A stretch of DNA of 42,349 nt from Desulfuromonas sp. (GCA_002869685.1 PKUE01000137.1:1-42349); one strand, 5' to 3'; shown: positions 1-42,349, counted from the stretch's first letter. Notes: generated by a model not told the origin, from the sequence alone. A program made the numbers and translations.

Positions 1-3
1 CCA

Positions 4-888
4 ATGGCCATAACACTCCGACAACTGCAGATCTTTGCCAAAGTCGCTGAACGGGAAAGCGTTTCGCGTGCGGCTGAAGAGATGAGCCTCACTCAATCCG
101 CCGTAAGCATGGCGTTAAGCGAATTGGAGCGCTATTCTGACGCCCCACTGTTCAACCGTCAGGGCAAACGGCTGCACCTCAACGATCGGGGCCGCCAACT
201 GCTGCCACTGGTCGCCAATTTGCAGCGCCACTACCAAGAAATTGAAATGTTTCTTGATGAATCGTTGCTCAAACCACGCGGGATTTTACACCTCGGCACC
301 AGTACCACCATCGGCAACTACCTGATGCCCGCATTCATCACCTCGTTTTCGAAAAAATACCCCGAGGCGAAAGTGCTGCTACAGGTCGGCAATGCCGCCC
401 AGATTGAAGCCGGACTGGCCAGTGGTGAACTTGACCTTGCGCTGAGTGAAGGATTTCAGATGAACCCGACGCTGGCGGCGAAGAAATGGCGCGACGATGA
501 ACTGGTGGTTGTCACCGGACCACACCATCCCTGGGTGAAAGAAACATGCCTCAGCCCGGAGAAACTACAACAGGGCGCCTGGATCGTACGTGAACACGGA
601 TCTGGCACCCGGGATGTGTTTGAAGCAGCCCTCAAACAGAAACAGATCGACTACACGGTGACCATGGAACTGGGCCATACCGAGGCGATCAAGAAAGCCG
701 TCGAAGCAGGGGCAGGTTGTACCTGCCTGTCCCGACTGGCTGTTCAGCGGGAGCTCGATCATGGCTGGCTGGTCGAAATCCCCACCTGTCTGAACCTTGA
801 CCGCGACTTTATCCTGCTGACCAGAGAAGGCGGCTATCGGTCCATCTTGTTTCAAACGTTTTGCGACAGCCTCTACGCTGACACATAA
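4..888 (+). CDS. LysR-family transcriptional regulator
   Basis: A 294-residue DNA-binding regulator of usual LysR length. The N-terminal winged helix-turn-helix covers about residues 1-65, with the typical SRAAEEMSLTQSAVSMALSELE recognition region near residues 21-42. A periplasmic-binding-protein-like effector domain follows from about residue 92 (GILHLGTSTTIGNYLMP start). The effector half resembles the CysB/YeiE branch, but the ligand cannot be read from the sequence. Only three bases of upstream sequence lie in the window, so its promoter, ribosome site and the divergent or co-transcribed partner are not visible. It ends just before a bidirectional terminator, so it is not co-transcribed with anything downstream. 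The family call is firm; the target genes are unknown. Confidence 0.93.
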   Translation: MAITLRQLQIFAKVAERESVSRAAEEMSLTQSAVSMALSELERYSDAPLFNRQGKRLHLNDRGRQLLPLVANLQRHYQEIEMFLDESLLKPRGILHLGTSTTIGNYLMPAFITSFSKKYPEAKVLLQVGNAAQIEAGLASGELDLALSEGFQMNPTLAAKKWRDDELVVVTGPHHPWVKETCLSPEKLQQGAWIVREHGSGTRDVFEAALKQKQIDYTVTMELGHTEAIKKAVEAGAGCTCLSRLAVQRELDHGWLVEIPTCLNLDRDFILLTREGGYRSILFQTFCDSLYADT

Positions 889-929
889 AAAAACAGCCCT
901 GCCAGATCATGTTGGCAGGGCTGTTTTTT
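887..929. terminator. Bidirectional intrinsic terminator
   Basis: A perfect 14-bp stem pairs 891-904 with 913-926 around an 8-base loop (905-912). A run of T follows on the plus strand (924-929) and a run of A precedes it (887-893), so it can end transcription from both the LysR gene and the convergent gene at 951-1394. Confidence 0.93.
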
Positions 930-950
930 ATTCGACAGTGACGTAACGGT

Positions 951-1394
951 CTATTTAGTCGCCACCTTACCGCGCAGCGCAACATTGGCCATCATCCCTC
1001 CGACCAGGCAGGAATACTGATCCGGACTTTCAAAAACCTTGTCTTTGGTGACGGAATACACATCAATGGCGGTATTGCCCCCCTCTTTATAAGCCCGTTG
1101 CTGAAACGCCATCAATCCCGAAATAAAGGCCGTCTGGCAGGCACCTTCCGCCGTCTTGCCAAATTTGCGTGCCCGCTTGTTGGCCGTGAATTCGCGGCTG
1201 ACATTTTTTACTGCCCCAGGGTTCTGCCCCTTCATATAGAACGACACATTGGGGTCCAGTTTGCCTTTGGCCAGTTGAGAATTGAGTGCATCCTGCACCG
1301 AGAAATACATCCACTGATCTGCCGCCAGAACGGGTTGGCTGGCAAGAGCGAACAACGCGAGAGCCACGAGGACAAGACAGGTACGAGAAAACAT
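951..1394 (-). CDS. Small exported protein of unknown function
   Basis: 147 residues starting at the ATG preceded by GGAGGTGG five bases upstream; a longer reading from 1430 lacks such a site. Residues 1-24 form a clear signal peptide ending VLA-AD. The mature protein is about 120 residues with two cysteines (in GACQTAF and YSCLVGG) that could form a disulfide. The pattern (sensor-like N-terminus, FTANKRARKFGKTAEGACQTAF, then GGNTAIDVYSV and a C-terminal C..GGMMANVALRG) matches a family I remember being labelled 'excinuclease ATPase subunit' in Pseudomonas genomes. It has no Walker motifs and is secreted, so that label would be wrong. Function unknown; likely periplasmic. It stands alone between two terminator-flanked genes. 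Confidence 0.8.
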   Translation of the reverse strand: MFSRTCLVLVALALFALASQPVLAADQWMYFSVQDALNSQLAKGKLDPNVSFYMKGQNPGAVKNVSREFTANKRARKFGKTAEGACQTAFISGLMAFQQRAYKEGGNTAIDVYSVTKDKVFESPDQYSCLVGGMMANVALRGKVATK

Positions 1395-1637
1395 AACCAC
1401 CTCCATAGATGTAAATGAAATCGATTTCAACTAGTGGTAGTTAAACACTGAATAATGAACGTTTCAACACTTTAATGTCGATCTAACCGTCAACACCTCC
1501 AAAGCAACTCTGAGAGCGTCTGATAAAAAATCGCGCCGGATGACAATTGTTAAATCATGTTATCAAGCGTAAGGTGAAACAGGACACAGTTATCATCAAT
1601 GGACACGGAACACGATTTAGCCGGAGGTTGACTGCTC

Positions 1638-2870
1638 ATGACACAACACACAACACAACCGCGCATCGTCATTCTGGGTGGAGGCTATGCCGGAGTCTCC
1701 GCAGCAGTACGCCTTGGCGGAACATCGGCCAACGTGGTGCTGGTCAACAAACATTCCTACCATCACCTGACGACCCTGCTCCATCAACCCGCCGTGGGAC
1801 GACGCGGCTACACGGATCTGTCCGTTGGCTTGCGCGAAGTCCTGCCCTCCTGCGTTGACCTGGTCCGCGGGCGAGTCATGGCCATTACGCCTGAGCAGAA
1901 ATCTGTCACTGTCAAAACACGCCAGGGGGAAAAACAGCTCACCTATGACTATCTGGTGCTCGCCCTGGGCTGGGAGGCTGAATTCTATCAGATCCCCGGC
2001 TTGCGTGAGCATGCTCTGACCCTGGAAGATCTGAACACCTCACGGCTGACCAAAGACCGCATCGAAGAAGCGCTTATCGCTTTTGACGAAAACCCGGAAC
2101 AGGGCTGGCGACGCTCCATTGTCATCGGCGGTGGGGGTTTATCCGGCGTGGAACTGGCCGGCGAACTGGCTGACAGTCGGCAAAAATTTGCCACGGCCTT
2201 TGATCTGAAACCCGAGGACATTTCCATCCATCTTGTGGATGGCGCGCCGGGACTGCTCCATGGCCTGGACCCATGGCTTTCCCAAGAAACCACGGCCTAC
2301 CTGACGGCACGGGGCGTACAGGTTCATTCCGGCACCCGGATTTCGCAGGTCAAGGATCGCGCTGTGGTTTTCGAAAATGGCAACACCCTGGAAGCGGGTA
2401 CGGTAATCTGGACCGGCGGTGTGCGCGCCAACAGACTTGTTGAACGGGCCGGATTCGCGGGCAACCGCCAGGGTCGGGCCGAGGTTGATGCATTCCTGCG
2501 CAGTAAAGCGTACCCGGAAGTGTTTATCATTGGTGACTGCGCCCTGGTCAACGATGCGCAGGGTAACCCGTTACCGCCTACGGCCCAGCTGGCCGTGCAA
2601 CAGGGGGTGTGGACAGCGCGCAACCTGCGGCGAGTCATTAAGGGCAAAGCACTCCAACCGTACAAAGCCGTGACCCGCGGTATTGTTCTGAGCATCGGCC
2701 GTCGCTATGCGTTAGGGGTGGTCAACGGCTACCGGATTTCCGGCGTGCCAGCGGGAATGCTCAAGGACGCTATCGCCTATAAATATCTGTTCTCCATTGG
2801 TGGCCCGCTGCTGACGTTAAAAAAATGGTGGAGCTGGGCGGCTTACGCCTCAGCCATGCGCCGCAGTTAG
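1638..2870 (+). CDS. ndh: Type II NADH:quinone oxidoreductase (NDH-2 family)
   Basis: A 410-residue flavoprotein that would oxidise NADH and reduce quinone at the cytoplasmic face without pumping ions. The FAD-binding GGGYAG motif is at about residues 14-19. The second Rossmann motif for NADH, GGGGLSGVELAGEL, is near residue 165. The second FAD contact, FIIGDCA, is near residue 296, and the quinone-site AQLAVQQ motif typical of NDH-2 is just after it. The C-terminus is aromatic and basic (WWSWAAYASAMRRS), as expected for a membrane-docking amphipathic segment. GGAGG lies ten bases before the ATG. It is monocistronic, bounded by a strong terminator. Related sulfide:quinone reductases share the fold, but their catalytic cysteines are not evident here. 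It could feed the quinone pool drawn on by the cytochromes further along. Confidence 0.88.
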   Translation: MTQHTTQPRIVILGGGYAGVSAAVRLGGTSANVVLVNKHSYHHLTTLLHQPAVGRRGYTDLSVGLREVLPSCVDLVRGRVMAITPEQKSVTVKTRQGEKQLTYDYLVLALGWEAEFYQIPGLREHALTLEDLNTSRLTKDRIEEALIAFDENPEQGWRRSIVIGGGGLSGVELAGELADSRQKFATAFDLKPEDISIHLVDGAPGLLHGLDPWLSQETTAYLTARGVQVHSGTRISQVKDRAVVFENGNTLEAGTVIWTGGVRANRLVERAGFAGNRQGRAEVDAFLRSKAYPEVFIIGDCALVNDAQGNPLPPTAQLAVQQGVWTARNLRRVIKGKALQPYKAVTRGIVLSIGRRYALGVVNGYRISGVPAGMLKDAIAYKYLFSIGGPLLTLKKWWSWAAYASAMRRS

Positions 2871-2890
2871 TGGGACCAAGAAAACAAACA

Positions 2891-2929
2891 AAAAAAAGCC
2901 CCGCCGAACCAATTCGGCGGGGCTTTTTT
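2891..2929. terminator. Bidirectional intrinsic terminator
   Basis: A 17-bp perfect stem pairs 2892-2908 with 2913-2929 around a CCAA loop, GC-rich in the middle with A/T tracts at both ends. It serves the NADH dehydrogenase gene on the plus strand and gatB on the minus strand. Confidence 0.95.
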
Positions 2930-2951
2930 ACTTTATGCTCGGAAACAACGA

Positions 2952-4397
2952 CTATTCTCCGCGCAGCTTTTTGCGCAGCAGGTCGTTGACCATGGCCGGG
3001 TTGGCCTTGCCTTTACTGGCCTTCATGATCTGGCCAACAAAAAAGCCGAGCAACTTGTCTTTGCCTTCGCTGAACTCCTGAGCCTGACCCGGATTAGCGG
3101 CAATGACATCGTCGACCATCTTTTCGATGGCGCCGGTGTCAGTGACCTGCTTGAGCCCTTTTTCGTCGATAACAGTATCAGCATCCTTACCCGTAGCCCA
3201 CATTTCGTCGAACACGGTCTTGGCGATCTTGCCGGAGATGGTATTGTCATCGATGCGCTTGAGAATACCGACCAGCATTTCCGGAGACACCGGGATCTCC
3301 GCCACGCTCAGGCCTTCGTCGTTGCGACGGCGCTGCACATCACCCATCACCCAGTTGGCGCAGGCTTTAGCGTCGCTATGCAGTTGGGCGCAGGCATCAA
3401 AATACTCGGCCAGAGTGCGCTCGGCAGTGAGAATCTCGGTATCACGCTCGGGCAAACCGTACTGCGCAATAAAGCGAGCTTTCTTGGCTTCAGGCAATTC
3501 GGGCAGGCCATCGCGTACCCCACTGATCCACTCATCACTGATGATCAACGGCACCAGGTCAGGATCGGGAAAGTAGCGGTAATCGTGCGCTTCCTCCTTG
3601 CCACGCATGGAGCGGGTCAGACCGGAGTTGCTGTCAAACAGGCGGGTCTCCTGAACGACGCTGCCGCCGTCTTCCACCAGCTCGATCTGGCGGTCGATTT
3701 CATACTCAATGGCTTCTTTGATGAAGCGAAAGGAGTTGATGTTTTTCAGCTCGGCACGGGTGCCGAATTCGGCTTGCCCCCAGGGACGCACCGACACGTT
3801 GGCATCACAACGGAACGAACCCTCTTCGAGGTTACCGTCACAAATGCCGAGGTACATGACGATCTGATGCAGTTTTTTCAGGTAGGCGATGGCTTCGTCG
3901 CTGCTGCGCATATCCGGCTCGGACACTACTTCGAGCAGCGGTGTACAGGCGCGATTGAGGTCAACGCGTGATCCGGCACCGATGTCGTCACTGTGCAGCA
4001 ACTTACCGGCATCTTCTTCCATATGGATGCGGGTGATGCCGATCTTCTGCGTACCACGATGGTCACTTTCGATCTCCAGATGACCATGCTCACAGATGGG
4101 CAGCTCAAACTGGGAGATCTGATAGCCCTTGGGCAGGTCAGGGTAAAAATAATTTTTGCGGGCAAAGATGGACCGTGGCGAAATCTGGCAATTGGTCGCC
4201 AGACCGGCCTTGATGGCGTATTCCACCACCTGGCGATTCAACACCGGCAGCGCACCGGGCAGGCCGAGGCACACCGGACAGGTCTGCGAGTTGGGCTGGT
4301 TGCCGAACTGCGTCGAACAGCCGCAGAAAATCTTGGTTTTGGTGGTCAACTGGACATGCACTTCCAATCCGATGACAACTTCGTATTTATCTCTCAT
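2952..4397 (-). CDS. gatB: Asp/Glu-tRNA amidotransferase subunit B
   Basis: 481 residues, normal for GatB. This subunit binds mischarged Glu-tRNA(Gln) or Asp-tRNA(Asn) and holds the kinase-like active site that activates the side-chain carboxyl. The start [13 protein letters not shown], the zinc-site region (CGCSTQFGN...CPVCLGLPG), and the [16 protein letters not shown]-like ([10 protein letters not shown]) and YRYFPDPDL signatures are all present. The C-terminal YqeY-like tail domain covers about the last 150 residues. I chose the ATG at 4397, which has AAAGG eleven bases upstream; a GTG at 4406 is possible but is only two bases from the same site. It is the last gene of the gatC-gatA-gatB operon, 67 bases after gatA, ending at the shared terminator. 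Confidence 0.97.
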
Positions 4398-4464
4398 ATC
4401 GCTCACAACCTTTCTGCACCACTTAAACGCGCGTGCAGGGAGCCGGTCGGCTCGATGTTATCAA

Positions 4465-5922
4465 TTAAAGTTCAGGACCTTGCGTATGCCAGTCGGTGGC
4501 CTGCTCATAGGCATAAGCCACCTGCAGCAGCTCCGCTTCACCAAACGGCTTTCCGAGCAGTTGCACGCCCACAGGCAGCCCCTGTTCAGTGCGTCCGCAC
4601 GGCAGGCTCAAACCGCAAATCCCCGCCAGGTTGGTAGAGATGGTAAAGATGTCCGACAGGTACATGGTCAGCGGATCATCGGTTTTGTCGCCAAGCCCGA
4701 AAGCTGCGGTCGGAGCAACCGGTGTCAGGATGCAATCCACCTGCTCAAAGGCATCGAGAAAATCCTGACGAATCAGCGAACGGACCTTCTGCGCCTTGAG
4801 ATAATAAGCATCGTAATAGCCGGATGACAGCGCATAAGTACCGAGCATAATGCGTCGTTTGACTTCGTCACCAAACCCCTGGGAGCGGGTCTGCATGTAC
4901 ATGTCGATGAGGCCGTTCCCTTCATCAACGCGCTGACCGAAGCGCACACCATCGTAGCGCGCCAGGTTACTGGACGCTTCCGCCGTAGCGATCACGTAGT
5001 AACAGGCGACCGCATACTTGGTATGCGGCAGGCTGACTTCGACGATTTCAGCGCCAAGCTCACGGTAGGTTGCCACCGCAGCATCAATGGCCTGCTTGAC
5101 TTCGTCGTCGAGGCCGTCAATGAAGTATTCTTTGGGCAGACCGATTTTCTTGCCCGCGACGCCCTGCTCTAAACTTTCCAGGTAGTCGGGTACCGGCATG
5201 TCGACAGAGGTGGAATCCGCCGAATCATAACCAGCGACAGCACCGAGCATAATGGCACAGTCGCGCACATCGCGGGTCAACGGACCAACCTGATCCAAAG
5301 AAGAGGCATAGGCGATAACGCCATAACGGGAAACCCGGCCGTAGGTCGGCTTGAGGCCAACCACACCACAATGTGAGGCAGGCTGGCGGATGGAACCGCC
5401 GGTATCAGTCCCCAGGCTGGCGACCGCCTGACGAGCGGCAACAGCTGCTGCCGAACCACCGGAGGAACCACCGGGGACACAATCCAGATTCCACGGATTA
5501 CGCACCGGACCATAAGCGCTGTTTTCGTTGGAGCTGCCCATGGCGAATTCGTCCATATTCAACTTGCCGAGAATCACCGCGCCCTGCTCTTTGAGCTTGC
5601 GCACAGCCGTGCCATCGTAAGGCGGGCAGTAATCACCGAGGATTTTTGAAGCGCAGGTGGTGCGCAAGCCTTCGGTGATGAAGATATCTTTTAACGCCAC
5701 GGGAATGCCGGTCAACGGCTGCACGTTGCCAGCGGCGCGCTGGGCATCGGCCTGCCGGGCCGCCTCAAGGGCGGACTCATCACACACGGTGATAAACGCA
5801 TTCAACCGTTCGTCGGTGTCTTTAATCCGTTGCAGAAACGCCTCGGTCAGCTCCACGGATGTCAGGGAGCCGTCCGCCATGCGCTGTTGCATTTCATGGA
5901 TGGTCAAGTCTGTCAGTTGCAT
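4465..5922 (-). CDS. gatA: Asp/Glu-tRNA amidotransferase subunit A
   Basis: 485 residues, the glutaminase subunit of the GatCAB complex, which supplies ammonia for making Gln-tRNA(Gln) or Asn-tRNA(Asn). It shows the amidase-signature catalytic triad: the lysine in VALKDIF (near residue 79), the serine in GGSIRQPAS (near 178) and the serine of the [20 protein letters not shown] stretch (near 154). GGAG sits five bases upstream of the ATG. It is preceded by gatC with a 51-base gap and followed by gatB, the order seen in many bacteria. The presence of this complex implies that at least one of GlnRS or AsnRS is missing in the genome, which cannot be checked here. Confidence 0.98.
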
Positions 5923-5973
5923 ATCTACTCCACATCGTGACCGTTACCGGTCCTCGTTTGATTCATAATCAGC

Positions 5974-6261
5974 TTATTCAATGACCTTGGGCACGCCAAA
6001 GCAGCCATCATCCGGATCCGGAGCATTGGTCAAAGCGTTATCCGTGCCCAGCGAAGGCCGAACGTCATCGGCACGAAATGCATTTTCCAGCGGAACAGCA
6101 TGGGCCATGGGAATGATGTCGTCGGTATTCAGCTCATTGAGCTGCTCGACATAACCGAGAATCGCATCCATCTCGCCAGTCAGGCGGTCCAGCTCATTAT
6201 CAGCCAGAGCCAGACGGGCCAGACGGGCTACGTTTTCCACTTCGCCACGGGTGATTTTCAT
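5974..6261 (-). CDS. gatC: Asp/Glu-tRNA amidotransferase subunit C
   Basis: 95 residues, the short stabilising subunit that wraps around GatA and bridges to GatB. The characteristic EVENVARLARLALADNE start and DAILGYVEQLNELNTDDI...P middle are present, ending with the conserved F-GVPKVIE tail. The ATG at 6261 is preceded by GGAGG with seven bases of spacing; the longer reading from 6345 has no ribosome site. First gene of the gatCAB operon. Confidence 0.96.
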   Translation of the reverse strand: MKITRGEVENVARLARLALADNELDRLTGEMDAILGYVEQLNELNTDDIIPMAHAVPLENAFRADDVRPSLGTDNALTNAPDPDDGCFGVPKVIE

Positions 6262-6629
6262 GGATCTTCCTCCGATAAATAATTGAAAATGGTCGATTGT
6301 TGTCGGCCATAACCGTCTAAAATAAGGGACCCGAAAAAATAACATGAACAGCCCGCTGATTCAATCAATTGCTTGTCAAGAGATCCCGCCAACCATGCAG
6401 CAGCAGCTTGCAACTTAAGCCCCTCGCCAGCCAAATCAGCTGAGAGGGACGGCCACAGATCACTTCATTTGCCACCACAACATTAAAAATAATGGCTATC
6501 TAGTTAAAATTATTGACATTTACACAACAGGATGGCAATGTTACAACTTGTTGTTCAATCATCAGCGTGTGGCGCAAGACCTTGCGGGTTCACGCTGCCA
6601 TCACGTTCTTACCCTATGGAGATCCCATC
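6262..6629. other. Divergent intergenic region between gatC and a lipoprotein gene
   Basis: This 368-base spacer must hold the gatCAB promoter on the minus strand and the promoter of the downstream lipoprotein gene on the plus strand. A TTGACA at about 6513-6518 could be a -35 box for the plus-strand gene, but the -10 that would match it is poor. A TTGACA and a TTGATT lie on the minus strand near 6360-6380 without a convincing -10 either. I see no ORF, RNA gene or repeat in it. Confidence 0.45.
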
Positions 6630-7304
6630 ATGTCCCGTTTCCGTTTTTTCATCACTCTTATGACCCTGGTGCTGATTTCAGGCTGCGGCGGTGGACGCCT
6701 GGCAACACAAAGTCCGGCCATCGAGTCTGTCGCGATTGTCTCTTTTACCGTCAATAATTACGGCTTTTTCGGCCAGGGCCCGATTAATCAGCAACTGATC
6801 AACGACAACATCAATGGCATGTTGAGCGATACCGAGCAGATCCTTAGCAAACGCTGGTCCGTCAAGCCGGTTCAAAGTTTTATTGACAACCCCGCATATC
6901 AGGCCCTGACCGTGGCAAACGCCAAACGGGGACTGTCTTCACCCGTGCTGAACAACTGCACGATGCCGATCTGTTCTGACAACCGCAATGCCCTCGTTAA
7001 AGGAGTTCTCACTCAGGATCAAGCCAAACAACTTTGCTCGACCCTGGAGGTTGACGCCGTGGTGATGGTTTACTCTGAATGGACGTTGGATACGGGGAAA
7101 TTTGTACCGACGGTTAAAGCGCTGACGAAAAACTGCTTTTCCATGTATGACAAAAATGGCACCCGCCTGCCCTACATGCGTAAAGACCTGCGCGGTGAGC
7201 GGGTAATTGGCGGCCCCTTTGCCGGTGTTTACATCAACGAGGACACCATTGATCAATGGGTCAATGCCTATCGTCAAAGCGTGACCGCCTTGTTTCAACT
7301 CTAA
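6630..7304 (+). CDS. Putative lipoprotein of unknown function
   Basis: 224 residues from an ATG with GGAG eight bases upstream; a longer frame upstream to 6513 has no ribosome site or signal. A lipoprotein signal ends in the lipobox LISG-C with the cysteine at residue 19. The rest is soluble, with a GGG linker, then alternating strand and helix (SVAIVSFTVNNYGFFGQGPINQQLIND...). Two cysteine-containing stretches (NNCTMPICS and QAKQLCSTL) could form disulfides. The motif LEVDAVVMVYSEW, with the preceding helix, is reminiscent of proteins that assemble or sense outer-membrane components, but I do not recognise the family. It is monocistronic, followed by a terminator shared with nrdG. Confidence 0.78.
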   Translation: MSRFRFFITLMTLVLISGCGGGRLATQSPAIESVAIVSFTVNNYGFFGQGPINQQLINDNINGMLSDTEQILSKRWSVKPVQSFIDNPAYQALTVANAKRGLSSPVLNNCTMPICSDNRNALVKGVLTQDQAKQLCSTLEVDAVVMVYSEWTLDTGKFVPTVKALTKNCFSMYDKNGTRLPYMRKDLRGERVIGGPFAGVYINEDTIDQWVNAYRQSVTALFQL

Positions 7305-7330
7305 CTTCACTCAACGCTTCACCAGATAAA

Positions 7331-7368
7331 AGAAAAGCGGCGCCGTCAACTGACAGCACCGCTTTTTT
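7331..7368. terminator. Bidirectional terminator, stronger on the minus strand
   Basis: A 15-bp stem pairs 7334-7348 with 7351-7365. On the minus strand two positions form G-U wobbles; on the plus strand the same two positions become C-A mismatches. Both sides have T runs. It ends the nrdD-nrdG operon and, less cleanly, the lipoprotein gene. Confidence 0.8.
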
Positions 7369-7403
7369 TGGTTGATTCCATCGCACGACCTTGTCGCAGT
7401 GCG

Positions 7404-8099
7404 CTAAAGCCCTCGCAACTCGACCTGCGCCACATGAGCACGAGCGATTTCGGCATAACCGTGTAACACCTGGGCTGGGAAAGCCGTGCACTGCTGCATC
7501 GCGTCATCCATGGCATGTTCGGCAACAAACTGCTGTAAAACCCAGCGTCGCCCGCCATGAAGCAACCGGCCCAGCGTCTGAATGTCTTGCTCTTCCACCA
7601 GACCCGGCACGCAGGTAGTGCGGAATTCGTAATCCACTGCGCCGGAGCGCAACAACTCGACCGTTTGGGCCAATGCGCCCAACGCAACCGGGCGATGGTG
7701 CAGTTCACCATAACGTTCCGGTGCCGTTTTGACATCCAGAGCGACATAATCGAGCAGTTGCTTCGCCAGCAAATCGGCAACGACGTCAGGACGCAAGCCG
7801 TTGGTGTCGAGCTTGATGGCCAGTCCCAGTTGTTTGATCTGCATCAGAGTTGCGGCCAGAGAGGGAGCCAGGGTCGGCTCCCCTCCGGAAATGACCACAC
7901 CGTCAATAAAGCCGACACGTTGCTGCAACGCGTCAAGCAAAGCTTCGACAGGCATATCGGGATATTGATCGAAATCGTCAATCAGGGTGGGGTTGTGACA
8001 AAAACCACAGCTCAGATTGCACCCACCGTAAAACACCAGCGAGGCAATCCGACCGGGAAAATCAAGGACACTGGTGCCCTGGAAACCTTTAATACCCAC
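7404..8099 (-). CDS. nrdG: Anaerobic ribonucleotide reductase activating enzyme (radical SAM)
   Basis: 231 residues. The protein would use a 4Fe-4S cluster and S-adenosylmethionine to install the glycyl radical on the class III reductase. The cluster motif is C-x3-C-x2-C at residues 27, 31 and 34 (GGCNLSCGFCHNP), followed by the SAM-binding GGEP motif (VISGGEPTL). The gene starts with GTG, five bases after the stop of the 46-residue glycyl-radical ORF, so the three nrd genes are almost certainly translated from one message. The protein is longer than E. coli NrdG and resembles the broader pyruvate formate-lyase-activase-like type common in strict anaerobes. Confidence 0.93.
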   Translation of the reverse strand: MGIKGFQGTSVLDFPGRIASLVFYGGCNLSCGFCHNPTLIDDFDQYPDMPVEALLDALQQRVGFIDGVVISGGEPTLAPSLAATLMQIKQLGLAIKLDTNGLRPDVVADLLAKQLLDYVALDVKTAPERYGELHHRPVALGALAQTVELLRSGAVDYEFRTTCVPGLVEEQDIQTLGRLLHGGRRWVLQQFVAEHAMDDAMQQCTAFPAQVLHGYAEIARAHVAQVELRGL

Positions 8100-8104
8100 A
8101 GAAA

Positions 8105-8245
8105 TTACTTCTCGCTGTTCTGTACCGCGTATTCACGACGCTGACTGAACTCTTCCTGCTTGCCTTTGTTCCACTGCTGCACCGGACGAAAGAAACCACA
8201 TACGCGAGAGTACACTTCCGTTTTTTGCTGACACTTGCTGGCCAT
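8105..8245 (-). CDS. Separate glycyl-radical domain of class III ribonucleotide reductase
   Basis: A 46-residue ORF. It begins MASKCQQKTEVYSRVCGFFR, continues PVQQWNKGKQEEF and ends at a TAA five bases before nrdG. In ordinary NrdD proteins the TEVYSRVxGYxRPVxxWNxGKxxEF stretch is the C-terminal end and its RVCG glycine carries the radical, so this ORF is the missing tail of the large subunit upstream. AAGGAGG lies four bases before its ATG, 14 bases after the stop of the large gene, and the frame differs from that of the large gene. That arrangement indicates a distinct translated peptide rather than a sequencing frameshift. Its Cys5 probably completes the zinc site whose other ligands are at the end of the large protein. 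Similar split forms are annotated in Geobacter relatives, as I recall. Confidence 0.9.
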   Translation of the reverse strand: MASKCQQKTEVYSRVCGFFRPVQQWNKGKQEEFSQRREYAVQNSEK

Positions 8246-8259
8246 GAAACCTCCTTGGA

Positions 8260-10248
8260 TTATGCCGCCTGTTCGTTGTGATCGTGCGGGCAGGAAAAAT
8301 GTTCACCGGCGATGTAACCATGCACCGGGCAAATGGTAAAGGTCGGGCTGAGGGTGAAATACGGCAGATGAAAGTTCTCGGCGATGCGCTTTACCAGCAA
8401 GCGGGCACTGCGCCAGTCATCCAGACGCTCACCGAGAAAACCGTGGAACACTGTCCCACCGGTGTAACGGGTCTGCAAACCGTCCTGATGCTGCAGGGCT
8501 TCGAAAATATCGTCCGTTGTTCCAACGGGCAACTGAGTTGAGTTGGTATAATACGGCTGCTCACTGCCCGCGGTGATAATATCCGGGAACTGCTGACAAT
8601 CACGTTGAGCCAGCCGGAAGCTGGTCCCCTCTGCAGGGGTCGCCTCAAGGTTATACAACTGTCCAGTCTGCTCCTGAAACGCTTCAAGCTGCTTGCGCAT
8701 AAACTCCAGGGTTTCTTCAGCAAACTGTGCGCCTTCTGGCTGATCGATGCCGCAGCCGATCAGGTTCAATGCCGCTTCGTTCATGCCGATCAACCCGATG
8801 GTGGAGAAGTGATTATCCCAATAGCGGCCACTGCGCTCACGAATGGCACTGAGGTAGTAGCGACTGTAAGGATAGAGTCCCTCTTCGGTAAAACGCTCCA
8901 ACTGCTTGCGTTTGATGTCAAGCGATTCAGCCGCCAGCTTCATCAGAGCGGAAATTCGTTCGAAAAATGCCGCTTTGTCTGTGGCCACATAGGCTGCGCG
9001 CGGCAGGTTGAGAGTCACCACGCCGGTGGAGCCGGTCAACGGATTGGACCCGAACAGTCCACCACCACGACGGCGCAGTTCGCGGTTGTCGAGACGCAGA
9101 CGGCAACACATGGAACGGGCATCCTCCGGATCCATATCCGAGTTGATGAAGTTACTGAAATAAGGCGTGCCGTATTTGGCGGTCATCTCCCACACACTCT
9201 GCAATCGATCGCTCTCCCAATCGAGATCGGCGGTGATATTGTAGGTGGGAATCGGGAAGGTGAAAATCCGCCCGGAAGCATCCCCTTCCATCATCACCTC
9301 GCAGAAAGCACGGTTGAACAAGTCCATTTCAGGCTGGAAATCGCCGTAGGTTTCCTGCTGCAACTCACCACCAATAATCACCGCTTCATGCGACATATTG
9401 CGCGGTGGCGTCAGATCGAGGGTGATATTGGTGAACGGCGTCTGGAAACCAACGCGGGTCGGCACGTTCATATTAAAAATGAACTCCTGCATCGATTGAC
9501 GCACGTCCTCATAACTGAGTTTATCGTAGCGGATAAACGGCGCCAGCAGCGTATCAAAACTGGCAAAAGCCTGGGCACCTGCCGCTTCGCCCTGCAGGGT
9601 ATAGAAGAAGTTCACCGCCTGACCAAGGGCCGTACGGAAATGTTTGGCCGGACCGCTCTGAACCTTACCGTAGGCTCCGGTGAATCCCTGCAGCAGCAAA
9701 TCCTTCAAATCCCAGCCACAGCAGTACACAGACAGCATGCCGAGATCATGAATATGGAAATCCCCCTGCTTGTGGGCTTCGGAAATCCGCTCTGGATAAA
9801 TTTTGTTCAACCAGTAGTTACTGGTGATATTGGAGGCAATGTGGTTATTGAGACCCTGCAGAGAATAGCCCATATTGGCGTTTTCCTTGACCCGCCAGTC
9901 TTCCTGAGTCAGGTAGGAATCGATCGCCTCAATGGACTCCTGCATAAACGATTTGGTCGCCCGCAGCTGTTCGTGCTGCCGACGATAAAGAATATATGCT
10001 TTCGCTGTCTGCGCATGACCGCTCTCGATCAGCTGTTTTTCAACCAGGTCCTGAACATTCTCAACAGTGGGAGCACGGTCGTCCTTGTAGATAATTTCGA
10101 GAATCCCGACCACCTGTCGGGTAATCTCCTCGGCTTTGGTCATATCCTGACCACCGACTGCACGAACCGCTTTTTTGATCGCCTCAGAGATTTTCCCCTG
10201 CTCAAAGGCTGCCAGCCTCCCGTCCCGCTTCCGAATGTATTCCAGCAC
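8260..10248 (-). CDS. nrdD: Anaerobic ribonucleoside-triphosphate reductase, large part lacking the glycyl-radical tail
   Basis: 662 residues from a GTG with AAAGGAG four bases upstream; longer readings to 10347 lack a site. It makes deoxyribonucleotides from NTPs in the absence of oxygen. The N-terminus is an ATP-cone (LEYIRKRDGRLAAFEQGKI..., about residues 1-95). The ten-stranded barrel core includes GWDLKDLLLQGF, the MCCRLRLD finger-loop cysteines, RRRGGGLFGSNPLTGSTG and YYTNSTQLPVG. It stops at ICPVHGYIAGEHFSCPHDHNEQAA, inside the C-terminal zinc site and just before where the radical glycine should be. The missing part is on the adjacent 46-residue ORF. Candidate NrdR boxes lie upstream. 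First gene of nrdD - tail - nrdG. Confidence 0.95.
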   Translation of the reverse strand: MLEYIRKRDGRLAAFEQGKISEAIKKAVRAVGGQDMTKAEEITRQVVGILEIIYKDDRAPTVENVQDLVEKQLIESGHAQTAKAYILYRRQHEQLRATKSFMQESIEAIDSYLTQEDWRVKENANMGYSLQGLNNHIASNITSNYWLNKIYPERISEAHKQGDFHIHDLGMLSVYCCGWDLKDLLLQGFTGAYGKVQSGPAKHFRTALGQAVNFFYTLQGEAAGAQAFASFDTLLAPFIRYDKLSYEDVRQSMQEFIFNMNVPTRVGFQTPFTNITLDLTPPRNMSHEAVIIGGELQQETYGDFQPEMDLFNRAFCEVMMEGDASGRIFTFPIPTYNITADLDWESDRLQSVWEMTAKYGTPYFSNFINSDMDPEDARSMCCRLRLDNRELRRRGGGLFGSNPLTGSTGVVTLNLPRAAYVATDKAAFFERISALMKLAAESLDIKRKQLERFTEEGLYPYSRYYLSAIRERSGRYWDNHFSTIGLIGMNEAALNLIGCGIDQPEGAQFAEETLEFMRKQLEAFQEQTGQLYNLEATPAEGTSFRLAQRDCQQFPDIITAGSEQPYYTNSTQLPVGTTDDIFEALQHQDGLQTRYTGGTVFHGFLGERLDDWRSARLLVKRIAENFHLPYFTLSPTFTICPVHGYIAGEHFSCPHDHNEQAA

Positions 10249-10321
10249 CGTTCTCTCCTTTGAATGCGCAAACTCAACGATGAAAAAATTAACATAGCGC
10301 CAACAAACGAGACAAGGAAAA

Positions 10322-10369
10322 ACACTAGATATAGAGATTAATTTCAAACAGACCTACAACATATTGTTC
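10322..10369 (-). promoter_or_regulatory. Pair of NrdR-like boxes upstream of nrdD
   Basis: Box 1 at 10322-10337 (ACACTAGATATAGAGA) matches 13 of 16 positions of the NrdR consensus ACACWAWATATWGTGT. Box 2 at 10354-10369 (CTACAACATATTGTTC) matches 11 of 16. The boxes start 32 bp apart, about three helical turns, which is the usual spacing for cooperative NrdR binding. They lie 74-121 bases upstream of the GTG. The repressor itself is not in the window. Confidence 0.68.
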
Positions 10370-10422
10370 ATTAGCATGTGTGCAACATTGTGGATAAAAC
10401 TCGAAAGCACCCATAATTTCAC

Positions 10423-10452
10423 AAAAAAAATGCCGGGGCAAAATGCCCCGGC
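10423..10452 (-). terminator. Intrinsic terminator of the small membrane-protein gene
   Basis: On the minus strand a 9-bp GC-rich stem (10444-10452 with 10432-10440, loop of three) is followed by A and a run of eight T (10423-10430). It lies 110 bases after the stop of the gene at 10563-10802 and insulates nrdD, whose promoter region begins just beyond it. Confidence 0.88.
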
Positions 10453-10562
10453 TCACAACAACAAACACTATTTACATCGTGACTTTTGACGGAAAGCCCA
10501 CGCGCACAACAATCACCAGTTCGTTCTGCACCGCGAACTTCACATCCGATTCTAACCCTGCA

Positions 10563-10802
10563 TCACATCACATGGTCCTTCGGTTGCGTTGCATCCTTTC
10601 CCGCGTCATTGCGGGTGAACAACCCCCGAAACACTCCAATGGTCAGAATAATCCCGGGAATCAGCTGGGAAACGATAAACAAGGCGACAAATCCGATAAA
10701 GAACCAGACCAACAGACCGGCATCCCCCCCAGAAGCCGCGGGGCCTGCTATTCCGGGTGACGCAAAAGCAATCACCAATATCAGTGCCGATAATCCTCTC
10801 AT
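10563..10802 (-). CDS. Small inner-membrane protein, candidate sigma-54 target
   Basis: 79 residues from the ATG with GGGAGG five bases upstream. Residues 1-19 look like a signal or first membrane segment (MRGLSALILVIAFASPGIAG). A glycine/alanine-rich linker follows, then one long hydrophobic segment (about residues 28-59, LLVWFFIGFVALFIVSQLIPGIILTIGVF) and a short charged tail (TRNDAGKDATQPKDHVM). No family recognised. It is interesting because of its control region: a -24/-12 promoter at 10862-10878 and a CTGTAT-N9-ATGCAG dyad at 10961-10981, the same arrangement as in front of the 7-heme cytochrome operon. That suggests the peptide is made under the same conditions as the cytochromes, perhaps as an accessory subunit or stress-type membrane peptide. 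Confidence 0.75.
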   Translation of the reverse strand: MRGLSALILVIAFASPGIAGPAASGGDAGLLVWFFIGFVALFIVSQLIPGIILTIGVFRGLFTRNDAGKDATQPKDHVM

Positions 10803-10861
10803 TGATTCCTCCCGCCAATGCAAACGATCCGCAGAACCAGATCACACACCCTGATAGGAAT

Positions 10862-10878
10862 TGCACAGAGAATGCCAA
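10862..10878 (-). promoter_or_regulatory. Sigma-54 (-24/-12) promoter of the small membrane-protein gene
   Basis: On the minus strand TTGGCATTCTCTGTGCA matches YTGGCACGRNNNTTGCW at ten of 14 informative positions, with the invariant GG and GC exactly ten bases apart. Expected start of transcription is near 10851, leaving a leader of about 49 bases. Its upstream dyad is centred about 120 bp before that start. Confidence 0.68.
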
Positions 10879-10960
10879 CATAGTGCAATCGTGCTAACCC
10901 ATCGATATTACGTATACGGCATATGAAACATCGGTCGTCCTGGGCTGATCGCCGGTTCAA

Positions 10961-10981
10961 CTGTATAAAATTATCATGCAG
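10961..10981. promoter_or_regulatory. Dyad operator, copy D
   Basis: CTGTAT (10961-10966), nine A/T-rich bases, ATGCAG (10976-10981), with a further A before CTGTAT as in the other three copies. It lies between the divergent genes at 10802 (minus) and 11189 (plus). Its left edge is 85 bp upstream of the -24 GG of the minus-strand sigma-54 promoter, 10 bp (one helical turn) different from copy A at its own promoter. Confidence 0.72.
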
Positions 10982-11149
10982 AAAACCGCGTTTTTTCCAT
11001 CCCGTCACAGGAAGCAGACGCGTCAAATCCCTGGTTTAGCGACACAAAAGCTTCGAAGTCTGACGTATTATTTTTTTATACACGCCAATAAAACGGTTGA
11101 AAAACAGTTAGTTAGACATCGGAATGGCTTTATTTCGCTCAAAATAATG

Positions 11150-11155
11150 TATACT
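11150..11155 (+). promoter_or_regulatory. Candidate -10 box for the zinc-ribbon membrane protein
   Basis: TATACT, preceded directly by TG, lies 34 bases before the ATG at 11189. No good -35 hexamer is present at 16-18 bases upstream, so this is a tentative call. The rest of the 386-base spacer 10803-11188 holds only the sigma-54 promoter and dyad D described separately. Confidence 0.4.
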
Positions 11156-11188
11156 GCAAGAAAGAAAAATTTCAGAACAGGATGCGCC

Positions 11189-11473
11189 ATGGAGAATCCC
11201 ACTTACGCCCAAGAGCTTAAACAGATCCGCCTCAAACGCTATCAACTGTGGGGCGTTTTCATCAGCTACCTGCCAGCGATCGGCATCACCCTGTCAATCA
11301 GTGAAGGTTCCGGCGCCCCGGCGGCGGTCTGCCTTCTATGGGTTCTGTTCGCTGCCATCGGCGGTGTCCGCGTCAGTTTCAGTCGTTGCCCACGCTGTGG
11401 CAATCTCTTTCACATGCGCGGCGCAGGGACATCGTGGGGACGTCGCTGCCGCCATTGCGACCTGTCGCTGTAA
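11189..11473 (+). CDS. Small membrane protein with C-terminal zinc-ribbon motif
   Basis: 94 residues from the ATG at 11189 (AGGA eight bases upstream); the open frame extends to 10976 but without a ribosome site. A short charged N-terminus (ENPTYAQELKQIRLKRYQ) precedes two hydrophobic segments, about residues 21-40 and 46-63. A cytoplasmic C-terminal tail carries two CxxC pairs (CPRCGNLF... and CRHCDLSL), spaced about 20 residues apart as in a zinc ribbon. No family recognised. The gene converges with the membrane-protein gene at 11501-12067 with only 27 bases between the stops and no clear terminator. Confidence 0.72.
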   Translation: MENPTYAQELKQIRLKRYQLWGVFISYLPAIGITLSISEGSGAPAAVCLLWVLFAAIGGVRVSFSRCPRCGNLFHMRGAGTSWGRRCRHCDLSL

Positions 11474-11500
11474 ACAACTTGGGACTTTCGTGACGAGGGA

Positions 11501-12067
11501 TCAGATGGGATGATCTTCGGAGGGGTCGTCCAGGTCGTTACCCAGACTTTTGGAGAGCTTGCCCATAATTGAGCGTTCACGCCGAATTGCATCCGACGTG
11601 TAACTCCAGATACTGTAATATTCGAGCCCGAGAATAGCCAGCCCGGCAACCAGAACTGCCATGGCATTGACGCGCAGCGCATTGGAAAATAGATAAAAGA
11701 TGTAAAATCCGGTCAGATAACCGACATGGGCCCATCCGCGATAAACCTCGGTGCGATCAGACAACCGCGACAACGTTAGAATCAAGGCCGAAAAGCTGTA
11801 CACTGCCAGAGCAATGTTAATCAACTTCGGCGATGGCGGCTTGCCGAGAAACTCGCGCATCGACATGGACACATGGCTGAGAATATTAAAATCCTTAAGA
11901 AAAACGGCAATCATACTGATCAGAATAAAGACGAGCAGGCCCCACAGCCCCTGACGGGATAGACGGTGTAACGCGTCGATGTGCGCCTGGATTCGCGCCA
12001 GCCGCTGCTGAGAACCTCGCAGTTCCGAAACCTCATCGTCAGATTGCGGCTTACGCCAGAAAGCCAT
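11501..12067 (-). CDS. Predicted four-segment membrane protein, unknown function
   Basis: 188 residues, ATG with GGAGAG five bases upstream. A soluble, helix-forming N-terminus (about residues 1-38, SDDEVSELRGSQQRLARIQAHIDALHRL) is followed by hydrophobic segments near residues 42-62, 85-105, 112-130 and 135-155, then a charged C-terminal tail ending DLDDPSEDHPI. No heme motif and no recognised domain. It follows the heme-sensor gene on the same strand with a 132-base gap, so it may be the last gene of that transcript. The function could be linked to the neighbouring cytochromes only by position. Confidence 0.68.
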   Translation of the reverse strand: MAFWRKPQSDDEVSELRGSQQRLARIQAHIDALHRLSRQGLWGLLVFILISMIAVFLKDFNILSHVSMSMREFLGKPPSPKLINIALAVYSFSALILTLSRLSDRTEVYRGWAHVGYLTGFYIFYLFSNALRVNAMAVLVAGLAILGLEYYSIWSYTSDAIRRERSIMGKLSKSLGNDLDDPSEDHPI

Positions 12068-12199
12068 GCATTCTCTCCAGAACAAGGATCGTGATAACGG
12101 CGCACGGTTCCCTTGTGGCAGCACAGGCTGCCCCTCCATACGCCTGCTGAATCGGTGAGTCCGGCCGGAAATGCTCTCCCGACCGGACAAAAAGACAGA

Positions 12200-13000
12200 C
12201 TAGCCCAGTTCGTGTTTTTTCACTTTCTCTGCCAACTCTTTCACAGTATCAGCAATATATTCCAATTCGTAACTGTCTTCAAGTTCCGCGTCGACATAGA
12301 TTCCGCGCCGCAACTGCTTGACATAGGCAACAAGACGATTAATCGGGATCAATACATTCTTCTGCAAAATTGCGGCAATGAGGCCGATGGACAACAGGAC
12401 CACCATAAACAAGAACCCCACCAGCACGTTGACCACACCATCCATCCCTTTTTCCATGGCTTTCTGCGACATGGCAACATCCACCGTGCCCAGCAGCGAT
12501 TTATTTTCGCTGCCAACATGACAACTGCTGGTGACACAGCCCTCCTGCCGGGGAATGGGATAAGACAGCCCGATAATCCGCTGATCGTTTTCATCGGTGA
12601 AGTAGCGCACCCGTTCGATACGCCTACCCCCTTCGGGCACTTCATTGGCGGTATGGCAGCTGTTACACCCTTCGGCTTTGCGATCCACCAGATGCCCAAC
12701 TTCTTCCGGATGACTGGAAAAACGGATCACTCCCTTTTTGTCAAATATCCGCAAATGGACCATGCCGGGATTGCTGCCAATATTTTTCACCATATAACCC
12801 AGAGCAGCATGGTCGTTTTTCAGCATATCGTAGCCGGTGGAACGGGCGACGGTTTTCGCCTTACAGGCAACACGCTGAACTTCTGCTTCCATCATCAGAT
12901 CTTTGATGTAGGTGTAGAGCAGAATAAAACAGACCGTAATAAATGCTGCCATGATGACGGCAACCGGGACAATTGTTCGGGTCGTGATCCGTTTTGACAT
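12200..13000 (-). CDS. Membrane-bound heme-motif sensor domain protein without an output domain
   Basis: 266 residues. Membrane segment 1 is at about 9-31 and a periplasmic domain covers 32-187. Membrane segment 2 is near 188-212. A HAMP-like cytoplasmic tail covers about 213-266 (NVLIPINRLVAYVKQLRRG...), after which the protein ends. The periplasmic part holds CNSCH at 112-116 and CVTSSCH at 155-161, that is CX2CH and CX4CH. It is clearly related to the periplasmic part of the histidine kinase at 16672-18252: KKGVIRFSS / KEGIINFST, EGCNSCH / EGCSICH, FTDEN / FYDEN, and LLGTVDVAMS / LNGILDVQIS. Without kinase or methyl-accepting domains, it may act as a partner, decoy or electron-accepting subunit. 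It lies 72 bases after the b-type cytochrome gene, but an intrinsic terminator stands in that gap. Confidence 0.82.
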   Translation of the reverse strand: MSKRITTRTIVPVAVIMAAFITVCFILLYTYIKDLMMEAEVQRVACKAKTVARSTGYDMLKNDHAALGYMVKNIGSNPGMVHLRIFDKKGVIRFSSHPEEVGHLVDRKAEGCNSCHTANEVPEGGRRIERVRYFTDENDQRIIGLSYPIPRQEGCVTSSCHVGSENKSLLGTVDVAMSQKAMEKGMDGVVNVLVGFLFMVVLLSIGLIAAILQKNVLIPINRLVAYVKQLRRGIYVDAELEDSYELEYIADTVKELAEKVKKHELG

Positions 13001-13013
13001 AATATGATCCCCT

Positions 13014-13048
13014 AAAAAAGCGGCGAAGCAACTGTGCCACTTCGCCGC
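13014..13048 (-). terminator. Intrinsic terminator between the cytochrome b and heme-sensor genes
   Basis: On the minus strand a 9-bp stem (13040-13048 with 13020-13028, 11-base loop) is followed by six T (13014-13019). It should end most transcripts of the cytochrome pair, so the sensor gene at 12200-13000 would depend on read-through or a promoter I cannot identify. Confidence 0.83.
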
Positions 13049-13072
13049 ACTCCATTGCAGGCCGGTACAACT

Positions 13073-13714
13073 CTAATGATCGGAATGGTGATCTTCCCAG
13101 CCCGTCCACATCGGCTTAAAGTGAGCAAACGGGGTATGGCCCAACGTCGCCAGATAGAAATGGGTGGGCAAGAAAGCCCCCAAGGCGCACGCCAGCAGGA
13201 AATGGATGCCGGCGACCACACGTACCCCGCCAAACAACACCAGAACTTCACGCAGCGGCTCGAGATTCATCAGAATCGCTCCGGTGATGATCACCAGCGG
13301 CACCAGAACCATCATGATCACCACGTAAGCCCCTTTCTGCATGGGATTGAACTTATTGGTCGGGCTTTCCTCATGGGGATTGGACTTGGTTCCGGTGAAG
13401 TAATAAAAGAAGTAATACAGTGCCTGACGGATCACGCCACTTTTCAGATCCTGCGTCGTCGGCACATACAGCTTGGTCAACATCTTGGCGATAACACCGT
13501 AATAGAACAGCCACAGGGCAAATGACAGGGCGACAACGATTCCCGCCGTATGGTGCAGGCGGATTGCCGCTTTATAGGTCCCAAAGATATTGATGTACTC
13601 CGGAAAACGGATTTGCGCACCAGTCACACACAGAGTGACAATTCCCAGGGCATTCAACCAGTGCCAGATGCGAACCGGTGTCGGAGTCAGATAAATACGT
13701 TCTTGCATTTCCAT
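13073..13714 (-). CDS. cbcB: Cytochrome b subunit of a quinol oxidoreductase (CbcB-like)
   Basis: 213 residues, AGGAG seven bases before the ATG. Hydrophobic segments lie near residues 20-38, 50-75, 127-150 and 165-185, with histidines that could bind two b hemes: HWLN (residue 18), LHHTAG (near 54), GIHFLLACALGAFLPTHFYLATLGH in the last segment. The pattern is that of the formate dehydrogenase/hydrogenase cytochrome b561 family. The gene follows the 7-heme cytochrome gene by only 11 bases. A diheme b-type protein next to a seven-heme c-type protein is the CbcBA arrangement of Geobacter sulfurreducens, which passes electrons from menaquinol to the periplasm near the low-potential limit of respiration. 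Symbol given by architecture and context, not by alignment. Confidence 0.75.
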   Translation of the reverse strand: MEMQERIYLTPTPVRIWHWLNALGIVTLCVTGAQIRFPEYINIFGTYKAAIRLHHTAGIVVALSFALWLFYYGVIAKMLTKLYVPTTQDLKSGVIRQALYYFFYYFTGTKSNPHEESPTNKFNPMQKGAYVVIMMVLVPLVIITGAILMNLEPLREVLVLFGGVRVVAGIHFLLACALGAFLPTHFYLATLGHTPFAHFKPMWTGWEDHHSDH

Positions 13715-13725
13715 GTCAGTGCTCC

Positions 13726-14754
13726 TTATTTTCTGTTCTTACGGGTCAAAAAGCGCAGCGTGCCATGGCCAATCGGCATCGCCAGACCACCCAGAAGAAT
13801 CAACAAACCAACAATGTTCAACACCTTGCTGCGGGTCGAACCAACCATGTAGAAATCCGGGGTTCCGAACAGCGCATCCAGGGTTGCCCCTTTCTGCATC
13901 GGCAGGCGCTGATAGCTGCCGTCCTCAGCCGGGAAGGCGACAAAGCTGTCCTGCATCGCCTCGGGACCGGCGGCATGGCAATACGTGCAATCCCAGCGGT
14001 TATCCATGGTTTTAAAATCGTGATCCACCGTCTCCGGCGTCATCATGGCCCACAGCCGCAACCCGGAACGTTCGCTGTCCTTGTAAAATTCTGAGAGTTC
14101 CTCCAGCGACACTTCACCGCTCTGATCCACATCCAGCAGGGCGGTCACCGCCGCACCATCGACCCGCTGACTGAGCTGGTCATAGTTCAGCAATTCGTAG
14201 TCGGCATAGGCACGGTTGCCCTGGCGTTGCGTCACATACAGGGTGATGACAAACTTCTCCGAAGAACTGTGACAGGACACACAGGGCACTGAACGGATAT
14301 GCACATCCGCCTGCGGCAACCAGCGGGCATGGGTTTCCTCCACCTCGGTGGAACCGTGGCAGCCCTGACAGGATTCATTCATCTGGATTCCGGACAAACT
14401 AACCGGTGCCAGCGCCTGGTGGGCATTGTGACAGTCTGCGCAACTGGCATTTTCACCGTGCACACTGGCGGTATATGTTTCAGTGATCGCATCATGACAA
14501 TCTGCGCAGGTCGCAACGAGTTGCGCTTCCTCGCCATCGTCCGGATGTTCCTCACCGACTTCGTGACAGGCATTACATCCCTCTTCGGCATGAGCGGTAC
14601 CGGAGAACAACGCCCCATCAATGGCATTGCTTTCCCCCACTTCATCCACCTCGGTATGACAGCCCAGGCAATCTTCAGTCTCCATGGCCCACAGGTTCTG
14701 CCCCATCAACAGACAAGCCAGAATGGCCGCATAACACAGCAATAATCGTTTCAT
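13726..14754 (-). CDS. cbcA: Seven-heme c-type cytochrome with EF-hand (CbcA-like)
   Basis: 342 residues. A signal peptide (1-23) leads to a periplasmic region with seven CXXCH motifs: CLGCH, CNACH, CADCH, CADCH, CQGCH, CVSCH and CTYCH. A C-terminal membrane anchor lies near 313-333, with a basic tail. Between hemes 6 and 7, residues 208-219 read DVDQSGEVSLEE, a canonical EF-hand calcium loop, an unusual insertion. It is first in the operon with cbcB, about 100 bases downstream of a predicted sigma-54 start. Seven hemes plus a b-type partner matches CbcA of Geobacter. It would accept electrons from CbcB and hand them to periplasmic carriers. An alternative is the electron-transfer subunit of another quinone-linked complex. 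Confidence 0.82.
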   Translation of the reverse strand: MKRLLLCYAAILACLLMGQNLWAMETEDCLGCHTEVDEVGESNAIDGALFSGTAHAEEGCNACHEVGEEHPDDGEEAQLVATCADCHDAITETYTASVHGENASCADCHNAHQALAPVSLSGIQMNESCQGCHGSTEVEETHARWLPQADVHIRSVPCVSCHSSSEKFVITLYVTQRQGNRAYADYELLNYDQLSQRVDGAAVTALLDVDQSGEVSLEELSEFYKDSERSGLRLWAMMTPETVDHDFKTMDNRWDCTYCHAAGPEAMQDSFVAFPAEDGSYQRLPMQKGATLDALFGTPDFYMVGSTRSKVLNIVGLLILLGGLAMPIGHGTLRFLTRKNRK

Positions 14755-14807
14755 TTGTACCGACGCTCCTTCCTTACACTAAGCCAAATACATCACATAA
14801 AATAAGT

Positions 14808-14853
14808 GTCCGGGCGTCCCCGGACGGCGGTTTGCAAACGACACCTATGTCGT
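14808..14853 (-). other. Structured leader of the cbcA-like operon
   Basis: Two inverted repeats lie in the predicted 5' leader: ACGACA (14838-14843) with TGTCGT (14848-14853), and GTCCGG (14808-14813) with CCGGAC (14820-14825). They would form two small stem-loops in the first 50 bases of the transcript. I do not recognise a riboswitch class. Confidence 0.45.
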
Positions 14854-14866
14854 GCCTTCATGAAAC

Positions 14867-14883
14867 AGCAAGGATCATTCCAA
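14867..14883 (-). promoter_or_regulatory. Sigma-54 (-24/-12) promoter of the cbcA-cbcB operon
   Basis: On the minus strand TTGGAATGATCCTTGCT fits YTGGCACGRNNNTTGCW with only two mismatches outside the N positions, and GG and GC are exactly ten bases apart. The expected start is near 14856, giving a leader of about 100 bases. The dyad at 14956-14976 is centred about 110 bp upstream of that start, the right place for an enhancer-binding protein, and a sigma-54 response regulator is encoded 0.4 kb away. Confidence 0.8.
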
Positions 14884-14955
14884 TGCAACAAAAATGACTA
14901 ACTATCTTTTTATTTCAAGCAGTTAAAGAAAACGACCTTGCATGCTCAATGGAAA

Positions 14956-14976
14956 CTGTATACAATTTCCATACAG
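14956..14976. promoter_or_regulatory. Dyad operator, copy A
   Basis: CTGTAT-N9-ATACAG; with one more base each side it is a perfect 7+7 dyad (ACTGTAT...ATACAGT). It lies 75 bp from the -24 element of the cbcA sigma-54 promoter. It also contains the nine-base string TGTATACAA (14957-14965) that recurs upstream of two other cytochrome loci in the window. Confidence 0.75.
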
Positions 14977-15048
14977 TCCTCCTTGCGCAACTGAGTCATA
15001 AAACACAGAAAAACAGCGGGGTTGCCGACTTCCGTCTCCATTGAGACA

Positions 15049-15069
15049 CTGTATAGAAATACTATGCAG
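15049..15069. promoter_or_regulatory. Dyad operator, copy B
   Basis: CTGTAT-N9-ATGCAG, 93 bp from copy A in the same 494-base divergent spacer (14755-15248). Flanked by A before and T after, so 7+7 with a single mismatch. It is about 200 bp upstream of the cbcA start of transcription and 180 bp upstream of the response-regulator ATG. It could be a second enhancer site for cbcA or an autoregulatory site. Confidence 0.68.
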
Positions 15070-15167
15070 TGCATTTTCCCACTATGCACATGCCACAAAC
15101 CAATCCGGCAAGCCCGTCACGGAACGCTGCGAAGGCCGTGAAATCGGGGTTCTAGGCGTGGTGAAGC

Positions 15168-15196
15168 TTGACAATAACCGGCAGGTGGGATAGAAA
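15168..15196 (+). promoter_or_regulatory. Sigma-70-type promoter of the response-regulator gene
   Basis: TTGACA at 15168-15173 and TAGAAA at 15191-15196 are separated by 17 bases. The start of transcription would be about 45 bases upstream of the ATG at 15249. AGGAGG lies just before the start codon. Confidence 0.62.
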
Positions 15197-15248
15197 CTAA
15201 GGTGCCTTACACCACCCGCTTTCAAGCCGCCAGGAGGAGTTCATATTT

Positions 15249-16664
15249 ATGTCCCAGCCGCGCATCCTAGTTGTTGACGATGAAGCAGTAATTCGGGAAG
15301 CCGTTAAACGGATTCTCGAACAGGAAGGCTATCAAGTCATCACGGCGACCAGTGGCCATACGGCGCTTGAAAAGGTTCAGAACGATGACTTCACCGTGGT
15401 GATCAGCGATCTGAAAATGCCCGGAATGGGTGGCATGGAAGTGCTGAAATCGATCAAAATCCTGCAACCTGACGTCCCGGTGATCATCATTACCGGTTAC
15501 GCGACGGTAGAGACCGCTGTCGATGCCATTAAAAACGGGGCGTTTGACTATCTGTCCAAACCGTTCACCCCACCGCAGGTCAAGGAACTGGTCAACAAAG
15601 CCATTGAACAACGTAAACTTTCCGGCGAGGGAGGAAGTCTCGGCAATCCCCTCAACGAGCACCGCGGCTTTCACCGCTTTGTCGGCGACAGCAAGGCGAT
15701 GCAAAAGGTTTATGGACGCATTCTCCAGGTAGCGCCCACCGACAGTACCGTCCTGATCACCGGCGAAAGTGGCACAGGTAAAGAACTGGTCGCCCGCGCC
15801 ATCCACGAAAACAGTGCCCGCAAGGACATGCCCTTCGTTGCCATCGACTGTACCGCCCTGGCAGAAAGCCTGCTGGAGAGTGAGCTGTTCGGCCACGAAA
15901 AAGGCTCTTTCACCGGTGCGACCCAGACCAAGGTCGGCCTGTTCAAGGTCGCCAACGGCGGCACTCTGTTTCTCGACGAGATTTCCAACATCAGCATGAG
16001 CTCACAGGCCAAGCTGCTGCGTGTCATTCAGGAACGGGTGGTCACCCCCATCGGCGGCACCAAACCGCAGCCGATCGACATCCGTCTGATCTCGGCTACC
16101 AACAAAAACCTGCGTGAAATGTCCAACGAGGGAACCTTTCGCGAAGACCTCTATTTCCGTCTCAATACCATCCCCATCGATATGCCGCCCCTGCGTGAAC
16201 GCAATGGCGACCTGCCCCTGCTGGTAGGCTATTTTCTGCGCAAATTTGCCGACGAGATCAACAAGGAGATCAAAGGGGTCAGCCCGGCGGCGATGAGCCT
16301 GCTGGAAGATTATGAGTTCCCCGGCAATGTCCGCGAGTTGGAGCACATGATTGAACGGGCAGTTGTCCTGGCGTCGGACGATATGATCATGCCGGGCGAT
16401 CTCGGCCTGCACGGTGAGGAAATTCCCGGCGGTGGTGGCGAAGATGGTTACATTCCGGCAACGACGGAAGAGTTGAAAGAGATCAAACGCAAGCTGCGTG
16501 AAGAGGCGGTCAAACCCATTGAAAAGAGTTTTGTCATTGAAGCCCTCAAGCGCAACGACTGGAACATCACCCGAGCGGCCGAAGATGTCGGCATGCTGCG
16601 CCCCAACTTTCAAGCCTTGATGAAAAAACTGCAGGTATCAGCCCGCGACCACAAGATGGACTGA
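15249..16664 (+). CDS. Sigma-54-dependent response regulator (BccR-like)
   Basis: 471 residues with the NtrC layout. The receiver domain is at about 1-120, with acidic residues D10/D11, phospho-acceptor D54 and K104. The AAA+ domain covers about 142-375, with Walker A GESGTGKE at 172-179, GSFTGA at 219-224 and Walker B FLDEI at 241-245. A C-terminal Fis-type helix-turn-helix is near 435-465. The sigma-54 contact loop reads GSFTGA instead of the commoner GAFTGA. The gene faces away from the cytochrome operon it probably activates and converges with the heme-motif histidine kinase, seven bases apart. In G. sulfurreducens a sigma-54 regulator (BccR) near cbcBA is needed for cbcBA expression, as I recall. 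The dyads A-D are its likely binding sites. Confidence 0.9.
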   Translation: MSQPRILVVDDEAVIREAVKRILEQEGYQVITATSGHTALEKVQNDDFTVVISDLKMPGMGGMEVLKSIKILQPDVPVIIITGYATVETAVDAIKNGAFDYLSKPFTPPQVKELVNKAIEQRKLSGEGGSLGNPLNEHRGFHRFVGDSKAMQKVYGRILQVAPTDSTVLITGESGTGKELVARAIHENSARKDMPFVAIDCTALAESLLESELFGHEKGSFTGATQTKVGLFKVANGGTLFLDEISNISMSSQAKLLRVIQERVVTPIGGTKPQPIDIRLISATNKNLREMSNEGTFREDLYFRLNTIPIDMPPLRERNGDLPLLVGYFLRKFADEINKEIKGVSPAAMSLLEDYEFPGNVRELEHMIERAVVLASDDMIMPGDLGLHGEEIPGGGGEDGYIPATTEELKEIKRKLREEAVKPIEKSFVIEALKRNDWNITRAAEDVGMLRPNFQALMKKLQVSARDHKMD

Positions 16665-16671
16665 ATCTCCT

Positions 16672-18252
16672 CTAGCTGGCCGCCGTAAGACGATCCCCGC
16701 TGCTGACCGGCAACCGAACAGTAAAAGCCGTGCCTTTATTGGTACTGCTTTCAACCCGAATATCTCCACCGTGATTCTCGACGATCCCGTAAGATACCGA
16801 CAAGCCAAGGCCGGTTCCCTGCTGATCTTTGGTAGTAAAGAACGGATCAAAAATCCGCTCAAGATTTTCGCCTGAAATCCCGCAGCCGGTGTCGGCTATC
16901 CGCACCATCACCATCGCCTCATCATGCCAGGTTTTGATCGCAAGCTGACCGCCAGCCGGCATAGCCTGAGCGGCATTGATAAAAATGTTCATAAACACCT
17001 GCTCCAGCTGATTGGGGTCCCCTTCGATTTCAGGCAGGACATCATCATATTCGCGGGTGATTTCGACATCCTGGAACAGCGTCTGATTTTCCACCAGGGC
17101 CAGAGTTTTATCGAGAATTCGGTTGATGCTCACCGATGTTTTCATCGGAATCGACTCACGGCCAAAATCAAGCAATCCGCGAACAATCCCGGCACACCGT
17201 TGTGTTTCCTGAGTAATGGTATTGAGATCTTTTTTGAGTTGTTCGCTGATCCCCGGTGTCTCTTCAGCCATGGAGGAGAACATCAGAATGCCGGTCAGTG
17301 GGTTATTAATCTCATGGGCAATACCGGCAACCAGCTTACCCAGCGACGCAAGACGCTCGGAACGAGCCAGGGTCCCCTGCATCTTTTGAATCTGTTGCGT
17401 CCGCTCCTCAACCTTGGCTTCGAGCGTATTAGCCCAGGTACGAATCTCATCCTGCGAAGCCCGCAGACTGTGGGTCATCTGATTCGCACCCCGCGCCAGC
17501 TCACCCAGCTCATCGTTGGGAGCATCTTCAATCATACTGCTCAGATCTCCCGCGGAAATACGCCGTTGATGTTCCAGCAAAACATTGACGGGTGAAATGA
17601 TCAGCCGCTTGGTCAGCAGTAACAGGGCAACAAACAGCAACACCAGGAGAACACAGGTAAGAATAACGAAATAATTGCGGAAAATATCCACTTGCGCCAT
17701 GCGGTTCTTCAGGGAGATCTGGACATCGAGAATCCCGTTAAGTTCACGGTCCTGGGGATGGTAATGACATTCTGCCGTATAGCAGCTGGGATCATTGTAG
17801 ATCGCCTTGGTGACCCCGAGAAAGATTTCACCATTTTCATCGTAGAAAGTCCGGCCACGTGCGGCAGTCGGAGCATACGCCAACGGTTCGCCGGTATCGA
17901 GGTGACAGATACTGCACCCCTCGGAGTTGTGCTGAATAATCGTACCAACTTCCTGCTTGTCGGTCGAAAAGTTGATGATCCCCTCTTTATTGAACAGGCG
18001 GATACGACGGATGCCGGGCATGGCCCCAACCTCGTCGATCATCTGGTAAAGCATCTCCCGATCATCTTCGAGCATCTGATAATAGGTGGAGCGCAGGATG
18101 GTTTCGCTGAAATAATCGGCTTCATGCAGTGAGTTTTCCAACGTGATCTGCCGCTGAAAACGGACATTGACCACAACGGAGATAAACATGGTGATCAACA
18201 GGACCGTGCTGATAACAGCCATGAATTTAACCAGCAGGGAAAACCGCAACAT
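16672..18252 (-). CDS. Sensor histidine kinase with a heme-motif periplasmic domain
   Basis: 526 residues. Membrane segment 1 is at about 8-30 and the periplasmic sensor covers 31-190. Membrane segment 2 is near 193-215 and a HAMP domain near 216-270. A coiled-coil runs to about residue 295. The dimerisation domain has the phospho-acceptor H313 (GIAHEINNPL), and the ATPase domain carries N (NIFINAAQAM), G1 (DTGCGI), F (FDPFFTTK) and G2 (GTGLGLSV) boxes. The sensor carries CSICH at 113-117 and CYTAECH at 157-163. The first is a normal c-type heme site; the second is CX4CH, which may bind heme atypically. The kinase is the probable partner of the adjacent sigma-54 regulator, sensing periplasmic redox state. 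The ATG at 18252 follows TAGGG; an upstream extension to 18300 looks unneeded. Confidence 0.88.
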   Translation of the reverse strand: MLRFSLLVKFMAVISTVLLITMFISVVVNVRFQRQITLENSLHEADYFSETILRSTYYQMLEDDREMLYQMIDEVGAMPGIRRIRLFNKEGIINFSTDKQEVGTIIQHNSEGCSICHLDTGEPLAYAPTAARGRTFYDENGEIFLGVTKAIYNDPSCYTAECHYHPQDRELNGILDVQISLKNRMAQVDIFRNYFVILTCVLLVLLFVALLLLTKRLIISPVNVLLEHQRRISAGDLSSMIEDAPNDELGELARGANQMTHSLRASQDEIRTWANTLEAKVEERTQQIQKMQGTLARSERLASLGKLVAGIAHEINNPLTGILMFSSMAEETPGISEQLKKDLNTITQETQRCAGIVRGLLDFGRESIPMKTSVSINRILDKTLALVENQTLFQDVEITREYDDVLPEIEGDPNQLEQVFMNIFINAAQAMPAGGQLAIKTWHDEAMVMVRIADTGCGISGENLERIFDPFFTTKDQQGTGLGLSVSYGIVENHGGDIRVESSTNKGTAFTVRLPVSSGDRLTAAS

Positions 18253-18359
18253 AAAAACCCTATTCAGAACCGGACAACGGAGACAGCAACGCCATACCAA
18301 AGCATCACTCTACGCATGCCATAGTGCGGCGAACGGCGCAAAAAATCAAGCAATGACCG

Positions 18360-18578
18360 CTAATTCTGCCGCAGGTAGCTCGCCAGTAGAACACCGCCAA
18401 AGACAAAACATAATCCAACACAGAGAAAAACATAGCCGAAAGTCCGGGCATCACCCCAGCCGAACATCTCAACGCCTTCTTTAAATGCAATCAGGTAGAC
18501 GCCGAACAATGCCGACAGTCCACCGACAACATTCAGCACCAATCCGACTATCCCCAATGACACAGCAAATCGTTTCAT
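18360..18578 (-). CDS. Small two-segment membrane protein, unknown function
   Basis: 72 residues from the ATG with GGAG five bases upstream; the upstream extension to 18677 is cysteine/tryptophan-rich and crosses a terminator, so it is unlikely. Two hydrophobic segments lie near residues 5-28 (RFAVSLGIVGLVLNVVGGLSALFGVYL) and 43-66 (TFGYVFLCVGLCFVFGGVLLASYL), ending in a short basic tail. No recognised family. It sits between the CbcL-like gene and the heme-motif kinase on the same strand, after a strong terminator, so it has its own promoter or none that I can see. It may form a transcript with the kinase gene 107 bases downstream. Confidence 0.65.
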   Translation of the reverse strand: MKRFAVSLGIVGLVLNVVGGLSALFGVYLIAFKEGVEMFGWGDARTFGYVFLCVGLCFVFGGVLLASYLRQN

Positions 18579-18675
18579 GGTCACTCCATCTTTGCCTGAG
18601 GCCAAGGGCCATATTAACCAACAACACCCATGCGCACTCGATTTCTGCGCTGACTCTATCACAAGGCAGCACGAC

Positions 18676-18709
18676 AAAAAAAGGGAGTTGCCAAGGCAAC
18701 TCCCTTTTT
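18676..18709. terminator. Intrinsic terminator after the CbcL-like gene
   Basis: A 15-bp perfect stem pairs 18678-18692 with 18695-18709, with a very tight loop and a run of seven T on the minus strand. It ends the cbcL-like transcript 23 bases after its stop codon. Confidence 0.93.
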
Positions 18710-18732
18710 CATTTACAGCCTGAAGCTAGAGA

Positions 18733-20580
18733 TTAATGGCTGCCACCAAGAATGGCCATCACCATCAATACCAGCAGGGTGACACCAATCGCCACCGCAG
18801 TGAAACCGAAGATACGCAGTACCAGACCATAAATCGGGCTGGAAGGCTTCTCTTTGAAGAACTGCTCGGTGATACCGAGATCTTCATAACGCTTCCACTG
18901 ATCGCCACGCTCTTCAACAAACTCTTCTTTGTGCATTTCGCCATTGAAGATAACGAAGTCCATGGGGAACTTCTCAGGGCGGAGGTGCGTATTGAAGAAG
19001 TGAACCGAGAAGATAAAGCCGGTCGCCAACAGCGCCTCATCCGAGTGAACGATGGTGGCCACGTTGAACACCCAACCCGGCAGGAATGTGCCGAAGAAGG
19101 TCGGGAACCACAACATCAGACCGGAACCACCGATGGCAAACATACCCCAGAAGACGGCGATGAAGTCGAATTTTTCCCAGTAGTTCCAGCGCTCGAAGGT
19201 CGGTTTTGGACCTTTCCACAGGAACCAGCGTACCATGCCGGTGACGTCTTTGATGTCACGGAAGTTCGGCATCAGAGAATCGGGGCCGAACAGACGCTGC
19301 AACCACATACCCGGAATGTCCTTACGGATAAACAGGAAGTGAATACTCAGAACAATCGCCATACCGAAGTAAACGAAGGTGATGCAGGCACCAATACGGT
19401 GACCGAAAGCAGCATTTGCCGTACCACCGTAGAAGTCCATCATCACCTGCGCCCAGTGCTGGGTCGAGAACTTCAAGGGCAGACCGGTCAGAGCCAGGAT
19501 CAGGAAGCTGATGATAACCAGCAAGTGCATGAAAATATGGTAGTTTTGGAAACGTTTGTAGACGCGATGTCCGTCAGGAATCTCGATGTGCGCCTTACCG
19601 GCAGCCAGAGCCGCTTTTTTCTCTTTATTGTCGGCGATACCACGGATCATCCACAGGATGGAGTGGAGCCAGAACACAGAGAAGGTACCCACCAGCAGGG
19701 CCGTCATCGCCCAGAAGGTAACAGCCAATACTGGATAGTTATCAAAATCGGAGTGGTCACCGTGAGCGTAGAACTGACTGAACAGACGGGTTGAACCATC
19801 GTGACACTTACCGCAGGTATCGGCACGATTCTCGATGTTGATCGTCGCAGCCGGATTCTCCTCGGGGTAGATGTCATGACTGCCATGGCAGTCGGCACAG
19901 GTCGCGGTCAGTTCAGGATAGCCCAGACGGTAGCTCTTACCGTGGTAGCTCGCCAGATAGGTATGAACCGCACCGCCGTACACCTCGTTGCGCTCCATCA
20001 TCTCTTCGTCGCCATGACAGGTGATACAGGCATCGGTTCCGAAAGAACGCGCCACTTTCACGTCGCATGTCGACAGGCCGGTGATCGCGTGGAGGCCGTG
20101 ACAGTCAGCACAGGACGCGCCATCTTCATTGCCTTCAGCAATCGCCTTGCCGTGAGTGGACTCCGCATAGCCTTCCATTTCGTGGCAATTGCTACAACCA
20201 TTAACAATGGATTGCTTGCCTTCCGGTGCCGGGGTCAGTGTATGAATTCCACTGTGACAGTCAACACAGCCAACTTCGTTCTGAGCGTGAACACTGCCGG
20301 CATGCTCTTCAGCAATCGAATCATGGCAGCTGGCACAATCCACGGGACCGGGCAGCACACCCTCGTCTACGTGAGCCGTCAGATCAGCAATCGCATGGCA
20401 ATCGAGACAGGCAATCTCATTCTCACCATGAACTGATGCCATGAAGTCATTGGCAGCAACGACATCTTCGTGACATTCCAGGCAGGTTTCCATATCTGCC
20501 AGAGCACTCTGGGCGCCGAACAGCAGCATGAATGCTGCCAGCAGACCCAACGATACCCAACGCGATACCCTTTTCTCCAT
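18733..20580 (-). CDS. cbcL: Nine-heme c-type / cytochrome b fusion protein (CbcL-like)
   Basis: 615 residues. Signal peptide 1-28, then nine CXXCH motifs in about residues 33-275: CLECH, CLDCH, CASCH, CVDCH, CSNCH, CADCH, CITCH, CADCH, CGKCH. The C-terminal half is a multi-segment cytochrome b domain of the hydrogenase/formate dehydrogenase gamma type, with candidate heme histidines in FQNYHIFMHL, GHRIG and SIHFLF. A b-type domain fused to exactly nine c-type hemes is the architecture of CbcL of G. sulfurreducens, the menaquinol oxidase used for acceptors of intermediate-to-low potential. AAGGAG lies seven bases before the ATG. It is monocistronic, with a terminator right after it and a dyad operator (copy C) 111 bp upstream. 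Confidence 0.9.
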   Translation of the reverse strand: MEKRVSRWVSLGLLAAFMLLFGAQSALADMETCLECHEDVVAANDFMASVHGENEIACLDCHAIADLTAHVDEGVLPGPVDCASCHDSIAEEHAGSVHAQNEVGCVDCHSGIHTLTPAPEGKQSIVNGCSNCHEMEGYAESTHGKAIAEGNEDGASCADCHGLHAITGLSTCDVKVARSFGTDACITCHGDEEMMERNEVYGGAVHTYLASYHGKSYRLGYPELTATCADCHGSHDIYPEENPAATINIENRADTCGKCHDGSTRLFSQFYAHGDHSDFDNYPVLAVTFWAMTALLVGTFSVFWLHSILWMIRGIADNKEKKAALAAGKAHIEIPDGHRVYKRFQNYHIFMHLLVIISFLILALTGLPLKFSTQHWAQVMMDFYGGTANAAFGHRIGACITFVYFGMAIVLSIHFLFIRKDIPGMWLQRLFGPDSLMPNFRDIKDVTGMVRWFLWKGPKPTFERWNYWEKFDFIAVFWGMFAIGGSGLMLWFPTFFGTFLPGWVFNVATIVHSDEALLATGFIFSVHFFNTHLRPEKFPMDFVIFNGEMHKEEFVEERGDQWKRYEDLGITEQFFKEKPSSPIYGLVLRIFGFTAVAIGVTLLVLMVMAILGGSH

Positions 20581-20690
20581 TAAAAAACTCCTTACTTCAG
20601 CAGATTGCCGGTCGCCTCCGAAGCGCTCACGCCTCTATCTGACCTACTCAACGTAAATGTGAGCGCCACCACACGGCGACGCTGCGCTCA

Positions 20691-20711
20691 CTGTATGATT
20701 TTATTATACAG
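20691..20711. promoter_or_regulatory. Dyad operator, copy C, overlapping a perfect -10 box
   Basis: CTGTAT-N9-ATACAG, 111 bp upstream of the cbcL-like ATG. On the minus strand it contains TATAAT (plus coordinates 20703-20708), a perfect -10, with no good -35 at 17 bases. No good sigma-54 element lies between this dyad and the gene; the only GG-N10-GC (minus strand, 20631-20644) matches poorly elsewhere. At this gene the site may therefore control a sigma-70 promoter, possibly with the opposite sign. Confidence 0.65.
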
Positions 20712-20756
20712 CGCTTCGCTTACTACCATGAAATAGCGGCCAAAGTCAATCGAACA

Positions 20757-20768
20757 ATTGTATACAAT
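20757..20768. promoter_or_regulatory. Perfect palindrome ATTGTATACAAT upstream of the cbcL-like gene
   Basis: A 12-bp perfect palindrome, 46 bp beyond dyad C. Its core TGTATACAA recurs at 14957-14965 and 34318-34326, each time upstream of a multiheme cytochrome gene. It resembles GntR-type operators. The remaining 20581-20840 spacer holds a short GC-rich inverted repeat (20803-20816) without a T run and nothing else I can identify. Confidence 0.5.
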
Positions 20769-20840
20769 CGACAGCCCACCCAACAATGAACGTCCGTTCT
20801 GCGGGCGCTACCGCCCGGAAAGCGATCTCCTCCGGCACAA

Positions 20841-21800
20841 CTATTCCCCTTCGCCCACATCCTGAAGTTCCGACAAAAATCGGGGCAGGGTTTTACACCG
20901 ACGCAATTTTTTCACCAGCGGCAACAGCCCCGGTTCGCTAAAACACTCCAACACGCTTTTCAGCTTGCCAAGAGCTTGATGTTCACCACAAAACAGCCGC
21001 TGGTATTCCTCGGCCAGCCGGTTAAGATAGTCACAGCTTTGCCGATAGCGTTGCGCTTCATCGGCTTGTGGGAGTTGGCGACGCAATTGCGCGAACAACC
21101 AGGGGTTGGCGATGGCGCCCCGCCCAAGCATCAGCCCAGCGGCTCCACTCTCTTCCAGCAGGGTAAGTCCCTGTTCGGCAGAAACAATATCGCCATTGGC
21201 AATCACCGGCAAGATGGTGGCAACAACAACCCGGGCCGTAATGGCATGATCGGCCAGTCCCTGGTATTTCTGGACCACCGTGCGCGGATGTAACACGATA
21301 AAATCAATCCCCGAGCGTTCAAACAGCGGCAGCAGGGTGAAAATCTGCTCGGGATCGTCATAGCCGGAGCGGACCTTGACCGACACCGAGCCGGAAAACT
21401 CTCGCACCACCGCATCAAGACACGCCTCAATCAGCTCCGGCTGTTGCAGCATGGCCCCGCCGGTTTTCCCTGACGTGGTGCGGCCAAAAGGGCAGCCCAT
21501 ATTCAGATTGAGATGGCGAGCTCCCAACTTTTCCACCTGTTGGGTTGCTTGCGCCAGCGCTTCCGGGGTGTGGCCAATCAGCTGAACCACCAGCGGCACG
21601 TCGTCACTACCGGCCAGAACTTCATGGCAATCACTGCGCGTAATGCGTTGCCGGGCAACATGACTGACGCGGACGAACTCGGTAAAAACAACATCGGGCT
21701 GTCCAATATCACATTGAACAGCCCGCATGGCTCGATTGGTCAGTCCCTGCATCGGCGCCAGCATCAGCGGCGGATGGGGACCATTCCAGGGTCGTTTCAT
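20841..21800 (-). CDS. dus: tRNA-dihydrouridine synthase
   Basis: 319 residues; FMN-dependent reduction of uridine to dihydrouridine in the tRNA D-loop or nearby. The barrel starts MLAPMQGLTNRAMR, contains NLNMGCPFGRTTSGKTGGAM with the catalytic cysteine of the MGCP motif, IDFIVLHPRTVVQKYQG, VIANGDI and LMLGRGAIANPWLF. The paralogue (DusA, B or C) cannot be decided by eye; the MQG start and length resemble DusC. I used the ATG at 21800; an ATG at 21833 in the same frame would overlap the preceding gene by 23 bases, and neither has a strong ribosome site. Last gene of the long minus-strand operon. Confidence 0.92.
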   Translation of the reverse strand: MKRPWNGPHPPLMLAPMQGLTNRAMRAVQCDIGQPDVVFTEFVRVSHVARQRITRSDCHEVLAGSDDVPLVVQLIGHTPEALAQATQQVEKLGARHLNLNMGCPFGRTTSGKTGGAMLQQPELIEACLDAVVREFSGSVSVKVRSGYDDPEQIFTLLPLFERSGIDFIVLHPRTVVQKYQGLADHAITARVVVATILPVIANGDIVSAEQGLTLLEESGAAGLMLGRGAIANPWLFAQLRRQLPQADEAQRYRQSCDYLNRLAEEYQRLFCGEHQALGKLKSVLECFSEPGLLPLVKKLRRCKTLPRFLSELQDVGEGE

Positions 21801-21810
21801 AGCTTCGCGA

Positions 21811-22161
21811 TCACTCTTCTTTCTGGGCAGCATACTCGGTCAGAAAACCGACAAAGCGTTCCTTTTGATCTGCACTGAGCGGATCAAATTCAATTCCGGC
21901 ACAAAACATATCATCAACATGGTCGTTGCAATGGACCACTTCACCGGAAAATTCGAGAATATCTGCACCGGCACCGACGCTCAAATTAAGGCGTTGACCA
22001 ACCGGCAACGGGATATGCACCTCGATCAACACACCACGCAGACTGGCATCCAGCGTTTTTCCCATGAATTCCATACTGCCGTTTTCAGCATCCTGGAAGG
22101 AAAAATATACAAAGTTAAGTGTGCTGTACCGTGGGTCACGGCGTCGTTCTTCTCTCTCCAT
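21811..22161 (-). CDS. PilZ-domain protein (cyclic di-GMP receptor)
   Basis: 116 residues that are a single PilZ domain. Both nucleotide-binding elements are present: the RxxxR motif in EERRRDPRYS near residues 4-11 and DxSxxG (DASLRG) near residues 38-43. The second part forms the barrel (GQRLNLSVG...FSGEVVHC...GIEFDPLS). A lone PilZ domain acts by binding another protein when c-di-GMP is present; the target is not evident. It lies 30 bases after cbiET and 10 bases before dus, in the same operon as a diguanylate cyclase, so synthesis and sensing of the signal are co-transcribed. Confidence 0.9.
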   Translation of the reverse strand: MEREERRRDPRYSTLNFVYFSFQDAENGSMEFMGKTLDASLRGVLIEVHIPLPVGQRLNLSVGAGADILEFSGEVVHCNDHVDDMFCAGIEFDPLSADQKERFVGFLTEYAAQKEE

Positions 22162-22191
22162 CGCCTTACTCCTTGGCTGATCCGTCGACGG

Positions 22192-23406
22192 CTAATCCTG
22201 AGCCTTGGTTGCCACAATAATATAAACGGGATTATGAGCTTCGAACACTTTATAATCCGTATTGCTACTTGTTCTGGCCACATTCAAAGTCGTTACGTCG
22301 ACCTGATATCCAGAATTCTCAAAAAAATCGCTTGATGCCACCAAAGTGTCGAGGGTCATTGCCGTCAATACCACGCGGCCATTGGCGGGCAGACGCTCAC
22401 CAACCACTTCAAGCAATTCCCACAAGTTGCCACCAGAACCACCGATAAATACCCGATCCGGGTCCGGCAGATCTTCGAGACAGGCCGGCGCCTCTCCTTC
22501 AACCACACGCACATTGCGTGGATGGAATTTGTTGAGGTTCTGGCGCAAAAACTTCAGATACTCGACGTTGCGCTCCACGGCAAAGATGCGTCCGTGGGGC
22601 AACAGAAAATCGGCTTCGATACTGATGGAACCACTGCCGGCCCCTATATCCCACAATACCATGTCGTGACGCAACTGCAATTTGGCCAACGCCACCACCC
22701 GAACCTCTTCGGGAGTGATCTGTTTCTTCATCGACAGAAAAGCACTGTCAGCGATCCCCAGAGTCGGTTGGGATTCTTCAGCCGTATTGTCATAACGCTT
22801 GATCAGAATCATCACGTTCAGTTCCGCCGCCTGAGTCGTCGGCAGTTCCTGGACGGAGGTTTTGACAATACGCTCGTCCGCAGTCCCCAGATTTTCACAC
22901 AGATAAACGGTATAACCGTCAAAACCGCGCTGCAATAATTCTTCGGCAATCGCGGCCGGAGTGTGGCGGGCGTCGGTGAGTACCGCCGCTTTGTCGTTGG
23001 CGATAATCCGATCAGCAATATCAGCCAGACTGCGAGATTCGGTCGAAATAAACACCGCATCATCCCAAGGCTCTTTGATCCGTGCGAATGCGGATTGCAC
23101 CGAGCTAACATTGGGAACAAATTCAAGTCGGTCCTTGGGCAGATTGCGCAACAGGTTACGACCGATACTGAAGAACAGCGGGTCGCCTGAGGTCAGGACC
23201 ACAACGGGGCCCGGTTGATCTTTCACCAGTTGTGACAGATCATCATGGCCGCTGAGCGCCACTTTCTCGGCGTCCAGATCGCTGAATAATTCGAGCAGCC
23301 GCGGTGCGCCATAAAGAACCCGCGCCTGGCGCACCAGACTCAAGGCACGAGCACTGAAACCCTCCTGCCCCTCAATCCCGGCACCAACCACATATACGAC
23401 ACCCAT
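22192..23406 (-). CDS. cbiET: Fused precorrin-6/-7 C5,15-methyltransferase, decarboxylating
   Basis: 404 residues combining CbiE (about 1-200) and CbiT (about 215-400), as in CobL. It methylates C5 and C15 of the corrin ring and decarboxylates the C12 side chain during cobalamin synthesis. CbiE signatures: VVGAGIEG at the start and LTSGDPLFFSIG near residue 72. CbiT signatures: the SAM-binding WDIGAGSGSISIEA and the FIGGSGGNL loop. It is the only corrin gene in the window and sits between engB and a PilZ gene, away from any cob/cbi cluster, which is unusual. The corrinoid need would fit MetH-type or other B12 enzymes of this lineage. Confidence 0.93.
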   Translation of the reverse strand: MGVVYVVGAGIEGQEGFSARALSLVRQARVLYGAPRLLELFSDLDAEKVALSGHDDLSQLVKDQPGPVVVLTSGDPLFFSIGRNLLRNLPKDRLEFVPNVSSVQSAFARIKEPWDDAVFISTESRSLADIADRIIANDKAAVLTDARHTPAAIAEELLQRGFDGYTVYLCENLGTADERIVKTSVQELPTTQAAELNVMILIKRYDNTAEESQPTLGIADSAFLSMKKQITPEEVRVVALAKLQLRHDMVLWDIGAGSGSISIEADFLLPHGRIFAVERNVEYLKFLRQNLNKFHPRNVRVVEGEAPACLEDLPDPDRVFIGGSGGNLWELLEVVGERLPANGRVVLTAMTLDTLVASSDFFENSGYQVDVTTLNVARTSSNTDYKVFEAHNPVYIIVATKAQD

Positions 23407-23452
23407 ATAATCTACCCTTCCTTATTTATTAAACCCACATAGAGTAACCAGT

Positions 23453-24061
23453 TCAAACGTTATCGTCAAGACTCGAGCGCTCTTCAATCGCAATTTCCAA
23501 CCGCTCCCAAACTTCATCACGCCCCTCTTTGCTCAGCGCGGAAAACAGGGAAAAGGCTTCACGCGGCAATCCGGTCGCCTCAACAATCGGAGCGATCTGC
23601 GCCGCCCGCCGATTACGAGTGACTTTATCCACCTTGGTGATCACCGGGATCGTCGGCACTTCATACTCCTCGAGCCAGTCCAGCAATTGAAGATCTTCTT
23701 CGCGCGGGACGCGCCGGATGTCAAACAACACCACCACCGCGCACAGATTGGGACGACTCTGCAGATAAGTCTGAATCATCGGCCCCCACTGTTTTTTAAC
23801 CGCCATCGGCACCTTGGCAAAGCCGTAACCGGGAAGATCGACGAGATTGATTTCGTCATTAAGATCAAAAAAGTTAATCAATTGCGTCCGCCCCGGTGTG
23901 GACGAGGTGCGCACCAGACTTTTACGCTGCACCATGACATTGAGCAGCGAACTCTTACCAACATTACTGCGCCCGGCAAAGGCAATTTCCGGACGATCTG
24001 CCGACGGATAATGACTTGGGCGGGTGGCACTTTTGACAAAGGTGGCCGATTTAATCTGCAT
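23453..24061 (-). CDS. engB: Ribosome biogenesis GTP-binding protein EngB/YsxC
   Basis: 202 residues; a TRAFAC-class GTPase needed for assembly of the large ribosomal subunit. G1 [13 protein letters not shown]2 region [11 protein letters not shown]3 DLPGYGFA and G4 TKVDK are all present in order. Its start codon overlaps the end of the diguanylate cyclase gene by 11 bases, so translation is probably coupled. Length and motif spacing are normal. Confidence 0.97.
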
Positions 24062-25112
24062 TCAGTTCTGCACTTTCATGCCGGGCAACGGTATGCACCT
24101 TGCTGCGGCGTTTATGAACATAGAGAGCCTGATCGGCTTTTTTCAGCACCTGCTCGGCACTGAGCAGTTCCACATCAGGCAACGAGGCCACCCCGTAACT
24201 CAACGACAAGGGCAGCTGATTTTCACCATAGCGTAATCCACGCTGTTTCAATTCTTTCTGCACCCGCACCATCAATTGATCGGCCTGATCGGCAGCGGTC
24301 TGCGGCAACACCAGGACAAATTCGTCACCGGCATAACGCGCCACCAGATCAGTGGTGCGGCTGTAGTGCTTGAGTTGTTCGGCCAGATGTTGCAACAGGG
24401 CGTCACCGGCATCATGGCCATATCGGTCATTGATCAATTTAAAATCATTGAGATCAATAAACACCACAGCCAGAGGTGTATCATAGCGTCTGGCCCGGTC
24501 AAACTCACGTTTCAGCGCCTGGGCGAGAACCCGCCGGTTGAATAATCCGGTCAATGGATCGAGACAGGCCAGCGACTGGACTTTTTCATGGGCGGTAACA
24601 TTGGAAACACAAATCGATACCTTCAACGCCAAACGGTCCAGCAGCACGGTATTCAAACCGGGCGCAAAGCGATGCGCATCGACATCGGCCTGATTCAGAG
24701 TGCCGATCAGTTCACCATCCAGATAGATGGGCGCCAACGCCATCGAACGTACGGCATAGTGCTGATCGCGCGGCAGCAGCGCCAGATAACGATGCAGCTG
24801 CTCATTCACCAGCTGGGTTTTGCTATCCTCGCGGATCAAGCGCTGCAACTGATGACGGTCCACCAGATTGATGCGACACTCCCGGCTACGTGGAGCACGA
24901 CATTCCTGAAGCATGGCCGCCACCTCGGTATCCGCTATCAACGAGAACCAGACAAAGGGCACGGCAAAAACATCAGAGATCTCTTTAAGCAACGTATCAA
25001 AGAAATCGCCGAAATTCAGGGTGGCGAGAATTTTCATCTCCACCTTGTAAAATTTTTCCGCCAGTTGCTCATTTTCGCGAACGCGCTCAAAAAGACTTTT
25101 GTCATGACGCAT
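24051..25112 (-). CDS. Diguanylate cyclase with N-terminal GAF/DUF484-type sensor
   Basis: 353 residues. The first 30 form a helix, residues about 30-170 a GAF/DUF484-like domain ([26 protein letters not shown]...), and 180-340 a GGDEF domain. The signature reads AGDEF at 261-265, a form usually active. RTTD at 252-255 is an RxxD inhibitory site five residues before it. The substrate-selecting aspartate in GHDAGD (D237) is kept, so cyclic di-GMP is expected rather than the cyclic AMP-GMP made by the serine-bearing Geobacter variants. No membrane segment: a cytoplasmic sensor. The ATG at 25112 follows AGGAAG; it begins 19 bases after the oxoprolinase stop and overlaps engB. Confidence 0.92.
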
Positions 25113-25131
25113 GACGGCATCTTCCTTTGAA

Positions 25132-28100
25132 TTAACGCTGACCCCGATCACTTTTTCGACATTGGCCCATCATAGCAGAGCCGGAACAACTATCGTCACA
25201 TTTTCCGTAGCCACCACCACCCGGTGTCTCAATCGACACCCGATCACCGGCAACCACCGCGACACTGTTTTTGCCCCCGAGGTTGATCCAGCCACGTTCC
25301 GGCCGCCACAAACGGTTACGTCCCGGCCGCGCAGGGGCACCACCCGCCAGCCCGTAAGGGGCAATAACCCGTCGTTCCGAAAGGATCGAAACCGTCAACG
25401 GCTGCAGGAATTCCACCTCGCGTACCAGACCGTTACCACCGACAAAGCGCCCACAGCCACCAGATCCATAACGCACGGAAAACTGGCGCAACATCACCGG
25501 ATAACGCAGTTCGAGAATTTCCGGATCGGTAATCCGGGTATTGGTCATATGGCTGTGAACCCCGGAGCAACCATGCCAGTTCGGCCCGGCGCCCGTACCA
25601 CCGCCGATGGTTTCATAATAACCAAACGCCTGGTTGCCGAAAGTCAGATTATTCATACACCCTTGCGAGGCCGCGACACAACCAAAGGCTTTAAAAATCA
25701 CGTCAACAATCCGCTGCGAGGTCAACACATTGCCCCCGACCACGGCAGCCTGGTCGTCGGGATCCAAGATCGATCCGGGAGAAGTCAGCAGGGTTACCGG
25801 GCGCAGGCAGCCCTGGTTCAGAGGGATCGGCTCAGCGACCAGACACCGTAACGTATAGAGAATTGCTGACCAGGTCACCGCCCGCGGGGCATTGAGGTTA
25901 CCCCACTGCTGTAGATCACTGTCGCGAAAGTCAAAGACGGCCCGCCCCTGGGCATCCACCTCAACACTCAGGCGCAGGGCGGTTCCATCATCAAGGCGAT
26001 CTTCAGCGCACAACTGCCGCCCCCCCTGATGATCCTCCACCAACTGCAACAATCCGGCACGCACAGCCGCTTCGGCATGATCCTGAATATACCCCATATA
26101 GGCGGCAACGCAATCGCTGCCAACCTGATCCAGCAGGGTCTGCAACAGGCGGCAGCCACATTGATTGGCCGCGATCTGTGCACGAAAATCGGACAGATTA
26201 TCTTCCAGTCGACGACTGCCGGGCACAACCTGACCATCGGCCTCACCGGCAGATTGAAGCAGCGCACGCACCGCCCCATCCTGAAAGACGCCCCTCTTCA
26301 CCAGCTTGAAACGCTGAATGGCACAGCCCTCTTCCGCCAGCGTACGCGAAAATGGCGGCATGGACCCCGGCGTGATCCCACCGATATCGGCATGATGGCC
26401 ACGGTTGGCCACATACATGACAATCCGCCCCTGTTGCCACAGCGGGGTAATCACCGTCATATCGGGCAGATGACTCCCGCCCATGACGGGATGGTTACTG
26501 AGCAGAACATCACCGGGTTCCAGCGGATCCTCTTCAACAGCAATCTGGGCACACACCGCCTCCCCCATGGCGCCAAGGTGCACCGGTGTGTGGGGCGCAT
26601 TGGCGACCAGATTGCCCCGGGCATCAAACAGCGCACAGGAAAAGTCGCAGCGTTCTTTGATGTTGGTCGACATGGCGGTACGTTGCAGGGCATAGCCCAT
26701 CTGCTCGGCAATCGACATAAAACGATTACTCAACAACGCCAGCTGAATCGGATCCAGTGCCGTTGTGTAAGACTGGGCCCGGGCACTAACCTCGATCAAC
26801 AGATCGCCATCGTCATTAAAACGAGCGCGACAGCCCGGCTCAACCACCACGGTGGCCGTGTCCTGAATCAACAACGCCGGTCCGGTCAGCTCGGTAAGAC
26901 AGCGCCCAGTCGGCCAATGATATACCGGCGTATCATGGTAGTCTCCCGCCAGATAGCAGGACACGGTGGCATACGGGGACAATGACTCGTCAGCGTCCTG
27001 ATTCCCGGCTGCGACCACAACAGCGCGACATCCCGAGGCGCGCACCCGCAGGTCGTCCACTTCAATCGCAGCATCAAGCTGAAAACCATATTCACGCTGA
27101 TACGCGTCACGAAAGGCGCGACCATAATCGCCATCGTCCGGCCGGGGGATCATCAGAGCGTGATCGGTTGCGGCATAACGCAAATTGAGGTAGCACTGAC
27201 TGGTGATCTGCTGCGGTTCAAGCCCCTGATCAAGCAACGGCTGGCAGGCTTCGTCCGTCAACTGCGCCAGACACTGCTCCAGTTCGGCCAAGTGCTCCGT
27301 CGTCAATACACCACTGGCGGCCTGCTGCACTTCATTAACGGGCTGAGCCAATTCCATCCCATAGGCCGAAAGGATTCCGGCGTGCCGGTGGATAAAAATG
27401 GTCTGAATGCCAAGTTTGCCAGCCATGGCGCAGGCATGCTTACCACCGGCACCGCCGAAGCAGGCCAGAACATGTTCGGCCAGATCAAAGCCCTTTTGCA
27501 CCGAAACCGCTCGCACCGGACGAGCCATCTGCTCGTTGGCCACGTCGATAAATCCGGCAGCCACCTGTTCCTGAGTCATCTCCGGCCGCCCCTGGCCACG
27601 TAGCCAGGCGTTGACCTGCGCCGTCAATTCGGCAAAAGCCCGGCGCGTGGCATCGAGGTCGAGGGGCTGACGCTCGTCCTCACCAAAAATTTTCGGGAAA
27701 AATTCCGGCTGCAACCGTCCCAACAGCAGGTTGGCATCGGTGACGGTCAGATAGCCCCCTTTACGGTAGCAGACCGGACCGGGATGAGAGCCTGCGGACT
27801 CCGGCCCAACCTCGAACATGCCATGACGAAAGAACAACCGCGAACCACCACCGGCGGCGACGGTCTGGATATTGAGCTGCGGAGCCTGAATGCGCGCTCC
27901 GGCGACGACCGTGTTCTGCACCAGATCGTAGTCACCGTCATAGCGCGACACATCGGTGGAAGTTCCCCCCATGTCAAAACCGATAGCGGGACGCCTGGGC
28001 AGTGCCCGTTGACAGGTCTGGGCAAATCCGACAACACCACCGGCCGGACCTGACAACAAGGCGCGACTACCGTTGAAACGCTCTGCCGTCACCAGACCAC

Positions 28101-28911
28101 CATCCGAGGTCATAAAACGCAGCTCGGTCTCGGCCAGTCGGTCACTGAAACCGTCGCAGAAGCTTTCAATATAATGCTGGATCTTCGGCGTCAGATAGGC
28201 ATCGACCACAGTGGTATCTCCACGCGGCACCAGACGCACCGTCGGCATTACCTGATGCGACAAAGAGACCTGACAGAATCCGAGCTGACGGGCCACGTCT
28301 CCCACCTGGCGCTCATGTTCCGGACAGGCATAACCGTGAACCAACGCAACGGCAACACTTTCACAACCCCGTTCACGCGCCTGTTCGAGTTGGCGACGAA
28401 CCTGGTGCAGATCGGGCGCCTGGACAATCCGGTAATCACGACCATCCAGACCGACAAGATCCGCGTCTTCATCCGGCTGAGCCGGACGTACCCGCTCAGC
28501 AACCGCCACAACCTCCTGGTAAAGGGGTCGGACTTTCTCAACCTGCAGGGCAAACAGATCGGGGCGGGTCTGGTCACCGATCTCCAGCAGATCGGCAAAA
28601 CCGTCACTGATCAGCAACACCGTCGCCGCACCCTTATGTTCCAGCAGGGCATTGGTCGCCACCGTGGTCCCCATGCGCACGGAATCGATCCCTGCGGCAC
28701 TGAACGGTTGCGTCAGCGGCTGGTCGTCACAGATCTGCTGCAGAATCCGCCGGATTCCCTCGCGCGGCGCATCGGCATAGTTGCGCGGATCTTCCGACAG
28801 CAACTTATGGACAAAACTGCGGCCATCGGGCAAGCGGGCGTAGACATCGGTAAAGGTTCCGCCACGATCAATGGCGAAACGGATGCCGCTCCAGGGCAAC
28901 GTCACGATCAA
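25132..28911 (-). CDS. ATP-dependent 5-oxoprolinase / hydantoinase, fused HyuA-HyuB form
   Basis: 1259 residues, close to the length of fused 5-oxoprolinases. The HyuA half (about 1-690) begins [20 protein letters not shown] and has [19 protein letters not shown] and [15 protein letters not shown]. The HyuB half (about 700-1250) begins [37 protein letters not shown], with [27 protein letters not shown] and [20 protein letters not shown]. It would open 5-oxo-L-proline to glutamate or act on a related cyclic amide. The start appears to be TTG at 28911, overlapping the pepN stop (TTGA), with a GTG two codons later as alternative. Pairing with an aminopeptidase suits a peptide-salvage role, since N-terminal pyroglutamate is released during peptide breakdown. 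Confidence 0.92.
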
Positions 28912-31565
28912 TCCCTGTGCTGGGCCAGACTTTTGCTGACCATCTCATAAAGGTCTGCCGACAGATCGGGCGTATCGTGCAGGGTTTCCAGCGCTTTTTT
29001 CATCAGGGCACTGCGCGCCGCATCGTAACGTGGCCAGCGCAACAACGGCGCGACCAACCGGGCAGCAATCTGCGGATTAAACGGATCGATCAGGGCAATC
29101 TGCTGTTGGAGAAAAGCATAGCCCCGACCATCAGCGGCATGGAAGCGCACACTGTTGCCCTGACAGAATACACCGATCAGGGCGCGAACCTTATTGGGGT
29201 TATGCAGATTGAATGCAGGCGTTCCCATCAGCCGCTGCACCTGTTCCAGACAATCCTCCCGCCGCGAGCGGGCCTGCATACCGAGCCACTTCTCCACCAC
29301 CAACGGATCGTTCTGCCAGGTCTGATAAAAAGACTCCAGCGCCTGACAGCTCTCGCGGCTGTCCCGGTCCGCCAGCAACCCCAACGCGCTGCTGACATCG
29401 GTCATGTTCCTTCCGTCGCGGACCTGGCTGTGGAGCAATGCCGTCACTTCGGCATCGTTCGTCAATGCCGCCAGATAACCGAGGCACAGATTTTTCAGAC
29501 GGCGCTGCCCCACCGCCTGCGGCGTCACCTGATAGAGGCCGTCATCGTTGCAACGTCGATACACCGTCAGCAGATCGTCACGCAAAACCTCGGCAAGAGC
29601 AGTGCGGACAAATTCCCGGGCGGCAAAAATGGCGTCCGGATCGATCTGGGTCATCTGCTCGGCCAGATAATTTTCTGCCGGCAGGGTCAACGCCAGCGCC
29701 AGCAATGACGGATCTGTCTGCACATCCATCAGACTGGCCCGAAACGCGGCACAGTAGGTTGCGTCAAGGCTCAGCGACTGCCCCTGCTGTACCTTACCAA
29801 CAAGATCCAGCAACAGGGCGGTTGCCAAACGCTGACTGGCATTCCAGCGGTTAAAGGCATCGCTGTCATGGGCCATGAGAAACGCCAGTTCAGCAAAGGA
29901 GGTTTCCATCTCCAGTTTTACCGGTGCAGAAAAGTCGCGCAACACTGACACCACCGTGTCAGCGGGGACGCCCTCAAAACAGAAGCTCTGCTGTGCTTCG
30001 GTAACCGAGAGGACCCGTTCATCTTTAGCGTCATCGGCGCTTTCTCCAGCCAGGAGAACCGGCACAGACTGTCCATCGGCGGCCAGCAACGCCAGACGCA
30101 GCGGGATGTGCATCGGCTGTTTCTCCGCTTGCCCCGGTGTCGGCGGGCACTGCTGCTCTACATCGAGAATCAACTGGTTGCAAGCGGGATCATGGCGTTG
30201 AGCAATTTTCAGCCGCGGTGTTCCTGCCTGGGAGTACCACAGGCGAAATTGGCTCAGGTCAGCACCACTGGCATCCTCCATGGCGGCCACGAAATCATCG
30301 GTGGTGACGGCCTGACCGTCGTGACGCGCGACATACAGACGGATTCCGGCCATAAAGCCATCATGGCCGAGCAGGGTCTGCATCATGCGGATCACCTCGG
30401 CGCCCTTGTTGTAGATGGTCATGGTGTAGAAATTGTTGATTTCCAGATAAGACTCCGGCCGGACAGGATGGGCCATCGGTCCGGAATCTTCGGCAAACTG
30501 ATGTCCCTGCAGCAAGCGCACCTCTTCAATCCGCTTCACCGCTGCCGAGTTCATATCTGCAGAAAACTCCTGATCGCGAAAAACGGTCAACCCCTCCTTG
30601 AGACTGAGTTGAAACCAGTCCCTACAGGTGATCCGGTTCCCGGTCCAATTGTGAAAATACTCGTGGCCGACAACACCTTCGATATTGAGAAAATCATCGT
30701 CGCTGGCCGTTTCCGGTCGTGCCAGCACGTACTTGGAGTTGAACACGTTGAGGCCCTTGTTCTCCATGGCGCCCATATTGAAATCATCGACGGCAACAAT
30801 CATGAAGCGGTCCAGATCGTACTCAAAGCCGAAGCGCTGTTCATCCCAGGCCATGGCCTTTTTCAGTGACACCATGGCGTAGTCGCACTTGTCGGCATTA
30901 CGTTCTTCAACATAGATCTGCAGTAGCACATCGCGACCAGAGGCGGTAGTAAAGCTGTCTTCCTGACAGACCAGATCACCACCAACCAGGGCAAACAGGT
31001 AACTCGGCTTGGGAAACGGGTCGTGCCAGCGGGTCATATGGCGACCACCGTCCAGATCGGCCTGCTCAACCAGATTGCCGTTGGACAGCAGCACCGGAAA
31101 ACGCGTTTTGTCGGCACGGATCGTCGTGGTGTAGCGGGTCATCACATCGGGGCGGTCGGGAAAATAGGTGATGCGGCGAAAGCCCTGTGCCTCACACTGG
31201 GTACAGAAGTTGCCGCTCGACAGATACAATCCCTCCAGCGCCTTGTTAGCCTGCGGATCAATTTCCGTGACGATCGTCAGCTCAAAGTGGTCCGGTACGC
31301 TGGCGATAACCAGACCACCGTCCTTACGACAATAGTCGCTGGCAGCAAGGTCCCGTCCATCAATCTGAATCGATCTCACCGGCTGCCCGGCGCCATGCAA
31401 CGCCAGAGACGCAGAGGCGTCGCCCTGAGCCTTGCGTTGATAGACCACGCGCGACTCCACGCGGGTCCGACTCGGTTCAAGATCAAAGCTCAAGGCAATG
31501 GATTCGACCTCGAATGGAAACGGCATATAATCTTTCAGATAGGTGGGCTGGGGCTGTTTTGCCAT
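28908..31565 (-). CDS. pepN: Aminopeptidase N (M1 metallopeptidase)
   Basis: 885 residues, near the 870 of E. coli PepN. It removes N-terminal residues from peptides in the cytoplasm. The substrate-recognition motif GAMEN is at 265-269, the zinc motif HEYFH at 301-305 with the third ligand E324 (SLKEGLT). The C-terminal superhelical domain carries the helical repeats to the end ([32 protein letters not shown]). The ATG at 31565 has GGGAG seven bases upstream; a longer frame to 31655 crosses a terminator and is not used. First gene of the seven-gene minus-strand operon. Confidence 0.97.
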   Translation of the reverse strand: MAKQPQPTYLKDYMPFPFEVESIALSFDLEPSRTRVESRVVYQRKAQGDASASLALHGAGQPVRSIQIDGRDLAASDYCRKDGGLVIASVPDHFELTIVTEIDPQANKALEGLYLSSGNFCTQCEAQGFRRITYFPDRPDVMTRYTTTIRADKTRFPVLLSNGNLVEQADLDGGRHMTRWHDPFPKPSYLFALVGGDLVCQEDSFTTASGRDVLLQIYVEERNADKCDYAMVSLKKAMAWDEQRFGFEYDLDRFMIVAVDDFNMGAMENKGLNVFNSKYVLARPETASDDDFLNIEGVVGHEYFHNWTGNRITCRDWFQLSLKEGLTVFRDQEFSADMNSAAVKRIEEVRLLQGHQFAEDSGPMAHPVRPESYLEINNFYTMTIYNKGAEVIRMMQTLLGHDGFMAGIRLYVARHDGQAVTTDDFVAAMEDASGADLSQFRLWYSQAGTPRLKIAQRHDPACNQLILDVEQQCPPTPGQAEKQPMHIPLRLALLAADGQSVPVLLAGESADDAKDERVLSVTEAQQSFCFEGVPADTVVSVLRDFSAPVKLEMETSFAELAFLMAHDSDAFNRWNASQRLATALLLDLVGKVQQGQSLSLDATYCAAFRASLMDVQTDPSLLALALTLPAENYLAEQMTQIDPDAIFAAREFVRTALAEVLRDDLLTVYRRCNDDGLYQVTPQAVGQRRLKNLCLGYLAALTNDAEVTALLHSQVRDGRNMTDVSSALGLLADRDSRESCQALESFYQTWQNDPLVVEKWLGMQARSRREDCLEQVQRLMGTPAFNLHNPNKVRALIGVFCQGNSVRFHAADGRGYAFLQQQIALIDPFNPQIAARLVAPLLRWPRYDAARSALMKKALETLHDTPDLSADLYEMVSKSLAQHRD

Positions 31566-31633
31566 AACACATCTCCCGACAGGTACAAATAAAGGAGCCA
31601 TCAGACTCCGGGACAATATACATTGTGCTGAAT

Positions 31634-31666
31634 AAAAAGGCCCCACTCCGGTCACGAAGCGGGGCC
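31634..31666 (-). terminator. Intrinsic terminator after the membrane-protein gene
   Basis: On the minus strand GGCCCCGCTT (from 31666) pairs with GAGTGGGGCC (to 31639) in a 10-bp stem with two G-U pairs, followed by TTTTT (31634-31638). It separates the gene at 31698-32462 from pepN. Confidence 0.86.
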
Positions 31667-31697
31667 ACTTATGACCTCATCACGAGCAGGAGCGTTC

Positions 31698-32462
31698 CTA
31701 CTCGATTAAAATGGCGTCGTTGTTGTCATCATCGTCGTGCTCAATACGGGGAACATCGTTACCGGACAACACCTTACCGTCACGATCCATCACCCGGTCA
31801 TCGTCAAGAATAATCAGGCCGGTTTTATCGACAACATCCTTTTTGTAACGGTACTGGTACTCCATGCTTTTCTTGCGCAGATTATAGCTCATGAACATCC
31901 ACACCAGCCCGAGCACCGCACCAACGGCAAGCAGAACCGCCAGAGCAATAAACAAATAATGCGCGGTACGCTCACCCACATGACCGATCACGGCCAGAAT
32001 ACCATCGAGCTTGTACACCACACCCGAAAGGACCACCAGCAACAGCAGCCCCATCAAAAAAGGAATCTGGCGAATCACGTAGATAAAGGCGTGGAAACGG
32101 TGGATACGGCTCTGCTGTTCCGAGTGGGACAGACCAATGGCGGTCTCCGTTGTCCCTGACGGTTGATGCCCGTAAAGGTATCGATCAAAACCGAGCACAA
32201 TCACGCCAAGCAAAAAGGTGATGGTCAACGGCACGATAAACGCGGCAAAGAAATACGACTTCCAAGGAAAAGGCACATTTTCCGGCCCCAGCTGACTGAG
32301 GAAACTGACAAAGAAAATGAACCCCTCGATAACACCAATCAGTATCAGATATTTGATAAACAGGTCTTTGAGTTCTTCACGGCAAAACAGAGCGGCAATC
32401 CCTCTGCGTGGCTGAGAACCCTGCTCCTGCGAATCATTCTGTTGTTTTTCACGCTCTGGCAT
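31698..32462 (-). CDS. Predicted four-segment membrane protein, unknown function
   Basis: 254 residues from an ATG with AGGAG nine bases upstream. A charged N-terminus (PEREKQQNDSQEQGSQPRRG) is followed by four hydrophobic segments near residues 35-58, 70-92, 132-155 and 168-192. A cytoplasmic C-terminal tail of about 60 residues ends in an acidic run (HDDDDNNDAILIE). No heme, metal or enzymatic motif. It stands alone between metY and the pepN operon, each side closed by a terminator. No family recognised. Confidence 0.72.
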   Translation of the reverse strand: MPEREKQQNDSQEQGSQPRRGIAALFCREELKDLFIKYLILIGVIEGFIFFVSFLSQLGPENVPFPWKSYFFAAFIVPLTITFLLGVIVLGFDRYLYGHQPSGTTETAIGLSHSEQQSRIHRFHAFIYVIRQIPFLMGLLLLVVLSGVVYKLDGILAVIGHVGERTAHYLFIALAVLLAVGAVLGLVWMFMSYNLRKKSMEYQYRYKKDVVDKTGLIILDDDRVMDRDGKVLSGNDVPRIEHDDDDNNDAILIE

Positions 32463-32622
32463 GATGACAACTCCTGCATGAACACATCGACATGACACGA
32501 TACAATCTGCGTATTTTAATCACGCAACAAAAAGCCCCTCACAAAACGGCTACTATAGAGCATTTCAGCCCCGATGTCTGTTGAAAAAGTGCAGGTCCCG
32601 CTGTTCTGCGAACCACACACTG

Positions 32623-32664
32623 AAAAACAACAGGCCGCAGAATGAGGGACTCTACGGCCTGTTG
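32623..32664 (-). terminator. Intrinsic terminator of metY
   Basis: A 10-bp stem pairs 32655-32664 with 32628-32637 around a 17-base loop that can add a short inner helix. TTTTT follows on the minus strand (32623-32627). Confidence 0.88.
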
Positions 32665-32697
32665 CAATGATACATGGAGTTGTCGTAAACGAAAAAA

Positions 32698-33975
32698 TCA
32701 ACAGAGCGCTAACGCCTGGTCAATATCGGCAATAATATCGTCCACATTTTCGATCCCCACCGACAGACGGATCAGGTCCGGGGTAACACCGGAGGCGATC
32801 TGCTGTTCCTCACTCAACTGACGATGGGTGGTACTGGCGGGATGAAGAACACAACTGCGCACATCTCCAACATGAACCACCATGGCAATCAGCTTGGTGC
32901 TCTCCATGAAACGGCGTCCGGCTTCAACACCGCCTTCAATGCCAAAGGTCAACACGCCGCTGGCGCCCTTGGGCAGGTACTTTTGCGTCCGCTCATAACT
33001 GGGATGACTGGGCAGCCCGGGATAAGAGACCCATTTAACCTTGGGATGCAGCTCCAGACGTTTAGCGACCGCCAGAGCATTTTCGCAGTGACGCTGCATG
33101 CGCACATGCAGTGTCTCCAGACCATGATTGAACATGAAAGCATTAAACGGACTCAGGCAGGTGCCCAGATCGCGCATCAACTGAACCCGTGCCTTGACAA
33201 TGTAGGCCAGATTGCCAAATTTCTCGGTGTAGCACAAACCATGATAGCTGGAATCCGGCTCCGTCATCTCCGGATACTTGCCATTGGTCCAGTCAAACTT
33301 GCCACTGTCAACAATGATCCCGCCAACGCTGGTCGCGTGGCCGTCAATATATTTGGTCGCAGAGTGGATAACAATGTCGGCACCATGCTCAAAGGGGCGG
33401 CACAGATACGGAGTCCCAAAAGTGTTATCAATGATCAGCGGCACCTGCATTTCGTTGGCAACCGCCGAAAACTTTTCAAAATCGAGCACGTTCAGGCCGG
33501 GATTACCGATTGTTTCGGCAAACAGGGCGCGGGTTTCCGGACGAAAGTGACTTTTGATCTCCTCAATGCTCGCTTCGGGATCAACAAAGGTCACCTCAAC
33601 GCCGAGCTTGGGCAGGGTGTTGTAAAACAGCGAATAGGTCCCGCCGTACAGAGTTCCGGCGGTGACGATGTGTTGACCACTGCGACAGATATTGAGGATG
33701 GACAGGGTACTGGCCGCCTGACCGGACGAGGTCGCCAGGGCACCGACGCCCCCTTCCATCTCGGCAACTTTCTGCTCAAACGCACCCCAGGTCGGATTAC
33801 CGAGCCGGGTGTACATGGGATCAAAGCAGTCAAGGTCAAACAGGCTGGCGATATGATCGGCACTTTCATATTTAAAAGTGGTACTCTGTACAATTGGCAT
33901 AATCCGCGGTTGTGCCGGTTCGGGACGGTAGCCACCTTGAATGGCCAGAGTCTCAACACTCCATTGCTCTTCCAT
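32698..33975 (-). CDS. metY: O-acetylhomoserine sulfhydrylase (PLP-dependent)
   Basis: 425 residues; it would join O-acetylhomoserine and sulfide to give homocysteine, the step before methionine. The Cys/Met-metabolism PLP fold shows SSGQAAST, the tyrosine-rich YGGTYSLF, PLP-aspartate DNTFGTPYLCRP, and the lysine for PLP in HSATKYIDGH. The MEEQWSVETLAIQGGYRP start and R-LSVGIENVDDII-D end are typical of MetY rather than cystathionine gamma-synthase. The ATG at 33975 has AAAGGAG seven bases upstream. It is monocistronic with a leader that may be long. Confidence 0.95.
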   Translation of the reverse strand: MEEQWSVETLAIQGGYRPEPAQPRIMPIVQSTTFKYESADHIASLFDLDCFDPMYTRLGNPTWGAFEQKVAEMEGGVGALATSSGQAASTLSILNICRSGQHIVTAGTLYGGTYSLFYNTLPKLGVEVTFVDPEASIEEIKSHFRPETRALFAETIGNPGLNVLDFEKFSAVANEMQVPLIIDNTFGTPYLCRPFEHGADIVIHSATKYIDGHATSVGGIIVDSGKFDWTNGKYPEMTEPDSSYHGLCYTEKFGNLAYIVKARVQLMRDLGTCLSPFNAFMFNHGLETLHVRMQRHCENALAVAKRLELHPKVKWVSYPGLPSHPSYERTQKYLPKGASGVLTFGIEGGVEAGRRFMESTKLIAMVVHVGDVRSCVLHPASTTHRQLSEEQQIASGVTPDLIRLSVGIENVDDIIADIDQALALC

Positions 33976-34399
33976 CTCTTTACTCCTTTGATCAAGATCT
34001 ATACACACGCAACATCCGGTGCCACGATCGACAGTGTGACTACGGATTCAGGACGAATAAAACAGGGGGATGAGGCTAACGTGTTTTCAGCAAAAAGTCA
34101 CTACGCAAAATAGCGCCAGCAGCCGCCCAACGGGGGAATAGCCATCCCGACGAAACCTGTCATACTTTACCAGGTAAGGTCGAGCACGGAGCCGCTCACC
34201 GCAACCTGTCGCCACCAGAGGCGCAAAGGGGCATGAAACTGCGCTTTTTCTGCATAAACCTGAAGTCACATGTTGATTTCCGCGGGCGATTCTGCTTAGA
34301 TATAAAGTTCAAAAATCTGTATACAACTGCATCACCATTTTATGCTGTTCTGTTATTTTTTGTATGAAATTTCAATGTGTTGTTCGGGAGGAGTCCATT
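33976..34399. other. Divergent spacer between metY and the tetraheme-repeat cytochrome operon
   Basis: A 424-base region with no convincing ORF. It contains the 11-bp palindrome TTACCAGGTAA (34167-34177) and TGTATACAA (34318-34326), the nine-base string also found upstream of the cbcA-like and cbcL-like genes. A weak plus-strand promoter could be TTGATT (34273-34278) with TAGATA or the TATAAA nearby, but the spacing is not ideal. I find no recognisable SAM, cobalamin or GEMM riboswitch on either strand. Confidence 0.45.
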
Positions 34400-35176
34400 A
34401 TGAAATCAATCATTCTCGGCCTGTGTCTTGTTTCGGGCCTGTTTATCGCCAGCACAACTTGCGCTTCTGAAACGCTGACCGACAGCGACTGCGTCAAATG
34501 TCATATCAACGCCGTCAAGGATGTCGCTGCCCATGGTGGCGCCCACAATGACATGGGCTGCCAGGACTGCCACCTTGAGCATCCGCCACTCGGAACACGG
34601 ATCATCCCCGAATGTTCTCTGTGTCACAGCCCGGACGAAACGGCACACTACACGCTGGGAAACTGCGTCGGCTGCCATTATCCACACCACCCGCTCGACA
34701 TTGATTTCACGGCACTGAGTGATGTCAAACCGGCCTGCGTTTCCTGCCATCCCGAGCAGGGCGATGAAATGACCGCCCACCCCAGCCTTCATGCCGAGCA
34801 GGATTGCAACGCCTGCCACAACGCGCACGGCCTCGGTGAAGGACAATATCAGAACTGCCTCGATTGCCACGAGGGTCACTCCGAAACCATGACGGTCAGC
34901 GACTGCACCCTGTGCCACAAACCCCACAGCCCCAAGGAGGTCAAGTACAGCGATCTGCCCTCAGAGCTGTGTGCCGCCTGTCACGACGGCATTGCCGCCC
35001 AGCTGGCCAAGTCGACGAAAAAGCACCACGACCTGACCTGTTCCGAATGTCATGTTGACAAGCACAAGACAATCACCTCCTGTGAGGACTGCCACGGCGA
35101 GCCCCACGGCATCATGCACCAGAAGTATCCGAACTGCGTTGAGTGTCATATCGACCCCCACGCACTGGCGGAATAA
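34400..35176 (+). CDS. Exported 12-heme c-type cytochrome, three tetraheme units
   Basis: 258 residues, ATG with GGAGGAG five bases upstream. A signal peptide (1-22) leads to 12 CXXCH motifs in about 235 residues, one per 20. They repeat in fours: CVKCH...AH...CQDCH...CSLCH...CVGCHxPHHP, then CVSCH...CNACH...CLDCH...CTLCHKPHSP, then CAACH...CSECH...CEDCH...CVECH. Extra histidines in the AHxxMGCQDCH, PHHP and EGHS segments are the probable distal ligands, giving bis-histidine hemes. Soluble periplasmic electron carrier by inference. First of three cytochromes built on the same unit in one operon; the next has five units. Confidence 0.9.
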   Translation: MKSIILGLCLVSGLFIASTTCASETLTDSDCVKCHINAVKDVAAHGGAHNDMGCQDCHLEHPPLGTRIIPECSLCHSPDETAHYTLGNCVGCHYPHHPLDIDFTALSDVKPACVSCHPEQGDEMTAHPSLHAEQDCNACHNAHGLGEGQYQNCLDCHEGHSETMTVSDCTLCHKPHSPKEVKYSDLPSELCAACHDGIAAQLAKSTKKHHDLTCSECHVDKHKTITSCEDCHGEPHGIMHQKYPNCVECHIDPHALAE

Positions 35177-35185
35177 ATGGCGACC

Positions 35186-35217
35186 GGCTGGCACTCACTC
35201 AACCGTGAGTGCCAGCC
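35186..35217 (+). other. Perfect 13-bp hairpin between the 12-heme and 20-heme genes
   Basis: GGCTGGCACTCAC (35186-35198) pairs with GTGAGTGCCAGCC (35205-35217) around a six-base loop. No T run follows, so it is not a classical terminator. A structure of this strength between two genes of an operon usually protects the upstream message from 3' decay or limits read-through. Confidence 0.7.
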
Positions 35218-35265
35218 TAACCCGTCATGACGATTCTTCACATTCTTTACCCACGGTTGGTTTCA

Positions 35266-36558
35266 ATGATGTGTATTGCCCGAACACAACGCCTGCTCGT
35301 CAGCGCTCTGTTTTTTGTCCTGATGCTGCTCACCACCTCGCTCAGCTTCGGTGAGATCAAGGCTGTTCCCCTGACAGACGCAGACTGCATTAAATGCCAT
35401 CATCAGCCATCGGTCGAGATCCGTGACCACGGCAGTGCTCACCGTGATGAACTCGGCTGCCTGGGTTGCCATGACAATCATCCTCCTTTAGGTGATGCCG
35501 TCATCCCTGAATGCAGCGACTGCCACAGCCGCGACGATCAGCGCCACTTCAGCCTTGACGGCTGCAGCAAGTGCCACAATCCTCATGCGCCGGTCATCAC
35601 CGACCTCAGCGGACTGAACGCCCCAAAACTGGCGTGCCTGTCCTGCCATGACCAGGTCGGAGCAACCATGAATTCCCAGCCAAGCCTGCACGCCGAGCAA
35701 CAGTGCAACGATTGCCACAGCGAGCACGGCACAGCCCCCGGACAATTTTCCACCTGTATCGACTGCCACGACAAACACTCCCCCGAGATGACCTATCAGG
35801 ATTGTCTCGGCTGCCATCAACCCCACGCGCCGACGACGTACCAATGGCAGGACAATACACCGACGCAGCTGTGTGCAGCATGCCACAACGATCAGGTCAG
35901 CGAGTTGAATCGTGCCGGTGAAGCTCATGCCCGTGAAATCAGTTGCAGCGACTGTCATCAGCAGCATCCGCCCAGCGAATCCGGTGTCATCCCCGAATGC
36001 GCCAGCTGCCATGCGCCGGGTGACCATCGCCATTATAAACTCGATAACTGTACCGCCTGCCATAAGCCCCATGCACCGCTGGAAATTGACCTGACGGCAG
36101 TGTCGCCAATCAAACCCGTGTGTGTTTCGTGCCACGCGACGCCAGAGGCCGAAATGGTTGAATGGCCCAGCGCCCATGGTGAAATGGACTGTAACGAGTG
36201 CCATCAGGAGCATGGCAATGCCATGACCTGCCTCGAATGCCATGAAGGCCATAGCGACACTATGGCATATAAAGATTGTCTCCGCTGCCATCAGCCGCAC
36301 AGTCCCACGGCATTGCAGTTTTCCAAAGCGGGAATCGCTTCTGACCTGTGCGGCAGCTGCCACCGTGGCCAGCTCAAACAACTTGCGGAAAACACCACCA
36401 AACATACCGAAGTTCAGTGTGTATTCTGCCATCGCCGCACCCACAAAGTGATTTTGAGTTGCGACAACTGCCACGGCGAACCCCACGACGCAAGTATTCA
36501 TCAACACTTTAAAGAGTGTCGCCAGTGCCACAATGGGCCACACAACCTGAAAAATTAA
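35266..36558 (+). CDS. Exported 20-heme c-type cytochrome, five tetraheme units
   Basis: 430 residues from the ATG at 35266, chosen because it gives a standard signal peptide (MMCIARTQRLLVSALFFVLM...LSFG). Starts at 35227 or 35269 are possible and no strong ribosome site distinguishes them. Twenty CXXCH motifs run in the same four-heme rhythm as the preceding protein: CIKCH-CLGCH-CSDCH-CSKCH, CLSCH-CNDCH-CIDCH-CLGCH, CAACH-CSDCH-CASCH-CTACH, CVSCH-CNECH-CLECH-CLRCH, CGSCH-CVFCH-CDNCH-CRQCH. Hemes 1-8 and 9-16 align with each other (HPPLGDAVIPECSDCH / HPPSESGVIPECASCH; PSLHAEQQCNDCH / PSAHGEMDCNECH). The protein is thus the 12-heme neighbour with one eight-heme block duplicated. Probably a long periplasmic wire; partners unknown. 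Confidence 0.9.
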   Translation: MMCIARTQRLLVSALFFVLMLLTTSLSFGEIKAVPLTDADCIKCHHQPSVEIRDHGSAHRDELGCLGCHDNHPPLGDAVIPECSDCHSRDDQRHFSLDGCSKCHNPHAPVITDLSGLNAPKLACLSCHDQVGATMNSQPSLHAEQQCNDCHSEHGTAPGQFSTCIDCHDKHSPEMTYQDCLGCHQPHAPTTYQWQDNTPTQLCAACHNDQVSELNRAGEAHAREISCSDCHQQHPPSESGVIPECASCHAPGDHRHYKLDNCTACHKPHAPLEIDLTAVSPIKPVCVSCHATPEAEMVEWPSAHGEMDCNECHQEHGNAMTCLECHEGHSDTMAYKDCLRCHQPHSPTALQFSKAGIASDLCGSCHRGQLKQLAENTTKHTEVQCVFCHRRTHKVILSCDNCHGEPHDASIHQHFKECRQCHNGPHNLKN

Positions 36559-36581
36559 TCCGGCAACCAACGAGGTCAGCC

Positions 36582-37406
36582 ATGAAAGTTTGTTTACCCC
36601 TGACATCCTGCGTTTTAACCCTGCTTTTCCTGCTGACAACGGGGAGCACTGCCTGTGCCGACAGCGATATTTTCTCCCAGCCCGTCGAACCGATGACCAC
36701 ACTGGAGTGTGCACGCTGTCACGAGCAGGTGTTTACTGACCTGCGTGACCACGGTGGTGCCCACAAAATGGTCTGTCGTGATTGCCATGAAACTTTTCAC
36801 AATTTCAGTCAAAAACTGACTTGGCAACAACGCGTCCCGGCCTGCAGTAACTGCCACGACTACCCCCATGGCGAGTCAGCGACGATGTCTGCCTGCCTGG
36901 ACTGCCACAGCAATGCACACGCCCCGGTAGCCAGCCTCAATCTTGCCGTTTTCGAACCTCTCTGCGCTCAATGCCACGAGCAACCGGCCAAAGAGATGGC
37001 TCTCCCCAGCGCACACAGCGACATGGGTTGCATCGACTGCCATCAACAACGTCACGGCTATCGTCCCAAGTGTACGGAGTGCCACGAACAACCCCACTCC
37101 CCCTTTGTCAGCAGTCGCGACTGCATGCAATGTCACCCCGTTCACAATGTCAGCGTCCTGCTTTATACTGACAGCATCAGCAACAGCGCCTGTGCCGGCT
37201 GTCATGACAAGGCCGGCAGCGACCTGCAACAGGGGCACCTTGCCCACGCACTGCTGAACTGCACCTTTTGCCATGCGGCAGAGCACGGCGCAATCCCGAC
37301 ATGCCAGGACTGTCACGACACGCCTCACAGTGCGGACATGCTCAAAGGCTTTGACGGCTGCAACGGTTGCCACGGCAATCCTCACAATCTGCTCCCCGGC
37401 TCCTGA
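36582..37406 (+). CDS. Exported 12-heme c-type cytochrome, third member of the set
   Basis: 274 residues from the ATG preceded by GAGG (six bases). Signal peptide 1-26 or so, then 12 CXXCH: CARCH, CRDCH, CSNCH, CLDCH; CAQCH, CIDCH, CTECH, CMQCH; CAGCH, CTFCH, CQDCH, CNGCH. The rhythm of four holds (DLRDHGGAHKMVCRDCH, MALPSAHSDMGCIDCH, QGHLAHALLNCTFCH each open a unit). It is more diverged than the first two, with longer linkers around heme 2 and heme 8. It follows the 20-heme gene by 23 bases and precedes the Sel1 gene by 28, so one operon is likely. Confidence 0.9.
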   Translation: MKVCLPLTSCVLTLLFLLTTGSTACADSDIFSQPVEPMTTLECARCHEQVFTDLRDHGGAHKMVCRDCHETFHNFSQKLTWQQRVPACSNCHDYPHGESATMSACLDCHSNAHAPVASLNLAVFEPLCAQCHEQPAKEMALPSAHSDMGCIDCHQQRHGYRPKCTECHEQPHSPFVSSRDCMQCHPVHNVSVLLYTDSISNSACAGCHDKAGSDLQQGHLAHALLNCTFCHAAEHGAIPTCQDCHDTPHSADMLKGFDGCNGCHGNPHNLLPGS

Positions 37407-37434
37407 TCACAGCCCGGGATAAAGGATAATTCGT

Positions 37435-38526
37435 ATGACTGCGCGCAATAAACTGGTTCTCAATATTCTCCTTTTTGTCAGCTGCGTTCTCCTCGCCGGT
37501 GGAGCTCTGCTGTACAACTACAGCTACAAACTGTGCTGGAAGTGCTCCACCCACGAATACTACCAGCGCGGCAAAGAATTTGTGACCCACGCGGACGACG
37601 AACTGCAACATACCGGTGTCGACTTTATCCGACTTGCCGCTGATCACGGCGATGTTGAAGCTCAACTGCTTCTGGCCGAAAGCCATGCTCCTAGCCTGCC
37701 TCAGGGCTATGTCAGCACGACCCCCATAGCCCAAGAAATGCTGACCCCGCTGGTCATCCGCAGTCGTGCTATTGCCAAAACCCTGCTCTCCGAGGCCTAT
37801 AACCGCCTTTACGCTGCCAGCAACCTGTCGGCTGATCAGTTGTACAATATGGCGCTATTGGTTGAAGCCGGTTTAATCGATCGCGACAATCCCGGTGAGG
37901 CAACTCACGACTTGTTGATTCAGGCAGCGGAAGCAGGCAACTATCCGGCCATGTCGCGGCTTGGCAACGACTACCATCAAAAATCAGAATACGCGCTGGC
38001 TAAAAAATGGCTGCGCCGTGCTGCCGAAGCCGGGCGTGACCCTCAACCGGCCCTGACTCTTGGCGACTATTTTTATTACGGCAAAAGCGAATCAGTTAAC
38101 TACGAAAAAGCCATGCACTGGTATCGCCTCGCCCTGCAAACCCAACGCACCCTGTCCGCCCGGGACAGCGAACAACAGCGCCTCGCTGCGGAAGACATTC
38201 CAATGGCCCGTATCGACATGGCCATGCGACAACTGCAGAAAACCCGCATGCAAGCACCACTCACTCTCACCTATCACCTGTCCGGCGACGCCAAGAATTA
38301 TCAGATTTTCGTCAGCGACCACCCTGAAGGTCCGATTGGCGAAGTAACAACCATTGCGCAGGAAGTCGTTGCCACCATGGACAATTCCATCACCCTGGCC
38401 CTGTCCATTCCCGTCCGAAAAAAGACCTTCCACTCTTCCAACGAAGGGCTTAACTGGGTTCTGCAGTCCTATGCCCGCAGCCGCTACGGCAGCTACAGCC
38501 GATTTGACTTCAAACTGGTCCGCTAG
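37435..38526 (+). CDS. Membrane-anchored Sel1-repeat protein with a CWKC motif
   Basis: 363 residues. One N-terminal membrane segment (about 7-28) is followed at once by CWKC (residues 34 and 37), which lacks the histidine of a heme site and could be a redox-active or structural pair. About residues 55-260 contain Sel1/TPR-like helical repeats (LAADHGDVEAQLLLAES; AAEAGNYPAMSRLGNDY; AAEAGRDPQPALTLGDYFYYGK...YEKAMHWYRLAL). A C-terminal domain (about 265-363) of strands and helix has no recognised relative. It ends the three-cytochrome operon. A periplasmic scaffold or assembly factor for the cytochromes is a reasonable guess from position; nothing shows it directly. Confidence 0.78.
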   Translation: MTARNKLVLNILLFVSCVLLAGGALLYNYSYKLCWKCSTHEYYQRGKEFVTHADDELQHTGVDFIRLAADHGDVEAQLLLAESHAPSLPQGYVSTTPIAQEMLTPLVIRSRAIAKTLLSEAYNRLYAASNLSADQLYNMALLVEAGLIDRDNPGEATHDLLIQAAEAGNYPAMSRLGNDYHQKSEYALAKKWLRRAAEAGRDPQPALTLGDYFYYGKSESVNYEKAMHWYRLALQTQRTLSARDSEQQRLAAEDIPMARIDMAMRQLQKTRMQAPLTLTYHLSGDAKNYQIFVSDHPEGPIGEVTTIAQEVVATMDNSITLALSIPVRKKTFHSSNEGLNWVLQSYARSRYGSYSRFDFKLVR

Positions 38527-38686
38527 CCTCCTCATTGTGCCCAAAACACAGCGCACACTCTTGGATAATTTTAACCAAAGAACGCAAAAAATTAATTTCC
38601 GCCTACCTTGTTCGAATAAAAGTTAGAAAAAACAACATGATCGCTAGACAAGCACATTTTCTAAGATAAATTTTAACTTAATGTTC

Positions 38687-38715
38687 TTGATATATGTGTA
38701 AAACTGAGACGTAAT
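38687..38715 (+). promoter_or_regulatory. Candidate sigma-70 promoter of the porin-cytochrome operon
   Basis: TTGATA at 38687-38692 and CGTAAT at 38710-38715 are 17 bases apart. The start of transcription would be near 38722, inside the palindrome described next. The rest of the 296-base spacer 38527-38822 is A/T-rich, with no ORF. Confidence 0.5.
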
Positions 38716-38716
38716 G

Positions 38717-38730
38717 AACGAACATTCGTT
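38717..38730. promoter_or_regulatory. TetR-type operator overlapping the porin-operon start
   Basis: AACGAACATTCGTT, a perfect 6-2-6 inverted repeat, immediately follows the -10 box. The sequence is typical of TetR/AcrR operators. In Geobacter the ombB-omaB-omcB conduit is preceded by the TetR-family gene orfR, as I recall; no such gene is adjacent here, so the repressor would act from elsewhere. Confidence 0.62.
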
Positions 38731-38822
38731 TCTGTGTTTTTCAACACACTCCCGGAGCATAAGGAGACCCGGGTGGAAAGATACAGAGCATAGATGTCCA
38801 ACACAGAAGAAAGGGAGGCAGA

Positions 38823-40037
38823 ATGAAAAGTTGGCTACGGCTGTTTCTCTGCGTTGCTATCCTGTCCACAGTGGCGTTGCCACTCAATAGCGCGTTAGGG
38901 ATAACAGTATCAGGACGGTCAAGTACCGAGATCGAATGGTACGACACCGGCGACGGTGAGACCGCCGTCCCCTTTTACCAGTACATGATGCTCAATGTTC
39001 ATGACATTGACAACGATGGGCTGGCATTTCGGGGCTATGGTCGTGTCGCCGATGACTTGGCCGATGAGGCAGATGTTGACAGTCGGCTCTATTATGCGTA
39101 TCTGGAAAAGAAGGATCTGATCAAAGATCTGGATGTACGCTTTGGCCGCCAGTTTATTTCCACAACCGCCGGTGCATCGATTATGGATGGCCTGTATGTT
39201 GACTACTCCGGTTGGGGTGACGTCGACATCACCGTCTTTGGCGGTGGCGATGTTGCCTACTATGAAGGCTACAACGCCAAAGACCTGATTGCGGGCATTG
39301 AGGTACGTCGTACTTTTATGGACGATCTGAACCTGGGTCTGTCTTACCTGCAAAAATGGGATCACAGTGAATTGGCCAACGAACTGTTCGGCCTCGACGT
39401 CGATTACGACTTCAAAGATGCGCTGTACGTGTACAGCGAAACCCAGTTCAACTATCTCGCCAATACCGTCAGTTACTTCCTTGGCGGCGCCAAATACCAC
39501 CGCAGTGATGATTGGTCCGTACGGGCCGAGTATCTCTACTCGCTGCCGGTATTTTCCTCCACCTCTATCTACTCAGTGTTTGCCGTGGATGAGTATGAGG
39601 AACTGTTCGTCGAATACGAGCAGCGCCTGATGCCGGGCCTGCGTGCGTTTGTCAACTACGCGCGTGAAATGTACGAATACGATGCGGATGCCGACGTATT
39701 TGAAGCCGGTATCGAAAAGATCCGCACCGGTCGTTTTTCTGGCTACGTGATCGGCACCTGGCGTGAAGATCCTGATGGTCAGGATCTGGCCGGGATCAAA
39801 GTCTACGCAGCAACCACCATCAACCAGAAGTTCCAGGCGGGCGCAGGTATCCACCTTGACGTTATGGAACGCTATCTGGATGAAGATGAGGATGACACCA
39901 CCAACTCCCGTATCTGGGTTGATGGCACCGTCACCTTCAATCGCAAAGTGAATCTACAGGCCAAGGTTGAGCGGGTAGAGAGTGATCTGTGGGACGAGTA
40001 TTACCGTGGCCGCGTTCGCTTGAATATCCGTTTCTAA
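38823..40037 (+). CDS. Outer-membrane beta-barrel of a porin-cytochrome conduit
   Basis: 404 residues. Signal peptide 1-26, then short alternating strands rich in aromatic girdle residues with acidic turns (ITVSGRSSTEIEWYDTGDGE..., LDVRFGRQFISTT, DLNLGLSYLQKW, WSVRAEYLYSLP...), ending RGRVRLNIRF with a terminal phenylalanine as in proteins folded by the BAM complex. Strand pattern suggests 16-20 strands. GGGAGG lies four bases before the ATG. Its neighbours downstream, a 10-heme periplasmic cytochrome and a multiheme lipoprotein, reproduce the porin / inner cytochrome / outer cytochrome set of Geobacter (OmbB-OmaB-OmcB order). It would form the sheath that lets heme chains cross the outer membrane. 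Confidence 0.85.
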   Translation: MKSWLRLFLCVAILSTVALPLNSALGITVSGRSSTEIEWYDTGDGETAVPFYQYMMLNVHDIDNDGLAFRGYGRVADDLADEADVDSRLYYAYLEKKDLIKDLDVRFGRQFISTTAGASIMDGLYVDYSGWGDVDITVFGGGDVAYYEGYNAKDLIAGIEVRRTFMDDLNLGLSYLQKWDHSELANELFGLDVDYDFKDALYVYSETQFNYLANTVSYFLGGAKYHRSDDWSVRAEYLYSLPVFSSTSIYSVFAVDEYEELFVEYEQRLMPGLRAFVNYAREMYEYDADADVFEAGIEKIRTGRFSGYVIGTWREDPDGQDLAGIKVYAATTINQKFQAGAGIHLDVMERYLDEDEDDTTNSRIWVDGTVTFNRKVNLQAKVERVESDLWDEYYRGRVRLNIRF

Positions 40038-40050
40038 AAAGGAGTCACAT

Positions 40051-40875
40051 ATGAAGCACACAGTATTGATATTTTGGACCGCCATGGTCGTGCTGGTGAC
40101 ATCCACTGCCTGGGCGACGCCCTTTGACCATGACGAGCACGTTTCGATTTTGGAACAGAATTGTGTCAGCTGCCATGTGGCTGATGCCGAAAGCATTGTT
40201 CCGGATGTTGACATCTGTCTGAACTGCCATGAATCAACCATGGTAGATGCGGTGTCGTTCACCGGCCTGAAAACCCATGATGCCACCTGGGCACTCAGTC
40301 ACCGCGCTGCGGCAAAAAGCAAGTCCATGGACTGTGCCGCCTGTCACCAGCAGAACGAGTGCCTGGAATGCCACACGGCCGGATTTGCCGATGAGATGGG
40401 ATCGTTCGGCAACAGCATGACCAATGTGCACCGCAGTGATTTTCAAGTAACCCACCCGATTGCGGCACGCACCAATCCGCAATTATGTTCCAGCTGCCAT
40501 GAAAGCAGCTTCTGCTCCGACTGCCACAGCGATTTCCGCCGCAGTTCCCTCACGGGCGTATCGCATCAACGCAGCTTCAGCAGTTTAACCGTCGGCGCAA
40601 CCGGTCCGGCCCACGAGAGCTTCAACGAGTCTCAATGCCAGACCTGCCATGTCGATTCAATTTTACCGTCACACGAATGGACCAGCAGTCACGCCCGCGA
40701 GGCACGGAAAAACCTGGCCACCTGCCAGGCCTGCCACCCCGAAGGTGATGTCTGCATCAAGTGTCACAGTGCTCGCAGTGGTTTGGGAATCAATCCCCAT
40801 CCCAAGGACTGGGATGACATTGATGGAAGAATGCTTCGTGCCAGCGATGGCCGAACCTGCCGTAAGTGTCACTAA
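40051..40875 (+). CDS. Ten-heme periplasmic cytochrome of the conduit
   Basis: 274 residues, AAGGAG six bases before the ATG and 13 bases after the porin gene. Signal peptide 1-22, then ten CXXCH: CVSCH, CLNCH, CAACH, CLECH, CSSCH, CSDCH, CQTCH, CQACH, CIKCH and CRKCH. The last motif is the very end of the protein: the histidine of CRKCH is the final residue before TAA. The N-terminus begins FDHDEHVSILEQNC, a common start for conduit decaheme or octaheme proteins such as OmaB/MtrA. It would sit in the porin from the periplasmic side. Confidence 0.9.
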   Translation: MKHTVLIFWTAMVVLVTSTAWATPFDHDEHVSILEQNCVSCHVADAESIVPDVDICLNCHESTMVDAVSFTGLKTHDATWALSHRAAAKSKSMDCAACHQQNECLECHTAGFADEMGSFGNSMTNVHRSDFQVTHPIAARTNPQLCSSCHESSFCSDCHSDFRRSSLTGVSHQRSFSSLTVGATGPAHESFNESQCQTCHVDSILPSHEWTSSHAREARKNLATCQACHPEGDVCIKCHSARSGLGINPHPKDWDDIDGRMLRASDGRTCRKCH

Positions 40876-40901
40876 CACACACGACAACATAGGAGGTAGG
40901 A

Positions 40902-42349
40902 ATGAAGGTAAAACAATGGTTATCCTTTTTCGTAGTGCTCGGCAGTATTGTGCTGCTGGCGGCCTGCGGAAGCAATTCCGGTTCCGGTGGCGACCAGTCT
41001 GCCGGGACGTCTGATGGCGATCTCGGATCTGATCCCACCACCGGTACCAGTTATGTCGGTGCTGCCACCTGTATCGGCTGCCATGAGGATTTCAGCTGGA
41101 GCGCAGACGATGTCGCCGACTATCTGGCCGGAAAGCACGTCAACAACTATGCCGGACATTATGGTTATGACTACATGGTCGAAAACGGCTGTGACTCCTG
41201 TCATGACCCCATCGGTGACAGCCCGGACATGATGGCGCTGCTGGACAACCCTGATCTGGTGACCGTAGGCTGTGAGAACTGTCACGGTGCGGGTGGTGAG
41301 CACTACGGTGTTGGCCCGATCCCCATCGCCGAGCCCGGCATCACCGAGTGTGCTCAGTGCCATGATGAGCTGCCGGAAAGCCACCTCGAGCACCACCCTG
41401 AGGCAAACTTTATCGCAACCAACTATGTCGCCTCAAAACACTACACCGCGTCAGTGCGCAACGAAGCAGTCTGTTCCCGTTGCCACACCGACCTGGGCGG
41501 TCGCCTGTACAAAGACGTCACTACCAATGCCCAGCTGGAAGCCACGGTTTTCCCAGTTGACAGCGATGAAGCAATCCAGTGCCGCACCTGTCACAACCCG
41601 CACAATGCTGGCGGCCTGCTGTTTGAGGACGTAGAAGATCACGGTCATGTTGTTGCCAGCGGCGAATACGCCACTTGCACCAGCTGCCATATGCCTGCTG
41701 ATGCGGTTGTTGCCACCACCGGTGCCGATGCTGACGGCGATGGTGACCTGGATACCGACTGGACCACAACCGAAACCATGTATCACGAAACTGCATACTA
41801 CCGCATTATCACCGACACCCACTATGACGATCCGGCAACAACGGATGTCATTGAGGGCTATGTTGTTAAAAACCTCGACGAGCGCGCCTGCCGTGATTGC
41901 CATGATGTGCATGCCGTTGAAGAGATCCGTGCGGATGACGATTCATCCAGCTTCTCCAACACCATTAATGACCAGTGGGCCAAATCAGGCCATGCCGGTA
42001 CGATCGGTTCCATTAAGCTTGAAACCGCTGAATACTACGATGACACGTTGGACAAAGACCGCACCATTGAGCAAACCATTGCCATCAAAGAGGCTGGGGT
42101 TACTGAAACAGAAGGCGCAGCTTGGGTTCACTACGACTGGGATTCTGATAGCCGCCAGGGCTGCCAGATGTGCCATACCGCAACTGGTGCCAAGAACTAC
42201 CTGACCGACCCGAGCAGCTATGATGCCGCAAACAATGACTTCTCTCACTTGGATGGTTGGGAAGCAGGTGTCAGCTCTTCCGATCAGAACGAACTGCTCT
42301 ACTGCTGGGGCTGCCACAGCAACAACCAAGGCGAATTGCGTAATCCTGG
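40902..42349 (+). CDS. Multiheme lipoprotein cytochrome, cut by the window end
   Basis: The frame runs from the ATG at 40902 (AGGAGG seven bases upstream) to the right edge without a stop; 482 residues are visible. The lipoprotein signal ends LLAA-C with the cysteine at residue 22, followed by a Ser/Gly-rich linker. Ten CXXCH motifs are seen so far: CIGCH, CDSCH, CENCH, CAQCH, CSRCH, CRTCH, CTSCH, CRDCH, CQMCH and CWGCH. Between hemes 7 and 8 lies an acidic loop, DADGDGDLDTD, typical of calcium binding. The long low-heme stretches and surface lipid anchor fit the outer-surface terminal reductase of the conduit (OmcB-like role). Total length and heme number are unknown. Confidence 0.9.
   Translation, partial: MKVKQWLSFFVVLGSIVLLAACGSNSGSGGDQSAGTSDGDLGSDPTTGTSYVGAATCIGCHEDFSWSADDVADYLAGKHVNNYAGHYGYDYMVENGCDSCHDPIGDSPDMMALLDNPDLVTVGCENCHGAGGEHYGVGPIPIAEPGITECAQCHDELPESHLEHHPEANFIATNYVASKHYTASVRNEAVCSRCHTDLGGRLYKDVTTNAQLEATVFPVDSDEAIQCRTCHNPHNAGGLLFEDVEDHGHVVASGEYATCTSCHMPADAVVATTGADADGDGDLDTDWTTTETMYHETAYYRIITDTHYDDPATTDVIEGYVVKNLDERACRDCHDVHAVEEIRADDDSSSFSNTINDQWAKSGHAGTIGSIKLETAEYYDDTLDKDRTIEQTIAIKEAGVTETEGAAWVHYDWDSDSRQGCQMCHTATGAKNYLTDPSSYDAANNDFSHLDGWEAGVSSSDQNELLYCWGCHSNNQGELRNP

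Follow-up and report, generated by a model that had tools for sequence, protein, structure and literature searches.

We analyzed a stretch of 42,349 nucleotides from Desulfuromonas sp. (GCA_002869685.1, PKUE01000137.1:1-42349), hereafter the window. Three successive genes on its plus strand encode multiheme cytochromes: cytochrome A (34400..35176, 258 aa), cytochrome B (35266..36558, 430 aa), and cytochrome C (36582..37406, 274 aa). The three proteins contain 12, 20, and 12 CXXCH heme motifs, respectively; in composition-matched shuffles the mean number of these motifs was 0.24-0.39, and the maximum was 4. Coordinates, lengths, and motif counts agree with a first-pass annotation of this DNA; however, that annotation described three lengths side by side, and the operon has only two. 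Its description of the proteins as exported holds as a prediction, because by inspection all three leaders are of the Sec type and none has a lipobox. A scan for promoters and terminators gave no signal above chance.

The heme-to-heme distances are periodic at a lag of four in each protein (permutation P 0.0033 for A, 0.0001 for B, and 0.015 for C), which bears out the rhythm of four noticed in the first-pass annotation. A degenerate DNA pattern of this rhythm had zero matches in the organism's own genome; the pattern was too strict. We divided the proteins into four-heme units and scored identities without the heme cysteines and histidines. The units belong to three classes, α, β, and γ. Cytochrome A has the architecture αβγ (units at 34490-34735, 34736-34969, and 34970-35173), and cytochrome B is αβαβγ. 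The first αβ pair of B (block 1, hemes 1-8) lies at 35386..35871, with units at 35386-35634 and 35635-35871; the second pair (block 2, hemes 9-16) lies at 35872..36348, with units at 35872-36120 and 36121-36348; and the terminal γ unit (hemes 17-20) occupies 36349..36555. Cytochrome C is a diverged αβγ paralogue, whose units (36708-36962, 36963-37190, and 37191-37403) form their own clade inside each class.

Outside the heme residues, the α units of A and B (A1, B1, B3) are 34-39% identical to one another, the β units (A2, B2, B4) 40-44%, and the γ units (A3, B5) 36%, versus about 10-31% for units from different classes. Within B, the identity is 34% between units 1 and 3 and 40% between units 2 and 4. 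The proposed match of hemes 1-8 of B to hemes 9-16, and of its last four hemes to the last four of A, is thus confirmed. The idea of a single repeated four-heme unit fared less well: the period in the spacing is real, but the units are not one sequence. Similarly, the recurring linkers HPPLG..IPEC and EGHSxTM are present, but the former is specific to the α class and the latter to the β class. The three classes are no longer recognizable as derivatives of one common sequence.

A phylogeny of 288 units from 46 proteins of the window and its relatives recovered the three classes, with supports of 0.916, 0.73, and, for γ, 0.988. Each of the 46 proteins ends in a single γ unit, preceded by α and β units in mostly alternating order. 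A per-unit phylogeny had been suggested as a check on internal duplication; in this tree the classes follow the order of the repeats. Because A is αβγ, B is αβαβγ, and C is a diverged αβγ, we take the copied module to be the eight-heme αβ pair and not the four-heme unit. In the AlphaFold model of B, helices recur at a shift of 162 residues, which is the length of one αβ pair (helix pairs 46/208, 57/220, 64/227, 93/255, 129/291, 141/303, and 148/310). These models were computed free of heme; the one for B is of medium confidence (pLDDT 74, pTM 0.50), and the one for A has a pLDDT of 86.

All three proteins score above the cut-offs of two Pfam families. For Cytochrom_c3_2 (PF14537, cut-off 25) the bit scores are 30.1 (A), 63.9 (B, E 2e-17), and 41.5 (C), and for Cytochrome_C7 (PF14522, cut-off 24.8) they are 38, 61.1, and 34.2. 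Scores against the small tetraheme cytochrome CctA (NF047727) were far below its cut-off of 180 bits (47.1 for B, 20.9 for A, and 22.3 for C). CctA, the STC of Shewanella, is of a four-heme type like the units described here, but it consists of a single unit. STC was the best Foldseek match of the B model, with an E-value of only 2.2. The heme-free models of A and B gave no clear structural match in Foldseek (best E 0.17 and 2.2); together with VIA-align, these searches returned weak matches only, all but one of which were multiheme cytochromes.

In a wider sample of 395 genomes from across the phylum, 43 had a match to the 12-heme αβγ protein at E 1e-40 or better, nearly always in reading frames of about 250-350 aa. 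The gene order 12-20-12, followed by a gene for a Sel1-like protein, is retained in most of the genomes examined from the window's family. The same order recurs in another order of the phylum, where four genomes (G647-G650) have a complete 12-20-12 operon with a partner in the Sel1 position, and another (G588) has a 12-12-12 operon. Every complete operon examined has a C with 12 hemes, and A, where it is present, has 12 as well. The B slot holds 12 hemes in G588 and in G221, a close relative of genome G131; its occupant has 20 in G647-G650 and in the window's family. In two other genomes 20 hemes are reached as αβββγ, a second route to that size.

In ten genomes from other families of the window's order, a single giant gene is found without a separate A, and a homologue of the 12-heme C adjoins it in all ten. 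The giants have 49, 53, 57, 57, 57, 65, 72, 73, 77, and 77 CXXCH motifs, and their units sort into the α, β, and γ classes of the window. All ten have one extra heme, located 27 places before the C-terminus, and nine (the exception is the one with 72) have 4n+1 hemes; this heme is absent from A, B, and C of the window, which all have 4n. The identical position of the extra heme and the near-constant 4n+1 count argue that the giants have a common ancestor and that variation occurred mostly toward the N-terminus. A search for 4n-heme variants among relatives, another of the suggested checks, thus yielded the 12- and 20-heme forms, whereas the giants mostly follow 4n+1. Some giants have αα, ββ, or irregular unit orders, and their steps are not always of eight hemes. 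In one of them, adjacent αβ pairs are 78% and 69% identical, as in a young tandem copy.

The close relatives G131 and G221 differ in B, which has 20 hemes in the former and 12 in the latter. Aligned with the B gene of G131, that of G221 has an in-frame gap of exactly one αβ pair; the DNA flanking the gap is about 88% identical on either side. Within the homologous α units, the junction is located at heme 3. Collapse of the repeat by the assembler is an unlikely source of the short gene, because the longest run common to the two α units in the intact G131 gene is only 9 bp; this judgment was made on the assembly. The direction of the change, loss or gain, would follow from the 20-heme form being the more widespread one. 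The short B of G588 groups with the first αβ blocks instead in the block tree described below, so that at least two different eight-heme changes likely occurred among the relatives. Of the earlier interpretation, the part in which cytochrome size changes through the gain or loss of modules is supported by the block difference between G131 and G221, by the 12, 20, and 49-77 hemes found in the B slot, and by the young tandem αβ copy. In our judgment the modular family is real and well supported; the window carries its short and middle forms.

In a tree of the αβ blocks, the αβ pairs of A (support 91/76), the first αβ pairs of B (98/96), and the second αβ pairs of B together with all giant blocks (94/90) form separate groups. 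Each group includes members of two orders, the giant blocks coming from the window's order; the duplication inside B therefore looks older than the window's lineage. The same tree suggests that the giants arose by amplification of second blocks. The history given in the first-pass annotation, in which B is A with an added copy of an eight-heme block, is not favored by the best tree, and we consider it improbable that B arose from a 12-heme A in this lineage in that way. The architectures, αβγ and αβαβγ, fit such an origin, and close relatives do differ by eight hemes. AU tests rejected no alternative: trees with the two blocks of B as sisters (p 0.21), with a duplication placed inside the window's lineage (p 0.147), or with A joined to the first block of B (p 0.38 and 0.57) were all retained. 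The separation of the three groups, each with genomes of another order, speaks against derivation from A, as does the grouping of A with a 12-heme paralogue from another locus of the same genome (94/84). That the four-beat rhythm was reached independently as a packing constraint, leaving no trace of duplication, deserves almost no credence. A and C do share the rhythm despite low sequence identity; however, same-class units are 34-49% identical, well above the between-class range, the units form class trees, and an exact eight-heme indel and the tandem neighbors in one giant are found. Packing alone was rejected as the origin of the rhythm on the same-class identities and the exact indel.

Downstream of C, at 37435..38526 on the plus strand, is a gene for a Sel1/TPR-like protein with an N-terminal membrane segment and a C-W-x-C motif, and without heme motifs. 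The Sel1 repeat score is below the Pfam cut-off in the window protein and above it in relatives. Homologues lie next to C in operons of the window type and at several giant loci (L060, L061, L065, L066, and L128), which makes this protein a conserved partner; none was found at the Malonomonas-type loci. A gap of 296 bp separates the A-B-C-Sel1 operon from a trio of genes on the same strand (38823-42349) whose arrangement is like that of porin-cytochrome conduits. The first gene (38823..40037) encodes an exported protein of 404 residues in the place of the outer-membrane porin. It has zero Pfam or NCBIfam matches; its assignment as a putative β-barrel is based on its position and on the occurrence of the same trio at four other loci (L070, L071, L078, and L104). 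The second (40051..40875) encodes an exported cytochrome with ten CXXCH motifs and an MtrC/MtrF-like domain match, probably a periplasmic member of the conduit. The third (40902..42349) encodes a multiheme cytochrome that is a lipoprotein by its leader and matches the MtrC/MtrF domain above the cut-off; it is cut by the contig end after 10 CXXCH motifs, and complete orthologues have 13. Since the trio is missing beside the A-B-C operon in other families, the pairing with a conduit may be local.

Protein length per heme is nearly constant, at 19.4-20.7 residues from the 12-heme to the 77-heme proteins, and all proteins measured have 1.00-1.45 spare histidines per heme. All 20 CXXCH motifs and 21 further histidines are invariant across B and the C-termini of the giants, and beyond their heme units A, B, and C contain no further domain. 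The spare histidines, the constant number of residues per heme, and the invariant motifs and histidines argue against an enzyme site; most likely the hemes are all low-spin bis-histidine hemes that pass or store electrons. The description as a molecular wire fits the sequence, given the spare conserved histidine per heme. We consider it probable, with some reserve, that A, B, and C are exported class III (c3/c7-like) multiheme cytochromes with the αβ pair as module, and that in the periplasm their heme chains link a quinol oxidase of the inner membrane to an outer-membrane conduit. Their four-heme units, which belong to three classes, usually stand in the order (αβ)n γ, and intragenic recombination between homologous units would add or remove αβ pairs in frame and in register. 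A heme chain could then alter its length with the repeat unbroken, since whole αβ pairs are exchanged in frame and register. We infer recombination as the general process; the case in the sequences is one pair of close relatives. The proteins would serve as long, soluble periplasmic conduits or reservoirs of electrons; the set of the 404-residue protein, the ten-heme cytochrome, and the lipoprotein cytochrome is the candidate conduit, and the membrane-anchored Sel1 protein may be a docking or assembly partner.

Among other roles, that of a terminal reductase, with sulfur or a metal as a possible substrate, seems very improbable for any of the three proteins. Nitrite and sulfite reductases do occur among the weak structural matches, but these have Z of only 2-4, no domain lies beyond the heme units, and in every protein measured the number of spare histidines is one or more per heme. 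A somewhat better case, though still an unlikely one, can be made for A, B, and C as subunits of an extracellular cytochrome filament like Geobacter OmcS instead of periplasmic carriers. Elsewhere in the organism's own genome, paralogues of A and C are clustered with genes for a β-barrel-like protein, a CsgG/LpoB-like lipoprotein, a PPIase, and cytochromes of 26 and 16 hemes. We retain a link to filaments because this cluster, which holds the 12-heme paralogues, is related to the genes that flank an OmcS-like gene in another genome. A comparable Geobacter block, GSU2500-GSU2493, is tied to secretion of the OmcS nanowire (PMC12977616), and the 69-heme relative has been predicted to be extracellular (PMC4914508). 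Against a filament, secretion genes of this kind are lacking from the window operon, the PDB sequence matches of A do not include OmcS, and about 20 aa per heme resembles periplasmic cytochromes, OmcS-type proteins being described with more protein per heme (PMC12977616). The Foldseek search gave no structural match to the OmcS fold, a result that excludes nothing. A gene at locus L107 matches OmcS at 2.7e-56; a six-heme protein at locus L104 was considered as an OmcS homologue and dropped, having no PDB match.

There is no settled answer as to why the number of hemes varies so widely among multiheme cytochromes, a question on which the B slot, with its constant neighbors, bears. Bacteria appear to alter the length of a probable electron wire by copying modules. 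We tentatively go one step further, to a single-chain heme wire of tunable length: one slot ranging from 12 to 77 hemes, mostly through exchange of eight-heme cassettes, with constant partners and with length or capacity under selection. This reading is possible but doubtful. If it is true, wire length or charge capacity is selected, perhaps so that the chain matches how wide the periplasm is or how far apart membrane complexes lie. The forms with 12, 20, and 49-77 hemes are a natural series for relating length to conductance, to charge storage, and to growth on solid acceptors, and the αβ pair offers an existing cassette for the design of protein wires with a chosen length.

The giants have been reported before. 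DSOUD_0664 of Desulfuromonas soudanensis has 69 motifs (PMC4914508), a count that fits the 4n+1 rule of nine of our ten giants. PMC8465243 gives 53 motifs for DESUT3_5430 of D. versatilis and 55-77 for its homologues. The giant of genome G124 has the same heme count (53) and, by locus number, a matching genome position. Malonomonas rubra DSM 5091, for which we found a 57-heme form, is named there as a source of a homologue. The published Desulfuromonadales giants very probably represent the long form of B. The excerpted texts of both papers give counts and homologues, with no mention of the αβ module, of C and Sel1 as partners, of the extra heme at its fixed place, or of shorter forms with 12 and 20 hemes. 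Judged by the open-access papers searched, the αβ cassette with a γ end and the conserved operon in which one slot varies are new, as are the extra heme at a fixed place in the giants and the finding that close relatives differ by exactly eight hemes.

In Geobacter sulfurreducens, GSU1996 consists of four triheme domains and GSU2210 has 27 hemes; these proteins have been called nanowires of hemes (PMC10138318). Like A, B, and C, each is one exported chain of many hemes, thought to act as a periplasmic electron reservoir (PMC10138318). However, GSU1996 has three hemes per domain, one of them a His-Met heme (PMC10138318), whereas the proteins studied here have four hemes per unit, three unit classes, and spare histidines for each heme. 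A, B, and C do not have the GSU1996-type triheme repeat; their period is four and their module eight. The 12-heme paralogues in the window's own genome lie at a cluster related to the GSU2500-GSU2493 block, with a distant OmcS-like protein. ExtA, with 12 hemes and 32 kDa (PMC12977616), was considered as a candidate Geobacter counterpart on its description.

The lipoprotein cytochrome at 40902-42349 is interrupted by the contig end; its full-length orthologues contain 13 CXXCH motifs and four stretches matching domains II/IV of MtrC/MtrF. Two further cytochromes, both encoded on the reverse strand of the window, are candidate inner-membrane quinol oxidases that could supply the proposed chain through the exported cytochromes A, B, and C: a 9-heme protein of 615 aa with a membrane domain (18736-20580), and a 7-heme protein adjoining a cytochrome b561-type protein (13076-14754). 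On the same strand, a sensor histidine kinase (16675-18255) and a short protein without a kinase (12203-13000) each have one CXXCH in the predicted periplasmic sensor part; these two are possibly heme c redox sensors.

The window's own genome harbors a second locus with paralogous cytochromes (contig C124, L013:4516-18989), one that resembles a secretion cluster for nanowires of the OmcS type. It encodes a 12-heme alpha-beta-gamma protein and a 12-heme C-type lipoprotein; these are followed by a 679-aa beta-barrel-like protein, a CsgG/LpoB-like lipoprotein, and a PPIase. Its further genes encode a 26-heme lipoprotein, a 16-heme cytochrome, and a 5-heme protein that is distantly OmcS-like.

Two genomes have clusters of three neighboring 12-heme genes (L129:1504-3965 and L130:5089-7513); one gene in each is C-type, and the spacing differs (18,15). 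The giant cytochrome at L128:3313-6543 (54 CXXCH) ends without the last beta and gamma units, probably reflecting a frameshift or a truncated gene in a draft assembly. In two genomes, 20-heme cytochromes (L074:8673-9920 and L075:8003-9289) equal B in size through another combination of four-heme units, alpha-beta-beta-beta-gamma.
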